From: Halobacillus massiliensis
GTDB taxonomy: Bacteria > Bacillota > Bacilli > Bacillales > Halobacillaceae
NCBI RefSeq assembly: GCF_900166625.1
Contig: NZ_LT800499.1
Location: 2,510,144-2,570,355 of the forward strand
Direction: 5' to 3'
DNA length: 60,212 bases
Under the pieces are notes generated by a model, which saw only the letters and a program-made list of their open reading frames with translations, did not search any database and was not told the origin of the DNA. Every line of letters begins with the position of its first letter. Positions within the stretch are counted from its first letter, which is position 1. This document shows, one piece after another, positions 1 through 60,212 of the stretch. A program made the position numbers and the translations under genes.

Positions 1-9
1 GATTATAGC

Positions 10-172
10 GTTCCGTTTAAACTATAAAATTTAAAGAGGCTGGGAAATGGCGAGACTCCTGCAGGAAGATAGAGCCAGGGTGAGATCCGCGAGTGCAACG
101 AGCTAGCTCACCGGTTCCCCGCGGAAAGCGAGTCATTTCCTTGCCTCGTTCCTCTTATTTAGTAAACGAAAC
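10..172 (+). repeat. Palindromic intergenic repeat, type A (copy A1)
   Basis: The copy is flanked by arms of the form GTTCCGTTTA (10-19) and a variant of its complement (163-172). Inside are nested arms GAGGC/GCCTC and GGAAATG/CATTTCC, then GGTGAG/CTCACC around the palindrome GAGCTAGCTC. No open frame of note and no transposase is present. The same unit recurs at 200, 13438, 13571, 23164, 56262, 56398 and 56541. Confidence 0.8.
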
Positions 173-199
173 AGCTCATTCTCTTTATTAAGTAAGAAA

Positions 200-312
200 G
201 AGACACGGAAATGACGAGCCTCTTTCAAGAAGATAGAGCCAGAGTAAGATCCGCGAGTGTAACTAGCTAGCTCGCAGGCTTACCGTGGAAAGACAGCTGT
301 TTCTCAGCCGTT
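200..312 (+). repeat. Palindromic intergenic repeat, type A, diverged (copy A2)
   Basis: This is a degenerate tandem neighbour of copy A1 in the same orientation. It keeps GGAAATGACGAG, the ATAGAGCC block, GATCCGCGAGTG and CTAGCTAGCTC. Both arms carry substitutions, so the outer palindrome is imperfect. Confidence 0.65.
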
Positions 313-576
313 TTTCTCCTACTCCAAGGCATTTCCCTCTCTAAAATAGCAAAATAAGGCGGCTGACAGTCTCCTTGCTTATAAACGAGCGACAGGATGA
401 TTTTATCCCTCCCCTCCTTATCTAACTACCTTTGTTTTTTACAACTGTTTATAGCTTTATAACGAACGGGTTAAACACAACACAATCGCTTATCATGTTG
501 ATTACATTTTAATAACATTAAGTTTTTCTGCGGACCATTTTGATACAATCACTCTTGTGAGAAGGAGTGAGCAGAA
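313..576. other. Intergenic stretch before the small lipoprotein gene
   Basis: AT-rich sequence with no open frame supported by a ribosome binding site. The only signal is a possible -10 box TACAAT at 544-549 with no good -35 box, followed by AAGGAG at 562-567 belonging to the gene at 577. Confidence 0.4.
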
Positions 577-969
577 GTGATGAAGTCTCTCTATTTAGGA
601 TTGGGGATTATTACCCTTATTCTTATGACAGGATGTGTATTTAACGACGAGAAGGTGGAAGTTATTAGTGCTGAACCTTCTGATTATAAGATATATTTGT
701 ATAATCACTTAGAAGACAAAGAACAGTCGAAACACTACTTGTCAGCTCTGCTCGACTGGAAGCTTAAACATGAAAATAGCGACAATGATACTTTATCTTT
801 TAAAGAATCAAAAATAGGAATTAAAGATATAAAATTTGAGAAGGACCAGCTGCCTGCGTTAGTTATTTCAAAAAATGGAAAAGCGGTTGAAATTATTTAC
901 GGAAAACATAGTGATGAAGAAGAAATTCGGGCAACACTTGAACGTACAGTAGTTTCTCATTCAAAATAA
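577..969 (+). CDS. Small lipoprotein with thioredoxin-like pattern (possible Slp orthologue)
   Basis: 130-residue protein with a lipoprotein signal: a short hydrophobic stretch ending in LMTGC, so Cys20 is the likely lipidated residue. The mature part is about 110 residues, charged, and reads like a compact alpha/beta domain; the segment LPALVISKNG resembles the cis-Pro region of a thioredoxin fold, but no CxxC is present. Start is GTG 577, nine bases after AAGGAG; ATG 580 is also possible. In B. subtilis the gene beyond pdhD is slp, a small peptidoglycan-associated lipoprotein, and the position matches if strand is ignored. Slp orthology is an inference from place and size only. Confidence 0.65.
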   Translation: MMKSLYLGLGIITLILMTGCVFNDEKVEVISAEPSDYKIYLYNHLEDKEQSKHYLSALLDWKLKHENSDNDTLSFKESKIGIKDIKFEKDQLPALVISKNGKAVEIIYGKHSDEEEIRATLERTVVSHSK

Positions 970-1008
970 AGACTCCTAAGCCATTGCTTAGGAGTCTTTA
1001 TTTTTTAT
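966..1008. terminator. Bidirectional intrinsic terminator between the lipoprotein gene and pdhD
   Basis: Ten-base stem GACTCCTAAG / CTTAGGAGTC (971-980 with 987-996), followed by a T run on the plus strand and preceded by an A run that serves the minus strand. It closes two convergent genes. Confidence 0.9.
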
Positions 1009-1017
1009 AGCATTTTT

Positions 1018-2427
1018 TTATTTTACGATGTGGATAGGTTGTCCCATAGCCACTTCTGCAGCTTCCATCGTGATTTCACCTAGTGTAGGGTGAGCATGGA
1101 TAGTTAAGGCAAGATCTTCAGCAGTCATACCTGATTCGATAGCCAACCCAAGCTCTGCAATCATATCGCTAGCGTTAGGTCCGGCGATTTGTGCACCGAT
1201 AACTAAGCCATCCTCTTTACGAGTAATTAGTTTCAGGAACCCGTCACTGTCATTTAAAGACAATGCACGGCCGTTAGCACCAAATGGGAATTTAGAAGCC
1301 TGAACTTCATATCCCGCATCTTTAGCTTCCTGCTCAGTGTATCCAACGGAAGCAAGTTCTGGATCAGAAAATACTACAGCTGGAATTCCGAGATAGTCAA
1401 TTTCAGCATTTTCACCTGCAATTACTTCTGCTGCAATTTTACCTTCATAAGAAGCTTTGTGAGCTAATGGAGGACCATCTACAATGTCACCAATTGCATA
1501 GATATTATCAATGCTTGTGCGACACTGCTTGTCGATATTGATGATTCCTTTATCGCTCATTTCAATTCCAAGCTCTTCAAGGCCGATTTCATCTGTATTT
1601 GGACGGCGTCCAACAGTCACAAGTACGTAATCTGCATCGATAGTTTTTTCTTCGCCTTTTACTTCATACGTAACTGTTACTCCATCTTCTTTTTCTTCTA
1701 CGCCTTTTGCCATGGCATTCGTTACAACATCAACGCCTTTTTTCTTAAGACGACGTTTAACTAGTGAAGACATCTGTTTCTCAAATCCACCAAGGATATC
1801 CTTAGTACCTTCAAGAATTGTAACTTCCGTATCAAAGTTTGCATAAGCTGTTCCCAACTCTGTACCGATATAGCCACCACCGATGACTACCATTTTCTTA
1901 GGCACATCTTCAAGGGCTAAAGCGCCTGTTGAATCAAGCACACGGTCGGAAAATTTGAAATTTGGAATTTCAATCGGACGTGAACCAGTTGCAATAATTG
2001 CATTTTTAAACGTGTAAGTCTGTGAGTTTTTATCATCCATTACACGTACAGTGTTTTTATCAACAAAGTAAACTTCACCTTTTACGATGTCTACTTTGTT
2101 ACCTTTTAACAGGCCTTCAACACCGCCGGTAAGTTTTTTAACAACGCCGCCCTTCCATTCTTGCACTTTAGAAAAGTCAACTGTTGTTTTTTCAGATTGA
2201 ATTCCCATATCTTCTGCACCTTTAGCGTGCTCAAAACGGTGTCCTGCTTGGATAAGAGCTTTAGATGGTACGCAACCAACGTTTAAGCAAACTCCTCCAA
2301 GGTTTCCTTTGTCAACAATCGTAACTTTCTGACCAGTCTGCGCAGCACGGATGGCAGCAACATAGCCGCCAGGACCCGCACCAATTACTAATGTGTCTAA
2401 CTCGATTGGAAAATCTCCTACTACCAT
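1018..2427 (-). CDS. pdhD: Dihydrolipoyl dehydrogenase, E3 of pyruvate dehydrogenase
   Basis: 469-residue flavoprotein that reoxidises the dihydrolipoyl groups of the E2 core and passes electrons to NAD+. It shows an N-terminal FAD-binding GAGPGG (about residue 16), the redox-active pair in GGVCLNVGC (Cys47 and Cys52), a second nucleotide-binding GGGYIG near residue 183, and the C-terminal HAHPTLGE catalytic His-Glu motif. Length is normal for the family. It is the last gene of pdhABCD, begins just after the pdhC stop, and has GGAGG before ATG 2427. The E3 is probably shared with other 2-oxoacid dehydrogenases, as in other Bacillus. Confidence 0.97.
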
Positions 2428-2430
2428 ACT

Positions 2431-3744
2431 TTACGCCTCCATCATAATTAGTTGTGGATCGTTCAGTAAACGCTTGATGTTGTTCATTGCATGCTGAGCT
2501 GTTGCACCGTCAATCATTCTATGGTCAAAGCTTAGAGAAATCGCAAGGACAGGAGCTACTACAACTTCTCCATCACGAACGACCGGCTTTTCTGCGATAC
2601 GACCGATACCTAGAATAGCTACTTCAGGGTGGTTAATAACCGGTGTAAACCATTGGCCTCCCGCAGAACCAATATTCGTAATTGTAGTAGATGCGCCTTT
2701 CATGTCATCAGAACCAAGCTTACCGTCGCGAGCTTTAACTGCAAGCTCGTTTACTTCGCTGGAGATAGAGAAGATTGATTTACGATCGGCATCTTTAACA
2801 ACGGGTACAAGCAGGCCTTTATCAGTATCAGCCGCAATACCAATATTATAGTAGTGTTTTTGGATAATTTCATCTGTATTGTCGTCTAATGACGTATTTA
2901 ATACAGGGAACTTCTTAAGAGTAGAAACTAGAGCCTTCACTACATAAGGCAGGTACGTTAACTTGATATCCTGCTCTGCCGCCACTGCTTTAAATTTCTT
3001 GCGGTGTGAAACAAGTTCAGTAACATCCACTTCATCCATTAGTGTAACATGGGGAGCGGTATGTTTAGAATTAACCATGGCTTTAGCGATTGCCTTACGA
3101 ATTCCGCTCATCTTCTCACGAGTTTCAGGATATGCCTCACCCGCTGCAGGAGTCTGCTGCTTAGAAGATTCTTCCGTTGTCTCTTCAGCTTTCGCTTCAG
3201 AAGGCTGCTCTGAAGCCGCTTCTTTCTGATCTCCGCTTAAGAAGCTTTCAACATCCTCTTTAAGGACACGGCCATTTTTGCCGGATCCTTCTACTCTGCG
3301 AATGTCCACATCGTTATCGCGGGCAAACTTACGAACAGAAGGCATTGCGATGACACGCTTGTCTTCATCAACCTCTTCATCAGCACCTGCTGCGGGCTGA
3401 TCAGATGATGTCTCTTCTTGTGGAGCTTCTTCTTTAGATTCTTCTTTCTGCTCTTCTTTCGGTTCTTCCTTGCTTTCTTCTTCAGAAGCATCGGAAGAAT
3501 TTTCAGAACCATCATCAATTGTGATGATAACAGTACCTACCGTCGTCGTCTCGCCTTCTTCTACATGGATCTCTTTGACCGTTCCATCTACTTGGGAAGG
3601 GATTTCTACAACGGCTTTATCGTTCTGCACTTCGCAAAGTACGTCGTCTTCTTTTACTTCGTCACCTTTTTTTACAAACCACTTAGCGATTTCACCTTCG
3701 TGGATACCTTCACCGATATCAGGTAATTTAAATTCAAATGCCAC
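2431..3744 (-). CDS. pdhC: Dihydrolipoyllysine acetyltransferase, E2 of pyruvate dehydrogenase
   Basis: 437-residue core enzyme that carries acetyl groups from E1 to coenzyme A. One lipoyl domain occupies residues 1-80 with the lipoylated Lys43 in NDKAVVE. A long acidic Glu/Ser/Ala linker follows, then the peripheral-subunit-binding domain near 130-168 ([11 protein letters not shown] and GRVLKEDV). The catalytic acyltransferase domain runs to the end, with the His motif SFDHRMIDG. The linker is much more acidic than the Ala/Pro linkers of non-halophiles, which fits a salt-adapted cell. Start is GTG 3744 after AGGAGGG. The gene sits between pdhB and pdhD, and the pdhD ribosome binding site overlaps its 3' end. 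Confidence 0.97.
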
Positions 3745-3771
3745 GGTTATTTCCCTCCTATTTTAGAGTGA

Positions 3772-4749
3772 TTAAAAGTTCATTACTTTGTTTACTTTTT
3801 CCACAACATCATTGTGGTTTGGAAGCCAAACTTCTTCAGCTTGAGTAAACGCGTAAACAGTATCTGGAGCCGTAACACGAAGTACAGGAGCTTCTAAATG
3901 AAGAATAGCTTTTTCCTGAATTTCAGAAACAATATTTGCAGCAATTCCTGCTTGTTTCTGCGCTTCCTGTGCCACAACTACACGATTCGTTTTTTCCACT
4001 GATTTAAGAATTGTTTCATAATCAACCGGAGAAACCGTACGCAGATCGATTACCTCTGCACTTACTCCATCATTTTCAAGTTCTTCAGCCGCTTTAAGGC
4101 AAGTATGAACCATGGCTCCATAAGCGATGAGAGTTACATCTGTTCCTTCTCTCTTAACTTCCGCTTTTCCTAGTTCGATTGCGTAATCCTCTTCAGGTAC
4201 TTCATCTCGGAAAGAACGATAAAGCTTCATGTGCTCAAGGAAGATAACAGGGTCGTTTTCACGGATAGACTGGATGAGAAGTCCTTTTGCATCGTAAGGG
4301 TTTGAAGGTATAACTACTTTCAGCCCCGGCTGCTGTGCCATAAGACCTTCTAAGCTGTCCGCGTGAAGTTCCGGCGTGTGAACACCTCCTCCAAATGGAG
4401 AACGCACAGTAATCGGCATGCTTTGAGAATTACCAGAACGATAGCGGTAACGAGCCATTTGTCCGCTGATGGCATCCATTACTTCATAAACGAAACCAAA
4501 GAATTGAATTTCTGGTACAGGACGATAGCCCGTCAATGCAAGTCCGATAGAAATGCCGCCAATTCCTGATTCAGCAAGAGGAGTGTCAAAAACACGATCT
4601 TCGCCGAATTCGTCTTGAAGGCCTTCGGTTGCACGGAATACACCGCCGTTTTGGCCGACATCTTCACCGAAAACGAGCACGTTTTCATCATTTTTAAGTT
4701 CTGTACGCATCGCGTCCGTGATGGCTTGAATCATTGTCATTTGTGCCAT
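3772..4749 (-). CDS. pdhB: Pyruvate dehydrogenase E1 component, beta subunit
   Basis: 325-residue subunit forming the alpha2beta2 thiamine-diphosphate-dependent E1 that decarboxylates pyruvate and reductively acetylates the E2 lipoyl arm. The family pattern is clear: FGEDVG near residue 27, FDTPLAESG near 55, the aromatic [11 protein letters not shown] region and the C-terminal transketolase-type segment starting near residue 200. Length matches B. subtilis PdhB. The start lies three bases after the pdhA stop, so the two subunits are probably translationally coupled. Confidence 0.97.
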
Positions 4750-4752
4750 GAT

Positions 4753-5880
<1,128 letters not shown>

Positions 5881-6028
5881 TTAGCCTTCCCAAAATTGCA
5901 AAAAAACTGTACCGATTTACTCCTATAGGATTTACCCTCTGTGATTCTTTATTAATCATAAGGGAAACTAACGGAAACTGTTATAATTTTCACCTGAAGT
6001 TAATTGATACAATATATTTTCCTATTGT

Positions 6029-6057
6029 AGTTTAGCTTAATCTGCATTGAGCGTCAA
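6029..6057 (-). promoter_or_regulatory. Candidate sigma-A promoter of pdhABCD
   Basis: On the minus strand, TTGACG (6052-6057) and TAAACT (6029-6034) are separated by 17 bases. This would leave a leader of about 185 nt before pdhA. The remainder of 5836-6202 holds no open frame with a ribosome binding site and no obvious operator. Confidence 0.45.
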
Positions 6058-6202
6058 TAAATCAAGAAATAAAATAATTCTATAGTCATAATCTTACTGT
6101 ATGAGACTGGAAACAGCATACCAATTGTTCTGTGAATCCCTCTTCTGTACTAATCATTTTTAGCACCTGTATTAATTTTACGTTTTTTCTATTCTACATG
6201 CA

Positions 6203-6236
6203 AATAAAAAAACCAGCCTCTAATCGGCTGGTTCCT
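6203..6236 (-). terminator. Terminator after the ykyA-like gene
   Basis: Stem AACCAGCC / GGCTGGTT with a T run on the minus strand, directly after the stop of the lipoprotein gene. Confidence 0.88.
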
Positions 6237-6238
6237 TC

Positions 6239-6892
6239 TTAACCTTCATAAGTGACGTCAAGTTCTGCTTTTTCATAGAATTCTTTCTTTAAATCATTAT
6301 ATTCTGTTGTGTACTGATTGAATTTCTCATTAGCTTCCATAATGGCCGTATAGCTTTCATTAATTTCTTCCACTTTACCTTGAAGTTGATCTTTAGTTAA
6401 ATCTTCATTTTGAAACATTTCATAAAGTTCCTTATCAAGGTTTAATGCTGTTTGATAATTATCATACAGCTCCTGATAAGACTCATATCGCTGATCCATT
6501 TTCTCGATAAGCTGGTCAGCTGACTTTTGAGCTTCTTCTGATTCCAAATCATCCGCTGCCCCTTCTGCTTTATCGAATTCTTCTTTTGCCTCGTCTATGC
6601 TTTCTTTTTCCTCAGCTAGAAGATCTTTTCTTTCATTTATAATCGAAAGTGCCTCTTCAGACATTTCATTAATCTTCTTCTGCTCTTCTGAAGTCAGCTC
6701 AACGATTTGATTATAAATTTTTTCTTCCTCAGCTTCCAGCTCTTGAAGCGGCTGCTGCTGTTCTCGGAAAGTTTCCTCCAAATTAACCGCTTCTTCCAAG
6801 TGATCATACATCTGTTCTTTAGGCTCTCCCGAACAAGCAGCCAACAAAAAAGGCGCTCCCATTAGAAGCGTCAGCAACTTTAAATAACGCAA
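6239..6892 (-). CDS. YkyA-like coiled-coil lipoprotein
   Basis: About 217-residue lipoprotein. A hydrophobic signal ends in FLLAAC. The rest is almost entirely Glu/Lys/Gln/Leu heptad-like sequence, so a long coiled coil outside the membrane is expected. In B. subtilis the lipoprotein gene ykyA lies between defB and pdhA, exactly as here; its function is not established. The longer frame begins at ATG 6910, but the strong GGAGGGGG falls inside that extension, eight bases before TTG 6892, so TTG 6892 is preferred. It has its own terminator and is read separately from pdh. Confidence 0.8.
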   Translation of the reverse strand: MRYLKLLTLLMGAPFLLAACSGEPKEQMYDHLEEAVNLEETFREQQQPLQELEAEEEKIYNQIVELTSEEQKKINEMSEEALSIINERKDLLAEEKESIDEAKEEFDKAEGAADDLESEEAQKSADQLIEKMDQRYESYQELYDNYQTALNLDKELYEMFQNEDLTKDQLQGKVEEINESYTAIMEANEKFNQYTTEYNDLKKEFYEKAELDVTYEG

Positions 6893-6968
6893 CTTCTCTT
6901 CCCCCTCCATCTCATACCTACCTAATTATGTAAATTCCTATATACCATAGTATACCAAATGAATATAA

Positions 6969-6997
6969 TTGAAAAGTAAGGATTATTTCTGTAATCT
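6969..6997 (+). promoter_or_regulatory. Candidate sigma-A promoter of the deformylase gene
   Basis: TTGAAA (6969-6974), 17-base spacer, TAATCT (6992-6997). It lies 60 bases before the preferred start at 7057 and on the opposite strand to the divergent lipoprotein gene. Confidence 0.5.
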
Positions 6998-7056
6998 TAT
7001 GAAAGTTCATGTATGTTAAAATGGTTGGGGAATGTGTTAAAGAAAGGATGTCGAAG

Positions 7057-7611
7057 ATGATTACGATGGAAGATATCGTACGAGAAGGCCATCCCGCTCT
7101 TCGCAAAGTAACTGAAGAAGTGGATATGCCCCCGTCGAATGAAGATAAAGAAACACTCAACGAAATGCTGCAGTATTTAAAAAACAGCCAGGACGAACAA
7201 GTCTGTGACCGCTACGGGTTACGTCCAGGAGTAGGTTTAGCAGCCCCTCAAATCAATGTGAATAAAAGAATGATGGCTGTACATTTTGAAGATCTTAATG
7301 GAAAGATTTACAGCCACGGCATATTTAATCCGCGAATCATCAGTCACTCTGTTGAAAAAACATACCTTTCTACAGGAGAAGGTTGTTTATCAGTAGATCG
7401 GGAGGTTCCGGGTTATGTGCCTAGATATCGCCGCATTACTGTCAGAGGAACTGACTTAGAAGGAAATGAACTTAAAATAAGACTAAAAGATTACGCGGCT
7501 ATTGTTTTTCAACATGAAATTGATCACCTTCACGGCATAATGTTTTATGATCATATTGATCAGGAAAATCCTTTTAAAGAACCAGAAGAGGCGAAACCTG
7601 TAGACAGGTAA
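7057..7611 (+). CDS. def: Peptide deformylase
   Basis: 184-residue metalloenzyme removing the N-formyl group from nascent proteins. The three class motifs are present: GVGLAAPQ, EGCLSV (metal-binding Cys) and HEIDHL (two metal-binding His and the catalytic Glu). The long insert between the N-terminus and motif 1 is typical of Gram-positive type II deformylases such as B. subtilis DefB (YkrB), and the neighbours are the same. The frame extends upstream to 7009, but AAAGGA at 7044 fits ATG 7057 and the protein then starts MITMEDIV as in the orthologue. Confidence 0.95.
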   Translation: MITMEDIVREGHPALRKVTEEVDMPPSNEDKETLNEMLQYLKNSQDEQVCDRYGLRPGVGLAAPQINVNKRMMAVHFEDLNGKIYSHGIFNPRIISHSVEKTYLSTGEGCLSVDREVPGYVPRYRRITVRGTDLEGNELKIRLKDYAAIVFQHEIDHLHGIMFYDHIDQENPFKEPEEAKPVDR

Positions 7612-7645
7612 AAGGACTGCTTTTTATTAAGCAGTCCTTTTTGTG
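7609..7645 (+). terminator. Terminator after def
   Basis: Stem AAAGGACTGC / GCAGTCCTTT (7611-7620 with 7631-7640) followed by Ts. The stop codon is part of the left arm. Confidence 0.9.
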
Positions 7646-7706
7646 TCCGGAAATATAGGCTATTACAGCCTGTATTTTACTTATTAAATTTTGGAAATTT
7701 TACTTC

Positions 7707-8480
7707 CTATAATAACTTTAAGTGGCGGATAGCTTTTACTAAGCCATCATCGTTTACATCAGTTGTAACATAATCACTAACTTGTTTAGCAGCATCTACT
7801 GCATTCCCCATGGCTACACCCGTGCCTACTTCCCTAATCATTTCTATATCATTTAATCCATCTCCGAAAGCGTAAGTGTTTTTCAGCTCAAGGCCTGCAG
7901 CATCAATCATCTTCTGAATGCCTTTAGCTTTTGAACCGCCAGCCGGCAGGATATCGCATGAGTATTCATGCCAGCGGATATAGTCAAACGCTTTATGCTT
8001 ATCTCTATAATAATCAATTTCATTTCCTTCACAGAAAACAAGTGATTGAAAGAGCTCTGTTTCTTCATGAAATTTATCATTCACTTTGGGGTACTCAAAG
8101 TTCAAAGAACCGAGAGATTCTCTTATAAATGAATGGTTTGGATCTGACGCCCGCATCCCTTTTTCGTTCATAAAAACTAAGGGATGATTTTTTGAATGGG
8201 CATCATCATATAGTTTCTCCAGTTCAGAATAAGGAAGGGGATTCTTATAAATAACTTCTCCTTCAAATACTACATACTGACCATTAAAGCTTACAAAGGA
8301 ATCGATTCCAAGCGTTTCTCTAATATCCTCATACATAAATGGTGCTCTCCCTGTAGCGATCGCACAGTAAACTCCGCTTTTTTGCAGATCCTTTACTGCC
8401 TTCACTGTAGCCTCAGGCAATTTTTTCTGGTGATTTAGAAGTGTGCCGTCAATATCAAAAAAAGCGATTTTTTCTGTCAT
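7707..8480 (-). CDS. HAD-superfamily Cof-type phosphatase (YkrA-like)
   Basis: 257-residue cytosolic hydrolase. Motif I is FFDIDGTLL with the nucleophilic Asp near residue 9. Motif II is AIATGRAP. A C2B-type cap lies in the middle, and motifs III/IV are KAKGIQKM and FGDGLNDIEM. These are typical of Cof/YkrA phosphatases acting on small phosphorylated metabolites; the substrate cannot be read from sequence. The frame opens at TTG 8501, but GGGGGAA stands eight bases before ATG 8480, which is used here. It occupies the B. subtilis ykrA position between def and rpoY. Confidence 0.9.
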   Translation of the reverse strand: MTEKIAFFDIDGTLLNHQKKLPEATVKAVKDLQKSGVYCAIATGRAPFMYEDIRETLGIDSFVSFNGQYVVFEGEVIYKNPLPYSELEKLYDDAHSKNHPLVFMNEKGMRASDPNHSFIRESLGSLNFEYPKVNDKFHEETELFQSLVFCEGNEIDYYRDKHKAFDYIRWHEYSCDILPAGGSKAKGIQKMIDAAGLELKNTYAFGDGLNDIEMIREVGTGVAMGNAVDAAKQVSDYVTTDVNDDGLVKAIRHLKLL

Positions 8481-8704
8481 AAAATATTCCCCCAAAAACA
8501 AATTTATCCATTCTGTATATGACTCTATCTAACATTGGATATACTGTAGCATGAGTGGATATATTTGAGAAGTTTTACGAAAGATAATATAAATTGATCT
8601 AAGCTAATTGTTTCTTTCTGATGCAATCCGTATTATACTATAAATAACAGGGATTGGCCGGTTTAACGTTTTTAGTGTCTTTCTTCATCGGTGAAAGGAG
8701 ATGG

Positions 8705-8782
8705 ATGCGCATGATGAAGCGTCTAAGAAGGAAGCTTAGAAAACGTTGGAAAAAAATCATGGAACGTAAAAGCTATGCTTGA
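8705..8782 (+). CDS. Basic 25-residue leader ORF upstream of rpoY
   Basis: The peptide starts MRMMKRLRRKLRKRW and ends MERKSYA; 13 of 25 residues are Arg or Lys, and the rest are mainly Met/Leu/Trp, giving an amphipathic basic helix. AAAGGAG (8694-8700) precedes it at a usable distance; ATG 8711 or 8714 are alternative starts. It is followed after seven bases by a hairpin and then rpoY-rnjA. I do not recognise a family. It may be a leader peptide, an independent small protein or fortuitous. Confidence 0.5.
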   Translation: MRMMKRLRRKLRKRWKKIMERKSYA

Positions 8783-8789
8783 AAAGCAA

Positions 8790-8811
8790 AGTCATTTAGC
8801 GGAAAATGACT
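8790..8811 (+). promoter_or_regulatory. Hairpin between the basic leader ORF and rpoY
   Basis: Stem AGTCATTT / AAATGACT (8790-8797 with 8804-8811) with a six-base loop. It lacks a proper T run, so it is a weak terminator at best and could act as an attenuator or processing site. Confidence 0.45.
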
Positions 8812-8898
8812 ATTTCACCTTTGCAATTTAATCGAATACCAAGTCATACTATTGTCAGTAATGATTGGAATTTATATCTAGTAAGGAGAGATTGTTGA

Positions 8899-9108
8899 AT
8901 GGTTTTTAAGGTTTTGTATCAGGAGCTTGCACAAGAAGTTCCTGTACGCGAACGTACTAAAGCTTTGTATGTCGAAGCAGAATCAGAGCAAGAAGTACGT
9001 ACTAAATTAGTCGAAAAAAATATTAATATTGAATATATTCAGGTGTTAAATGAGGAACACCTGGAATATGAAAAACAAAATGAAGATTTCCAGTTGGAGA
9101 ACGTGTAA
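8899..9108 (+). CDS. rpoY: RNA polymerase epsilon subunit (YkzG)
   Basis: 69-residue acidic protein starting MVFKVLYQE and containing the family signature region [17 protein letters not shown]. The epsilon subunit binds the RNA polymerase core of Firmicutes. AAGGAGAG precedes ATG 8899. The stop is three bases before rnjA, so the pair is co-translated, the same pairing found throughout the Bacillaceae. Confidence 0.93.
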
Positions 9109-9111
9109 CAC

Positions 9112-10779
9112 ATGAAGTTTGTAAAAAATGACCAAACAGCCGTATTCGCCCTTGGCGGACTCGGTGAAATCGGTAAAAACACATACGCTGTACAATTTCA
9201 AGATGAAATTATCCTCATTGATGCAGGAATTAAATTTCCTGAAGACGAATTGTTAGGAATAGATTACGTAATTCCTGATTACACTTATTTAGTACAAAAT
9301 GAAGACAAAATAAAAGGCCTGTTTATTACACACGGGCACGAAGATCACATCGGAGGGATTCCCTACCTTCTGCGTGAGATCAACATCCCAATATACGCTG
9401 GCAAGCTGGCTGCTGGTTTATTACGCAATAAGTTAGATGAACATGGCTTATTACGCAATACAAAAATGCACACAATTCAAGAAGACGATGTTATTAAATT
9501 CCGCAAAACATCGGTTTCATTCTTCCGTACTACACACAGTATTCCTGATTCTTTCGGAATTGTTGTTAAGACACCTCCTGGTAATATCGTTCATACAGGA
9601 GACTTCAAATTCGATTTCACCCCTGTTGGAGAACCAGCGAATATTGCGCGCATGGCAGAGATTGGAAAAGAAGGTGTACTTGCCCTCTTATCTGACAGTA
9701 CAAATAGTGAAGTCCCTGGGTTCACAAAATCTGAACGTGTGGTCGGCCAGAGCATACAAGATATTTTCTCTCGCGTAGATGGCAGGTTGATTTTTGCCAC
9801 TTTTGCCTCAAACATTTACCGTTTGCAGCAAGTGATAGAATCAGCTGTTAAATACAATAGAAAAGTTGCAGTTTTTGGCCGAAGCATGGAAAACTCTGTG
9901 AGGATCGGGCAGGAACTAGGCTATATTCGTGCGCCAAAAGATACGTTTATCGAGCCAAACCAAATTAACCGCCTTCCTGCACATGAAGTAACGATCTTAT
10001 GTACAGGGTCTCAAGGTGAACCAATGGCCGCTTTATCAAGAATTGCAAATGGCACTCACCGCCAAATTCAAATTCAACCGAAGGATACAGTCGTGTTTTC
10101 CTCTTCCCCAATCCCTGGTAACACGATTAGTGTCAGCCGTACGATTAATAAATTGTATCGTGCAGGTGCCGATGTTATACACGGTCCGTTAAACGACATT
10201 CATACTTCCGGGCACGGCAGCCAAGAAGAAATGAAACTTATGCTTCGCCTGATTCAGCCGAAGTATTTCATGCCGATTCATGGTGAATACCGCATGTTAA
10301 AAGAACACGTTAAACTAAGTGAAGACTGTGGACTTGATCCTGAAAATTGTTTCGTAATGGATAACGGTGATGTGCTGGCTCTTGGAAAAGATGAAGCTAT
10401 GATCGCTGGTAAAATTCCTTCTGGCTCTGTTTATGTCGATGGAAGTGGTATTGGCGATATCGGAAACATCGTTCTAAGAGACCGTCGTATTCTTTCTGAA
10501 GAAGGACTTGTTATTGTAGTTGTAAGTATCAACATGAAAGAGTTTAAGATTGCTTCAGGTCCTGATATCATTTCTCGCGGATTCGTATATATGAGAGAAT
10601 CTGAGGACTTAATTAAGGAAGCACAGAAGCTCGTCAGCTCTCATGTGGAAAAAGTAATGCAGCGTAAGACGACTCAATGGTCTGAAATTAAAAATGAAAT
10701 TACAGATACGATTGCTCCATTCTTATTTGAAAAAACGAAGCGTCGCCCAATGATCCTTCCAATTATTATGGAAGTGTGA
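9112..10779 (+). CDS. rnjA: Ribonuclease J1
   Basis: 555-residue metallo-beta-lactamase-fold ribonuclease with 5'-to-3' exonuclease and endonuclease activity, central to mRNA turnover and rRNA maturation. The zinc motif [10 protein letters not shown] lies near residue 73, and further ligands are in HTGDFKFD. The beta-CASP domain occupies roughly 200-370. GSQGEPM and the late HTSGH and PIHGEYRM motifs are intact. Length equals B. subtilis RnjA. Downstream is a strong terminator, so the operon is rpoY-rnjA only. Confidence 0.97.
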
Positions 10780-10782
10780 TTT

Positions 10783-10819
10783 AAAAAATCCCGCTCAATA
10801 ATCGAGCGGGATTTTTTTA
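10783..10819. terminator. Bidirectional terminator between rnjA and the pyruvate oxidase gene
   Basis: Stem AATCCCGCTC / GAGCGGGATT with A and T runs on the two sides, placed between two convergent stop codons. Confidence 0.92.
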
Positions 10820-10821
10820 TG

Positions 10822-12543
10822 CTAAAATAATCGTTTAACAGATTCTTTCATATCCGGAATGTCCAAATCGCCATTCTCAAAGAAGTTTTTAATAATATAT
10901 TTTGAAAAATTAGCAGCAGACTGGTAATCAATATGGCCAGGCAGAGGAGCCTGCTCTTCAACGACCACATCAATAATGGCAGGTTTATCTGATAAAAATG
11001 CCTGCTTCATTTTTGTTTCCAACTCTTCATACGATTGGATACGGTATCCCTCTCCCCCGCATGATTCAGCAAATTTAGCGAAGTCCATGCCTCCAAGCTC
11101 TGTCTCATAATCCAAGTGACCCATCTGAGCTTGTTCATATTTAATCAGCCCAATTTTACTGTTATTAAGAATAATCATCTTTATCGGGAGTTTATACTTA
11201 ACTGCTGTTGAAAAGTCATGCATTACCATGGCAAAACCGCCATCACCACTAATGCCGATTACTTGACGGTCAGGATAGGCAATTTGACTAGCGATCGCCC
11301 CGGGCAGTCCGCTGCCCATTGTTGCGAGCCAGCCGGAGATAATAAATTTCTGATCGACTAAAGGCAAATATCGGGAGACCCAGACAGTATTGTTCCCTAC
11401 ATCTGCTGAAATAATGGCCTCAGATTTCATCACCTTTTCCAGATGATACAATACTTGAGGAGCATGCAGCGGATCTTCTGTCGACCTTTTTTCTTCTTGA
11501 AGGAAAGTGCTCCATCGCTTCATTTTTTCCTGATATTTCACTAAAAACTCATCTGAAGGGTTATTAGAAATCTTTGAAATTAATTCATTTAAAGTTTCTT
11601 TTGCATCACCGGCCAGACCTACGCTTATAGGATAATACTTCCCTAAGTGTTCCGGTTTATTATCAATTTGAATGGCCTTAACATGATCAGGCAGAAAGTC
11701 CCGATAAGGAAATTGCGTACCGATTAATATAAGCAGATCACATTCCTTCATAGCATGATAAGCTGGTTTCGTTCCAAGTTGTCCAGTCTGTCCTAATACA
11801 TATGGATGATGATCAGGTAAAACCCCTTTTCCAAGCAGGCTTAAGATAATTGGAGACTTCATTTTTTCTGCAAAAGTAACGAGCTCTTCTCTTGCATGAA
11901 CAGCGCCCTGACCTGCTAAAATCAATGGTTTTTCCGCCTGTTCCAGCAGTTCAGCAGCCTCGTCCAAGTGTGTCGGCTTTGGCTGTATTTTAGGTTCATA
12001 ATAGTCATTTGATCTTAATTTAACTTCATTATTATTAATCTTGCTGAATAAATCATCCGAAACAATAAGTACAGAAACCCCTTTTTTCGAGTACGCCTCT
12101 CTTATAGCCTGGTTTAATAAGTCAGGAAGCTGTTCCTCTGTTTGAGCTCTTTTGCAATATACAGCTACATCATCAAAGATCTTCTCTAAATTGATCTCCT
12201 GAAATGCTCCTGTGCCCACAAGTTCGCTGTCTACCTGTCCGACAATAGCTAATACAGGGGCACTGTCACCTTTGGCATCGTATAGACCGTTTAAAAGGTG
12301 AATACCACCAGGACCTGCGATAGATAGACATACTCCAAGCTTTCCTGTCAGCTTAGCATAGGATGAAGCTGAAAGGGCTCCGGTCTCTTCATGTCTTACC
12401 TGATAAAACTTAATTTCCTCTTGTCTTTTTCTTAAATCTTCTACAAACTCATTAATGGAATCTCCCGGGAGTCCGTAAATATGGTCGACTCCCCAATCTA
12501 TAAGTAAATCAATTAAAATCTGACCGGTTCGTTTTTCGCTCAA
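10822..12543 (-). CDS. Thiamine diphosphate-dependent pyruvate oxidase (YdaP/PoxB type)
   Basis: About 573-residue member of the acetolactate synthase/pyruvate oxidase family. The N-terminal domain has GLPGDSINEF and the catalytic Glu in VRHEETGAL. The central FAD-type domain has LAGQGAVHAREE. The thiamine motif starts at GDGGFAMVMHDF near residue 425 and ends at ILNN. It lacks the isoform features of acetolactate synthase and ends in a PoxB-like C-terminal extension, so quinone-linked oxidation of pyruvate to acetate is likely. GTG 12552 overlaps the ribosome binding site; TTG 12543, nine bases after AAAGG, is preferred. Confidence 0.85.
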   Translation of the reverse strand: MSEKRTGQILIDLLIDWGVDHIYGLPGDSINEFVEDLRKRQEEIKFYQVRHEETGALSASSYAKLTGKLGVCLSIAGPGGIHLLNGLYDAKGDSAPVLAIVGQVDSELVGTGAFQEINLEKIFDDVAVYCKRAQTEEQLPDLLNQAIREAYSKKGVSVLIVSDDLFSKINNNEVKLRSNDYYEPKIQPKPTHLDEAAELLEQAEKPLILAGQGAVHAREELVTFAEKMKSPIILSLLGKGVLPDHHPYVLGQTGQLGTKPAYHAMKECDLLILIGTQFPYRDFLPDHVKAIQIDNKPEHLGKYYPISVGLAGDAKETLNELISKISNNPSDEFLVKYQEKMKRWSTFLQEEKRSTEDPLHAPQVLYHLEKVMKSEAIISADVGNNTVWVSRYLPLVDQKFIISGWLATMGSGLPGAIASQIAYPDRQVIGISGDGGFAMVMHDFSTAVKYKLPIKMIILNNSKIGLIKYEQAQMGHLDYETELGGMDFAKFAESCGGEGYRIQSYEELETKMKQAFLSDKPAIIDVVVEEQAPLPGHIDYQSAANFSKYIIKNFFENGDLDIPDMKESVKRLF

Positions 12544-12632
12544 CGTGTCCACCCTTTCTAAAAATCACTTACCCCATTAAGTTTCCTTAAACAGGAGATT
12601 CTAAACCTGGAGGGATCACCAGACAAAAGTTT

Positions 12633-12676
12633 AATAAAAAAACTTTCCTTCATTAATTGGCTGAAGGAAAGTGAAT
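12633..12676 (-). terminator. Terminator after ktrC
   Basis: Eleven-base stem ACTTTCCTTCA / TGAAGGAAAGT (minus-strand reading) followed by a T run, immediately after the ktrC stop. Confidence 0.9.
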
Positions 12677-12679
12677 TTT

Positions 12680-13345
12680 TTAATCTTCGACTACTAAGTT
12701 TTTCTCAAAGCGGCTAATATCTTTATCCGCTCCAATTACGATAAGGACATCATCTTCTTTAATGGTTTCTGTGGCCATGGGTGATACAATTATATCTTTT
12801 TGTCTCTTGATAGCCACTACGTTACATCCGTATTCTGCCCGAATATCCAAGTCTACCAGGGATTTGCCGCTCATCTTATTTCCTGCTTTCACCTCTACAA
12901 CGCTATGGTCATCAGATAATTCAATATAATCAAGAATGTTATTGGAAATTATATTGTGGGCAATTCTTTTGCCCATGTCTCTTTCGGGGTGTACGACATG
13001 ATCGGCTCCAATTTTATTTAAAATCTTCTCATGATAATCATTTTGGGCTTTTACTGTAATCTTTTTAATTCCTAATTCTTTAAGCATTAATGTAGTCAGC
13101 ATGCTCGCCTGGATATTATCGCCGATAGCTACAATTACATGGTCTATGTTTCTTATTCCAAGTTCCTTTAACACGTGCTCATCTGTAGAATCTGCAATCA
13201 CCGCATGTGCTGCAATATCTCTAAATTCATTTACTTTATCTTCGTCTAAATCAATTGCCAGAACTTCCATGCCTTCCCTGCTGAGTTCACGGCAGATGCT
13301 TCCGCCAAAACGTCCTAAGCCTATTACTGCATAATCTCTTTTCAT
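12680..13345 (-). CDS. ktrC: Ktr potassium channel gating subunit
   Basis: 221-residue cytosolic ring subunit. The RCK-N Rossmann domain (about 1-135) has VIGLGRFGGS for nucleotide binding and Asp/Glu pairs typical of ATP/ADP-gated Ktr proteins. The RCK-C domain (about 140-218) is the region that binds c-di-AMP in characterised Ktr and CpaA proteins. It gates a KtrB/KtrD channel; the likely partner is the gene at 45080, about 32 kb away, as unlinked ktrC/ktrD are in B. subtilis. Location next to rnjA supports ktrC rather than ktrA. Start ATG 13345 follows GGAGGAG. Confidence 0.92.
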   Translation of the reverse strand: MKRDYAVIGLGRFGGSICRELSREGMEVLAIDLDEDKVNEFRDIAAHAVIADSTDEHVLKELGIRNIDHVIVAIGDNIQASMLTTLMLKELGIKKITVKAQNDYHEKILNKIGADHVVHPERDMGKRIAHNIISNNILDYIELSDDHSVVEVKAGNKMSGKSLVDLDIRAEYGCNVVAIKRQKDIIVSPMATETIKEDDVLIVIGADKDISRFEKNLVVED

Positions 13346-13437
13346 GACTACTCCTCCAGCATCCTATAAATGTATCGTTATTTTAACACACTCTTACTAA
13401 AAAACACTAGATAGATTGAAAAGCCATTATCGCATAC

Positions 13438-13540
13438 GGCTGGGAAATGACTCCCTTTCCGCAGGGAGCCGGTGAGCTAGCTCGTTACATTCGCGGATCT
13501 CACATTGGCTTTATCTCACTACAGGAGGTATAGCATTATC
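13438..13540 (-). repeat. Palindromic intergenic repeat, type A (copy A3)
   Basis: Reverse orientation copy: CGGCTGGGAAATGACTC, then GGAGCCGGTGAGCTAGCTCG and GCGGATCTCAC. The distal arm is degenerate, ending around 13540. Confidence 0.75.
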
Positions 13541-13570
13541 CCTTACTAAGTCTTTAAGAGAAGGAAAAAT

Positions 13571-13702
13571 CAGTTCCATTTTACTGGAATAATAGAAAAG
13601 AGGCTGGGAAATCGCTCGCTTTCCGCGGGGAGCCGATGAGCTAGCTCGTTCCACTCGCGGATCTCATCCTGGCTCTTTACCTTTGGTCGTATAAACGGAA
13701 CG
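13571..13702 (-). repeat. Palindromic intergenic repeat, type A, distal arm lost (copy A4)
   Basis: Begins with an AGTTCCATTTTACT arm and AGGCTGGGAAAT, carries the GAGCTAGCTCG core, and jumps from GGCTCTTTAC to the terminal arm TAAACGGAAC. The segment with the CTGCAGGAGTC box is missing, which looks like an internal deletion. Confidence 0.75.
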
Positions 13703-13741
13703 CTGTAATTTCAGTAAGGAAATAGACATTTCTTACTCAGT

Positions 13742-13910
13742 GTTCCGTTACCCCAAAAAACATAAAGGGCCAGGGGAAACGGCGAGACTCCTATGGGAGG
13801 ATAGAAGAGGGTGAGATCTCGGAAGGCTTTAGCCTGAGGAAGCTCTCCGTTCTCCCATGGAAAGCGAGTCTTTCCCCAGGCCCGTTTTTCTAATACATAG
13901 TAAACGGAAC
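13742..13910 (+). repeat. Palindromic intergenic repeat, type B (copy B1)
   Basis: Terminal arms GTTCCGTTA (13742) and TAAACGGAAC (13901-13910). Inside are GGGCCAGGGGAAAC with GTTTCC-like complements, ACTCCTATGGGAGG, and the apical stem AGGC-TTTA-GCCT. The A:T pair at the stem base replaces the G:C pair of copies B4/B5. Confidence 0.8.
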
Positions 13911-13949
13911 TTTCTTCCCCTTTAAGTGAGAATCAAAAAAGCTTCCTTG

Positions 13950-14066
13950 GAAGTAAAGAACAGAGGAGATCCCAGAAAGCTTTAGCCTGAGGAAACTCAC
14001 CGTGCGCCCATGGAAAGCGAGTTGTTTCCCCAGGCCCGGTTTTCTATATCAAGGCAAACGGAACAA
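13950..14066 (+). repeat. Palindromic intergenic repeat, type B, 5' part missing (copy B2)
   Basis: Retains GAGATCCCAGAAAGC-TTTA-GCCTGAGG, the GCGCCCATGG box and the closing arm CAAACGGAAC. The left arm with GGGCCAGGGG is absent. Confidence 0.7.
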
Positions 14067-14082
14067 TAATCTCCTTAATCTA

Positions 14083-14217
14083 TGAAACCTTTATAGGAGT
14101 ATAGAACAAGTGTGAGATCCCGAAAGCTTTAGCCTGAGGAAGCTCACCATTCGCCCATGGAAAGCGAGTCTTTCCCCACACCAGGCCCCGGTTTTCTAAT
14201 AACAAAGTAAACGGAAC
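14083..14217 (+). repeat. Palindromic intergenic repeat, type B, 5' part degenerate (copy B3)
   Basis: Retains GTGAGATCCCGAAAGC, TTTAGCCTGAGGAAGCTC, TTCGCCCATGG and the arm TAAACGGAAC. It abuts the 3' side of cydB, so the five-copy cluster fills the ktrC-cydB gap. Confidence 0.7.
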
Positions 14218-14302
14218 TCTCTTCCCCCTCTAAGTGAGAATCAGGAGAAAACAACAGTGAGAGCTTTCAGGATTAGACTACCGAGCAATAACTCCCTGCT
14301 CT

Positions 14303-15319
14303 CTATTTATTCCCTTTCACATAATCAGCATCAAATAAGAACAGACGCATCAGTAAATATAATGAAGGAATCAGTAAGCAAAGACCTCCAATAAAGGCAA
14401 TAATTAAAGTGATACCCATTGTTTCATTTGTAGCACCGCTTGTAACCGTAATATGCGGCTGTAAGATATATGGCAAGTGAGAGGCTCCATATCCAAAAAA
14501 GGCAAAGAAGAATTGAAGCATCACTGCACAAAAGGCCCATCCATAATATTTTTTAAAGTAAATTAAAAGAACAGCAACCATAAAGAAAGCGACGGATAAA
14601 CCAAACACCCACCATAGATCAATTGCTTTCTGGTAGTGCTCCGGATTGTGCTGGCTGAGTGCAATAAAAGTAGTTAAACTTGCGATTATCGTAGGAGAAC
14701 TCCAAAACAGTGCAAATTTTCGAACCTGCTCTAAAGCTGGCTGGTCATTGGCTTTAGAAGCATAATACGCAAGAAACATTGAACTGATATAGAGCACGGA
14801 AACGATAGCCAGTAATACTACACTCCAGGAATACGGGCTTGTAAACAGCTCTCCATAAAGGAGCTGTACCCCATCAGCCGTTTCTTTAATAAAGCCTCCT
14901 TCAGAAATTGTTAATGTTGTTGAAAGCGAGGCCGGAATCAACAATCCCGTTGCTCCGTAAAGGAACATATATAAGTGGTTATCTTTAGAGCCATAATTTT
15001 CAAAAGCATAAAAGGAGCCGCGGATCGCCAGCAGGACAATCGCTATACTGCCGGGTATTAACAAAGCCTGCCCATAATAGAAGGCTGAGTCGGGAAAGAA
15101 ACCGACAATCCCTACAAAAAAGAAAACAAAGAATACGTTGGTTACTTCCCATACAGGAGAAAGATATCTGGAAATCAGCTGATTCATAATGTGATCTTTT
15201 TTCGTCAATTTTGCATAATAGGCATAAAAGCCGGCTCCAAAATCGACAGAAGCCACAATTAAATAACCATAAAGAAATATCCAAAGCACGGTAATGCCAA
15301 TATATTCGTAGCTCATCAT
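14303..15319 (-). CDS. cydB: Cytochrome bd-type quinol oxidase, subunit II
   Basis: 338-residue integral membrane protein with about eight or nine hydrophobic segments. It starts with the family-typical DFGAGFYAYYAKLT after the first helix and continues SPVWEVTNVFFVFFF. It pairs with CydA to reduce O2 to water with menaquinol under low oxygen. The start overlaps the cydA stop by four bases (ATGA), so translation is coupled. B. subtilis has two such pairs, CydAB and YthAB; I cannot firmly separate them here. No cydCD genes follow; repeats do. Confidence 0.92.
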   Translation of the reverse strand: MMSYEYIGITVLWIFLYGYLIVASVDFGAGFYAYYAKLTKKDHIMNQLISRYLSPVWEVTNVFFVFFFVGIVGFFPDSAFYYGQALLIPGSIAIVLLAIRGSFYAFENYGSKDNHLYMFLYGATGLLIPASLSTTLTISEGGFIKETADGVQLLYGELFTSPYSWSVVLLAIVSVLYISSMFLAYYASKANDQPALEQVRKFALFWSSPTIIASLTTFIALSQHNPEHYQKAIDLWWVFGLSVAFFMVAVLLIYFKKYYGWAFCAVMLQFFFAFFGYGASHLPYILQPHITVTSGATNETMGITLIIAFIGGLCLLIPSLYLLMRLFLFDADYVKGNK

Positions 15320-16677
15320 CGTTCACTCTCCCCTGCAGCTGCCGCTTCATCAGGATAGCGGGCTTCAAATTCAGCCTCAGCCGGGTGATTTTTAAACATT
15401 TTTCTTAAAACAGTTAAACAGCCGGCACCAAGAATGGTGTACAACCCGATAAATAATATGAACATCAGTCCAACATGGTCTGACGTGGTAGCCGCTTCTG
15501 TTACTGTCATAAATCCTCTTAATATCCAAGGCTGACGTCCTTCCTCCGCAAAGAGCCATCCAAATTCAATGGCAAGCATCGCTAGTGGTCCTCCAGCTGC
15601 AAGAGCATAAAGCAGCCAACGATTTTCTTCATTCCATTTTTTCACCTTCCAAAATAGAAGAAATAAGGCTGATATCCCCAGCAGGTAAAAGCCGATAGAT
15701 ACCATTAAATCAAACATATAATGAATCCATAATGGAGGCTGTTCATCTACGGGTGTTTCATTAAGTCCTTCTACTTCGGCATTAAAATCACCGTGAGCTA
15801 AAAAGCTTAATGCTCCCGGTATCCGCAAAGCAGCCTGTGGTTCATTATTTTCATCGATATAACCGAACAAAACTAAATCTGCTCCCTCTTCTGTTTCAAA
15901 ATGCCACTCACCAGCAGCTAATTTCTCAGGCTGGTGTTCAGCCAGGAATTTTGCCGATAAGTCGCCTGCTACAGCGGTCAGTAGAGCAAAAATAAAAACG
16001 GCAGACACTGTCAGCTTTAGAGCTTTTTTGTGATACTCGGATCCTTTTTTCTTTAATATCATAACGGCAGCGATTGTGGCCAGAATCGCCGCTGATGTTA
16101 AATAAGCAGAAGAAACGACGTGAAAAACCTTAGTAGGAGTAGCTGGATTAAACATCGCAGCCAGCGGGCTGATAGCTGAAAGGTTGTCTCCATTCATTTC
16201 AAAACCTTGAGGGGTGTTCATAAAACCATTTACTGTTGTAATGAAAAAAGCAGACATGGTGGAACCAAGAATTATTGGTATGGAAAGCAGCCAATGATAA
16301 ATCGGCTTCTTAAATCGGTCCCATGTATACAAGTAAATTCCTAAGAATATAGCTTCAAAGAAAAAAGCAAAAACTTCCATAAATAATGGAAGGGCGATTA
16401 CGTTACCTGCCAGCTGCATAAAGTTTGGCCACAGGAGTGATAGCTGGAGACCAATTGCCGTACCGGTAACAACTCCCACGGCAATAGTCACTGTCATTCC
16501 TCTCGTCCATCGTCGTGCAAGCAGCTGTAAATGCTGATCTTTCTTTTTAATACCAATGAGTTCGGCAATAGAAATCATTACTGGAATTCCAACGCCGACA
16601 GTAGCGAAGATAATATGAAAAATAAGCGTCAGGGCTGTTAGGAGACGGCTCATTAATACCGGATCATCAAAAAACAT
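15316..16677 (-). CDS. cydA: Cytochrome bd-type quinol oxidase, subunit I
   Basis: 453-residue haem-bearing subunit. The first helix contains the conserved His (about residue 21) that ligates the high-spin haem. The quinol-binding side shows a short Q-loop, typical of Firmicutes, and the signature GRQPW followed by LRGF. An N-terminal frame starts at ATG 16692, but GGGGGGA lies within it and fits ATG 16677, which also restores the usual MFFDDPVLMSRLL beginning. A Rex operator lies about 80 bases upstream, so expression probably rises when NADH/NAD+ is high. Confidence 0.95.
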   Translation of the reverse strand: MFFDDPVLMSRLLTALTLIFHIIFATVGVGIPVMISIAELIGIKKKDQHLQLLARRWTRGMTVTIAVGVVTGTAIGLQLSLLWPNFMQLAGNVIALPLFMEVFAFFFEAIFLGIYLYTWDRFKKPIYHWLLSIPIILGSTMSAFFITTVNGFMNTPQGFEMNGDNLSAISPLAAMFNPATPTKVFHVVSSAYLTSAAILATIAAVMILKKKGSEYHKKALKLTVSAVFIFALLTAVAGDLSAKFLAEHQPEKLAAGEWHFETEEGADLVLFGYIDENNEPQAALRIPGALSFLAHGDFNAEVEGLNETPVDEQPPLWIHYMFDLMVSIGFYLLGISALFLLFWKVKKWNEENRWLLYALAAGGPLAMLAIEFGWLFAEEGRQPWILRGFMTVTEAATTSDHVGLMFILFIGLYTILGAGCLTVLRKMFKNHPAEAEFEARYPDEAAAAGESER

Positions 16678-16756
16678 TTTCATTCCCCCCATTTAAAACT
16701 TTCTCACTCATTATAAAACGTGGCAGCGTTTTATATTTTCTCCAGTGATGACTATT

Positions 16757-16774
16757 TTGTGACAAACTTCACAA
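16757..16774. promoter_or_regulatory. Rex operator upstream of cydAB
   Basis: TTGTGA-N6-TCACAA, an exact inverted repeat in the 18-bp format known for the redox repressor Rex (consensus TTGTGAAnnnnTTCACAA). It lies between 16677 (cydA start) and the yknV terminator. AT-rich sequence on its far side could hold the promoter, but no convincing -35/-10 pair was fixed. Confidence 0.85.
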
Positions 16775-16858
16775 ACTTTATTTATAATTATTTTAACGGA
16801 TCAAAGAACCATTTGTCGAAAGAAAAGATTTATCTACCAGTCCTATACCACAATGCGC

Positions 16859-16893
16859 ACAAAAAAATGCCGCTGTTTATTAACAGCGGCTCT
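16859..16893 (-). terminator. Terminator after the yknV-like gene
   Basis: Stem GCCGCTGTT / AACAGCGGC followed by seven Ts on the minus strand. It separates the ABC exporter operon from the cydAB promoter. Confidence 0.92.
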
Positions 16894-18726
16894 TTATATT
16901 GCATCAAGCATTTGAAATTGTGCCTTAACTAATTCAAAATACTCACCTTTTTGCTCCATCAGTTCGTCATGAGAACCATGTTCTAATATTCTGCCCTGCT
17001 CAAGAACATATATCGAATCCGCTTCTCTTATTGTTGACAGTCTGTGGGCGATAATAATGGCTGTTCGTCCTTTTAGCAATCTACGGAGAGCATCTTGGAT
17101 TTTCATCTCTGTTTCTGTATCGATACTTGCAGTAGCTTCATCCAGTATTAAAATTCGTGGATTGGCAAGCAGTGCTCTAGCAAAAGATAAAAGCTGTCGT
17201 TCTCCTGCCGAAAGAATGCTGCCTCTTTCCTCTACTTCTGTTTCATAACCGCTACTTAGACGCTGGATAAATTCATCTGCGCCTACTACCTTAGCTGCTT
17301 CCATAACTTCTTCATCAGAAGCTGTCGGACGACCAAATCGAATATTTTCCATGATTGTACCGGAAAAGATAAACGTATCTTGTAGCACTACGCTAATCTG
17401 CTGACGCACACTATCAATTGTAACATCCTGTAAATTGTGGCCATCAATCTTAACTGCGCCTTTTGTAGGATCATAAAAGCGGCTGATTAAGTTAGCAATG
17501 GTTGATTTTCCAGAACCGGTATGTCCGACAAGTGCTACGGTTTCCCCGGCGTGCATATGGAGGCTAATATCATGCAAAGCAATCTGCTTATTATCGTACG
17601 CGAACTGAACATGGTCAAAATCAATTTCTCCCTGCATGTCTTTTAATTCTTCGGCATTGTCTTTTTCTTTTACATTTGGTTTCTCATCAAGAAATTCAAA
17701 TATTCGTTCAGAAGCAGCCATAGCCATTAAGAGCTGATTGTACATCTGGCCAAGCCTGGATATCGGTTCCCAGAACATACCAAGAAAAAAAGCAAAAGTA
17801 ACAAATGTACCGTTCGTAATATCTCCTTGCAGTATTAAAAATGCACCGTATGAAATGAGGATTACTGTACCAACCGCATTACTCATTTCCACAAACGGTC
17901 GAAACATTGCACTCTTTCTAGTAGCTGTATTCCACGATTGAAAGTTATCTGTATTAACTCCATCAAAGTATTCCGCATTCTCTCTTTCCTGTGAGAATGA
18001 CTGAGTAATACGAACTCCCTGGAGACTTTCATTTAAATGGGAGTTCAGGCGGGACTGCTGAATACGTACTTGCTGCCATGAGCGTCGGATGTTACGGCGG
18101 AGTTTTGTCGAGATATAAAACATTATCGGCATGATGACGAGAATCGCAATGGCGAGCTTAGGACTTAAAGCAAATAGTATCACTATAATTCCAGTCAACA
18201 TGACAATGTCCATCAAGACATTAATAATTCCATTGGTGAAGAGCTCCTGCAGCGAGTGAATATCATTCATGATCCGGACAAGAATTGATCCTGCCGAACG
18301 CTTATCAAAAAAGTTATGACTTAACCGCTGGACATGGGAAAACAAATGCTGGCGTAAATCGTAGATCACGTTCTGTCCCAGAATATTTACGTATTTTATC
18401 CTCAGAACATTGGCAATGTAGCTTAATAAGTAAAGAATGGCGATCCCAACAACAAGCTGAATGAGCAGATTGGTATTTCCATCAGCAATCGCTACATCTA
18501 TTGCCACTCGGCCAATTAAAATTGGAACAACAAGCCTTACAAGTGTTGATACAAGCATGGCTATAATTGAGATCGGTATTAATGTTCTGGAATACGGTTT
18601 AACATATTGGAGAAGCCGAACCATCTGTCCCCAGTTAAACGGCTTTTCAATCGCCTGGTCCTGTGTATATTTAAACCGGTTTAGGTGCTTGTTGGTTTCA
18701 GGTACATGTTTCGGTTTACGTGCCAC
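16894..18726 (-). CDS. ABC exporter half-transporter, catalytically canonical partner (YknV-like)
   Basis: 610-residue half-transporter with an extended N-terminus (about 30 residues), six membrane segments (about 40-330) and an ATPase domain. Walker A is GHTGSGKS, the signature is LSAGERQ, and Walker B is ILILDEATAS with the catalytic Glu intact. It follows its partner at 18745 by 18 bases. Heterodimeric exporters of this type pair one degenerate and one canonical site, and that is what is seen. In B. subtilis yknU-yknV lie in the same neighbourhood; the substrate is not predictable. Start GTG 18726 follows AAGGGAGG. Confidence 0.88.
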   Translation of the reverse strand: MARKPKHVPETNKHLNRFKYTQDQAIEKPFNWGQMVRLLQYVKPYSRTLIPISIIAMLVSTLVRLVVPILIGRVAIDVAIADGNTNLLIQLVVGIAILYLLSYIANVLRIKYVNILGQNVIYDLRQHLFSHVQRLSHNFFDKRSAGSILVRIMNDIHSLQELFTNGIINVLMDIVMLTGIIVILFALSPKLAIAILVIMPIMFYISTKLRRNIRRSWQQVRIQQSRLNSHLNESLQGVRITQSFSQERENAEYFDGVNTDNFQSWNTATRKSAMFRPFVEMSNAVGTVILISYGAFLILQGDITNGTFVTFAFFLGMFWEPISRLGQMYNQLLMAMAASERIFEFLDEKPNVKEKDNAEELKDMQGEIDFDHVQFAYDNKQIALHDISLHMHAGETVALVGHTGSGKSTIANLISRFYDPTKGAVKIDGHNLQDVTIDSVRQQISVVLQDTFIFSGTIMENIRFGRPTASDEEVMEAAKVVGADEFIQRLSSGYETEVEERGSILSAGERQLLSFARALLANPRILILDEATASIDTETEMKIQDALRRLLKGRTAIIIAHRLSTIREADSIYVLEQGRILEHGSHDELMEQKGEYFELVKAQFQMLDAI

Positions 18727-18744
18727 AATTTTTACCTCCCTTGC

Positions 18745-20499
18745 TTAAATATTCGATGAGTTCATGATTTTCTCTTTATCCTGATACTGGATATCATAAA
18801 TTCTCTGGTAGGGACCGCCATTATGAAGCAGCTGATTATGATTTCCCCTCTCTTTCACCTTTCCATCTTCCAAAACTAAAATCTCATCGGCATGCTTTAA
18901 TGAAGATATTCGGTGGGCGATAATAAACGTCGTCCTTCCTTTCATAATTTCTTGTAAAGCTTTCTGGATTTTGAATTCTGTTTCCATATCGACTGCTGAA
19001 GTCGCATCGTCAAGTACTAAAATCGCCGGATCTATTAAAAGCGCCCGTGCAATCGCAATCCGCTGCTTTTGGCCTCCTGAAAGACCCATACCACGCTCAC
19101 CAAGTAAAGTGTCATAACCATCTGATGTTTTCATAATAAATTCATGCGCCTGAGCCCTTTTTGCTGCTTGTATAACATCTTCTAATTCGGCATCAGGATT
19201 CCCATAGGCGATATTCTCCTTAATAGTCGTGGAAAACAAAAAGGATTCCTGTAATACAAAACCAATATTTTTTCTTAATGTTTTTAAACCATAGTCTGAT
19301 ACAGGCCTTCCATCTACCAGCACCCTGCCCTTTTCCGGCTCATAAAATCTCGTAATCAGCTGGGTAATACTTGTTTTTCCTGATCCTGTAGAGCCGATAA
19401 GTCCTACTGTTTTACCTGGAGGTGCATCAAAACTAATGTCTTTTAAAGCTGCATCGTCATCTTCCATATAAGTCAATGTAACATTATCAAAAGTGACATG
19501 GCCGTCAAGGCGGTCTGCGACAATAGCACCTTCTTTCTGCTTAATATCTTCTGTAGCCTCTAATATTTCAAGCAGACGCTCTCCAGATGCTTTGGATTGG
19601 GAAAATAAGTTGATTACAAATCCTAAGTTCATTAAAGGTCCAAGAATATACCAGACGAGACTGAAGAAAGCAACGAGTTCTCCTAATTGCAGCGACCCGT
19701 CAACTACAAGATATCCTCCGTAGGCAAGCAGTGCGACCACACTTACATTTCCGATAAACTCCATTAATGGGAAATACTTCGCCCAAATATTAGAGGTATA
19801 AATGTAATTAGAGCGGTAATTATCGCTGCGGTCGAGAAAACGGCCGACTTCAAAATCTTCACGAGAGAGAGACTTAACTGTATTCATACCGCTTATGTTT
19901 TCCTGGACCCTTGTATTCATCTTCCCGAAAGACTTTCTGATCTTTCGAAAAGCCGGATGTACTCTGCGGTCAAATTGAAAAACGACAGCTGCGAGAAATG
20001 GCATAGCCGCCATAGTTACTAATGCAAGTGGAATCGAAAAATAAAACATAACGCTTAAACTAATGACAATCAGTAAAGTAATACGTATTAGCTCCGAGAA
20101 CCCCATAGAAAGGAAGAAACGAAAACCTTCTACATCAGCCGTCAAACGCGACATAATATCTCCGGTCTTTGCGTTATCATAGTATTTAAAAGAAAGCCTT
20201 TGAAGCTTTTTATAAAGTTCGTCTCTAAGTGTATATACAGACTTAATTCCAAAGAATTCCCCTAAATACTGATGATAATATGTCGCGATTCCTTTAATAA
20301 TCATAAGGAAGATGAATGCCGCGCTGATGTATGGAATCAAGTTATATCTATTTTGACCGATAACCTCATCAATCGTAATCTTCAGTACGATCGGGTAAAT
20401 AACCGTGATTCCTGTAACAAAAAGCAAAGCAAAAAGCGACCATAAGAAATAGGACTTATATGGCCAATAAAACCATTTTAACTTTTTAAATACTTCCAT
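18745..20499 (-). CDS. ABC exporter half-transporter, degenerate-site partner (YknU-like)
   Basis: 584-residue half-transporter: six membrane segments in residues 1-310, then the ATPase domain with Walker A GSTGSGKT, signature LSGGQKQ and Walker B ILVLDDATSAVD. The residue after the Walker B Asp is Asp, not Glu, so one composite ATP site should be slow or inactive. The length matches YknU (585). CydC/CydD were considered because cydAB follows, but the pairing of a degenerate partner with a YknV-like protein and the terminator in between argue against it. Start ATG 20499 follows GGGAGGG. Confidence 0.88.
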   Translation of the reverse strand: MEVFKKLKWFYWPYKSYFLWSLFALLFVTGITVIYPIVLKITIDEVIGQNRYNLIPYISAAFIFLMIIKGIATYYHQYLGEFFGIKSVYTLRDELYKKLQRLSFKYYDNAKTGDIMSRLTADVEGFRFFLSMGFSELIRITLLIVISLSVMFYFSIPLALVTMAAMPFLAAVVFQFDRRVHPAFRKIRKSFGKMNTRVQENISGMNTVKSLSREDFEVGRFLDRSDNYRSNYIYTSNIWAKYFPLMEFIGNVSVVALLAYGGYLVVDGSLQLGELVAFFSLVWYILGPLMNLGFVINLFSQSKASGERLLEILEATEDIKQKEGAIVADRLDGHVTFDNVTLTYMEDDDAALKDISFDAPPGKTVGLIGSTGSGKTSITQLITRFYEPEKGRVLVDGRPVSDYGLKTLRKNIGFVLQESFLFSTTIKENIAYGNPDAELEDVIQAAKRAQAHEFIMKTSDGYDTLLGERGMGLSGGQKQRIAIARALLIDPAILVLDDATSAVDMETEFKIQKALQEIMKGRTTFIIAHRISSLKHADEILVLEDGKVKERGNHNQLLHNGGPYQRIYDIQYQDKEKIMNSSNI

Positions 20500-20698
20500 C
20501 AGATTTCCCTCCCTTTCTTATAACGTAATTACTAATATATCGGGTATCGAAATAAATTACCACCTATTTGACTGAAATTTTTAAAATTTTTGAAGGATGT
20601 GCAAAATTTCTCTTCATTAGAGTTCTTTTGAGCTTTTTTATTAATTTTTTTGTGTGACACTTCCCCATTCCTTTATCTCCATTCTCTATCAAAAGGTA

Positions 20699-20735
20699 AT
20701 AAAAAAGCTGCCGAGAATCTCTCGACAGCTTTTAA
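20699..20735 (-). terminator. Terminator after ykuV
   Basis: Long stem AAAAGCTGTCGAGAG / CTCGGCAGCTTTT on the minus strand with a T run, just after the ykuV stop. Confidence 0.9.
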
Positions 20736-20739
20736 ATAT

Positions 20740-21192
20740 TTATTTTGTATTAACACCAAGTACGCGATTTACACGTTTGCGAAGCATTTTCATTCCGCCG
20801 CCTCCCGCTTGGAAGTGACGAAGGTTTCCTTCTTCATCAAAAACGTAATACGCTGGAACATATTGATTTTCAAATGCATCTGTAAGTGCATGGGCATTAT
20901 CTACATAGATCGGTTGTGTAATCCCATGTTCTTCAGCAACCTCTTTAATCTGATCAAGATCTAAATCTTTTTCAGATCGTGGCATATGAACGGCAATAAC
21001 ATTCAGATCTTCTTTATATTCATCTCTGAACTCATTCACATTTGGCATAGCTTCTTTACAAAGTCCGCAGCTTACAGACCAGAAATGGATAAGCGTCGGC
21101 TTTCCGCCGACTAGATCTTCTTTAGTCAGTGGTTCACTGTTATACCATGTAGTTGCTTCAGGTAGTTCAGGCATTGGTGATCTTAGCTTCAT
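20740..21192 (-). CDS. ykuV: Cytosolic thioredoxin-like oxidoreductase
   Basis: 150-residue TlpA/ResA-class thioredoxin fold with no signal peptide or membrane anchor, so it acts in the cytoplasm. The active site is SVSCGLCKEA (Cys42 and Cys45), and a cis-Pro lies in YVPAYYVF. B. subtilis YkuV has the same size and sits beside ykuU. It probably serves as a thiol reductant near the peroxiredoxin encoded upstream. AGGAGG precedes ATG 21192. A terminator lies between ykuU and this gene, so it may be transcribed mainly from its own short upstream region or by readthrough. Confidence 0.9.
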   Translation of the reverse strand: MKLRSPMPELPEATTWYNSEPLTKEDLVGGKPTLIHFWSVSCGLCKEAMPNVNEFRDEYKEDLNVIAVHMPRSEKDLDLDQIKEVAEEHGITQPIYVDNAHALTDAFENQYVPAYYVFDEEGNLRHFQAGGGGMKMLRKRVNRVLGVNTK

Positions 21193-21228
21193 CTTATTTC
21201 CTCCTTATTTCGTACCATTCCTTAATGG

Positions 21229-21264
21229 AAAAAATGGTCTAACGTAAAAGTTAGACCATTTAAA
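21229..21264 (-). terminator. Terminator between ykuU and ykuV
   Basis: Twelve-base stem AAATGGTCTAAC / GTTAGACCATTT continuing into Ts on the minus strand. It lies inside what is otherwise a plausible operon. Confidence 0.88.
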
Positions 21265-21284
21265 AGCAATTTATTTGGAAGCTA

Positions 21285-21827
21285 TTATAGAGTTTCTTGA
21301 CCTGGCTTCCAGTTTGCCGGGCAAAGCCCGCCAGTTTGAAGAGCTTGAAGTACACGAAGTGTTTCCTCCACGTCACGGCCGATGTTGTTGTGGTTAACTA
21401 CTTGGTACTGTAGTTCGCCTTCTGGACTGATGATGAATAGTCCGCGAAGTGCAACACCTTCATCTTCTATTAATACTCCGTAATCTTTAGCTACCTGATG
21501 GTTCGTGTCAGCAGCTAGAGAATAGTTTAAGTCACCTAGTCCGTTATCTTCACGGGAAGTGTTGATCCAAGCTAAGTGTGTGTGAATAGTATCAGTAGAT
21601 ACTCCAATTACTTCAGCGTCCAAGTCTTCGAATTCATCGAAGCGGTCTGAAAGTGAAGTAATTTCTGTTGGACAAACAAAAGTAAAGTCCATTGGATAGA
21701 AGAATAATACTGTCCACTTGTCATTTTTCATGTTCTCTTCAAGAGATACTTTTCCAAATTCTTTGTTTGGAAGTACTGCATCCATTTCAAAGCGTGGTGC
21801 TTGTTTTGCTACCATACGTTCTGCCAT
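21285..21827 (-). CDS. ykuU: Two-Cys peroxiredoxin
   Basis: 180-residue AhpC-class peroxidase. The peroxidatic Cys52 is in DFTFVCPTE and the resolving Cys169 is in GGLCPANW near the C-terminus, so it is a typical two-Cys enzyme reducing H2O2 and organic peroxides. ATG 21842 opens the frame, but GGAGGG is eight bases before ATG 21827, giving exactly the length of B. subtilis YkuU. The adjacent YkuV thioredoxin is a candidate reductant. No AhpF is present in the window. Confidence 0.93.
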   Translation of the reverse strand: MAERMVAKQAPRFEMDAVLPNKEFGKVSLEENMKNDKWTVLFFYPMDFTFVCPTEITSLSDRFDEFEDLDAEVIGVSTDTIHTHLAWINTSREDNGLGDLNYSLAADTNHQVAKDYGVLIEDEGVALRGLFIISPEGELQYQVVNHNNIGRDVEETLRVLQALQTGGLCPANWKPGQETL

Positions 21828-22234
21828 TAAGAATCCCTCCATATGTTTTTAAACATTGATCATTGATTCAATCTTCACATCCATCAGTATAACGGGAACT
21901 CAGTTAATAGTCAATGTTAAATTACAATTAGTTTAATCTGGACTATTTGAGTATGTCTTTACTAATATAGACAATGTCATGTCCTATTAAACATGATCAA
22001 AAACGTAAAGTAAAATGATATGCTTTTATCAATTCGCTTGTGTGGATGGTAATGGGGGATTTAAGCCAACACAGAGGCGTTTAGTTTTTTCTTTATTCTT
22101 TCAGTCAAAAATATACTCTTTCCATCAAAACAATATCGGGCTATCCAATGTTGTTGGAAAGACTGTAAATAATTGAAATTATCGTGATTTTTCAGCTATG
22201 ATATGTAAGTAACATTGTCGAAAGGAGCTCGTAT
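21828..22234. other. Divergent intergenic region between ykuU and ykuT
   Basis: AT-rich. On the plus strand it holds the ykuT promoter near its right end. I see no open frame with a ribosome binding site and no clear PerR box on the ykuU side. Confidence 0.5.
22173..22202 (+). promoter_or_regulatory. Candidate sigma-A promoter of ykuT
   Basis: TTGAAA (22173-22178), 18-base spacer, TATGAT (22197-22202), 33 bases before the ATG. Confidence 0.55.
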
Positions 22235-23077
22235 ATGAATTTATTTGAAGAAGGTTTTGATTTCAACCCTACTGTATTAGTAGAATGGCTGATTACGGCC
22301 GGTCTCAAGATCCTGGTTATTTTAATTGCTTTTGCAATAATTGGCCCTTTAGGAAAAAAAGCTATCAGCGCTGCTCTTACAAAAATGGGAAAACAGCGTA
22401 AGCTTTCAGAAGGAAGAACGAAAACTTTAGAAAAACTTTCTGTTAACATTTTCTCCTATGCCCTTATATTTATAGCGATCATTATGATATTAGGTGCCAT
22501 TAATATTAACATCGGACCTTTACTTGCAGGTGCAGGGATTATTGGTCTTGCTATCGGATTTGGAGCTCAAGGGTTAGTATCCGATATTGTTACCGGTTTC
22601 TTCATTCTGCTGGAGCGCCAGGTAGAGGTAGATGATTATGTGACAACTGCAGGGTATGACGGAATTGTGGAAGAAGTAGGGATTCGCACAACTAAGATTC
22701 GCAGCTTTGATGGAACTCTAAACTATGTACCTAACCGCTATATAGAGGGGGTCAGCAACCATTCTCGCGGCAATATGCAGGCACTTGTTGATATTGGCAT
22801 CGCATATGATGAGAATATTGATGAAGCTATGGTCGTTCTTAAAGGAGTGGCTGATCAGTTCCGGACAGACCCCCGGTTTGTAGAAGGCCCAGATGTACTG
22901 GGTGTTCAAAGTCTGGGCGAATCTGACGTTGTTATTCGTATTCTTGGGAAAACCAAAAATATGGAACAATGGGGAGTGGAAAGAGATTTAAGAAAAGCGT
23001 TGAAAGAAGCATTAGAAAAAGCAGGAATCGAAATTCCATATCCTCACCAGGTCTTCGTATCTAAAACAGGAGAATAA
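22235..23077 (+). CDS. ykuT: Small-conductance mechanosensitive channel, MscS family
   Basis: 280-residue membrane protein. Three hydrophobic segments cover residues 15-125. The third is the Gly/Ala-rich pore helix GAGIIGLAIGFGAQGLV, followed directly by the MscS beta domain with RQVEVDDYV and a C-terminal alpha/beta domain. It releases solutes on hypo-osmotic shock, important for a salt-adapted cell that stores compatible solutes. Gene order ykuT-ykuU-ykuV matches B. subtilis, although ykuT is divergent here. AAAGGAG precedes ATG 22235. Confidence 0.93.
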   Translation: MNLFEEGFDFNPTVLVEWLITAGLKILVILIAFAIIGPLGKKAISAALTKMGKQRKLSEGRTKTLEKLSVNIFSYALIFIAIIMILGAININIGPLLAGAGIIGLAIGFGAQGLVSDIVTGFFILLERQVEVDDYVTTAGYDGIVEEVGIRTTKIRSFDGTLNYVPNRYIEGVSNHSRGNMQALVDIGIAYDENIDEAMVVLKGVADQFRTDPRFVEGPDVLGVQSLGESDVVIRILGKTKNMEQWGVERDLRKALKEALEKAGIEIPYPHQVFVSKTGE

Positions 23078-23078
23078 T

Positions 23079-23116
23079 GAAAAGTCCAGCTTTCAGTAAA
23101 AGCTGGACTTTTTTCA
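23079..23116 (+). terminator. Terminator after ykuT
   Basis: Stem AAAAGTCCAGCTT / AAGCTGGACTTTT followed by Ts, right after the stop codon. Confidence 0.92.
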
Positions 23117-23163
23117 TTCTATTTTTCCAGGAGGACGGTACCTTTTACTGGTGTAAGAGAAAA

Positions 23164-23245
23164 ACGGCCGGGAAATGCCTCGCTTTCCTCAGGGAGCCGG
23201 TGAGCTAGCCCGTTTCACTCGCGGATCTCACCCTGGCTCTTTACG
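23164..23245 (-). repeat. Palindromic intergenic repeat, type A, truncated (copy A5)
   Basis: Keeps CGGCCGGGAAATG, GGGAGCCGGTGAGCTAGC and GCGGATCTCACCCTGGCTC, then stops, missing the distal arm as in copy A4. Confidence 0.7.
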
Positions 23246-23299
23246 ATTGCAGAACGCTTTAGTTTCAGTAACTTTTTTAAAGAAAATAGTCTTCTCTTA

Positions 23300-23440
23300 C
23301 CTAATGTTCAGTAACTTCCAAAAAACATTAAGGACCGGGAGAAACGAACTCTCTTCCCTTTTAAGTGAGAATCCTTAGCCTTAGGAAGCTTACGGTTCAA
23401 CCTTGAATAGCGTACTGTTTCCCACCAGCTCGATTTTCTG
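23300..23440 (+). repeat. Palindromic intergenic repeat, type B, strongly decayed (copy B-d)
   Basis: Recognisable pieces are GTTCAGTAACTTCC, AACATTAAGGACCGGG, CTTAGCCTTAGGAAGCTTAC and TGTTTCCCACC. The order matches type B, but the middle is partly deleted. The rest of 23246-23483 holds no gene. Confidence 0.5.
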
Positions 23441-23483
23441 TACCAAATGGCCCCTATTTCTATAACTAAAAATTAAAGCTAGC

Positions 23484-24599
23484 TTACAATTGATATAAAG
23501 TCTTCTTTACAATTTCCGCTCCAACAAAAAGGGCATCTTCCTTTGGTTTCAGTTCGGAATGGTGTAAGCCTGCCTCAGAATCGACACCAAGCCAGAACAT
23601 AAAGCCCGGTATGTCTCTTAACATATAGCCAAAATCCTCACCTGTCATTGCTGCATTAGCCTGTTTAAAGGTATATCCTTCCTCTTGAACAAGACGGGAA
23701 AATCTTATAACAGAAGCTTCGTCATTGAAGACTTGGTAATAGTTCGCCCCATAATCAATGGAAACTTCACAGTCATTGGCAATTTCAATACCTCTCGTTA
23801 TTTTTTCAATTTCCTGCTTCACTTCTTTCATTGCCTCAGGGGACATTGTGCGGATAGTACCTTCAAGTCTCCCTTCTTCTGCTATGATGTTCTGCACCGT
23901 TCCTCCAGTAATTTTCCCAACGGTAATAACGGCACTGTCTAATGGATCGACTCTTCTCGCAACTATTTGCTGAAGCTGTATGACAAGTGAACTTGCAGCT
24001 ACGACCATATCTTTTGTATGGTGAGGATAAGCTGCATGACCACCTTTTCCTTTTAAATCTATAAACAGCTCGCTCGTGTTGGCAAACAGCAGCCCTGACT
24101 TAGAGGATACGGTGCCTACCGGCAGTTCAGGAGCAATGTGTAAAGCAAAGATAGTATCGGGTTTCCAGCGTTTCATCGGTAATGAAGCAAGCATAGGTTC
24201 TGCTCCGCCAGGTCCTTCTTCTGCCGGCTGAAATAAAAATAATATATTATTTTCAGCCGGACGTTGGGCAAGCTCTTCCAAAGCGGCGAGTGCTATCGTC
24301 ATATGAAAATCATGACCACAGGCATGCATCTGCCCATGATGCTCTGAAGTAAAGTCATACCCCGTCTTTTCTGTCAAAGGCAGACCATCAATATCTGCCC
24401 GGTAGCCTATGGTTTTCTGAGGATGAGTACCGGCGATATAAACAAAGATTCCTGTTTTCCAGGTTTCTACTGTAATATGTTTTTGCGGAAGTTTTTCAAT
24501 AAATTCAAGCAGGTAGGCCTGGGTCTTAATTTCCTTAAAACCTAGTTCAGGAATACGGTGTAATTCTCTTCTTATTTGGATCAACTGTTCTCGTTTCAT
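23484..24599 (-). CDS. ykuR: N-acetyldiaminopimelate deacetylase
   Basis: 371-residue M20-type metallopeptidase that releases LL-diaminopimelate from its N-acetyl form in the acetylase branch of lysine and cell-wall precursor synthesis. Metal-site motifs: [10 protein letters not shown] near residue 69, HACGHDFH near 100, the Glu pair QPAEEGPGG and the C-terminal His in GLHHSELKP. It follows dapH, and patA lies elsewhere in the window, so all three steps of the acetyl branch are encoded here. The frame opens at 24620, but GGAGG fits ATG 24599, matching the B. subtilis start. Confidence 0.94.
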
Positions 24600-24617
24600 T
24601 TGTTCCTCCGTGTGCAA

Positions 24618-24650
24618 CAAAGACCTTGCTTTAGCAAAGCAAGGTCTTTG
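24618..24650 (-). promoter_or_regulatory. Strong intercistronic hairpin between dapH and ykuR
   Basis: Fourteen-base perfect stem CAAAGACCTTGCTT / AAGCAAGGTCTTTG with a five-base loop, in the 63-base gap. There is no T run after it on the minus strand, so it is more likely an mRNA stability or processing element than an efficient terminator. Confidence 0.65.
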
Positions 24651-24662
24651 GAGTGCTCAAAT

Positions 24663-25382
24663 TTAATTATCAAGCTTTCTTAATTCCTGCTTAATTTCTG
24701 TCTTAGACTTAGTCTGATCATCAATTTCTTTAATTACTTTCGCAGGGGTACCTGCAACAACCGTATTAGGCGGGACATCTTCAGTAACAATGGCACCTGC
24801 CGCCACTACTGCACCCTCTCCAACTGTGACACCTTCAAGAATTACGGCATTAGCTCCGATAACAACTCCGTCTTCAACTACAACAGGTTTAGCTGAAGGA
24901 GGTTCAATGACGCCTGCAAGGACAGAGCCGGCACCGATGTGGCAGTTCTTCCCGACAGTGGCACGGCCTCCAAGAACAACGTTCATATCAATCATTGTCC
25001 CTTCACCAATAACAGACCCGATGTTAATGCTTGCCCCAAGCATAATAACAGCACCGTCACCAATTTCTACCTGGTCACGGATGATGGCACCCGGCTCAAT
25101 ACGAGCATTAACTTTCTTAAGATCAAGCAAAGGAATCGCAGAATTTCTGCGGTCATTTTCCAGAACGTAATCCTCAATCTGATCACTGTATTCTTCCAGA
25201 AGCGGTTCAATTACTTTCCACTCGCCGAAAATAACTCCTGTATTTCCAGTGATGAAGTCTTGCACCCCTTCTCCAAAACTAATTCCAGAAAGGTCCTTTC
25301 CTTTTATATAAACCTTTACAGGTGTTGATTTTTCTGCGTTTGAGATAAACGAAATAATCTCGTTTGCATCCATTTGTTTCAT
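24663..25382 (-). CDS. dapH: Tetrahydrodipicolinate N-acetyltransferase
   Basis: 239-residue left-handed beta-helix acyltransferase acetylating tetrahydrodipicolinate from acetyl-CoA. The N-terminal 85 residues form the family-specific cap ([20 protein letters not shown]). Hexapeptide repeats follow from about residue 95 to 205, with the long loop [16 protein letters not shown] typical of DapH. Length is close to B. subtilis DapH (YkuQ, 236). It is upstream of ykuR on the same strand. AAAGGAGG precedes ATG 25382. Confidence 0.96.
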
Positions 25383-25447
25383 ATGTATCCTCCTTTACAA
25401 GATAACTTTCCCCCTTTACTTTATCAAAGCCGATAATATGTGACAAG

Positions 25448-26902
25448 TTACGAACCTTTTGGAAGACGAAGAATTAACAACAGACTAATGACTGACAAAA
25501 GAAGCAATCCTATATAAACACTGTGAAGTCCTATTGTAAGACCGTCTTTAAATATATCCATTGCCCTGCTGCTCAGTTGGTTTCTCGTCTGCTCATTTAA
25601 CAATAGATTAATAGAATCCACAGAATAATCACCGTCCATATCGGCATCTTCAAGTTTTGCCTGGATTCTATTATTTAAAATACCCCCGAATAAAGCTGCA
25701 CCGACAGCACTTCCGAGTGTACGCATGAACATATTTGTTGCTGTAGCGATTCCACGTATTTTCCAATCTACAGACTGCTGGATAGAAACGATAAAAGATG
25801 TACTTGAAAACCCCATCCCTATACCTATAAATAATGAGCCAGCAGCTGCAAACAAGGGGCCTTTTTCAGGTGATAAGAATGTAAAAAGAACAGCTCCTAT
25901 TACTAAAGACATCCCCCCGAAAATGGAAGTTAACCGGAAACCAACTCTTAGCAATAGTCTGCCTGCCAAGGTAGAAGCTATCGGCCAGCCGATCGACATG
26001 GCTGTCAGCGTAAACCCTGCCACGGTAGCTGACTGTTCCATCACTCCTTGCACAAAAGCAGGAAGATAGCTTGACACGCCAATTAAGATCATTCCGGTAG
26101 TTAAAGATGTTAAATTCGCATATCGAATGGCCGGACTGCTCCATAAGCGGATAGGAATCATCGGTGAATCAGTTCTTCGCTGCGATTGAATGAATAAATA
26201 CAGACTAATCGTTACACTTATAAGAAGCAGAACCATCGTTGAAGAAATCCAATCAATTCTTACTCCGCCTTCTACTAACATAAACATTAAAATAGAAACC
26301 GCTGCTGTTAAATAGAGGGACCCTCTTATATCGATCGAATTTGTTTCTCTGCTTTTATTCTCTTTAAAGAAAAATAGAACGCCGCTTAATGCAAACAGTC
26401 CTAAGGGTATATTAATCCAAAATACATAAGGCCAACTGAGTACATCTACAAAAAACCCTCCGATTAAGGGACCTGCCACCGCTGAGATACCCCAAACACT
26501 CGAAAGATATCCTTGAATTTTCGCTCTTTCTTCTTTTGTATAAATATCTCCTACAATAGTAGTAGCAATGGGCATGAGTGCACCGGCTCCAAGTCCTTGT
26601 ACAAACCGCGCCGTAATCAGTACGCCCATAGATGGTGCCAGTGCAGCAACCACTGAGCCTGCTAAAAAAAGTGAAATTCCAATCATAAAGATAGGTTTTC
26701 TGCCAAACTTATCAGACAGCTTCCCAAATACAAGCACTGTAGCAGCGTTGGTTAGCAGATAAGCTGAAAACACCCAGCTGTAAAATCGAAATCCACCTAA
26801 ATCAGCTACAATGCTCGGCATAGCCGTAGAAACAATGGTAGCTTCCATGGCCGCTAAAAACATGGCCAGCATAATTGCCGCCAATACAAACCCCCGCTTC
26901 AT
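25448..26902 (-). CDS. MFS drug/H+ antiporter, DHA2 (14-TMS) family
   Basis: 484-residue transporter with about 14 hydrophobic segments. The loop 2-3 motif is GKLSDKFGRKP, an Arg-rich ARFVQGLGAG follows, and the antiporter motif C appears as SAVAGPLIGG in helix 5. These place it with EmrB/QacA-type multidrug efflux proteins; the substrate is unknown. GTG 26908 opens the frame, but AGAGGTG fits ATG 26902. It stands alone, with no regulator gene beside it. Confidence 0.88.
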   Translation of the reverse strand: MKRGFVLAAIMLAMFLAAMEATIVSTAMPSIVADLGGFRFYSWVFSAYLLTNAATVLVFGKLSDKFGRKPIFMIGISLFLAGSVVAALAPSMGVLITARFVQGLGAGALMPIATTIVGDIYTKEERAKIQGYLSSVWGISAVAGPLIGGFFVDVLSWPYVFWINIPLGLFALSGVLFFFKENKSRETNSIDIRGSLYLTAAVSILMFMLVEGGVRIDWISSTMVLLLISVTISLYLFIQSQRRTDSPMIPIRLWSSPAIRYANLTSLTTGMILIGVSSYLPAFVQGVMEQSATVAGFTLTAMSIGWPIASTLAGRLLLRVGFRLTSIFGGMSLVIGAVLFTFLSPEKGPLFAAAGSLFIGIGMGFSSTSFIVSIQQSVDWKIRGIATATNMFMRTLGSAVGAALFGGILNNRIQAKLEDADMDGDYSVDSINLLLNEQTRNQLSSRAMDIFKDGLTIGLHSVYIGLLLLSVISLLLILRLPKGS

Positions 26903-26937
26903 AAACACACCTCTTCCACGACCTCTATGTACTTCCT

Positions 26938-26972
26938 AAAATAAAGAAATGGCGCCCATTAAAGGCGCCATG
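26938..26972 (-). terminator. Terminator after the CbpB gene
   Basis: Stem ATGGCGCC / GGCGCCAT with a T-rich tail on the minus strand, between the darB-type gene and the MFS gene. Confidence 0.8.
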
Positions 26973-27001
26973 CTAAAACTTACTAAAATTCACCGTTTCT
27001 T

Positions 27002-27451
27002 CTAAGCTCTCTTCAGGACTTCGTGATAATACTTACTGAACTGCTTTAGAATAGTCCGTCTCGTTATAATTCCATCAAATTCGCCTTCATCGTTTGCCAC
27101 ACAAATAAAGGGGTGGTCAATCAGTTTGTGCAAAGCGTCAATCATAGATTTTTCTCTTTTCAGGCAAGGGACTTTAGTATCCATCACTTCTTGAACCGTC
27201 ATATCATTTAAATGGTTTAATTCAAATTGCTCAACTCCGAGAGTCTCTTCAAGGATCATAGATTTACTGATAACTCCCTGAAACTTAAATTTCGGATCTA
27301 GTACAGGAACTGCCGAGTATCCTGACTTTAACAATACGAGAAGGGCATGATCCAGCGGGTTCCCTATTTGCACATGTGCAACTTTCTCCGCGGGTATCAT
27401 TAGTTCTTCAACCTTTGGAAAGTCCAAATCTTCACTTTGTACGCTAATCAT
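27002..27451 (-). CDS. cbpB: c-di-AMP-binding CBS-domain protein (DarB/CbpB, YkuL)
   Basis: 149-residue protein built of two CBS motifs (about 15-65 and 85-140). The orthologue from B. subtilis begins the same way (MISVQS versus MISLQS), and the stretch KVAHVQIGNPLDHALLVL is strongly family-like. DarB/CbpB binds c-di-AMP and, in its free form, stimulates the (p)ppGpp synthetase Rel and pyruvate carboxylase. With KtrC/KtrD in this window, part of the c-di-AMP/potassium network is represented. The upstream AAAGGAG is rather far (12 bases) from ATG 27451. Confidence 0.88.
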   Translation of the reverse strand: MISVQSEDLDFPKVEELMIPAEKVAHVQIGNPLDHALLVLLKSGYSAVPVLDPKFKFQGVISKSMILEETLGVEQFELNHLNDMTVQEVMDTKVPCLKREKSMIDALHKLIDHPFICVANDEGEFDGIITRRTILKQFSKYYHEVLKRA

Positions 27452-27708
27452 TACTTATTCACACTCCTTTTAAATCCATTGCCGAAGGAGCTAAGAAACG
27501 CTCGAACACATACATTATTATGGTAACATACTTTCACTGTCCATAGGAATGTATTCTCCAAAATTTTCTTGCTGCCTTATCTTTTGTTTGTTCACCTTTT
27601 TCTACCCCTATTAAAATAGTAATCAAACCACTATTATTGTCGAATTCTTTATAAATTTGTTAATTAGGGCTATACTTGTCCTAACTAAGATTGCGGGGCT
27701 GATGAAAT

Positions 27709-28344
27709 ATGATTACACATACTTTTTCGAAAAGAGAAGAAATTGCAAATGCGGTAACGCACGGAATCGGTGTTATCCTAAGCATTGCAATGCTGGTGGT
27801 ATTAATTGTATACGCTAGCCTCAACGGCACAGGGTGGCATATCATCTCTGTTTCCATTTATGGCGGAACAATGGTTTTACTGTATGTATCCTCCACACTG
27901 GTTCACAGCTTTCCTGCCGGAAAAGCAAAGGATCTATTTGAAATCTTTGATCATTCGGCCATATACTTATTTATTGCCGGCACGTATACGCCTATGCTGT
28001 TAATTCCTTTACGGGGGCCGCTGGGCTGGACACTCTTTGGTATTGTGTGGGGAATGGCGGTGCTTGGTATTATATTTAAAGTGTTCTTTGTAAAACGCTT
28101 TGTCATACTTTCGACTATTTTTTACATTATTATGGGCTGGCTGATTATTTTAGCCTGGGGGCCATTAACAACAGAAGTGCCAGCAAGAGGGATTACGTAT
28201 TTAATCATAGGTGGAGTTTTATATTCCATTGGTGCCATTTTCTATGTTTGGCGCAGCTTCACTTATCATCATATGGTATGGCACCTGTTTGTGCTAGGCG
28301 GTTCAATCTTTCATTTTTTCACTATATTTTTTTATATAATATAA
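27709..28344 (+). CDS. Hemolysin III / PAQR-family membrane protein
   Basis: 211-residue protein with seven hydrophobic segments. The PAQR zinc-site residues are visible: SSTLVHS in the second helix region, the FDHSAIYLFIAGTYTP motif, and the final HHMVWHLFVLGG with two His. These proteins are related to the YqfA and YplQ proteins and to adiponectin-receptor hydrolases; the hemolysin label is historical and does not imply toxicity. It is monocistronic with its own terminator. The ribosome binding site is weak. Confidence 0.88.
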   Translation: MITHTFSKREEIANAVTHGIGVILSIAMLVVLIVYASLNGTGWHIISVSIYGGTMVLLYVSSTLVHSFPAGKAKDLFEIFDHSAIYLFIAGTYTPMLLIPLRGPLGWTLFGIVWGMAVLGIIFKVFFVKRFVILSTIFYIIMGWLIILAWGPLTTEVPARGITYLIIGGVLYSIGAIFYVWRSFTYHHMVWHLFVLGGSIFHFFTIFFYII

Positions 28345-28379
28345 AAAAGCTGTCCCCGATATATGGACAGCTTTTTTGC
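28342..28379 (+). terminator. Terminator after the hemolysin III gene
   Basis: Stem AAAAAAGCTGTCC / GGACAGCTTTTTT (28343-28355 with 28365-28377). Confidence 0.9.
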
Positions 28380-28446
28380 TGTTTAAAAAACTATTTGAAT
28401 ATAGGTGATTTCCTTCTTTAATTTCTCACTGATTACCAAAGTCGAC

Positions 28447-29214
28447 TTAGAACGGAAACTTATTCAGCCATTGACCTCCATCTAGTGTAACGACTTCTCC
28501 ATTCATATAGGCAGCGTCCTCGGATAAAATAAATTTTGCCAATCCAGCAATTTCTTCAGGTGTACCTAACCTTCCAAGTGGAACTGATTTAAGTGTGCGT
28601 TGAGCCGCTTTTTCAGATTGGAACAATTTATCGGCTCCTCCTGTTCTTTCAATGGGGCCTGGGGCAATCGCGTTTACACGGATACCATATTTACTTCCCC
28701 ACTCAACTGCCAGGGTCCTGCTTAATGTGAGCACTCCTGCTTTTGCAGAGGCTGAATGAACGACCCCTGCGCCCGCACCCCAGGCATATGTGGCGACCAT
28801 ATTTAAAATTGAGCCTTTTACATTATGCTCAATCCAATACTTCCCTACAGCCTGACTGCAGTAAAAAGTACCATTTAGCACTATATTTATTACGGAATTC
28901 CATCCATTTGGTGACAGTTCCTCAGCAGGAACTATAAAATTCCCGGCAGCATTATTCACTAAATGATCGATTGTTCCATATGTATTTACGGTCTGCTCTA
29001 CCATCTGTTCCACTTGTTCAGGCTCTCTTACATCCATTTCAATTAACAGAAGGCGTTCTTCTCTTCCTTCGGCAATTTTTTCTCTTGCCTGCTGAAGACG
29101 TTCAAGGCTGCGGCCAGTTATAGCTACTTTAGCTCCTTCGTTGAGAAATCTTTCAGCCATGTAAAGTCCCATTCCACTGGAACCTCCGGTAATAATAACA
29201 ACTTGATCTTTCAT
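28447..29214 (-). CDS. fadH: 2,4-dienoyl-CoA reductase, SDR family
   Basis: 255-residue short-chain dehydrogenase reducing 2,4-dienoyl-CoA during degradation of unsaturated fatty acids. The NADPH-binding motif is TGGSSGMG at residue 9, and the NNAAGNF motif is characteristic of dienoyl-CoA reductases. At the usual YxxxK site the sequence is SASAK, with Ser in place of Tyr. That is expected for this subfamily, which uses another Tyr, and does not indicate inactivation. B. subtilis fadH (ykuF) is likewise next to ykuE. GGGAGG precedes ATG 29214. Confidence 0.9.
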   Translation of the reverse strand: MKDQVVIITGGSSGMGLYMAERFLNEGAKVAITGRSLERLQQAREKIAEGREERLLLIEMDVREPEQVEQMVEQTVNTYGTIDHLVNNAAGNFIVPAEELSPNGWNSVINIVLNGTFYCSQAVGKYWIEHNVKGSILNMVATYAWGAGAGVVHSASAKAGVLTLSRTLAVEWGSKYGIRVNAIAPGPIERTGGADKLFQSEKAAQRTLKSVPLGRLGTPEEIAGLAKFILSEDAAYMNGEVVTLDGGQWLNKFPF

Positions 29215-29301
29215 TTTATCAATCCTCCCTTTTAATTAATTCCATAAAAGAAAATGAATTCCTGTTCATTTTTCAAATTAATCATAACAAAAAAAGAAAG
29301 G

Positions 29302-29310
29302 TGATATAAT
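29302..29310 (+). promoter_or_regulatory. Extended -10 promoter element of ykuE
   Basis: TGATATAAT, a TGnTATAAT extended -10 box, 27 bases before the ykuE ATG. No good -35 is seen, which is normal for extended -10 promoters. Confidence 0.55.
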
Positions 29311-29336
29311 AGATTAGCAGAAAAGGAGGACAACTT

Positions 29337-30197
29337 ATGAAAATGACCAGACGCAGCTTTCTAAAAAAGATGCTTTACAGCTGCCTTGGACTTCTTGGTT
29401 TATCCGGCAGCGGTTATTATTACGCTCGTCATATTGAACCAGGCATGCTTAGAAAGCAACGTTATGTACTTAAACATCCAAAGATTCCTGCCTCCTTTAA
29501 CCAATTAAATATCGTTCAATTTTCTGACTTGCACCTGGGTTTTAATTACAACCTTGAGCAGTTTCGGGAATTAACAAAAAAAATTCAGGAAGAAACTCCT
29601 GACTTGATTCTTTTTACTGGAGATTTAGTCGACGAGCCCCAAACCTACCATTTTTCCGGAGAACTTCCGGCGATTTTAAAAGGACTCCATGCTCCACTGG
29701 GAAAGTATTGGATATATGGAAATCATGATCACGGCGGCTACGGCACAGATACAATTAAAAACATTATGACCGATGGCGGCTTTACACTGTTAAAAAATGA
29801 TGTAAAGTCCATTGAGAAAAATGGGGAAGAAATACTACTGGCCGGACTTGATGATATAATGCTGGGTGCTCCTAATATTCCTGGAACTCTGGGTAAGCTT
29901 GATGTTGAAAAATTCACAATTCTTCTCGTACACGAACCCGATATAGCTGACGACATTAAAGACTATCCAGTTGATGTACAGCTTTCCGGTCACAGTCATG
30001 GGGGACAAGTCCGGTTCCCATTAATCGGTTCTTTGATAACCCCGCCTTATGGCGAAAAGTATGTAGAAGGGAAGCACCTATTAGGTGACCATATGACTCT
30101 CTATGTAAGTCGCGGAATTGGCACAACCCGAATGCCTTACCGCTTTCTATGCCAGCCGGAGTTTTCCGTATTTACATTACAAAATAATACCCCTTAA
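29337..30197 (+). CDS. ykuE: Tat-exported metallophosphoesterase
   Basis: 286-residue enzyme with a twin-arginine signal: MTRRSFLKK followed by a hydrophobic segment, so it is folded before export by a Tat translocase. B. subtilis YkuE is a known Tat substrate that ends up at the wall. Calcineurin-like metal motifs occur in order: FSDLHLG, GDLVDE, YGNHDHGG, and HSHGGQVRFP. The physiological substrate is unknown. It is divergent from fadH as in B. subtilis. GGAGG precedes the ATG. Confidence 0.93.
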   Translation: MKMTRRSFLKKMLYSCLGLLGLSGSGYYYARHIEPGMLRKQRYVLKHPKIPASFNQLNIVQFSDLHLGFNYNLEQFRELTKKIQEETPDLILFTGDLVDEPQTYHFSGELPAILKGLHAPLGKYWIYGNHDHGGYGTDTIKNIMTDGGFTLLKNDVKSIEKNGEEILLAGLDDIMLGAPNIPGTLGKLDVEKFTILLVHEPDIADDIKDYPVDVQLSGHSHGGQVRFPLIGSLITPPYGEKYVEGKHLLGDHMTLYVSRGIGTTRMPYRFLCQPEFSVFTLQNNTP

Positions 30198-30233
30198 CCT
30201 TTCACTTGTCACAGAAATGTTAAGGGTTTCTTA
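30190..30233 (+). terminator. Possible terminator after ykuE
   Basis: Stem CCCTTAAC / GTTAAGGG with a long 20-base loop followed by a T-rich tail; weaker than the others in the window. Confidence 0.5.
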
Positions 30234-30282
30234 CTTTAAACCGTGATACACTATCTTTAAGGCTAATACCGGAGGAAGATTT

Positions 30283-30852
30283 ATGAAATTAAACACAGCC
30301 CTTATTTTTATCATCCTGGCTTTACTCAGTGCATGTGGTTCTCCTATCGAAGAAAACATGTCAAGGGAAGTGGAGCCTTTCACAGCTACTAACCAATCCG
30401 GTGAAATCATTAACCTTCCGGACGATCTTGAAGGTGAATACTGGATAGCCAACCATGTTTTCACGCAATGTGAAACAGTTTGCCCGCCTATGACGAATAA
30501 CATGGCACGTCTGCAGCAGTTAACAGATAAAGATGATATCGATGTTCACTTTGTGTCTTTTTCTGTGGACCCTGAATATGATACGAAACAACGTTTGACT
30601 GAGTTTGCTGAACAATTTAATGCAGACTTTGATAATTGGTCCTTCCTTACAGGTTATAATTTTCAAGATGTTAAAGAGTTATCCATTAAATCCTTTCAAT
30701 CACCATTAAAAAAAATGGAAGGCACCAATCAGGTTACTCATGGAACTGCATTTTATCTTGTAACCCCTGAAGGAAAAGTTATAAAAAGTTATGATGGCAC
30801 AAAAGCAGAGGAAATGACTGTTATTGTCGAAGATTTAAAAAAATTACAATAA
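30283..30852 (+). CDS. Sco/SenC-family copper-handling lipoprotein (YpmQ-like)
   Basis: 189-residue protein anchored by a lipid on Cys18 (LLSAC). The exposed domain is a thioredoxin fold with the copper-binding pair C63-ETV-C67 and the distal His in VTHGTAFYLV. Sco proteins deliver copper to the CuA site of cytochrome oxidase or act as thiol-disulfide reductases there. No oxidase subunit with CuA is encoded in the window. GGAGG precedes ATG 30283. Confidence 0.92.
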   Translation: MKLNTALIFIILALLSACGSPIEENMSREVEPFTATNQSGEIINLPDDLEGEYWIANHVFTQCETVCPPMTNNMARLQQLTDKDDIDVHFVSFSVDPEYDTKQRLTEFAEQFNADFDNWSFLTGYNFQDVKELSIKSFQSPLKKMEGTNQVTHGTAFYLVTPEGKVIKSYDGTKAEEMTVIVEDLKKLQ

Positions 30853-30866
30853 AAGCCATTTCTCCT

Positions 30867-30895
30867 TTGCAAATTTCCCCTTTATTGGGTAGGAT
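30867..30895 (+). promoter_or_regulatory. Candidate sigma-A promoter of ykyB
   Basis: TTGCAA (30867-30872), 17-base spacer, TAGGAT (30890-30895). Confidence 0.45.
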
Positions 30896-30924
30896 GGAAT
30901 AAAATTCAAGAAAGGAGTCCGGCA

Positions 30925-31392
30925 ATGAAAAATATAGATGTCTCTAATCGAGAGCTTGCCGAGTCACTTTTTATCGTCAACCGTCACGCCAAGACAGCCC
31001 CGGAGCCTCAGCATCTGTATGAAATAAAGAAAAAAGCCATCTCAAAGCTTTTAAAAGAAAATAAAGCGAAAAAGATTGGTCTTCATTTCTCAGACCATCC
31101 TAAATATAGCAAACAGCATTCCACCCTTCTAATTGAGGTGGGCGGCTACTACTTTCATATCCCCGCAGAGAAGAAGGATTTTGAACAGCTTGAGCATTTA
31201 GGCAGTGTCGATCAGTCTTACCGGAATCCAAAACCAAAACTCTCCTTGTCGCGAGCAAAAAAGATACTCTACAGCTATCTCGGCTGGAACCCTCAACGTA
31301 CAACTGTAGCCTCAGGAGCCCGTCCAAGTCCGCCAACGTTTTTAGGCCAGCAGAACATTGCTCCTTGGAATCAAAGGCAGAAAAGAAAGTAA
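30925..31392 (+). CDS. ykyB: YkyB family protein
   Basis: 155-residue soluble basic protein of unknown function, conserved in Bacillaceae. Recognised from the N-terminal ELAESLFIVNRHAKTAPEP segment and the size. The C-terminal 35 residues are Pro/Gln-rich and probably unstructured. In B. subtilis it lies in the patA-cheV-ykyB-yku stretch; here patA is about 2 kb downstream and cheV is absent from the window. AAAGGAG precedes ATG 30925. Confidence 0.85.
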   Translation: MKNIDVSNRELAESLFIVNRHAKTAPEPQHLYEIKKKAISKLLKENKAKKIGLHFSDHPKYSKQHSTLLIEVGGYYFHIPAEKKDFEQLEHLGSVDQSYRNPKPKLSLSRAKKILYSYLGWNPQRTTVASGARPSPPTFLGQQNIAPWNQRQKRK

Positions 31393-31456
31393 GGTGTGTT
31401 TTAACAGGTTTTAGAACAGGATAAAAAAGGTAAACAGCTATCAGGAGGGTGATAGC

Positions 31457-31672
31457 ATGACGATGAATGCAATGGAAGACTTTCTCTATCATTTGAACAG
31501 ATACGTGGAGGCCGGTACAGAAATGAGGTCCTCTTACGAACATTTAACGGCAGCTGAAAAAGAACGTGTAAAAGAAGCTCACCCGGTCGGAAGAAGTCCG
31601 GAGGAAATATCAAAGGACGTATATAAGTGGCATGATAACTTATTTGACAAAATGGATAAAACAACAAAATAA
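31457..31672 (+). CDS. Small conserved-looking hypothetical protein
   Basis: 71 residues, charged and helical, no signal or membrane segment. The motif-like HPVGRSPEEISKDVYKWHDNLFDKM suggests a real folded helical protein. AGGAGGG precedes ATG 31457 and a good terminator follows, so it looks like a genuine monocistronic gene. I do not recognise the family. Confidence 0.75.
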   Translation: MTMNAMEDFLYHLNRYVEAGTEMRSSYEHLTAAEKERVKEAHPVGRSPEEISKDVYKWHDNLFDKMDKTTK

Positions 31673-31708
31673 ATAAGGAGCCTATAACAGGCTCCTTATT
31701 TATTTTAT
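31668..31708 (+). terminator. Terminator after the 71-residue protein gene
   Basis: Stem AAATAAGGAGCCT / AGGCTCCTTATTT, AT-rich at the base, followed by Ts. Confidence 0.88.
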
Positions 31709-31738
31709 ATTAATTTTCCACTCAGACTGATAAAGTTA

Positions 31739-32131
31739 TTAAGCGGCTCTTCGCTTATTGCGTTTGAACAACATCCGTGTAACCTTACGTAAACTTCTAA
31801 ATAAAATGATTCCCCCGCCATAAGAGCTGATTGCCAGAAGGCTGACTGCCCAGAAGTATTCTGGGAGAACAGATTCCTGCTGAATCATCGCGTAACGATC
31901 AATAATTTGCAGGAATACTAGAGCAATCAGCAGACTTCCTAGATAACTGAGGAAAGTCGTCCAATTTTTAGCGATTGCCCATTCAAGAAACGGACGGAAC
32001 AGCCACATACAGGCAGCGACCAATAAAAAAACTAAACTGAATAATACCTGCCATGCCTGAAGACCAAAAATTTGGAGAAGATTTGGGTCAAACCAATGAA
32101 ACAGTGAATCCATGAATACGTACCCTACCAT
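31739..32131 (-). CDS. Membrane protein of unknown function
   Basis: 130 residues with three predicted membrane segments (about 27-48, 60-78 and 92-112) and a strongly basic tail ending KRNKRRAA that should face the cytoplasm. AAGGAG lies ten bases before ATG 32131; ATG 32113 is an alternative start with a weaker AGGG. No family recognised. Confidence 0.7.
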   Translation of the reverse strand: MVGYVFMDSLFHWFDPNLLQIFGLQAWQVLFSLVFLLVAACMWLFRPFLEWAIAKNWTTFLSYLGSLLIALVFLQIIDRYAMIQQESVLPEYFWAVSLLAISSYGGGIILFRSLRKVTRMLFKRNKRRAA

Positions 32132-32186
32132 GATTCAGAAGCTCCTTCCTCTTCTTTTTCATCAGTCTCGACACTGAGCAAGTATT

Positions 32187-32817
32187 TTATACCGGTGGAC
32201 TCCCGTCTTTTTCCTTTATCCACTTTAACCCTTCTCTACGGCTGAGCGGACGTAGTTCATTCTGTTCTATGTAATTTAAAACAGCTGCTGGATTGGTTTT
32301 GCTATACTCCCGCAAAGCCCAGCCAATAGCCTTCTCAATAAAAAACTCCCGCTCTTCGCAGAGATGGCTGATCGTGGAAAATAACAAACGTTCATCCGTA
32401 TTCTCTTTCTTTTTAAGCTGAAGTAATATACTGGATCGGCAAACCCATAGGTTATTGGATCGCCGCCAATTTTCTATAATAGGCTCAAGAAGTGCCGGGT
32501 ATTTTTCGAAATAACCTCCGCAAAGCTGAGCAGCAACAGTATCTACAGTATCCCACCATGGCCGCATATAAAGAAAATCTTTATAGAGAGCAATACCGGA
32601 TATATAGAAGATAAGCTGCTTCGACCTTTTCTGTATAGGAGAGATTGATGAAATCCGAAAAAATTTCCTTTAACAATTTTGTGCGCTGCGGTGTTTTTAT
32701 ACCATAGAAAGGAAAATGATTTTTCAAATACTTCTCCATTGGCTCCCTATTATCTTCCTGCCTATGTTTATCGAAAGCTTGAACTACTGCATTGCGAAGC
32801 TGTAGGCTTGATTCCAT
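32187..32817 (-). pseudogene. alkD: Disrupted DNA alkylation repair glycosylase gene (AlkD family)
   Basis: Two consecutive minus-strand frames make one AlkD-like protein. The first (ATG 32817 after AGGGGGGAG, 78 residues) stops at TAA 32581-32583. The second starts at about 32567 one frame over and continues with WWDTVD, NLWVCRSSILLQLK and FFIEKAIGWALREYSKTNP. AlkD excises N3- and N7-alkylated bases by HEAT-like repeats. The Trp/Asp, Arg and Trp positions used by B. cereus AlkD are all kept. Compared with that protein about 20 residues are missing just before WWD, in addition to the frameshift, so a simple sequencing error does not explain it well. Confidence 0.85.
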
Positions 32818-32901
32818 ATGCTCCCCCCTCACTTTTTATACACGTAGTGAATCAAAAATAAAGCAACCACGCTATGCGGCTGCTTTTCTCCTGTGATATG
32901 A

Positions 32902-33048
32902 TCAGTTTATCATTTTCTTTTTATCTAAAAGGCTCATTCGTTTTTCATCAATTATGTCATCTATTTTATCCATAGCCTGCTGATCTTTAAGTAACTGTTC
33001 TTTATTCTGACTAACAAGCTCTTCAAAGGAAGGTCGGTTAGGTCTCAT
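32902..33048 (-). CDS. FbpB-like small protein
   Basis: 48-residue ORF not in long-ORF size range: starts MRPNRPSFEELVSQNKEQLL and ends DKKKMIN. The N-terminal pattern RPxRxSFEELVxxNKxxLL is the one I associate with the Fur-regulated basic protein B family; in B. subtilis FbpB assists the iron-sparing sRNA FsrA. AAAGGAG stands eight bases before ATG 33048, and TATAAT lies upstream in the minus reading. I do not see a convincing Fur box, so iron control is unproven. Confidence 0.75.
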   Translation of the reverse strand: MRPNRPSFEELVSQNKEQLLKDQQAMDKIDDIIDEKRMSLLDKKKMIN

Positions 33049-33150
33049 AATGGCAACTCCTTTCGTTGTTGTTCATTTTTATTATACCCATTAAATTAAA
33101 AGATAAATCTAAATTGTTTGAACATTTTGTTAAAATTGCTGGAGGTTATT

Positions 33151-34308
33151 ATGGAACATAAAATCAATAAAAATTTATCGACTATTCAGATCTCAGGAAT
33201 CCGTCAATTCTTTAATATGATAAGTAATTATGATGATGTAGTATCGCTAACTATTGGCCAGCCCGACTTTCCTGCACCGGATCATGTGAAAGACGCGGCA
33301 AAGCGAGCATTAGACAATAACCATACAGTCTATACTCACAATGCGGGAATTTTTGAACTCCGCAAATCTATCAGCGAGCATGTCGCTGAGAAATACGATC
33401 TTAATTATAATCCGGCAACTGAAATAATTGTTACAGTAGGTGCTTCTCAAGCGATTGATATTGCTCTCAGAACTATTATTGAACGGGGAGATGAAGTTCT
33501 TCTTCCAGGGCCCGTCTATCCAGGTTATGAACCTTTAGCCAAGCTGGCAGGAGCAGATGTTACTTACATAGACACTACTTCTCATAGCTTCAAACTCACT
33601 GCTGACCTGCTCGAACAGTCAATAACTGAACATACCAAATGTGTCATTCTTCCTTATCCTTCGAATCCTACGGGAGTTTCTCTAACAAAGGAAGAACTAA
33701 AAGAAATGGCTGAAGTGATTCATAAGCATGATATTTTTATGATCGCTGATGAAATCTATAGCGAACTTGTCTATGAGCAGCCGCATACCTCTATCGCTTC
33801 GTTTGAAAAAATAAGAGATAACGTCATTGTTGTAAACGGAGTTTCAAAATCACACTCGATGACAGGCTTTCGTATCGGCTACCTTCTCGCACCTGAATGG
33901 CTGGCAAAACACATTTTAAAAGTTCATCAATATAACGTTTCCTGTGCTTCATCTATCAGTCAGTATGCTGCACTAGAAGCTATACAAAATGGAAAACTTG
34001 ACCCTGAATCTATGAAAGAGCAATATAAGAAAAGAAGGGAATATGTTACAGACCGACTGGATAAGATGGGATTAGAGTATGTTATTCCAGACGGTGCATT
34101 TTATGTTTTTCCTAAGTTTCCTCTCAATGGGAAAACGACCTTTGACACTGCAGTGGAACTTGTTAAAACTGCAGGTCTCGCTTTAGTTCCTGGTGATGCT
34201 TTTTCAATTCATGGAGAAGGCTTCATGCGTTTATCTTATGCTTATAGCGAAGAGACCTTAAAAAACGGGCTGGACAGACTGGAAAATTATTTAAATCAAA
34301 TTCACTAA
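33151..34308 (+). CDS. patA: N-acetyl-LL-diaminopimelate aminotransferase
   Basis: 385-residue class I pyridoxal-phosphate aminotransferase acting between DapH and the deacetylase in the acetyl branch of lysine biosynthesis. It shows SLTIGQPDFPAPDHV, PSNPTG, the cofactor-holding DEIYSEL, the Schiff-base Lys in SKSHSMTGFRIGY and the HQYNVSCASSISQ stretch seen in B. subtilis PatA. A longer frame starts at 33118, but GGAGG fits ATG 33151. It is about 8 kb from dapH/ykuR, so the three genes are not one operon. Confidence 0.93.
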   Translation: MEHKINKNLSTIQISGIRQFFNMISNYDDVVSLTIGQPDFPAPDHVKDAAKRALDNNHTVYTHNAGIFELRKSISEHVAEKYDLNYNPATEIIVTVGASQAIDIALRTIIERGDEVLLPGPVYPGYEPLAKLAGADVTYIDTTSHSFKLTADLLEQSITEHTKCVILPYPSNPTGVSLTKEELKEMAEVIHKHDIFMIADEIYSELVYEQPHTSIASFEKIRDNVIVVNGVSKSHSMTGFRIGYLLAPEWLAKHILKVHQYNVSCASSISQYAALEAIQNGKLDPESMKEQYKKRREYVTDRLDKMGLEYVIPDGAFYVFPKFPLNGKTTFDTAVELVKTAGLALVPGDAFSIHGEGFMRLSYAYSEETLKNGLDRLENYLNQIH

Positions 34309-34412
34309 CTTTAAAGACATTGTGTTTGCATAACCCAGCTCAGCCAAAAATATGGTAAAATAAATTTAAGGAACGTTGCATCTTTGTTCTAAGTTAGAGA
34401 GGAAGATTTAAA

Positions 34413-34934
34413 GTGTCGGAATACACTAAAAATGAATGGATAGAATGGATTAAAGCAATTCTGATTGCTGTCATTCTTGCATTTATACTGCGGACTTTTT
34501 TCTTTGCAACCTCAATTGTAGAAGGCGCCAGCATGAACCCTACGCTTGAAAGCGGAGAGCGTGTAATGTTTAACAAAATTATTTATTATATTGATCAGCC
34601 TTCATACAATGATATCGTTATTATTGAAAAGCCGTCGAAAAACTACGTAAAACGGGTTGTCGGTCAGCCTGGTGATACGATTGAGATTAGGGAAAGTCAC
34701 TTATACGTAAATGGACAGGAGCACGATCAGCCTTACCTGGATCAAAGTGCTATAATGGGCACACGTGATTTCGGCCCTATAGAAGTTCCAGAAGACCGGT
34801 ACTTTGTAATGGGAGATAACCGCTCTGTTAGTAAGGACAGTCGTAACGGTCTCGGATTTGTAGCAGAAGAAGAGATAATTGGACGAACGGAACTCGTAAT
34901 CTATCCGTTTAATGAAATAGAGCTTACTAAATAA
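34413..34934 (+). CDS. Signal peptidase I
   Basis: 173-residue type I signal peptidase of the SipS/SipT kind. One N-terminal membrane segment (about 13-32) is followed by the catalytic Ser40 in GASMNPTL and the general base Lys80 in NYVKRVVGQPGD. The GDNR box appears as MGDNRSVSKDSRNGLG. It cleaves signal peptides of secreted proteins on the outer face of the membrane. GTG 34413 follows AGAGGAAG. Bacilli usually carry several sip genes, so I do not assign a letter. Confidence 0.95.
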   Translation: MSEYTKNEWIEWIKAILIAVILAFILRTFFFATSIVEGASMNPTLESGERVMFNKIIYYIDQPSYNDIVIIEKPSKNYVKRVVGQPGDTIEIRESHLYVNGQEHDQPYLDQSAIMGTRDFGPIEVPEDRYFVMGDNRSVSKDSRNGLGFVAEEEIIGRTELVIYPFNEIELTK

Positions 34935-34935
34935 T

Positions 34936-34974
34936 TTAACCACCGCAGCTATGGTAACTGCGGTGGTTTTTTTA
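34936..34974. terminator. Terminator between the signal peptidase gene and the YvrJ gene
   Basis: Eleven-base stem AACCACCGCAG / CTGCGGTGGTT followed by Ts on the plus strand. Confidence 0.92.
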
Positions 34975-35103
34975 CAGCTTATTTGGAATTTGGTTTAATG
35001 CTTCAATTAATACATCGAGTTTCCCTTCAATACGGTGCAGCAAATAAAAAGTGACAGCAGCAGGGAATCCCAAATCAGTAATTAATGGCAGCCACTGTTC
35101 CAC
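34972..35103 (-). CDS. YvrJ family small protein
   Basis: 43-residue protein: VEQWLPLITDLGFPAAVTFY then LLHRIEGKLD and a short amphipathic tail. This is the YvrJ pattern: one membrane segment and a short coiled tail, function unknown. Start is GTG 35103, eight bases after AAAGGAGG; an upstream in-frame extension to 35157 runs back over a terminator and is not credible. It is the third of three small genes commonly found together (DUF1659, DUF2922, YvrJ). Confidence 0.88.
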   Translation of the reverse strand: MEQWLPLITDLGFPAAVTFYLLHRIEGKLDVLIEALNQIPNKL

Positions 35104-35123
35104 ATTACTTCCCTCCTTTGATT

Positions 35124-35157
35124 TAAGAAAAAAAGCCGCTGTAACAGCGGCTTTCAT
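35124..35157 (-). terminator. Terminator between DUF2922 and YvrJ genes
   Basis: Stem AAAGCCGCTG / CAGCGGCTTT with seven Ts on the minus strand. It sits inside the small-gene cluster, so the YvrJ gene would receive only readthrough. Confidence 0.9.
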
Positions 35158-35161
35158 TTAT

Positions 35162-35374
35162 TTAAATTTCGATACTCGTAACGTTGCGCTCTACGATACG
35201 CGCTTCTTTCTTTTCGACAATATCCCCTCCGCTTGAAGTAAAACAGTTTTGGGCAATAATCATATCCATTGCAGTGTTTACATCTGCAGGTGAAGCTGGT
35301 TCAATCGGGTTGTCCAATGACACGGTTACCGTTTTCCCTTCTTCATTTAAAAATTTCAGTTCCAGCTTTTTCAT
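35162..35374 (-). CDS. DUF2922 family protein
   Basis: 70 residues; begins MKKLELKFLNEEGKTVTVSL and contains EPASPADVNTAMDMII, the family-typical pattern. Small soluble protein of unknown role, usually adjacent to a DUF1659 gene as here. GGAGGTG precedes ATG 35374. Confidence 0.88.
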   Translation of the reverse strand: MKKLELKFLNEEGKTVTVSLDNPIEPASPADVNTAMDMIIAQNCFTSSGGDIVEKKEARIVERNVTSIEI

Positions 35375-35409
35375 TTCAGCACCTCCATTCTTTTTATTTT
35401 AGCTGTTTT

Positions 35410-35634
35410 CTAAAGGTCCACAATTAGAGAGCGGTCTGTTTTTTCTATAGTAGAAAGTAAATGTTGCTGCAAGGACTCTAGAGAAACGGCTACCTGGTAA
35501 AGCTCATCGGCTGTAGCATCCATCTTTACATTTCCAAAGGTTTTACGTCGATAAGTTACATTCCCCTCATCATCTACCCCGTTTTCAAAAACGAGCTGAA
35601 GCTGTGTGTTTATCTTGTCTGCTGTTACGGCCAT
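35410..35634 (-). CDS. DUF1659 family protein
   Basis: 74 residues from MAVTADKINTQLQLVFENG to DRSLIVDL. DUF1659 proteins are small beta-rich proteins of unknown role found with DUF2922. The frame opens at GTG 35643 inside the ribosome binding site; ATG 35634 with AAAGGAGG eight bases before it is preferred. Probably co-transcribed with the DUF2922 gene 35 bases downstream. Confidence 0.88.
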   Translation of the reverse strand: MAVTADKINTQLQLVFENGVDDEGNVTYRRKTFGNVKMDATADELYQVAVSLESLQQHLLSTIEKTDRSLIVDL

Positions 35635-35732
35635 GCTGATCACCTCCTTTCACTTCTATAATCGACGGAGCTCTTCAAGGAGGTGTCGTTCTATCATTAA
35701 AAATTTAATATGGATTCCCTCTCTGTAAAAGC

Positions 35733-35772
35733 AAAAAAAGATGAACACCCGGTTGGGTGTTCATCTTTTTAA
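35733..35772 (-). terminator. Terminator after the 26-residue membrane peptide
   Basis: Stem AAAGATGAACACCC / GGGTGTTCATCTTT with runs on both sides, so it can work in both directions. It separates the peptide gene from the DUF1659 gene. Confidence 0.9.
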
Positions 35773-35796
35773 GCAAATAATTTTTAAACGTGCGGC

Positions 35797-35877
35797 TTAG
35801 CCTCGATCGAAGAGACAAAACCCCATAAGCGTAATACAAGTACCGATTAAGACAATAAACATAATAACTTCAGACAT
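35797..35877 (-). CDS. 26-residue single-pass membrane peptide
   Basis: ORF MSEVIMFIVLIGTCITLMGF followed by CLFDRG. About 18 hydrophobic residues form one membrane segment with two Cys, ending in a short charged tail. AGGAGGTGAGC stands five to six bases before ATG 35877, one of the best ribosome binding sites in the window, and a strong terminator follows. I do not recognise a family. It could be a regulatory membrane peptide of an unknown partner, or a toxin-like peptide. Confidence 0.65.
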   Translation of the reverse strand: MSEVIMFIVLIGTCITLMGFCLFDRG

Positions 35878-36019
35878 ACGCTCACCTCCTCATTCTTCTT
35901 ACAGTTTATCAAAAAATTCATAGAATAGCTTTAATTTTTCTATTTTTATCATCTCTGAACATTTCAAAGTTATACTCCTTCCTTGAATGACACAATTTAG
36001 ACAAATAAAATTGTACTAT

Positions 36020-36102
36020 TTGTGAAATACTGAGCAAACTATTCCAATTGTTATAAAAAAGGAATATATTTTAAGTGTAAAGAGATTGTGAAACACTGAA
36101 CA
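36020..36102 (+). promoter_or_regulatory. Pair of 17-bp direct repeats upstream of the DoxX gene
   Basis: TTGTGAAATACTGAGCA (36020-36036) and TTGTGAAACACTGAACA (36086-36102) match at 15 of 17 positions, 66 bases apart, and the second abuts the ribosome binding site. The left half resembles a Rex half-site, but the right half does not complete it. Candidate operator for an unidentified regulator. Confidence 0.5.
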
Positions 36103-36116
36103 TAAGGAGGGTTTAA

Positions 36117-36617
36117 ATGTTACGTAAATGGTTTCAAGAGCATTATAGTGCTGCAGTTTTATTAACTTTTATTCGATTTTATTTAGGGTTTGTCTGGATC
36201 AGTTCAGGTGCAGGAAAAATAACCGGTGGTTTTGATGCCAGCGGCTTTATCCAAGGGGCTATAGCAAAATCCCAAGGGCAAGAAGCCATTGTTCAAGGTT
36301 GGTGGGCCGCCTTTCTGGAGAAAGCAGCCTTACCTTACAGCGATTTGTTCAGCTTCCTCGTAATGTGGGGGGAAGTGCTTGTCGGATTAGCACTACTGTT
36401 AGGTCTATTTACAAAAACGGGTGCTTTCTTTGGAGCCGTTATGAATTTGGCATTTCTATTAAGTGGTACGATCAGCTCTAATCCAGAGATGCTCATTATG
36501 GCTGCATTGCTTCTTGCCGGTGGTATCAATACAAGCCGAATTGGACTCGAACCTTATGTGAAGCCTCCCTTCAATAAACCAAACATATTTAAAACTGAAC
36601 ATCAAAAAGCTTCTTAG
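36117..36617 (+). CDS. DoxX family membrane protein
   Basis: 166 residues with four hydrophobic segments. The RFYLGFVWISSGAGKITGGF start and WGEVLVGLALLLGLFTKTGA segment are typical DoxX signatures. Relatives include quinone-linked subunits and the CatD protein that protects against thiol-reactive catechols; the role here is unknown. AAGGAGG precedes ATG 36117. It is monocistronic with a terminator at 36616. Confidence 0.87.
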   Translation: MLRKWFQEHYSAAVLLTFIRFYLGFVWISSGAGKITGGFDASGFIQGAIAKSQGQEAIVQGWWAAFLEKAALPYSDLFSFLVMWGEVLVGLALLLGLFTKTGAFFGAVMNLAFLLSGTISSNPEMLIMAALLLAGGINTSRIGLEPYVKPPFNKPNIFKTEHQKAS

Positions 36618-36648
36618 CACAGCTTCCTTCAGCTGTGCTTTTTTATTT
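36614..36648 (+). terminator. Terminator after the DoxX gene
   Basis: Stem AGCACAGCT / AGCTGTGCT followed by six Ts. Confidence 0.9.
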
Positions 36649-36681
36649 TTAGCTTGGACCCGGCTGATTGGGCAAATCTTT

Positions 36682-36707
36682 GTTTGCAGAATTAATTTTT
36701 GAGGTAT
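36682..36707 (+). promoter_or_regulatory. Candidate sigma-B promoter of the rightward carotenoid operon
   Basis: GTTTGC (36682-36687), 14-base spacer, AGGTAT (36702-36707), close to the sigma-B pattern GTTTAA-N12-14-GGGTAT. It lies 87 bases before the first gene. Staphylococcus aureus crt genes are sigma-B controlled, which makes this worth noting. A TATGAT at 36705-36710 could instead be a sigma-A -10 box. Confidence 0.4.
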
Positions 36708-36793
36708 GATGAAAGAGTATCTCCCTTTACTTCTCACACTAATCCCTATCATAATACTATTCAATCTATCATGCATGAAGAGGAGCAGTACTT

Positions 36794-37558
36794 ATGCCTA
36801 CTTATATCTTTCGTTTCTTTATTATTTGGTACATATGTGGAGTGATAATTTTAAGCTTTGACATTTTGCCTAGCTGGTTGGAATGGGCAAACAGCGTATT
36901 CTTAATTACCGCCGGCTTAATTGGCGGTATTTATTTTACTCAGTTGTACGGTTGGATCCGGGGAACCATTTTCAGTCTGTTTGTTATTATAGTGAGTATT
37001 TACGTTGAGCATCTCGGAGTGAAGTCGGGCTTCCTCTTTGGGAATTACAGCTATGGAGAGAATTTCGGGTTGAAAATAGTCGATACTCCGATTACGATTG
37101 GGTTCGCCTGGCTTCTGATTATAGGGTGTTCTCATGAATTAGCTCGTGGAATAACGCAGCAATTGTCTTTAGTTTTTCAAAAGTTGACCTTCCTTTTTAC
37201 AGGCAGTTTAATAGCTGTAACTATGGATCTGATCCTTGACCCTGTTGCTTTTAAAGTACAGCAATACTGGATCTGGGATGAACCGGGAATTTACTATGAC
37301 ATTCCTTTCTCTAATTTCTTTGGGTGGTTTGTCTTATCTTTATTTTTCCATCTTCTCTCACTTATTGTGTTTAATAAGGAAGAGGCATGTTCAAAAACGT
37401 GGCATGGAAGAATGGCATTTATGTATGGAGCAATCATCTTTATGTTCAGTCTGCTTGCAGTAATTGGAGGAGTCGGCGGAGCCGCTCTTTTTGTATTCAT
37501 ATTAAGCATTATTTGGTACGGACTGTATGCATGGGGGAATAATTATGCTAAAAGCTAA
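36794..37558 (+). CDS. Carotenoid biosynthesis membrane protein, CruF-like hydratase
   Basis: 254-residue integral membrane protein with about seven hydrophobic segments. It contains EHLGVKSGFLFGNYSYGENFG, followed by MDLILDPVAFKVQQYWIW, both hallmarks of the CruF/bacterioruberin hydratase family, which adds water across an end double bond of a carotenoid. In C30 producers of the Planococcus/Halobacillus type a 5-hydroxy group is later glucosylated, which fits the glycosyltransferase two genes downstream. First gene of the rightward operon; its end overlaps the next gene by 14 bases. Confidence 0.85.
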   Translation: MPTYIFRFFIIWYICGVIILSFDILPSWLEWANSVFLITAGLIGGIYFTQLYGWIRGTIFSLFVIIVSIYVEHLGVKSGFLFGNYSYGENFGLKIVDTPITIGFAWLLIIGCSHELARGITQQLSLVFQKLTFLFTGSLIAVTMDLILDPVAFKVQQYWIWDEPGIYYDIPFSNFFGWFVLSLFFHLLSLIVFNKEEACSKTWHGRMAFMYGAIIFMFSLLAVIGGVGGAALFVFILSIIWYGLYAWGNNYAKS

Positions 37559-38216
37559 GAAAAATAATACGCTCATGTGGGGCTTTACTCGTTATAACCG
37601 GCAATTTATCCGGAGAAACTTTGAAAACATTTACATTCGTTGTGAAAGTAATCAGCGACTGAATAAAAAAAAATTATTTATCGCAAATCATTCCAGCTGG
37701 TGGGACTCCCTTGTTATTTACTTTTTAAATGACCAGGTTATACAATCGGATGCTTATGGAATGATGCATAAGGAAGGCATGGAACGCTTTCCATTTTTTC
37801 GTGGGATTGGAGTCTACTCTGTAGATTCAAAAGACCGCAATCATCTATTAGAATCTCTTCGTTACAGCTGTGACCTGCTAAACAACAATAAAACCGTCTG
37901 GATTTTCCCGCAGGGTGAAGAACAGCATTTAGAAAAACGTCCCCTTCACTTTTCAAATGGAATTTCTTATATTATTCAAAACTCAAAGGAGATCGAGGTA
38001 GTTCCGGTATCTATCTACTATTCTTTTGGCCATACGAAAAAGCCGGATATTTATATTAATGTTGGATTCCCGGTAGAAACAACTAAGCTTATACCCCTGC
38101 AGCGCAAGGAAATCACAAGGTATTTGGAGAAAGTTTCTACCGAACAGTTAGACAGCCTGAAAGATTGTGTGATACAGGAACGCAACGACTTATTTATTAA
38201 TTTTGGAAGGAGCTGA
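37545..38216 (+). CDS. PlsC-type acyltransferase of the carotenoid operon
   Basis: 223-residue lysophosphatidate-acyltransferase-like protein. The HX4D catalytic motif is NHSSWWDS, and the second block is IFPQGEEQ. A hydrophobic membrane anchor is lacking at the N-terminus. In S. aureus an acyltransferase (CrtO) adds the last fatty acyl group to the sugar of staphyloxanthin; an equivalent role is inferred here from position beside a glycosyltransferase. Start ATG 37545, after GGGGGAAT, overlaps the hydratase gene by 14 bases. A phospholipid role cannot be excluded. Confidence 0.8.
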   Translation: MLKAKKNNTLMWGFTRYNRQFIRRNFENIYIRCESNQRLNKKKLFIANHSSWWDSLVIYFLNDQVIQSDAYGMMHKEGMERFPFFRGIGVYSVDSKDRNHLLESLRYSCDLLNNNKTVWIFPQGEEQHLEKRPLHFSNGISYIIQNSKEIEVVPVSIYYSFGHTKKPDIYINVGFPVETTKLIPLQRKEITRYLEKVSTEQLDSLKDCVIQERNDLFINFGRS

Positions 38217-38223
38217 AAAAGTT

Positions 38224-39330
38224 ATGGTCTTAACTCTAGCTTTAATTGTTACTATACTGCTTAATGTCTGGACAGTCATTAACAGCTTCTTTCTGCCTTC
38301 CCTTGAACGTTCTAAACCGATTATTCATAAGCCGCTCGTCTCTTTTTTAATTCCGCTGCGTAACGAAGAAGCTCAAATCGAGGGCCTGATTGAATCTTTA
38401 AAAAAAGTCACATATGAAGAGGTAGAATTTTTATTATTGGATGATCATTCAGATGATCGTACAGCTGAGCTACTAAAAAAATACATAAACTCAGACAGCA
38501 GGTTTTCCATCCTGAAGGGAAAGCCACTGCCATCTGACTGGAATGGAAAGGTACATGCCTGTCACCAGCTTTCCCTGAAGGCTGAAGGAGAATACTTTTT
38601 ATTTCTAGATGCAGATGCACGGGTAGCTCCTGCTATCATAGAGCGCAGCCTGTTGACGCTGTGGAAATATGATGCTTCTATGCTGAGCGGATTTCCGAAC
38701 TATCCGAGCAGCAGTTTTTTATCTCACATGCTCGTTCCTTTGCAGCATATGGTCGTCTGGCTGCATCTTCCGTTAATGATGGCTAATTACACTACAAAAC
38801 CTGCGTTTACAGCGGCATGCGGAATTTTTATCTTTATAAAGAAAGAGGCTTATGAAGCTATAGGCGGCCACGAGTCTGTCCGCTCCTCCTTAGTCGAGGA
38901 TGTCCATATTGCGCGGGAGGTAAAAAAACACGGTTATAAAATGGTGTTGTGTAACATTACGGATTCGGTTATCTCTTATATGTATGACTCCTCCAAAGAA
39001 ACGTGGGAAGGTTTTAAAAAGAACATCTTCACAGGGCTGGGGCGCTCCAGCTTTCTAGCATTTAGTTTAATGATTTTTTACTTTTTCCTGTTCCTCTTCC
39101 CTGTCATTCTTGCAGCGTACGGGGCAGTTGCCGGACAGTGGCTGTTTCTACTTCCTTTTTTATTAAACGTATCTTTTAAGATGTATATAGACGTTAGAAC
39201 AAAACACCCTTTATGGCTTTCCTGGCTGCTGCCCGTGTCTATTATCTGTTTAATTTCGATAATTGCGGCATCCATGATGGTCAGCTTGAAAGGGAAATCC
39301 TATCAATGGAAAGGCAGGTCATACGATTGA
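38224..39330 (+). CDS. crtQ: Family 2 glycosyltransferase, CrtQ-like
   Basis: 368-residue membrane-associated glycosyltransferase. An N-terminal membrane segment is followed by SFLIPLRNEE, LLLDDHSDDRT and the catalytic-metal region FLFLDADARV. The acceptor-side SLVEDVHIAREV lies near residue 225. The last 110 residues hold three hydrophobic segments, and the protein ends YQWKGRSYD, like the WKGRQY ending of S. aureus CrtQ. It should attach glucose to the hydroxyl or carboxyl end of the C30 carotenoid. TTG 38203 overlaps the previous gene; ATG 38224 after GGAAGGAG is preferred though the spacing is long. Confidence 0.85.
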   Translation: MVLTLALIVTILLNVWTVINSFFLPSLERSKPIIHKPLVSFLIPLRNEEAQIEGLIESLKKVTYEEVEFLLLDDHSDDRTAELLKKYINSDSRFSILKGKPLPSDWNGKVHACHQLSLKAEGEYFLFLDADARVAPAIIERSLLTLWKYDASMLSGFPNYPSSSFLSHMLVPLQHMVVWLHLPLMMANYTTKPAFTAACGIFIFIKKEAYEAIGGHESVRSSLVEDVHIAREVKKHGYKMVLCNITDSVISYMYDSSKETWEGFKKNIFTGLGRSSFLAFSLMIFYFFLFLFPVILAAYGAVAGQWLFLLPFLLNVSFKMYIDVRTKHPLWLSWLLPVSIICLISIIAASMMVSLKGKSYQWKGRSYD

Positions 39331-40796
39331 AAACAATTATTGTAGGTGGAGGACTAGGCGGGTTATCGGCCGCTGTCACCCTTGCCAAAGAGGGTGGAGA
39401 AGTTCAACTCTTTGAAAAAAATCAGCACTTTGGCGGTAAAATGATGCCAGTTGATGAAGACGGCTATCATTTTGACTTTGGACCAAATACAATTACAATG
39501 CCCCATGTCTTTCAAAATGTAATGGATCAAGGAGGAATTCCACGTTCTGCCCAGCCTGATTTTCATAAGATTAAGACACATACAAGAAATCAGTGGGAGA
39601 ATGGTGAAGTATTTGACCTTTCTACAGATCCTTCTTACATGAAGCAGCAGCTTTATAAATTAGATCCTAAAGCCGAGGATCTCTATGGTGATTTCTTACA
39701 GGAAGTAGAGCGTCTTTATCAATTATCAAACCGCTATTTTATTAACCGTACGTTTCTTAATTTTAAAGACTATTTATCAGGAGAATTAGCTCTTAATACG
39801 ATGAAAGTCCGGCCCTTTCAATCCATGAACGCTTTTTTTTCTAAATATTTCACCCACCCGGGTATTATTCAGGCTCTCAACAGATATGCGACGTATATTG
39901 GTTCAAATCCTTATCGCTGTCCAGCCACGTTTGCGATGATTGCCCACCTTGAATTAAATGACGGAGTTTACTATGTAAGAGGCGGTAATACGAAGATTGC
40001 TGAAGCTTTCGTCAAAGCTGCCAGAAACCAGGGTGCACAGCTTCATTCAGGTCATGAAGTTACAAGACTACTAACAACGGACGACAAGATAACCGGTGTG
40101 CAGCTTAAAAACGATGAAAAAATATCAGCTGATCAGGTAATAATAAATGGCGATCTGTTACATACAATTCCCCGGCTGCTTGAAAAAGAGCAAAGAAGAT
40201 CTCTTAATGATGATATTATCGAAAATTACGATCCTTCTGTTTCCGCTTTTGTTATTATGGCAGGCTTAAACACCCGGATGGAAAATCTTCACCACCACCA
40301 TGTGCTTTTTTCATCCGATTACAGGAAAGAATTTAATGAACTTACTCAAGGGAAGTACAGCAGTGACCCTACAATTTATATCTCGACATCTTCTAAAACT
40401 GACCGGGAGGTTTCTCCACATGGAGATAATTGCTTTATCCTCGTGAATGCACCAGCAGTGGGAGGCGGAGGCATAAACAAGGAGTCTTACAAAAAATTGA
40501 TCTATGAGAAATTACAGAGAAACCAAATCAACATAGAAAAATACCTATCCTATGAAAAAGTAGTGGCCCCCCAGGATATAGAATCAAAGTTTTATTCGTT
40601 TAAAGGGGCTTTGTATGGGCCCAGTTCCAATACTAAGCTCCAGGCATTCAGAAGGCCTTACAATCGATCACAGGACTTTTCAAACCTCTATTTCTGCGGA
40701 GGAAGTACACATCCTGGCGGCGGTTCTCCCATGGTCGTTTTAAGTGGACAGAACATTGCCAACTATCTTGTAGGGAAAAAAACTTCTTATGAATAA
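39327..40796 (+). CDS. crtP: CrtP-like C30 carotenoid oxygenase (CrtN superfamily)
   Basis: 489-residue FAD protein. The N-terminal dinucleotide motif is VGGGLGGLSAAV, then FDFGPNTITMPH; YIGSNPYRCPA lies in the middle and the FAD-closing GGSTHPGGGSPMVVLSGQ at the end. These fit S. aureus CrtP (diaponeurosporene oxygenase, terminal methyl to aldehyde) better than CrtN. Last gene of the rightward operon. Start TTG 39327 overlaps the glycosyltransferase stop (TTGA); ATG 39306 is the alternative. A CrtNc-type role is also possible. Confidence 0.82.
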   Translation: MKTIIVGGGLGGLSAAVTLAKEGGEVQLFEKNQHFGGKMMPVDEDGYHFDFGPNTITMPHVFQNVMDQGGIPRSAQPDFHKIKTHTRNQWENGEVFDLSTDPSYMKQQLYKLDPKAEDLYGDFLQEVERLYQLSNRYFINRTFLNFKDYLSGELALNTMKVRPFQSMNAFFSKYFTHPGIIQALNRYATYIGSNPYRCPATFAMIAHLELNDGVYYVRGGNTKIAEAFVKAARNQGAQLHSGHEVTRLLTTDDKITGVQLKNDEKISADQVIINGDLLHTIPRLLEKEQRRSLNDDIIENYDPSVSAFVIMAGLNTRMENLHHHHVLFSSDYRKEFNELTQGKYSSDPTIYISTSSKTDREVSPHGDNCFILVNAPAVGGGGINKESYKKLIYEKLQRNQINIEKYLSYEKVVAPQDIESKFYSFKGALYGPSSNTKLQAFRRPYNRSQDFSNLYFCGGSTHPGGGSPMVVLSGQNIANYLVGKKTSYE

Positions 40797-40841
40797 TAAA
40801 AAAGCAAATTATTGCATATCAGCAATAATTTGCTTTTTTTG
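40796..40841. terminator. Shared bidirectional terminator of the two carotenoid operons
   Basis: Eighteen-base stem AAAAAAGCAAATTATTGC / GCAATAATTTGCTTTTTT (40798-40815 with 40822-40839). It overlaps the last codons of crtM, so one hairpin serves both convergent operons. Confidence 0.92.
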
Positions 40842-41645
40842 CTTGTCCGTCACATAGTTTTTCTGGCGAAAAACGTCATAGTGGTTATCCCGTACGGAAG
40901 GAAGAATAGCCCTATAAAGATAAGCTGCTCCTTTTACAGGGGTCCGGGAATATACCGGGTATCCGGGAAGGGAAGCAATCCCGCTTGTGTAATAGTACTC
41001 AGCATCTGCAGCAAGCTCTTCCCATAAGTTAATAAAAGAAGCATTAACCATTTTATTTTGTAAATTTTCATAGGAATAATGGTGTCGTTCAAACAGTTCT
41101 GCGGGAATATAAACTCGGTCTCTCTCTAAATCCTCACCCACGTCTCTGAGAATGTTTGTTATTTGCATCGCATAGCCAAGGTGGATGGCTCCTTGGCGAA
41201 GTTCTTTCTCACGTCCGGGGGCAATCGCAGGGAGAAGCATTAAACCAACAGTACTTGCCACATGATAACAGTAGTCCAGAAGATCTTCTTTAGTTTGAAT
41301 AATTCGTGGTTCAAGATCCATCCACTGCCCCTCAATCTGTTCATAAAAAGGGGCGGGGTCCATAGGAAACTTCTTAAATACATCGGCCAATGCTACCCAT
41401 GAAGGATGTCGGCTCTGGAGCCTGCCTTGAATAAACTGATCAAATTCCTGGGTAAACTTCGTTAACTCTTTTTTAGGATGTGCCCCTTCATCAACGATAT
41501 CATCAACTTGCCGGCAAAATGTATAGATAGCCCATACTGCTTGCTTCTGGTCTTTTGGGAGCAGGGAAAAAGCTTTGGAAAATGTTTTGGAGTGTTTATA
41601 AATAATACTTTTGCAATATTGGTAGGCTTCGTTTAATTCCGTCAT
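40809..41645 (-). CDS. crtM: 4,4'-Diapophytoene synthase
   Basis: 278-residue squalene/phytoene synthase-family enzyme condensing two farnesyl diphosphates to C30 diapophytoene. The two Asp-rich motifs are RQVDDIVDE (about residue 49) and [11 protein letters not shown] (about 165). The [12 protein letters not shown] segment is typical. C30 rather than C40 specificity is inferred from the neighbouring CrtN/CrtP-type genes. GTG 41654 opens the frame inside the previous gene, while ATG 41645 follows GAGGTGG by five bases and leaves one base after the previous stop. Last gene of the leftward operon. Confidence 0.93.
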
Positions 41646-41646
41646 C

Positions 41647-43113
41647 TTATCCACCTCGCTTATAATAACGACTATTATTAACTGAGGGCTTTAAGTGGTC
41701 TGTCAGCAGCTTTGCCCCTTGCATTACAATAGGTATACCACCGCCTGGATGAATGGATGCCCCTACAGCAAAAACATTATCTAAAGGATATGGCTGTAGC
41801 TGAGGGCGAAAAACACCTGACTGAAACAGTGTAGGAGCTATTCCAAAGCTCCCTCCCTGAAACAACCCATCCCTTTCTGCTTCTACCGGTGTGCGAACCT
41901 TCATCCATTCCACATGATTCCTCAGATCCGTAAACCCGCGTTTTTCCATTTGCTCAATTACCTTTTCCACGAGAGCATCTTTTTTTGTCCAATCTGCCTG
42001 AGACGGTACAGGGATTAATGTGTATAATACCCCTTTGCCCTCCGGAGCTAAAGAGGAATCAATAACAGACGGATGAAACGTGTAGAATGAGGGATCATCG
42101 GGAAGAACTTTTTCTTGGAAAACCTGCTTCATATGACGATCAAAATCATCAGACATAAAGAATTGATGAATGGTATTTTCATAGTACACTTTATTTAGCC
42201 CCATATAAATCAAAATACACCCTGATGAGGAAGTATACCTGCGGCGCAGCTGTTTATGAGCAGGAAATAAACGGTCCATCAGAGGAAAATCTCCGTTAAG
42301 CACTACTCGATCTACTGAATAGTCTTGTCCATTTGCTTGAAGACCCGTGATTTTCCGTTTGTTAATTTGGATGCTTTGGACTTCACAGTTTGTTTCAATC
42401 TGAACGCCCCGTTTCTCTAACTCCTCTGCAATAATTTCAACAAGCCGGGCATAGCCTCCTTTCATGTACCAAACGCCGTGCTTATGCTCACTGTAAGATA
42501 CGAGAGAGTACATAGCGGGAGACTGTTCAGGATGTCCGCCAATATAGAGAGTTTGGAGTGTATATGCTTCTACTAGCCTTTCATCCTTAAAATAATTTCT
42601 CATCATCTTTTTCACATTTTGATAAGCCTTCAGTCTCATTAATGTTTGCAAATTTTTCTTAGTAAAGAAGGTTTTTTTATTAACAAATGATTTTTCTAAA
42701 AAATGTTCTTTCCCTTGAAGAAAACGGTACTTCATATCCTCTAAAAATCGAAGATAGCCTGCTTCATTACCGGGAAATTTACGCTTAATTTCTTCCAGCT
42801 GTTTTTCCAGATCAGCATATTTCGTATAGCTTTTTCCATCTTTAAAACGGATATGATATAAAGGTTCACAGGGAACAATTGGGATTCTGTCGCGGCTGAT
42901 TCCTCCCTCTTCAAGAATTGAAAGCAGCATTTCAGGCAGAAGTACAATTGTAGGACCCTGGTCAATTTTATATTCACCAAATCTTTCATATGTCAGCCTG
43001 CCGCCCAGGTGGTCATTCTTTTCTAAGATTTTGACGTTTTCATTCCTATTAGAAAGCAGCAATGCTGTTATAAGACCTCCAATACCTCCTCCTACAATCG
43101 TCACTTCTGACAT
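41647..43113 (-). CDS. CrtN-type carotenoid desaturase/oxidase, second copy
   Basis: 488-residue FAD-dependent amine-oxidase-fold enzyme. The N-terminus is [20 protein letters not shown], then [39 protein letters not shown] resembles the FQTLYIG block of S. aureus CrtN. The FAD-closing motif is [20 protein letters not shown]. Its ATG shares one base with the stop of the upstream crtN. Two CrtN-like enzymes in a row suggest one extends desaturation (towards diapolycopene) or oxidises an end group, as for the CrtNb/CrtNc proteins of pigmented bacilli. The exact step cannot be read from sequence. Confidence 0.85.
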
Positions 43114-44597
43114 TATAATGCCACCTCTTTTCTTTCTTTGATCCAATTCGCCGTGATTCGTGCTGATTCGAGTATCGTCGGCAGTCCGCTTCCCGGATGT
43201 GTTCCTCCCCCAACAAGCCAGCAGTGGTCCAGTTCTTGGAATCGATTATGAGGGCGGAAATACATCATTTGTGAGAGCTGATGCGCCATACTGAAAGTTG
43301 CTCCCTTGTGGACATAATGATCGGTTTCCCACTGCAGAGGAGTTAACACTTTTTCTTCTTTAATATGATTTCTAATATCTTTAAAGCCTGTTTTCTCCTC
43401 TACTTCGTTAAGAACCAATTCCCGAAATGCTGCTTCTTTTTCATCCCAGTCTATTTCTGCATAGTTATTGGGAACCGGTGCTAAAATGTATAGAGCTGAA
43501 TGTCCCTCAGGCGCCAGTGTAGAATCTGTTACACTTGCGTTATGGATATAAATGGACGGCTCTTTTGACAGCACCATATCTTTTGTCATTTCTTCTACGT
43601 TTTTTTTATAATCCTTAGCAAATAAAATCGTATGGTGGGGCATGTCATACTTACGATCGACTCCGAGATAAATCATAAATGTCGAGCAGGAATACTTCCG
43701 CTTATCCAATTTCTCTTTAGTGAATTTCTTTAATACGCCATCTTCCACAAAGCGGCTCATCGAATGGGCGAAATCAGCATTTACGATTACTTCATCGGCC
43801 GGTTCTGTTCGGCCGTTTTCAAGCCTGACCCCCCTTACTTTTTTTCCTTCTAGCACAAATTCCTTTACACCCTGATTTAAATGAAGCGTTCCGCCAAGTT
43901 CTTCAAAGGCTTTTGCCATTGCCTTTGATAATTGATTAACGCCACCTACAGGATGAAAAACTCCATACTCATGCTCCATATAAGAAAGGATAGAAAAGGC
44001 GCCGGGACACTCCCACGGAGACATACCTAGATATTTTGCCTGAAATGTAAAAGCTATTTTCAATTGTTCATCATTAAAATATTCCGATAAAACGTCATAT
44101 ACTGATTTCCCAATTGATAGCTGTGGCAATGCCTTTAACGCTCGCGGACTGAGATAATCGACGAGCCGATGATGCCTCGTCTGAAGCAGAGGTAGAAGTG
44201 CATTCATTTTTTTACGAGTATCTTTCATAAACCGCAAATATCCTTCTTCATTGCCCGGGAAATGTCTTTCAATTACTTCAAGCATCTTATCCCTGTCTCG
44301 ATACATCGGGACTCTCCGATCCTCAAACTGAAGCTCGTACATAGGGGACAGCTCAACTAAATCTATATAATCATGCAGATTTTTTCCTGCCTGTTGAAAA
44401 ATTTCTTCAGCAATATGCACCATACTCAAAAAGGTAGGTCCTATATCAAAAGTATATGGGCCAAGCTGGAAATGACCGTTCCTTCCACCTGGATAGCTTT
44501 TCTTTTCATACACATGAACGTTATAACCTTCTGCAGCAAGTAGCATAGCAGAAGCTAAGCCTCCAGGTCCTGCTCCGATAATGATAATTTCCTTCAT
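43113..44597 (-). CDS. crtN: Diapophytoene desaturase, CrtN type
   Basis: 494-residue FAD enzyme inserting conjugated double bonds into diapophytoene. N-terminal IIGAGPGGLASAMLLAAEGY is followed by GGRNGHFQLGPYTFDIGPT. FQAKYLGMSPWECPGAFS and SYMEHEYGVFHPVGGV match the CrtN/CrtI mid-block, and GGGTHPGSGLPTILESARI closes the FAD site. First gene of the leftward operon crtN-crtN2-crtM. GGGGG stands seven bases before ATG 44597. The promoter lies inside an array of 11-bp repeats. Confidence 0.87.
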   Translation of the reverse strand: MKEIIIIGAGPGGLASAMLLAAEGYNVHVYEKKSYPGGRNGHFQLGPYTFDIGPTFLSMVHIAEEIFQQAGKNLHDYIDLVELSPMYELQFEDRRVPMYRDRDKMLEVIERHFPGNEEGYLRFMKDTRKKMNALLPLLQTRHHRLVDYLSPRALKALPQLSIGKSVYDVLSEYFNDEQLKIAFTFQAKYLGMSPWECPGAFSILSYMEHEYGVFHPVGGVNQLSKAMAKAFEELGGTLHLNQGVKEFVLEGKKVRGVRLENGRTEPADEVIVNADFAHSMSRFVEDGVLKKFTKEKLDKRKYSCSTFMIYLGVDRKYDMPHHTILFAKDYKKNVEEMTKDMVLSKEPSIYIHNASVTDSTLAPEGHSALYILAPVPNNYAEIDWDEKEAAFRELVLNEVEEKTGFKDIRNHIKEEKVLTPLQWETDHYVHKGATFSMAHQLSQMMYFRPHNRFQELDHCWLVGGGTHPGSGLPTILESARITANWIKERKEVAL

Positions 44598-44613
44598 TAA
44601 CCTACCCCCAAAT

Positions 44614-44658
44614 CATATACAAATGTTATACAAAAATTATACAAAGGTTATATAAAAG
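44614..44658. promoter_or_regulatory. Four 11-bp-phased operator repeats upstream of crtN (CarH/LitR-like)
   Basis: The core ATAYAAA occurs at 44617, 44628, 44639 and 44650, each exactly 11 bases from the next and in the same orientation; three of the four read ATACAAA. In the crtN direction each unit is TTTGTATAAnn. Head-to-tail 11-bp units containing TGTA/TGTATA are the known binding geometry of CarH-type MerR photoreceptors at carotenoid promoters. No carH/litR gene lies in the window, so the regulator is inferred. Confidence 0.75.
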
Positions 44659-44664
44659 TTGCAA
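44636..44664 (-). promoter_or_regulatory. Sigma-A promoter of crtN-crtN2-crtM
   Basis: TTGCAA (44659-44664), 17-base spacer, TATAAT (44636-44641) on the minus strand. The -10 box lies in the third operator repeat and the fourth fills the spacer, so a bound repressor would block RNA polymerase. Confidence 0.8.
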
Positions 44665-44859
44665 TTAATCCTTCTCTTCCAATGTGTTCCTTTAAATTTC
44701 TATCTTTTACCATACCCTTCACTTTTAACCAATAAGCGTTTGTGTTATTCGTCCTTCATAATTTTATTTATTGAAAAAAAAAGAAAACTGGGTAATCCCC
44801 CATACCCTCCGCTTGTACCCATCATAGGCTGAGAATGTAAGATAACAGGAGGTGACATT

Positions 44860-45018
44860 ATGTACGGAAACAGTCCTTATCCAGTATACGGAGCCAACAT
44901 GCCATACTCTGTTGCTCCTTATTACGGCCGCAGGTGTCATAGACCAGGCAGCACGTTTGCATTGATCGTGGTGTTATTTATCCTGCTCATCATTGTAGGA
45001 GCCGCCTTTTACTGCTAA
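44860..45018 (+). CDS. YjcZ-like small membrane protein
   Basis: 52-residue ORF: a Tyr/Pro/Gly-rich head beginning MYGNSPYPVYGANMPYSV, then a basic turn and a single membrane helix FALIVVLFILLIIVGAAFYC at the end. The helix is almost diagnostic for the YjcZ family of small, often sporulation-associated, membrane proteins. AGGAGGTGA precedes ATG 44860 and a strong terminator follows. Confidence 0.88.
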   Translation: MYGNSPYPVYGANMPYSVAPYYGRRCHRPGSTFALIVVLFILLIIVGAAFYC

Positions 45019-45019
45019 T

Positions 45020-45063
45020 TAAAAAAAAGCTGTTTCCTTATCTTTGGAAACAGCTTTTTTTTT
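45020..45063. terminator. Bidirectional terminator between the YjcZ-like gene and ktrD
   Basis: Stem AAAAAAGCTGTTTCC / GGAAACAGCTTTTTT with A and T runs on the two sides. Confidence 0.93.
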
Positions 45064-45079
45064 ACATAGATTCTATCGA

Positions 45080-46438
45080 TCAGCCGATAAGAATTCGTTC
45101 TTTCGGGAAAGAATATTTAGCCGTTCGATGAGGCTTATGAAAAGAAAACAGGAAAGTTAGTATCCCAATTCTCCCTAGAAACATCAGAAACATGAGTACA
45201 AACTTGCCAAATGAAGTCAAATCAGAAGTTAGACCGAGCGATAAACCGACTGTTCCAAAAGCAGAACATACTTCAAATATTATTTCATGCAGCATGGCAT
45301 CTTCTGAAATACTTAAAGCTAATACCGAGGTAAAAACAGTTATAAGCGCCATCATTGTCACGACCACTGCACGGTTTAAATCCTCGTGGTGGATTTCTCT
45401 TCTAAAGATCCGAATATTATTCTCACCGCGAGCAAAGGTCAAAATAAAAATAATAACGAGAGCAAAGGTTGTCGTACGAATTCCTCCTCCCACACTGCTG
45501 GGAGAAGCTCCGATAAACATTAGAGAAGACATGAACAGTTGAGTGTGTTCTGAAAACTGGTTGATGTCCATTGTAGACAACCCGCCGCTTCTTGTAGTCA
45601 CGGATTGGAATAAAGAAAAAAATAGAGATTCATGCCACGTTTTCCCCGCAAAAAACTGATTAAACTCCAATATGTAAATCATGACGGCCCCAAAAATAAC
45701 AAGAGCAAAAAACGTAAAGGAAGTTAACTTGGTAAATAAAGAAAATTGGACGGTACGCAAGTCATTCCTGTTGTATAAATACTGTTTTACTTCTATGAGA
45801 ACCGGAAAACCAATCGCGCCAGAAATGATCAGAATCATGTTTACAAATTGGACAAAGTAGTCATTGCTAAACGGGATGAGAGAGGCCCCCGTTATATCGA
45901 ATCCTCCATTTGTCATTGCGCTGACGGCCCCAAAAAAGCCTTGGAGGTACGCTTCGCCTGGCTCATAATATTGAAGAAAATAAGTACCTAAAGTCAAAAA
46001 ACCGATAAATTCAATGAGAAGAACCACAAGAACGATCTCTTTTACCAATCTTACTATACCCTCATTGGATGTTCGGTTTTGGTCGGCCATAATTAAACGA
46101 CGTTCCTTTAGACCAATCTTTTTTCCTATTACCAGCCAAATCATCGTTCCAACGGTCATGACCCCAATTCCTCCGAATTGAAGGACAAAAGCGATAATAA
46201 AATATCCAGTCGTACTAAAAGTTTCTGTAATTGAAACCGTGGTAAGCCCCGTTACGCTTACTGCACTCACCGCTGTGAATAAAATATCTGTAAAACCTAA
46301 TTCCACTCCAGGACGATGTGCGACTGGAAGGGCGACTAAAATAGAAGATATAGTAACTGCAATAAAATAATATAATGCGATAAGCTGAAATGGTGACAGC
46401 TGGTTCAGCCACCTTAGACTTCTCCTTCTCGCCCACAT
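45080..46438 (-). CDS. ktrD: Ktr potassium uptake channel, membrane subunit
   Basis: 452-residue Trk/Ktr/HKT-family protein with four M1-P-M2 repeats. The four selectivity-filter Gly stretches are visible: SVTGLTT, MTNGGFD, TTRSGGLST and FGTVGLS. Positively charged loops such as RRSLRW flank the first helix. It conducts K+ when gated by the KtrC ring encoded at 12680. The intramembrane gate-like GASPSSVGGG loop in the third repeat is conserved. AAAGGAG precedes ATG 46438. I use ktrD rather than ktrB because the only RCK gene in the window is ktrC-like and unlinked. Confidence 0.9.
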   Translation of the reverse strand: MWARRRSLRWLNQLSPFQLIALYYFIAVTISSILVALPVAHRPGVELGFTDILFTAVSAVSVTGLTTVSITETFSTTGYFIIAFVLQFGGIGVMTVGTMIWLVIGKKIGLKERRLIMADQNRTSNEGIVRLVKEIVLVVLLIEFIGFLTLGTYFLQYYEPGEAYLQGFFGAVSAMTNGGFDITGASLIPFSNDYFVQFVNMILIISGAIGFPVLIEVKQYLYNRNDLRTVQFSLFTKLTSFTFFALVIFGAVMIYILEFNQFFAGKTWHESLFFSLFQSVTTRSGGLSTMDINQFSEHTQLFMSSLMFIGASPSSVGGGIRTTTFALVIIFILTFARGENNIRIFRREIHHEDLNRAVVVTMMALITVFTSVLALSISEDAMLHEIIFEVCSAFGTVGLSLGLTSDLTSFGKFVLMFLMFLGRIGILTFLFSFHKPHRTAKYSFPKERILIG

Positions 46439-46491
46439 GTTTAATCTGCTCCTTTAACCTGCAAAAGAATCCTCTAGTTGCTATGTATTAT

Positions 46492-46917
46492 CTAAGCACC
46501 AGCCTCTTTGCCTCTGCGCTTAAATTCTTCAAGTAGATCTTCCCCTTGATAACCTTCATCAAGCAATGCTTTAAGAATCTTTTCGATCTGTTCCCGGCGG
46601 CGATCTACCATAGTACCCATAAATATAACATTCATTTCATCACCAATGATATTAAGATCAATAATTCTGGCTAAAAAAGTTGCGGGCTGGTTCGAACTTT
46701 TCGTTATTTTGACCTGAATTAAAAGTTCATCTGAATTTGTCATGATCGGTTCAAAATATTCTCTGTAACTGCTGTCGACATAAGCTTCTACTACCCAGCG
46801 GCTCTTTTCATCTTCTCTATTTATAATCAGCCCGTCGTTCAATTTAATACGTCTTTGAGTAATATCGTCATTCTTCTCTTCTACAATATCTAAGGAAACA
46901 AGCTTAAATGTTTTCAC
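46492..46917 (-). CDS. YwpF-like protein
   Basis: 141-residue soluble protein starting MKTFKLVSLDIVEEKND, with alternating beta-strand pattern to about residue 105 and a charged helical tail. The start and size match the YwpF-like family, function unknown. GTG 46917 follows GGAGGG at ten bases. Identification is from memory of the family N-terminus and is less certain than most here. Confidence 0.65.
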   Translation of the reverse strand: MKTFKLVSLDIVEEKNDDITQRRIKLNDGLIINREDEKSRWVVEAYVDSSYREYFEPIMTNSDELLIQVKITKSSNQPATFLARIIDLNIIGDEMNVIFMGTMVDRRREQIEKILKALLDEGYQGEDLLEEFKRRGKEAGA

Positions 46918-47041
46918 TGATCGGGCTCCCTCCTGAGTGATTAATTATGAGTCTTATTATAGAGGACGATTTGAAAATGAGCAAAATTCAATTCAATTTT
47001 ATTTTATTCTTTTAGATTTTCTAATCAACTTTTTACAAATA

Positions 47042-47077
47042 TAAAAAAACGAGCTCCTCTGCAGAGCTCGTTTTTAA
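47042..47077 (-). terminator. Terminator after moaA
   Basis: Stem AACGAGCTC / GAGCTCGTT with Ts on the minus strand. Confidence 0.9.
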
Positions 47078-47078
47078 C

Positions 47079-48089
47079 CTATCCTCCAATATAAGACATT
47101 TCGATCTTTTTATCCACCGGCTTTCCATTTGCTCTGTCGATAGAGTATTGATCATCACGTTTTGTCCATATTTTTATTAGATAGGATATAATCTCTTCAT
47201 CACTGGAATTGGATCTAAGCATCTTACGGATATCATATCCTGTTGATGCAAACAAACACGTAAATAATTTTCCGTCCGCAGAAAGTCTTACTCTTGTACA
47301 AGAACTGCAAAACGCCTCGGTTACAGAAGAAATGATTCCTATTTCTCCTGATCCGTCTTGATATCGGTAACGATCTGCTACCTCTCCGAAATAATCCGGA
47401 TCAACCGGTTCAATTGGCATTTCATTTTGAATCTGATCCACGATATCTTTCTTTGAAACTACGGCATCCATATTCCAACCGTTATGGTTACCGACATCCA
47501 TAAACTCAATAAAACGGAGGGTATCCCCAGTTCTTTTGAAATAGCGGGCCATCGGAAGGATTTGGCTTTCATTCATTCCTTTTTTCACGACCATATTTAT
47601 CTTTATCGATAGTCCGGCATCTCTTGCAGCTTCAATCCCTCTTAATACTGGCCTTGTTTTAATGCCGCGCCCATTTGTTTCCTGAAAGACTTCATCTTCA
47701 ATTGCATCAAGACTGATGTTAACCCGGTCAAGACCAGCCTTTTTCAATTTTTCAGCCTGTTTTACGAGAAAGACAGCATTTGTTGTAATGGCGACATCGT
47801 GAATACCATCTATCTGTTTAATCCGATATACTAGCTCATCCATATTCTTTCTCATAAGCGGCTCACCGCCAGTTAAACGAACTTTCTCTGTCCCAAATCT
47901 CGCAAATATTTCTACCATCCTCACGATTTCATCAAAACTGAGAAGTTCGCTTTGAGGCATGAACGCATAATCATCTCCAAATACTTCCTTCGGCATACAG
48001 TATGTGCAGCGGAAATTGCATTGATCAATGACGGAAATTCGCAGATCTTTCATCGGGCGGTCATACTTATCTAGTACATAATCTGCCAC
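47079..48089 (-). CDS. moaA: GTP 3',8-cyclase, molybdenum cofactor biosynthesis
   Basis: 336-residue radical-SAM enzyme that with MoaC turns GTP into cyclic pyranopterin monophosphate. The N-terminal [4Fe-4S] motif is C24-x3-C28-x2-C31 (CNFRCTYC). The second cluster ligands are in FCSSCTRVRLSADGK, followed by the third Cys in LFTCLFA. The C-terminus ends MSYIGG, the conserved double-Gly tail needed for activity. Start GTG 48089 follows GGAGGG. It is read with moeA upstream. No moaC, moaD, moaE or mogA is in the window. Confidence 0.96.
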   Translation of the reverse strand: MADYVLDKYDRPMKDLRISVIDQCNFRCTYCMPKEVFGDDYAFMPQSELLSFDEIVRMVEIFARFGTEKVRLTGGEPLMRKNMDELVYRIKQIDGIHDVAITTNAVFLVKQAEKLKKAGLDRVNISLDAIEDEVFQETNGRGIKTRPVLRGIEAARDAGLSIKINMVVKKGMNESQILPMARYFKRTGDTLRFIEFMDVGNHNGWNMDAVVSKKDIVDQIQNEMPIEPVDPDYFGEVADRYRYQDGSGEIGIISSVTEAFCSSCTRVRLSADGKLFTCLFASTGYDIRKMLRSNSSDEEIISYLIKIWTKRDDQYSIDRANGKPVDKKIEMSYIGG

Positions 48090-48107
48090 TAGTTACCCTC
48101 CTATATA

Positions 48108-49385
48108 TTATGAGCTGATAAAAAAGTCATCAGCCCCCTGGTCTCCTTCTAATAGAACAGCCTGGACTTTGTCACCCTTTTTGTAACCTCTCGTACCCCC
48201 GCGTAGAATTATAAACAAGTTCGTACGTGAAAGTGATGTAACGACTCCTGATTTATCCATCCCTGCAGGATATACTGTTACCTGGCTGCCCTCGTATTCT
48301 ATATACCCTCTCATAAATCTATTAAAAGGGTTAGGTTTCATTATATCACGGCCGAGCACTGCATCGACCACTTTATGATAAGGCGTACGGTTCCCAACAA
48401 TTTTCTGAATAAAAGGATAAGCAAACAGCTCAAATCCAACATAGCAGGCTGATGGATTACCTGAGAGACCGAAGAGCGCCTGTCCGTCCAAATCAGCAAC
48501 AGTTGTCACGCTTCCCGGACGCATTGCGACCTTATTGAAAAGGACTTTTGCGCCAAGTTTATCATAAACCTCAGGCATTAAATCATAATCTCCTACAGAT
48601 ACTCCGCCTGTTGTAATAAGAATGTCTACTTCCTTTAGAGCAGCTGAAATTGACTTATAACAAGTGTCAAAGTCGTCAGCCAGCTTGCCATAGTACACGG
48701 GAGTCGCCCCACTTTTTTCGATTTGCGCTAAAATCATATAAGCATTTGAATTTCTTATTTTTCCAGGCTCGAGAGGCTCGTGGACTTCAAGCAGCTCAGT
48801 CCCTGTTGCGAATACCCCTACTTTCGGCTGGCTGTATACTTTTACCTCATGATAACCAAAGGTAGCGAGAAGAGCCTGTATTCCCGGGTTAATCTTAGAA
48901 CCCCTGCTGACAAGCAGTTCTCCTTCATTTGTTTCTGATCCTTTCTCCATTATGTTCTGACCTTCATCCATCTTTCTTTTGATTCTCATATATGTCCTGC
49001 CGCTCTCCTGATGAGTTTGACAGATTTCAAACATTGCAACACAAGTAGCCCCCTGGGGGATTTCTGCCCCTGTCATAATGCGGACCGCTTCTCCTGATTC
49101 TATTGGTCTTGAGGCTCTTTGGCCGGCACCAATTTCCTCGATCACTCGAAATTGAACTGGATTCTCCCGTGACGCTTCTTCTGTATCTAACGCTTTAAAG
49201 GCAAAGCCATCATAAGGAGATTTCGGAAACGGCGGAATTGGATGTGTTGACTTAAGATCCTCTGCTAATATACGGTTGAAACTATTTGGAATAGAGACGG
49301 TGGCCGTCATCTGATTATGCTCGTTAATCTCCATAACGCGAGATATTGCCTCGGTTACAGGTATCGGAGTTCTATGTAGTGTCAA
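48108..49385 (-). CDS. moeA: Molybdopterin molybdenumtransferase
   Basis: About 425-residue protein inserting molybdate into adenylylated molybdopterin. It contains PFPKSPYDGFAFKA, RIMTGAEIPQGATCVAMFE, the MoCF-binding VGVFATGTELL and the catalytic TTGGVSVGDYD loop, then GLSGNPSACYVGFELF. The frame extends to 49454, but homologues start close to LHRTPIPVTEAI. TTG 49385, seven bases after AGAAGG, is therefore used; ATG 49418 is an alternative. First gene of moeA-moaA, 18 bases apart. Confidence 0.93.
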   Translation of the reverse strand: MTLHRTPIPVTEAISRVMEINEHNQMTATVSIPNSFNRILAEDLKSTHPIPPFPKSPYDGFAFKALDTEEASRENPVQFRVIEEIGAGQRASRPIESGEAVRIMTGAEIPQGATCVAMFEICQTHQESGRTYMRIKRKMDEGQNIMEKGSETNEGELLVSRGSKINPGIQALLATFGYHEVKVYSQPKVGVFATGTELLEVHEPLEPGKIRNSNAYMILAQIEKSGATPVYYGKLADDFDTCYKSISAALKEVDILITTGGVSVGDYDLMPEVYDKLGAKVLFNKVAMRPGSVTTVADLDGQALFGLSGNPSACYVGFELFAYPFIQKIVGNRTPYHKVVDAVLGRDIMKPNPFNRFMRGYIEYEGSQVTVYPAGMDKSGVVTSLSRTNLFIILRGGTRGYKKGDKVQAVLLEGDQGADDFFISS

Positions 49386-49469
49386 AGGGCTCCCCTTCTT
49401 TCTGTATTTTATCCCCATTGTATTGACCATAACGAATAAAAGGAAAAAATTCAAAAATAATGCCGAAAA

Positions 49470-49508
49470 TTAGAAAACCCCCGGCTTAATCTGCCGCGGG
49501 TTTTCTAA
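49470..49508 (-). terminator. Terminator after the YrzI-like small ORF
   Basis: Stem GAAAACCCGCGGC / GCCGGGGGTTTTC with one mismatch and a T-containing tail on the minus strand; it overlaps the stop codon of the small ORF. Confidence 0.75.
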
Positions 49509-49642
49509 TAGAGATAGCGATAAAACGCTTTTCGGTTAAGAAGCTGTTCCTTCATTTCTTTCTGCGTCTTCTCAATATTTCCGTTTAAATGGTTTCTATC
49601 AATTGAAATATGGACCGCAAATGAGAAAAAATGAATGGTCAT
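49505..49642 (-). CDS. YrzI-like small protein
   Basis: 45-residue ORF starting MTIHFFSFAVHISIDRNH and ending AFYRYLY. The short beta-like N-terminus followed by a charged helix resembles the small Bacillus YrzI family (often listed as probable sporulation proteins). AAAGGA stands nine bases before ATG 49642, and a terminator follows immediately. Moderate confidence that it is a gene; lower for the family. Confidence 0.6.
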   Translation of the reverse strand: MTIHFFSFAVHISIDRNHLNGNIEKTQKEMKEQLLNRKAFYRYLY

Positions 49643-49727
49643 AACATATCGTCCTTTCTGCAGCTAAAAAAGCTACAGGATTACAATATGCAGAGCTACA
49701 GATCCATATGTGTGCGAATCAATTAAT

Positions 49728-50246
49728 TTATCCATTGTCGTAATAGTCTGAAATTTTTTCATCTAAACGGCTTAAAATTTTGATAGCAATATCTTGTTCC
49801 ATTTCTTTGTAATGATGAAGCCCGCCAGGCTGTTCATCCATACGGTCTGCTTCTTCAATCACTGCCTGAAGAGGTGTTCGCTTCCCTTCTAACGAAAAAG
49901 GGAGATAGCTGTCCGTATGCAGCAGTACAGCAACCGCCACTTCTTTGGCTGCCAGCCGGTCTTCTCCAAGTCTTATTAGCAATTTATGAGCACGTTCCGC
50001 CCCTTTTATTGCATGGATGTCATGACGACGATACTCCTCATAATCCCACTTACCGTCGCGATACCATTCATAGTGGCCCATGTCATGCAAAAGCGCAGAC
50101 TTTGCAGCTAGTTCAGGACACACGGAATTTTGAATAGCCAGTTCATAAGCATTAGCAGCTACTGTAACCGCATGATTGATGCCTGAGCGGGCCAAGTATT
50201 TCTGTGTGATCCGATGTTTAAATATTTTCACTAATGATACACGCAT
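49728..50246 (-). CDS. HD-domain phosphohydrolase
   Basis: 172-residue metal-dependent hydrolase of the HD superfamily: first His in INHAVTVAANA, the HD pair in LLHDMGHYEW, a third His in HDIHAIKGA and the Asp in EEADRMDE. The substrate is unknown; relatives cleave nucleotides or inorganic phosphates. The frame opens at 50276, but AGAGGTGG lies four bases before ATG 50246, giving MRVSLVKIF. Confidence 0.85.
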   Translation of the reverse strand: MRVSLVKIFKHRITQKYLARSGINHAVTVAANAYELAIQNSVCPELAAKSALLHDMGHYEWYRDGKWDYEEYRRHDIHAIKGAERAHKLLIRLGEDRLAAKEVAVAVLLHTDSYLPFSLEGKRTPLQAVIEEADRMDEQPGGLHHYKEMEQDIAIKILSRLDEKISDYYDNG

Positions 50247-50375
50247 CTTACCACCTCTTTTCAAAAAATATATCATTACAAGGGAGAAGGCTCAAGTTTG
50301 CTGCTATTGTCGCTTAAAAGGTTTGGAAACTTGTCTATTAAGGGAAGTTCATAAAAAGAACGGGAGGGGTTTATC

Positions 50376-51122
50376 TTGAATTTTATAAACGATACCGTAC
50401 TAATTACAGGAGCAAGCCATGGAATCGGTAGACAATTAGCAAAATCTTATGCTGCTCGGGGAGCCGAAGTTATCCTCACTGACATTGATGCAGAGCATGG
50501 AAGACAATTGCTGGGCGAGCTACGCCAGGAAGGTGCTAACGCCTTCTTTTATAAGTGCGACGTCAGCAGCACTGAAGAAATTAACCAATTAATCAGACAA
50601 ATAAAAGATACTCACAAGGTGACCATTTTAATCAATAATGCTGGTATCAGTAAATTTAAGCCGCTTTATGAATTGACAGTGGAGGAATTTGATCATGTCA
50701 TCCAAACGAATTTGAGAAGTGTACTTCTATTCTCTAAAAGTCTGGCTGCTCTTTGGAAAGAGAATAATACTCCAGGGAGAATCGTTAACATTGCCTCAAC
50801 ACGGGCTTATATGTCTGAAGCGGATTCTGAAGCTTATGCTGCCAGCAAAGGCGGAATTGTCAGTTTAACCCACGCCCTTGCAGCATCTCTATCTATTAAT
50901 AATATTCGTGTTAACTCGGTCAGCCCTGGATGGATAGCAACGGAAAATTACGAAAACCTGCGTCCAGAAGATCATAAACAGCATTTTTCTAATAGAGTCG
51001 GCACCCCTGAAGATGTAGCGAAAGCTTGTTTTTATTTAACAGATAAAGAAAATGATTTTGTAACCGGAGAAGACATTACTGTTGATGGCGGCATGACACG
51101 TAAAATGATTTATCACCATTAG
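50376..51122 (+). CDS. Short-chain dehydrogenase/reductase (FabG-like)
   Basis: 248-residue classical SDR: cofactor motif TGASHGIG, NNAG at about 90, catalytic Ser in NIASTRAYM, and YAASK. The C-terminal VTGEDITVDGGMTRK closes the fold. An Asp at the end of the second strand (LTDID) suggests NAD(H) rather than NADPH. The substrate is unknown; the protein is not the housekeeping FabG because no fatty-acid synthesis genes are nearby. Start TTG 50376, six bases after GGGAGGGG. Confidence 0.87.
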   Translation: MNFINDTVLITGASHGIGRQLAKSYAARGAEVILTDIDAEHGRQLLGELRQEGANAFFYKCDVSSTEEINQLIRQIKDTHKVTILINNAGISKFKPLYELTVEEFDHVIQTNLRSVLLFSKSLAALWKENNTPGRIVNIASTRAYMSEADSEAYAASKGGIVSLTHALAASLSINNIRVNSVSPGWIATENYENLRPEDHKQHFSNRVGTPEDVAKACFYLTDKENDFVTGEDITVDGGMTRKMIYHH

Positions 51123-51195
51123 CTTTTTCTTATTGTTTAACAGGCGGCATTTATGGGAAGGGGTTTATAGCTAAAAATTATGGAGGTGAGGAAAG

Positions 51196-51528
51196 TTGCA
51201 GCAATTGTCTTCATTTCATATTACATTTAAAAAACCGCTGTCAGCTAACCAGATTCTTAAAATTAATAAACAAGCAGTCAAATCTGAACGTCACATTTAT
51301 TTTCATCAAAATCATTTAATTGCCGATGCCAGCCATCTTACAAAACTGCTATCTTTTTTTCTTTTTTCAAGCACAAATGAGCCAACCCTATTAATTATTG
51401 ATGGTGTGGATACCCCTGGTGGACTCCAGGATGTTAGAAGTGCCTGCGGAGACTGTATTGACGAAGTAAGTGAACGTTCAACTTACAAGGAAGGCCAAAT
51501 CACTCCAGATACATCTATTTCCATATAA
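51196..51528 (+). CDS. Unknown protein with a possible HPr-like pattern
   Basis: 110 residues. The stretch KSERHIYFHQNHLIADASHL followed by TKLLSFFLFSSTNEPTLLII resembles the second half of HPr-type phosphocarriers (strand, Asn/Ser loop, helix, strand). The active-site GLHARP segment is absent, so phosphotransfer is unlikely. The C-terminus has CGDC, which might bind metal. Start TTG 51196 after GGAGGTGA. No family recognised with confidence; the HPr resemblance is a visual impression. Confidence 0.65.
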   Translation: MQQLSSFHITFKKPLSANQILKINKQAVKSERHIYFHQNHLIADASHLTKLLSFFLFSSTNEPTLLIIDGVDTPGGLQDVRSACGDCIDEVSERSTYKEGQITPDTSISI

Positions 51529-51631
51529 ACAATTATATATTATTGCTTGAAGTCCGTTTTACCGCGGGCTTTTTTATCTGTATATTCATATGTAAGCAAT
51601 AAAAGATACTAGCATAGAGGAGGGTATCCTT

Positions 51632-52192
51632 TTGTTTGACTTAGCTATAATAGGAGCAGGACCTGCCGGTGCAAGTGCTGCATTGTTCGCAGGGAAAGCT
51701 GGAAAAAATGTTGTCTTTTTTGATCATGGGAAAAGCATTACCTCTAAAGCCTGGGTCGAGAATCATTATGGGGTTGAAGGAGTGAAAGGACCTGATTTGT
51801 TAAATACTGGACAGAAGCAGGCGATTGATCATGGAGCGCAGCTTATAAAATCTGAAGTTTCTTCCATTGAGGAAATGGAGAGCGGATATGCTCTCCAATG
51901 TGAAGAAGGAAAATATGAAGCCAGTCATGTTTTATTTGCGACAGGAATGTCTACTAAACTGGCTGACTCTTTCGGACTGAACATTGTAGAAGGCAGAGAA
52001 CCTCGTGTAGCTAAAGTAATTGCCATTAAAGAGGACGGCCGTACTGAGAAACAAGGAATATGGGCAGCAGGTACAGCAGCCGGGGCAAGTGTTCATACTA
52101 TCATTACAGCAGGTGATGGTGCACGAGTTGCAATAAATATTATTAGTGAATTGAACGGTCAGCGTTATGTAGATCACGATATTTTAAAATAA
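51632..52192 (+). CDS. FAD-domain protein resembling a thioredoxin reductase without its NADPH domain
   Basis: 186-residue flavoprotein-like sequence. It opens with LAIIGAGPAGASAALFAGKAG, continues with SHVLFATGMST (the usual end of the first FAD half), and closes with GIWAAGTAAGASVHTIITAG plus DGARVAINI, the second FAD half of thioredoxin reductases. About 30 residues join the halves where a normal enzyme has a 120-residue NADPH domain with CxxC. It therefore cannot be a classical reductase. Start TTG 51632 after GGAGGG. Possibly co-expressed with the gene at 51196. Confidence 0.8.
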   Translation: MFDLAIIGAGPAGASAALFAGKAGKNVVFFDHGKSITSKAWVENHYGVEGVKGPDLLNTGQKQAIDHGAQLIKSEVSSIEEMESGYALQCEEGKYEASHVLFATGMSTKLADSFGLNIVEGREPRVAKVIAIKEDGRTEKQGIWAAGTAAGASVHTIITAGDGARVAINIISELNGQRYVDHDILK

Positions 52193-52233
52193 ATAAAAAA
52201 GCTTGCAGACTATACCTGCAAGCTTTTTTTCCG
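52193..52233. terminator. Bidirectional terminator between the FAD-domain gene and corA
   Basis: Stem AAAAAAGCTTGCAG / CTGCAAGCTTTTTT with a short loop, between convergent stop codons. Confidence 0.93.
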
Positions 52234-52235
52234 GT

Positions 52236-53183
52236 TTAATCGAACCATCCTTTTGATTTAAACCATACGTACATGCTGACAGCCATGATAATCATAATAA
52301 ACCAAACGATAAAATATCCATACTGTGTTTCAAGTTCAGGCATATTGATAAAGTTCATCCCATACACCCCTGCAATAAATGTCAGCGGCATAAAAATTAC
52401 AGAGATTACCGTGAGAATCTGCATTGTCCGATTGGTTTGGTGAGAATTCAACGATAAATAGCTGTCTCTGATATCCTGGGTCATTTCCCTGTTTGATGCA
52501 ATCATTTCAGTAACTTTCAGGAGATGATCGTAAATGTCGGCAAAGTATTCTTTCCGCTCTTTTACCCCCTCTAGATGATGCGTGTTTAAGAGCCTGTACA
52601 AAAGGTCCCTCATTGGATGGACCGTCTGCCTGATTCTTAATAATTCAGCACGCCTGTCAAACAACTCATCGAGAAGCTGTTCCATCGACAAGTCTTGCGT
52701 GTTTTCTTCAATTTGATTAATATGGTCTTCGATTTCATAAACAATGGGAAAGTAACCATCCACTACCTTATCGAGCAGTTCATAAAAAATATAATACTCA
52801 TCCAAATCAGGCGATTTTGTCCGCACTATTGCTGATTCCACATGATCAATTACTTCAGACGGTTCTTTATGATAAGTCACTACATACCCGTCACCTAGAA
52901 AAAGGTTTTGTTCCTTTTTTTTCAAGGTTTTAGGGTCTATTGCATGAAAGACGAAAAACGTATGATCCTCATAGTAATCCAGCTTTGGCCGCTGAAGCTC
53001 ATGCAGGCAGTCTTCGATTGCCAGGGGGTGAAAGTTAAAAAAAGTTTCTAAGTATTTGACTTCTTCGCCTGACGGACTTCCAAAATCCACCCAGTACCAG
53101 TCGAAGGACTTTCCGGCTAATTCTTCTATGCTCTCTACCTTCTCTATACCGTTTTGCTCTGTAGCACCATAGATTCTAAGCAA
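52236..53183 (-). CDS. corA: CorA-family Mg2+/Co2+ transporter
   Basis: 315-residue channel: a large soluble N-terminal funnel (to about 255) with PLAIEDCLHELQRPKLDYY, a long stalk helix, then two membrane segments. The first ends in the signature YGMNF, followed by a short acidic loop (INMPELETQYG). The C-terminus is basic (KSKGWFD). It imports magnesium with feedback by cytosolic Mg2+. Start TTG 53183 after GAGAGGTGAT. Confidence 0.94.
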   Translation of the reverse strand: MLRIYGATEQNGIEKVESIEELAGKSFDWYWVDFGSPSGEEVKYLETFFNFHPLAIEDCLHELQRPKLDYYEDHTFFVFHAIDPKTLKKKEQNLFLGDGYVVTYHKEPSEVIDHVESAIVRTKSPDLDEYYIFYELLDKVVDGYFPIVYEIEDHINQIEENTQDLSMEQLLDELFDRRAELLRIRQTVHPMRDLLYRLLNTHHLEGVKERKEYFADIYDHLLKVTEMIASNREMTQDIRDSYLSLNSHQTNRTMQILTVISVIFMPLTFIAGVYGMNFINMPELETQYGYFIVWFIMIIMAVSMYVWFKSKGWFD

Positions 53184-53300
53184 TTCTTTATCACCTCTCT
53201 ACTTCTTTCATATAATTACCCTGCAAAATTCTTCTAAAACGTTCGAAAGATAGAAAGCTGTGATAGTATAAAAATTAACAAACACTGGAGGTGGGTGTGA

Positions 53301-53906
53301 ATGACCGCAAACGATATATGGCTGACGGGAAATCGTGTAACACTAAGAAGTATTCAGGAAGAAGATATCCCTAAGCTTTGGGAAATGATATATAAACCTA
53401 AAAATCCCGAATGGAAAAAGTGGGATGCCCCTTATTATCCATTAGAGCCTCATACCTTAGATACTTACCGAAGTCATGAAAACGCGAGAAAAGAACGGCT
53501 AAAAGAGACGGATCCCGATTCCCGATTAATCATTGAAGCGGACGGCAAAATTGTTGGTACGGTCTCCTACTACTGGGAACACAAGGCTTCCCTCTGGCTC
53601 GAAGTCGGTATCAGCATTTATTCAGAAGATCACTGGGGAGACGGCTATGGCTTTGAAGCACTTACATTGTGGATTGATCATTTGTTTCACGTTCTCCCAT
53701 TAGTAAGAGTAGGATTAACTACCTGGTCTAAAAATAAACGTATGATGAGAGTTGGCGAAAAGCTCGGCATGAAGCTGGAGGGCCGCATGAGAAAATGCAG
53801 AATTTATGAAGGTAAATATTATGATTCCATACGAATGGGAATTTTAAGAGAAGAATGGCAGATAAAAAATAAAGAAACGCTACTTAAAAAGGGATCCTAC
53901 CAATAA
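53301..53906 (+). CDS. GNAT acetyltransferase, RimJ/RimL type
   Basis: 201-residue acetyl-CoA-dependent acetyltransferase. It starts with the subfamily pattern VTLRSIQEEDIPKLWEM, has GTVSYYWEHKASLWLEVGI in the core and an acetyl-CoA loop EDHWGDGYGFEAL, then GLTTWSKNKRMMRVGEKLGM and EGRMRK. RimJ/L relatives acetylate protein N-termini, amino acids or drugs; the substrate is open. TGGAGGTGG precedes ATG 53301. Confidence 0.88.
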   Translation: MTANDIWLTGNRVTLRSIQEEDIPKLWEMIYKPKNPEWKKWDAPYYPLEPHTLDTYRSHENARKERLKETDPDSRLIIEADGKIVGTVSYYWEHKASLWLEVGISIYSEDHWGDGYGFEALTLWIDHLFHVLPLVRVGLTTWSKNKRMMRVGEKLGMKLEGRMRKCRIYEGKYYDSIRMGILREEWQIKNKETLLKKGSYQ

Positions 53907-53926
53907 GGCAGAATCCCTTTTTTATT
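53884..53926 (+). terminator. Terminator after the GNAT gene
   Basis: Stem AAAAAGGGAT / ATCCCTTTTT (imperfect inside) with T run; also usable from the ppaC side. Confidence 0.8.
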
Positions 53927-53934
53927 TAATAAAG

Positions 53935-54861
53935 TTAAGATAACTGGTCTGTGAGCGGTGGAACAATTTGCTTTTTACGGGAAACGACTCCTTTAAGCAC
54001 AGCCTGGCTGTCCTCCACTTTTACACTGAACGCTTCAGATACAGCATTTTCTTTTTTGCCGGCTGTAAGCGCCGTAGAGTCATTCGTCAGAATATCAGTG
54101 ATTACAAAAACAAATAGGTCTAGTCCGCGGTTCGATACTGTATTTTCGATAGCGTTTAAAATCTCTGATTTACGTTCAAGCACTTCATCAGTATCTACTG
54201 TATTCACCTGCGCTATAACTACTTTTGAATCACCCATACTGAACTCTTTAGCATCAAGGGTTAGAAGTTCTTCCGCAGATTTCCCGCTGATATCTGCTCC
54301 TGCTTTCAGCATTTCCAAGCCGTAAGCTTCAGCATCTACCTCGGCAATCTTAGCTAACTCTTCGGCTGCCTGAGTATCTTCGTCCGTGCAAGTCGGTGAC
54401 TTAAATAATAAAGAATCGGAAATGATAGATGATAACATCAGGCCAGCTAAAGGCTTTGAAATCTCCTGATTATTTTCTTTATACATTTTCTTAAGAATTG
54501 TTGCTGTGCAGCCAACAGGCTCTGCACGGTAATAAAGCGGTCCGCTCGTTTCAAAGTTGGCAATACGGTGATGGTCAATAACCTCTGTTACCTGTACATC
54601 TTCAATATCGTCAGCACTCTGCTGGCGTTCATTATGGTCCACAAGAATGACTTGGTCAACTTCTGTTGCTACCTTTTCTACAAATCTAGGGGCTTCCACA
54701 TTAAAATAATCCAGCGCATATTGTGTTTCGCTGCTGACTTCACCGAGGCGGACTGCCTCAGCCTCTTCGCCAAGCTTATTTTTGAGATCAGCATATACAA
54801 CCGCTGAACAAATAGTGTCTGTATCAGGATTCTTATGCCCGAATACTAACTTTTTAGCCAT
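53935..54861 (-). CDS. ppaC: Manganese-dependent inorganic pyrophosphatase
   Basis: 308-residue family II pyrophosphatase of the DHH superfamily. The metal-site motifs occur in order: [14 protein letters not shown] near residue 7, VDHNERQ, the DHH box [10 protein letters not shown] near residue 97, and the C-terminal SRKKQIVPP substrate-binding stretch. It hydrolyses pyrophosphate made in biosynthesis. AAAAGGAGAG precedes ATG 54861. Monocistronic. Confidence 0.96.
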
Positions 54862-54954
54862 AGATATTCTCTCCTTTTTACTGATATGTATTGGACTTCA
54901 GTACCGATTATAAGGGATAACCGCCAGTACGTCTATGAAGTCCTAGTTTAATAT

Positions 54955-54976
54955 AGACTATTTTTGGAAATAGTCT
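54955..54976. promoter_or_regulatory. Perfect dyad upstream of the alcohol dehydrogenase gene
   Basis: AGACTATTT-TTGG-AAATAGTCT, a nine-base perfect inverted repeat with a four-base spacer, ending 28 bases before the ATG. It could be an operator overlapping the transcription start or an mRNA hairpin. The regulator is unknown. Confidence 0.55.
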
Positions 54977-55004
54977 TGTATTCGAAATAAAAGGATGGGA
55001 TAAA

Positions 55005-56141
55005 ATGAAAGCTGTAACATACCAGGGAAAAGAAAATATAGTCGTGAAAGACGTAGAAGCACCTTCCATACAAATGAATGACGATATGATTGTCCGTATT
55101 ACGGCCAGCGGTGTCTGCGGTTCTGACCTGCATTTGTACAAAGGGGGACTAGAACCTGAGCAGGAAGATTACATTATCGGACACGAACCGATGGGAATTG
55201 TTGAAGAGACTGGTCCTGACGTGAAAAACTTAAAAAAAGGAGACCGTGTTGTTATTCCTTTTAATATCGGTTGTGGAGAATGCTTTTTCTGCAGCAATCA
55301 AATGGAAAGCCAGTGTGATAACTCAAACCCACATAGTGACGCAGGCGGTTTATTCGGTTTCACAGAACCATTTGGTGGATATCCAGGTGGCCAGGCAGAA
55401 TATTTGAGAGTTCCATACGCTGATTTCACTTCATTTAAAGTTCCGGAATCCAGTGAGCTTGAAGATGAAAGTGTTCTCTTTCTATCTGATGTAATTCCTA
55501 CCGCTTACTGGAGTGTAGAACACAGCGGAGTAAAAGAAGGAGATACGGTAATCATCTTAGGCAGCGGCCCAATCGGTCTGATGGCTCAGAAATTCGCATG
55601 GAAGAAAGGTGCTAAACGGGTAATCGCTGTTGACCAGGTAGAACACCGTCTAGAACATGGGAAGAAAACAAACAATGTGGAGACATACAACTTTAAAAAT
55701 ACACAAGAAATCGGTTCTGTTCTTCATGAAGAAACCAACGGTGGAGCTGATGTCGTTATAGACTGTGTAGGTATGGACGGTACAGTTTCTCCCGGTGAAA
55801 AATTCGGCTCTGAACATGATAATCAGTTTGGAACAATCAGTCCGATTATTACTGCTTCACAGTCTGTTCGTAAGTTTGGAATTGTCCAGCTGACAGGAGT
55901 GTATGGTACAGAAGCCAACGGTTTTCCAATCGGTGATTTCTTCAGTCGAAATGTTTCGCTAAAAATGGGACAAGCTCCGGTTATTCATTTAATGCCGAAG
56001 CTTTACGATATGATTGAAAATCAGGAATTTGATCCAACCGACATTATTACACATCCACTTTCTTTGGAAGATGCTGCACGAGGTTATGATATTTTTGATA
56101 AGAAAGAAGATGGTAATATTAAAGTGATTTTGAAACCATAA
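55005..56141 (+). CDS. Zinc-dependent alcohol dehydrogenase (AdhB-like)
   Basis: 378-residue medium-chain dehydrogenase. The catalytic zinc site has Cys in GVCGSDLHLY and the GHEP box; the structural-zinc Cys cluster is GCGECFFCSNQMESQCD. The nucleotide-binding ILGSGPIGLMAQ follows at about 185. The start MKAVTYQGKENIVVKDV and total length equal those of B. subtilis AdhB. Substrate unknown; relatives oxidise formaldehyde or small alcohols. AAAGGATGG precedes ATG 55005, and a dyad lies just upstream. Confidence 0.9.
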   Translation: MKAVTYQGKENIVVKDVEAPSIQMNDDMIVRITASGVCGSDLHLYKGGLEPEQEDYIIGHEPMGIVEETGPDVKNLKKGDRVVIPFNIGCGECFFCSNQMESQCDNSNPHSDAGGLFGFTEPFGGYPGGQAEYLRVPYADFTSFKVPESSELEDESVLFLSDVIPTAYWSVEHSGVKEGDTVIILGSGPIGLMAQKFAWKKGAKRVIAVDQVEHRLEHGKKTNNVETYNFKNTQEIGSVLHEETNGGADVVIDCVGMDGTVSPGEKFGSEHDNQFGTISPIITASQSVRKFGIVQLTGVYGTEANGFPIGDFFSRNVSLKMGQAPVIHLMPKLYDMIENQEFDPTDIITHPLSLEDAARGYDIFDKKEDGNIKVILKP

Positions 56142-56154
56142 TGATATGAACCCT

Positions 56155-56192
56155 AAAAACATCGGAGGAATTTGCTCCGGTTTTTTTTTGTA
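56155..56192 (+). terminator. Terminator after the alcohol dehydrogenase gene
   Basis: Short stem CGGAG / CTCCG followed by nine Ts. Confidence 0.7.
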
Positions 56193-56261
56193 TTGATCAT
56201 CTCCCGTAGCTTATTTCATTTTTGAAGAGTAAGGACTGGTCTCTTTACGGACAAAAAGAAA

Positions 56262-56375
56262 TCATGAAAATTACTCGCTTTTAAGCAGGTAGCCGGTGAG
56301 CTAGCTCGTTGCACTAGCGGATCTCACCTGAGTTCTATCTTCCTGCAAGAGGCTCACCATTTCCGTGTCTCTTTC
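56262..56375 (-). repeat. Palindromic intergenic repeat, type A, diverged (copy A6)
   Basis: Contains GTAGCCGGTGAGCTAGCTCG, GCGGATCTCACCTG and CTTCCTGCAAGAGGCTC. The outer arms are eroded. It lies in the 1.2-kb gene-free region between adhB-like and pbpC genes. Confidence 0.72.
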
Positions 56376-56397
56376 TTACTTATGAAGAGAATAAGCT

Positions 56398-56515
56398 GTT
56401 CCGTTTACTGTATAAAATGACTCGCTTTCCGTGGGGAGCCGGTGAGCTAGCTCACACTCGCGGATTTCACCTTGGCTCATCTCCCTGCAGGAGTCTCCCC
56501 ATTTCCCTTGGTGAC
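56398..56515 (-). repeat. Palindromic intergenic repeat, type A (copy A7)
   Basis: Starts at CTGTTCCGTTTACTG, keeps GGGGAGCCGGTGAGCTAGCTC and CCCTGCAGGAGTCTCC. Four bases (CGTT) of the core are missing compared with copy A8. Confidence 0.75.
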
Positions 56516-56540
56516 CTTCCTTCTATGAAGGAGAATGGCT

Positions 56541-56704
56541 GTTCCGTTTACTGGAATAAGAGAAAAGCGGCTGGGAAATAGCTCGCTTTCCGCGGGGAGC
56601 CGGTGAGCTAGCTCGTTACACTCGCGGATCTCACCCTGGCTCAATCTCCCTGCAGGAGTCTCGCCATTTCCCAGCCTCTTTAAATTTTATAGTTCAAACG
56701 GAAC
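56541..56704 (-). repeat. Palindromic intergenic repeat, type A, most complete copy (copy A8)
   Basis: 164 bases between terminal arms GTTCCGTTTA (56541-56550) and CAAACGGAAC (56695-56704). Second arms AAAGCGGCTGGGAAAT and ATTTCCCAGCCTCTTT pair almost fully. The inner block GGTGAGCTAGCTCG...GCGGATCTCACC forms the apical part. A useful reference copy for the family. Confidence 0.85.
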
Positions 56705-56754
56705 GCTATAATATCAATAAGCCCTCTCATGGGATCGATCCTCTCTTCTTAAAT

Positions 56755-56925
56755 GTTCCGTTACTCAAAAGAACGTAAAGGGCCGGGGGAAACGGCGAGA
56801 CTCCTATGGGAGGATAGAACAGGGTGAGATCCCGGAGGGCGAAAAGCCCGAGGAAGCTCACCGTTCGCCCATGGAAAGCGAGTTGTTTCCCCTGGCCCGC
56901 CTCTCTTTATCAAGGGAAACGGAAC
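56755..56925 (+). repeat. Palindromic intergenic repeat, type B (copy B4)
   Basis: Arms GTTCCGTTA and AAACGGAAC, then GGGCCGGGGGAAAC / GTTTCCCCTGGCCC, the ACTCCTATGGGAGG hairpin and the apical stem GGGC-GAAAA-GCCC. A 92-codon frame crosses this copy and the next but is a by-product of the repeat. Confidence 0.85.
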
Positions 56926-56974
56926 AAGGGAATTCACTTCAACTTTCCATCGTATTTGTCCTCACTATTCCACT

Positions 56975-57143
56975 GTTCAGTTACTCTAAAAAACATAAAG
57001 GGCCCGGGGAAACGACGAGACTCCTATGGGAGGATAGAACAGGGTGAGATCCCGGAGGGCGAAAAGCCCGAGGAAGCTTACTGTGCGCCTATGGAAAGCT
57101 AGTCTTTCCCCAGGCTCGATCTCAATATTCAGGTAAACGGAAC
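56975..57143 (+). repeat. Palindromic intergenic repeat, type B (copy B5)
   Basis: Nearly identical to copy B4 in its left two thirds (ACTCCTATGGGAGGATAG and GGGC-GAAAA-GCCC), with more changes on the right (AAGCTTACTGTGCGCC), ending TAAACGGAAC. Confidence 0.82.
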
Positions 57144-57328
57144 TTTCTACCCTTTAAGAAATACACTCCTTGGGAAACAGCAAGAAACAAAATATCTTTA
57201 ATAGTTCGTTTCTTTACTTAATCTGGCGGAATGAAACAATCACCTCACCGCTCAGTGGCCGCAGTTCCACCTCTACTTTTTTATTTGATAATGGTGGGGT
57301 TCTACTCAAAAGTAATCTTCCTGAATAA
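57144..57328. other. Non-coding stretch with a possible gene remnant
   Basis: On the minus strand 57224-57327 reads as 34 open codons ending in a stop: a fragment containing LSNKKVEVELRPLSGEVIV. It has no start codon or ribosome binding site because the pbpC terminator lies directly upstream. It looks like the last part of a lost gene, perhaps a glycoside hydrolase C-terminus, but this is weak. Confidence 0.3.
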
Positions 57329-57361
57329 AAAGACACCGGATGATGCATCCGGTGTCTTTCC
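57327..57361 (-). terminator. Terminator after the penicillin-binding protein gene
   Basis: Stem AAAGACACCGGATG / CATCCGGTGTCTTT on the minus strand followed by Ts. Confidence 0.9.
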
Positions 57362-57364
57362 CAT

Positions 57365-59392
57365 TTATTCCAATTCCTGAAATACATTTTTCACTTTTTC
57401 CACGACATAGGAACTTCCCTCTTCAACATCTTCAATCATCATAGAAACAAGCAGATCTTCTTCTTCTCTGTCCCACCCGACGAACCAGCCATTTTCCTGG
57501 GCATTTTCATCCTCGAGTGATTTTTTTAGTTCTGCGGTTCCTGTTTTGCCTGCCAATTGGATACCTTCAATTTGGGGTTGATGGGCAGAGCCTGCCGGAT
57601 CATCGACAACTGCGGTTAAGTCCTGGCGAATAATAGACGCAGTTTCTTCGCTGACTACATTTTCATGCCAGGCTTTACCTTGTTCCTGATCTGTAAATAA
57701 TACTGGCTCTAACAATGTACCGTTTGTAATAAAAGGTGTATACGTAAGGGCCACATGAAGCGAACTCATTTGAACCTGTCCCTGCCCATAGCCTGTGTCT
57801 GCGAGCAGAATTTCCTGCTCCTTGCCAAAAGACTCATCGTTTAAGATTTGTGAACTGCTGATTGGATAAGGAAAAGGAATCTCTTCACCGAATCCAAAAT
57901 CGGCAGCTTTCTCTAAAAATGTCTCACCGCCGATATTAAGAATCGTGCGGGCAAAGTAGATATTATCTGAACGAACGAGGGCATCTTTTAAGGTGACAGA
58001 TTTATCTTTATTTGCTCCATCCACTCTAGTAACCGAGTAATCCCCCCACCCATCTTGTGTATATTTCTTCTCTGGAATAGTCATTTCTTCTTCAGGATTA
58101 ATATCTCCTGATTCTAATCCAATCGCTGCTGTTATAGGCTTAAAGGTAGAGCCTGGGGAATAGTTGGCTGTGAATTTATTTGTCAGCGGACGCTGGTCGT
58201 TTTCCTGCAGTTCTTTTCTACGCTCATTACTCATACCTAAAATAAATTCGTTAGGATCATAAGCCGGTGAGCTTACTAGTGCGCTTACCTGTCCTGTAGT
58301 CGGGTTAATGGCTGCAGCCGATCCGGAATCTTCGCTCATTTCATCATATATCTCACTCTGCACGTCTGCATCTATTGTAAGGTTAAAATCCTTTCCTGCT
58401 TTTGGCTCTCTTTCAGCAAGGACTGCTTTTTCATTTCCATCCGCACTGTTAATGACAACCTGGCCCCCATGTTGTCCACGCAAATCTTCTTCCAATACAC
58501 TTTCAAGACCAGTTTGTCCTATCAAGGATGATGCTGAGTACCCCTTCCCTTCTAATTCTTCCAGCTGCTCCGCTGTTACAGATCCAACATATCCAGTCAG
58601 ATGAGCAGCTGCTTCACCCAGCGGGTATACTCTAGCATTTTTATCCTGTAACTGGCTGCCGCTTAAATCCCTGATGGCTTCAATTTTTTCTTCATCGTCA
58701 TCCGCAACAGAAGCAAGAGGTACGTATGAATTTTCCTGAACCCATGACTGATTAAGCTGATCATCTATATACTCAACAGATATGTTCAGCTCGTCTGCTA
58801 ACGTTTCTTTCACTTCAGCTGCTTGATCGGTATCTTCAGGCATTCTTTCCGGCACTAAACCTACCTGTTGGACAACACCGTTAACCGCTAATTCATCTCC
58901 ATTTATATCAAATATTTCTCCTCTTTCCGCATTCAGCGTCTGAGCTCTGACTTTATCACCTTCGGCCATCTGAGAAAAAATCATTGATGAATCCCATCGT
59001 ACAGCCCAATGATCACCATCCTCTGATTCTTCAAATACAAACTCAGCTTCATTCTCATCGTTAATTTCTCCACCCAGTGAATTCATTTTCAGCTGATAAC
59101 TTAATGAAGGCTGATCCTCTTTATCAAAATCCTGATCTTCTGGTGTTTCATATGTAACTTCCAAATCACTCATCTGAATTCCATCGTATATTGTTGTATA
59201 CCTTTCTACAAACTCTTCTTCACTTAGGACCTCTTTAGAACTCTCACTAAGAAAACTATACATTTCCTTATAATCTTGATTCTCCCAGGCTTCTGTATAT
59301 TGTTTCAAAACTGACTCCGGATCCGGCTTATCTGAACAACCGGTAATAACTGCCAGTAGGACAGCTCCTAAAATAATACTTACACGCTTCAT
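57365..59392 (-). CDS. pbpC: Class B penicillin-binding protein with MecA-type N-terminus (PBP3-like)
   Basis: 675-residue lipoprotein: signal ending VITGC with lipidated Cys near 19. An NTF2-like MecA-N domain runs to about 145, a PBP dimerisation domain to about 330, and the transpeptidase domain to the end. Active-site motifs are S-x-x-K in YSPGSTFKPI, S-x-N in VRSDN and KTG in LAGKTGTAE. It cross-links peptidoglycan outside the membrane. This architecture is shared by B. subtilis PbpC and staphylococcal PBP2a; it is a native housekeeping-type gene here and does not by itself show beta-lactam resistance. GTG 59398 overlaps the ribosome binding site; ATG 59392 is preferred. Confidence 0.92.
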   Translation of the reverse strand: MKRVSIILGAVLLAVITGCSDKPDPESVLKQYTEAWENQDYKEMYSFLSESSKEVLSEEEFVERYTTIYDGIQMSDLEVTYETPEDQDFDKEDQPSLSYQLKMNSLGGEINDENEAEFVFEESEDGDHWAVRWDSSMIFSQMAEGDKVRAQTLNAERGEIFDINGDELAVNGVVQQVGLVPERMPEDTDQAAEVKETLADELNISVEYIDDQLNQSWVQENSYVPLASVADDDEEKIEAIRDLSGSQLQDKNARVYPLGEAAAHLTGYVGSVTAEQLEELEGKGYSASSLIGQTGLESVLEEDLRGQHGGQVVINSADGNEKAVLAEREPKAGKDFNLTIDADVQSEIYDEMSEDSGSAAAINPTTGQVSALVSSPAYDPNEFILGMSNERRKELQENDQRPLTNKFTANYSPGSTFKPITAAIGLESGDINPEEEMTIPEKKYTQDGWGDYSVTRVDGANKDKSVTLKDALVRSDNIYFARTILNIGGETFLEKAADFGFGEEIPFPYPISSSQILNDESFGKEQEILLADTGYGQGQVQMSSLHVALTYTPFITNGTLLEPVLFTDQEQGKAWHENVVSEETASIIRQDLTAVVDDPAGSAHQPQIEGIQLAGKTGTAELKKSLEDENAQENGWFVGWDREEEDLLVSMMIEDVEEGSSYVVEKVKNVFQELE

Positions 59393-59494
59393 TTTCACCT
59401 CTCCTATATTTCAGAATCCATTATCCTATCATTAGGACCGTTTGCCTAGAATTATATCAAAAAATTACTGAAAAGCAGAAAAAATCGGCTTCTT

Positions 59495-59839
59495 CTATCC
59501 GGGCAGGTTTTTCTCAATAAATGAGCATAAGTGACCCACCGTTGGAAAATGTTCAAATTCTTTACCCATTGGATAGTCTTTAGCTGGATTGATTTGAATA
59601 TTCCAATATTCTGTCAGCTCAGAAAATGTCTTAGCAAACAAGTTGCCGTTTCCTGCAAAGATTTCATTCAAGTCAGCTGTTGTACTTAAGTAATCTCCGG
59701 GCGGATTATATTCGGAAGAACGGTGTTTGAGGATATATTTGACTGTAGTTAAATAGATTTCATAAACCCTGTTTTTCTGGCTCATTTGCTTTAAGTTTTT
59801 TCTGGATTTATAGCTTCTGAAATCAAATACCTCTGTCAT
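59495..59839 (-). CDS. Unknown soluble protein
   Basis: 114 residues, no signal or membrane segment. The C-terminal FPTVGHLCSFIEKNLPG and preceding LTEYWNIQI recall the last helix region of acyl-carrier-type domains, but no DSL motif for phosphopantetheine is present. GGAGG precedes ATG 59839. Family not recognised. Confidence 0.65.
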   Translation of the reverse strand: MTEVFDFRSYKSRKNLKQMSQKNRVYEIYLTTVKYILKHRSSEYNPPGDYLSTTADLNEIFAGNGNLFAKTFSELTEYWNIQINPAKDYPMGKEFEHFPTVGHLCSFIEKNLPG

Positions 59840-60004
59840 CTTATTCCTCCCTTTTCTTACTTAAATAACTATTTCTACAGTTATCGACATTATCCTCTTT
59901 AAGATATATTTATTTTCAATATCTTTCCTCCTTAAGCATTGCAGACGCTATTTATTTATAAGGTATGTTATTCTATCTACAAAATTAAAGTATGGAGGAA
60001 GAAT

Positions 60005-60212
60005 ATGAATTCAACTATTGCTACCATTTTGAACCATAGAAGTATTCGAAAATTCAAAGATACTAAACTGACAGAAGAGCAGATTCATACTATTATAAAT
60101 GCGGCTCAGCAAGCTTCCACTTCCAGCTACATGATGGCTTATACAATTATCGGAGTAACAGATGAGAAGAAAAAAGAAGCATTAGCTCAAGTAAGCGGAC
60201 AGCCCTACGTAA
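60005..60212 (+). CDS. NADPH-dependent nitroreductase (NfrA-like), cut by window end
   Basis: The first 69 codons are visible: MNSTIATILNHRSIRKFKD, then AAQQASTSSYMMAYTIIG. The RSIRKF motif and the Ser-rich stretch bind FMN in the oxygen-insensitive nitroreductase/flavin reductase family (NfrA/FRP). GGAGG stands six bases before ATG 60005. The gene continues beyond the window, so length and C-terminal residues cannot be checked. Confidence 0.88.
   Translation, partial: MNSTIATILNHRSIRKFKDTKLTEEQIHTIINAAQQASTSSYMMAYTIIGVTDEKKKEALAQVSGQPYV

Follow-up and report, generated by a model that had tools for sequence, protein, structure and literature searches.

A predicted CarH operator at the crtN promoter of Halobacillus massiliensis and a related array before an mgsR-like gene

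A tandem array of 11-bp units upstream of the carotenoid gene crtN in Halobacillus massiliensis is very likely the operator of CarH, an adenosylcobalamin (AdoCbl) photoreceptor acting in trans that would repress crtN in the dark and release it in the light. The array occupies positions 44612–44655 of the stretch of DNA that we analysed (60,212 bp; hereafter the window), and the same CarH very probably also controls an mgsR-like gene for a regulator of the Spx family. An earlier sequence-only reading of the window had proposed a CarH-type site from the coincidence of repeat geometry, repeat sequence and target genes, and the CarH homologue and the conserved arrays described below support that proposal.

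The array is read on the plus strand as four head-to-tail 11-bp units (ATCATATACAA / ATGTTATACAA / AAATTATACAA / AGGTTATATAA) whose cores are TATACA at 44616, 44627 and 44638 and TATATA at 44649, a spacing of exactly 11 bp. On the crtN strand the units read as TTTGTATAA-type sequences, and the TnnACA orientation as published falls on the strand opposite crtN. Published descriptions of CarH give head-to-tail 11-bp TnnACA repeats as its signature (PMC8156234; PMC9304148), and the latter source writes the repeat as nnnnTnnACAn and defines both direct repeats and pseudo-repeats. By these definitions the crtN array comprises three direct repeats and one pseudo-repeat (TATATA), so that the exact phasing of the four copies first described is upheld whereas the fourth copy is only a pseudo-repeat. 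We took a CarH operator to consist of at least three tandem 11-bp TnnACA repeats, pseudo-repeats allowed, that overlap the -35 or -10 element of a carotenogenesis promoter; the crtN array has this number of repeats and holds the predicted -10 inside unit 3.

Pattern counts indicate that such an array is rare. The window has a single match to the triple TnnACA pattern at 11-bp spacing, where 100 shuffles average 0.01, and a single match to a four-unit TATAYAAA pattern with at most three mismatches, where shuffles average 0.00. Genome-wide, the three-unit TATAYAAA pattern with at most three mismatches finds the crtN array (in two registers) and one other place, and its backwards control finds 0 matches. 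The crtN upstream region scores 3.4, a value reached by 0 of 5000 single-base shuffles; 38 of 5000 reach at least 2.4 and 180 reach at least 2.0, in shuffles that keep single-base and not dinucleotide composition. Scores of at least 2.4 are also found in 16 of 281 control upstream regions, a set that includes loci chosen for their arrays, so the shuffles are the cleaner control.

The predicted crtN promoter, TTGCAA-17-TATAAT, lies on the minus strand at 44636–44664, with its -35 element at 44664–44659, a 17-bp spacer and its -10 element at 44641–44636. The spacer falls mostly in units 3 and 4 and the -35 lies outside the array, 3 bp past unit 4; the array, initially read as covering the sigma-A promoter, thus extends over the -10 and the spacer without reaching the -35. 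The promoter matches the consensus at 10 of 12 positions, which is not significant alone (mean 1.2 in shuffles), and is the only promoter-like site between 44560 and 44900. Many relatives show a TATAAT or TATACT -10 in the same register; the -35 can be seen in just the closest of them. A GCACATTG-type block (GAACACATTGG here) was also observed on the minus strand at 44679–44689, where it precedes the crtN -35 by about 15 bp; by eye a block of this type stands upstream of crtN in most loci of the Halobacillus group.

The gene order crtN-crtN2-crtM that had been read behind this promoter is borne out by profile matches. The first gene behind the operator is crtN, a CrtI/CrtN-family carotenoid desaturase of 494 aa (43113–44597, minus strand), followed on the same strand by a second CrtI/CrtN-family desaturase (41647–43113; start placed by eye at an internal ATG) and a crtM-like gene of the squalene/phytoene synthase family (40809–41654). 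A convergent gene run on the plus strand (36117–40796) ends in a third CrtI/CrtN-family desaturase, also identified by profile; its earlier genes, named by eye only, are DoxD-like, membrane, acyltransferase-like and glycosyltransferase-like. We considered CarH control of this run and found it unsupported, as the four upstream regions tested there score at most 2.0 and have no comparable array.

The regulator that had been predicted to act in trans is encoded about 370 kb from the window. Within the genome (4.31 Mb in 2 contigs), five places match B12-binding domains and seven match MerR-type domains, and a single protein is both. This CarH-type protein of 303 aa (contig C2, 2139708–2140616) has MerR_1 (PF13411), B12-binding_2 (PF02607) and B12-binding (PF02310) domains, all above the Pfam cut-offs. 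CarH homologues are defined by a Wx9EH motif together with an ExHx2G-type cobalamin motif (PMC8156234). Both are found in the protein, Wx9EH, which caps the adenosyl group, as WENNRITSAHEH and the cobalamin motif ExHx2Gx41SxV/Tx22-27GG as ERHELG-x41-SCT-x26-GG (gaps counted by hand); an expression for the cobalamin motif that allowed slightly wider gaps also matched. The solved CarH structure 5c8d, at an E value of 5.4e-28, is among the two best matches to the protein. It scores 139.3 bits with the NCBIfam CarH equivalog NF052513, below that model's cut-off of 400. The genome also encodes a cobalamin adenosyltransferase (PF01923, 202.6 bits vs a cut-off of 24). The search for a MerR protein with a B12-binding domain, suggested at the outset, thus found a CarH homologue. 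Its gene sits before a mecA-like gene (named by eye), and its closest relatives on named contigs are from Halobacillus, at 69–73% identity.

By analogy with characterized CarH proteins, we infer that this protein forms an AdoCbl-dependent tetramer that is disassembled by light. In the dark, AdoCbl-loaded tetramers would sit on the tandem 11-bp repeats over the spacer, the -10 and the crtN transcript start and would shut out RNA polymerase. Light would split the Co-C bond and cause the tetramer to fall apart, and its loss would permit transcription of crtN and of the two genes that follow. Binding, dark repression and light release by CarH are predicted from the same likeness.

We next compared crtN upstream regions within a family set of 44 genomes, in which 32 crtN matches (1e-100) yielded 30 scored loci (G004 and G020 were without a locus). 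The array is kept in 20 of the 26 crtN upstream regions from genomes with an intact CarH, H. massiliensis included, with three phased repeats in 10 of the 20 and two repeats plus one or two pseudo-repeats in the other 10. The other six (G003, G006, G007, G016, G017 and G019) score at most 2.0 despite an intact CarH, so the expectation that relatives would share the phased array was borne out in most loci, while in these six it is weak or lost. Four crtN upstream regions come from CarH-less genomes of genus g5, and none has an array or scores above 1.4. Other genera with CarH also have an array before crtN, namely Anoxybacillus mongoliensis (1 mismatch), Pontibacillus chungwhensis and Bacillus tianshenii (2 each) and Bacillus suaedae (3), where gene neighbours were inspected among the 30 loci listed.

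Genome-wide counts follow the same division. The 33 intact-CarH genomes average 6.76 array-like sites with at most three mismatches, 223 in all, and the other 11 average 1.36, 15 in all; the backwards control gives 41 (mean 1.24) and 12 (mean 1.09), respectively. A Mann-Whitney test separates the two groups by sites (p 1.1e-6) and not by backwards controls (p 0.85), the genomes being related so that p overstates independence. Near-palindromic arrays are counted on both strands in these totals, and G008 and G032 were put with the not-intact group after inspection; when genomes are grouped simply by whether they have a CarH ortholog, the means become 6.40 (35 genomes) and 1.56 (9), with p 3.1e-5. 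G001, whose distant CarH-like protein (32%) has Wx9EH and lacks the full cobalamin motif, was counted as not intact. Individual array positions were seen for all 11 genus members; genomes G034–G043 are otherwise represented by counts alone.

Loss of the photosensory motif provides a natural experiment on what the motif is for. Wx9EH is kept in 33 of the 35 family genomes with a CarH ortholog (at least 57% identity). The exceptions, G008 and G032, have a CarH that retains the MerR recognition helix without Wx9EH (in G008 also without the cobalamin motif), and these genomes lack a crtN match at 1e-100 and contain 0 and 1 array-like sites, respectively. Litchfieldia salsa, whose CarH motif reads ER and not EH, nevertheless has a zero-mismatch array; one such array in this species (L215, 1501–1529) lies upstream of a weakly SpoIIAA-like gene that falls below the Pfam cut-off. 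In G008 (L237), G032 (L238), L. salsa (L088) and Metabacillus bambusae (L091) the CarH ortholog combines an unimpaired DNA-binding helix with an altered Wx9EH or cobalamin motif, apparent cases in which photosensing was lost and the gene retained. All five g6 genomes (G039–G043) keep the CarH motifs yet lack a crtN match at 1e-100, and G039–G042 have no ortholog-level MgsR.

A second array in the H. massiliensis genome (C2:2016889–2016918) ends 34 bp before a gene for a 128-aa protein of the Spx/MgsR family. The protein passes TIGR01617 (119.9 bits vs 75.05) and also the Spx subfamily model PRK01655 (132.2 vs 123), and has the CxxC (CTSC) and RRPI motifs. The gene's neighbourhood is one that we take to resemble that of B. 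subtilis mgsR, and many relatives have a separate match at 42–45% identity. The roles of the CxxC and RRPI motifs in this family are described in PMC7235348. Three phased TnnACA repeats stand in 28 of the 30 mgsR-like upstream regions (that of H. massiliensis included); the remaining two are G031, with two repeats and one pseudo-repeat, and G032, where the array is degenerate. The best-conserved array in the family is thus that of the mgsR-like gene and not that of crtN. The sequence-only reading was right that crtN carries an array, but crtN is neither the sole nor the best-conserved putative target.

A GTTTAA-N12-14-GGTTAT-type sequence, which resembles a sigma-B promoter, is found in 28 of the 30 mgsR-like upstream regions (absent in G023 and G043), and in 26 of the 30 loci it is present together with the array and overlaps it. 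These sigma-B-like sequences are suggestive only, because the same expression occurs four times in the 60-kb window. The genome does encode SigB (442.3 bits vs a cut-off of 315). Arrays with 0 or 1 mismatch also precede mgsR homologues of 57–65% identity in five of the 11 named genomes that we searched (Pontibacillus chungwhensis, P. salipaludis, Bacillus tianshenii, Thalassobacillus pellis and Anoxybacillus mongoliensis). The T. pellis upstream region is identical to that of G043, evidently the same genome, and so is not independent of the 30 loci. These five upstream regions show no sigma-B-like elements by eye, so the mgsR array seems to be conserved on its own account.

In many relatives CarH very probably also controls carH itself and a DUF4397-sortase gene pair. 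Of 29 carH upstream regions scored, 13 reach at least 2.4, 5 score 2.2 and 11 score at most 2.0; G020 stands outside this count (locus offset), with two sites listed near its carH. We found no support for carH autoregulation in H. massiliensis, where the carH promoter scores only 1.4 (1.8 in its close relative G033). Nine g3 genomes, chosen because the site had already been seen in them (G002, G006, G010 and G014–G019), have arrays with 0–3 mismatches before a DUF4397 gene adjoined by a sortase-like gene, the Pfam names deriving from one pair. A DUF4397 array is also found in one inspected g1 genome (G026, with no sortase within the examined piece), in P. salipaludis and, at three mismatches, in B. 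tianshenii; the pattern search of the H. massiliensis genome found none. CarH-type arrays of varying quality were observed at DUF4397 loci L165–L171, L174, L175, L197, L221 and L236, with a sortase-like neighbour in all but L197.

Further sites are individual. In Anoxybacillus mongoliensis a CarH-type array lies just upstream of a DNA photolyase gene (L229, 1500–1529). A third array in H. massiliensis (C2:1552332–1552361) is a candidate CarH site; it stands ahead of a 75-aa ORF that matches no Pfam family and of a glutaredoxin-like gene, and a corresponding array was seen in G033. Two more H. massiliensis sites at three mismatches (C2:216346 and C2:382489) look like chance matches; the backwards control gives 0 in this genome.

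Other explanations of the crtN array can be weighed against these data. It is scarcely credible that the repeats arose only through the AT-richness of the promoter and selection on -10 elements: the region is AT-rich and its units hold TATAA-like strings overlapping the -10, but none of the 5000 shuffles attains the observed score, few attain even 2.4, and the mgsR arrays of other genera stand without visible sigma-B-like elements. We also consider it quite unlikely that another MerR-type or unrelated repressor occupies the array while CarH acts elsewhere. The genome has six further MerR-type matches that could supply such a protein, but array counts track an intact CarH, including where the photosensory motif is lost, and head-to-tail 11-bp TnnACA repeats are what the accounts in PMC8156234 and PMC9304148 give for CarH.

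A last alternative accepts CarH as the crtN repressor and makes its natural signal something other than light, with the protein reporting AdoCbl level or serving as a plain repressor. The operator by itself cannot separate light from cobalamin. Against this highly improbable reading stand the retention of Wx9EH in nearly all orthologs, its loss in the two genomes that lack a crtN match and have almost no arrays, and the photolyase gene with the same type of array in Anoxybacillus. Light-released repression by CarH is the interpretation that we favour.

The closest described system is that of Bacillus megaterium, whose CarH/LitR and operators (Takano 2015; Fernandez-Zapata 2018) are cited in PMC9304148, PMC8156234 and PMC9758184. 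Both species pair a MerR-type, AdoCbl-binding protein that has both motifs with a carotenoid target. The operator layouts are also alike, as the B. megaterium (CarHBm) operators consist of four repeats or of three and a pseudo-repeat and overlap the -35 or -10 (PMC9304148), and the H. massiliensis array has three plus a pseudo-repeat over the -10. As far as these sources describe the B. megaterium system, H. massiliensis differs in having carH some 370 kb from the crt genes and belonging to a family whose most conserved putative target is mgsR-like. Thermus thermophilus CarH (PDB 5c8d/5c8e) shares domain order, motifs and 11-bp direct repeats (PMC8156234), and its phmmer match spans residues 7–239 of the 303-aa protein, whereas the Thermus operator has three repeats. 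Pseudomonas class II LitR provides a precedent for LitR/CarH-family control of light-induced genes beyond carotenoids, photolyase included, but has only one of the two B12-binding domains, and in P. mendocina it is the effector of a LOV photoreceptor (PMC9758184).

MgsR offers a parallel on the target side. B. subtilis mgsR is described as exclusively sigma-B-induced and positively autoregulated (Reder 2008, cited in PMC7235348), and blue light is among the stresses that trigger the B. subtilis sigma-B response (PMC7235348). The regulators here are likewise Spx-family CxxC proteins with a sigma-B-like sequence before most of their genes, but, unlike B. subtilis mgsR as described in PMC7235348, the genes here mostly have an 11-bp TnnACA array overlapping that sequence.

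What began as a conjecture from sequence alone now has a regulator gene together with a predicted operator and targets, and forms a circuit of light and B12 control that can be tested. The predicted crtN operator is of a known type, and the predicted CarH-to-MgsR link is the new part. Our searches of the open-access literature, with LitR always combined with several further terms at once, found no link from CarH/LitR to MgsR/Spx beyond unrelated titles, and an earlier mention may exist. The conserved mgsR array suggests direct control of a redox stress regulator by a B12 photoreceptor. On balance we think it somewhat more likely than not that in Halobacillus and other Bacillaceae CarH heads a light-stress regulon and is not chiefly a pigment switch. 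CarH would directly gate mgsR through an operator fused to a sigma-B-type promoter, such that the MgsR branch would need light (or loss of AdoCbl) as well as sigma-B, and the carotenoid genes, carH, the DUF4397-sortase pair and in some species photolyase would be co-members. The light response of these bacteria may thus reach well beyond pigment.
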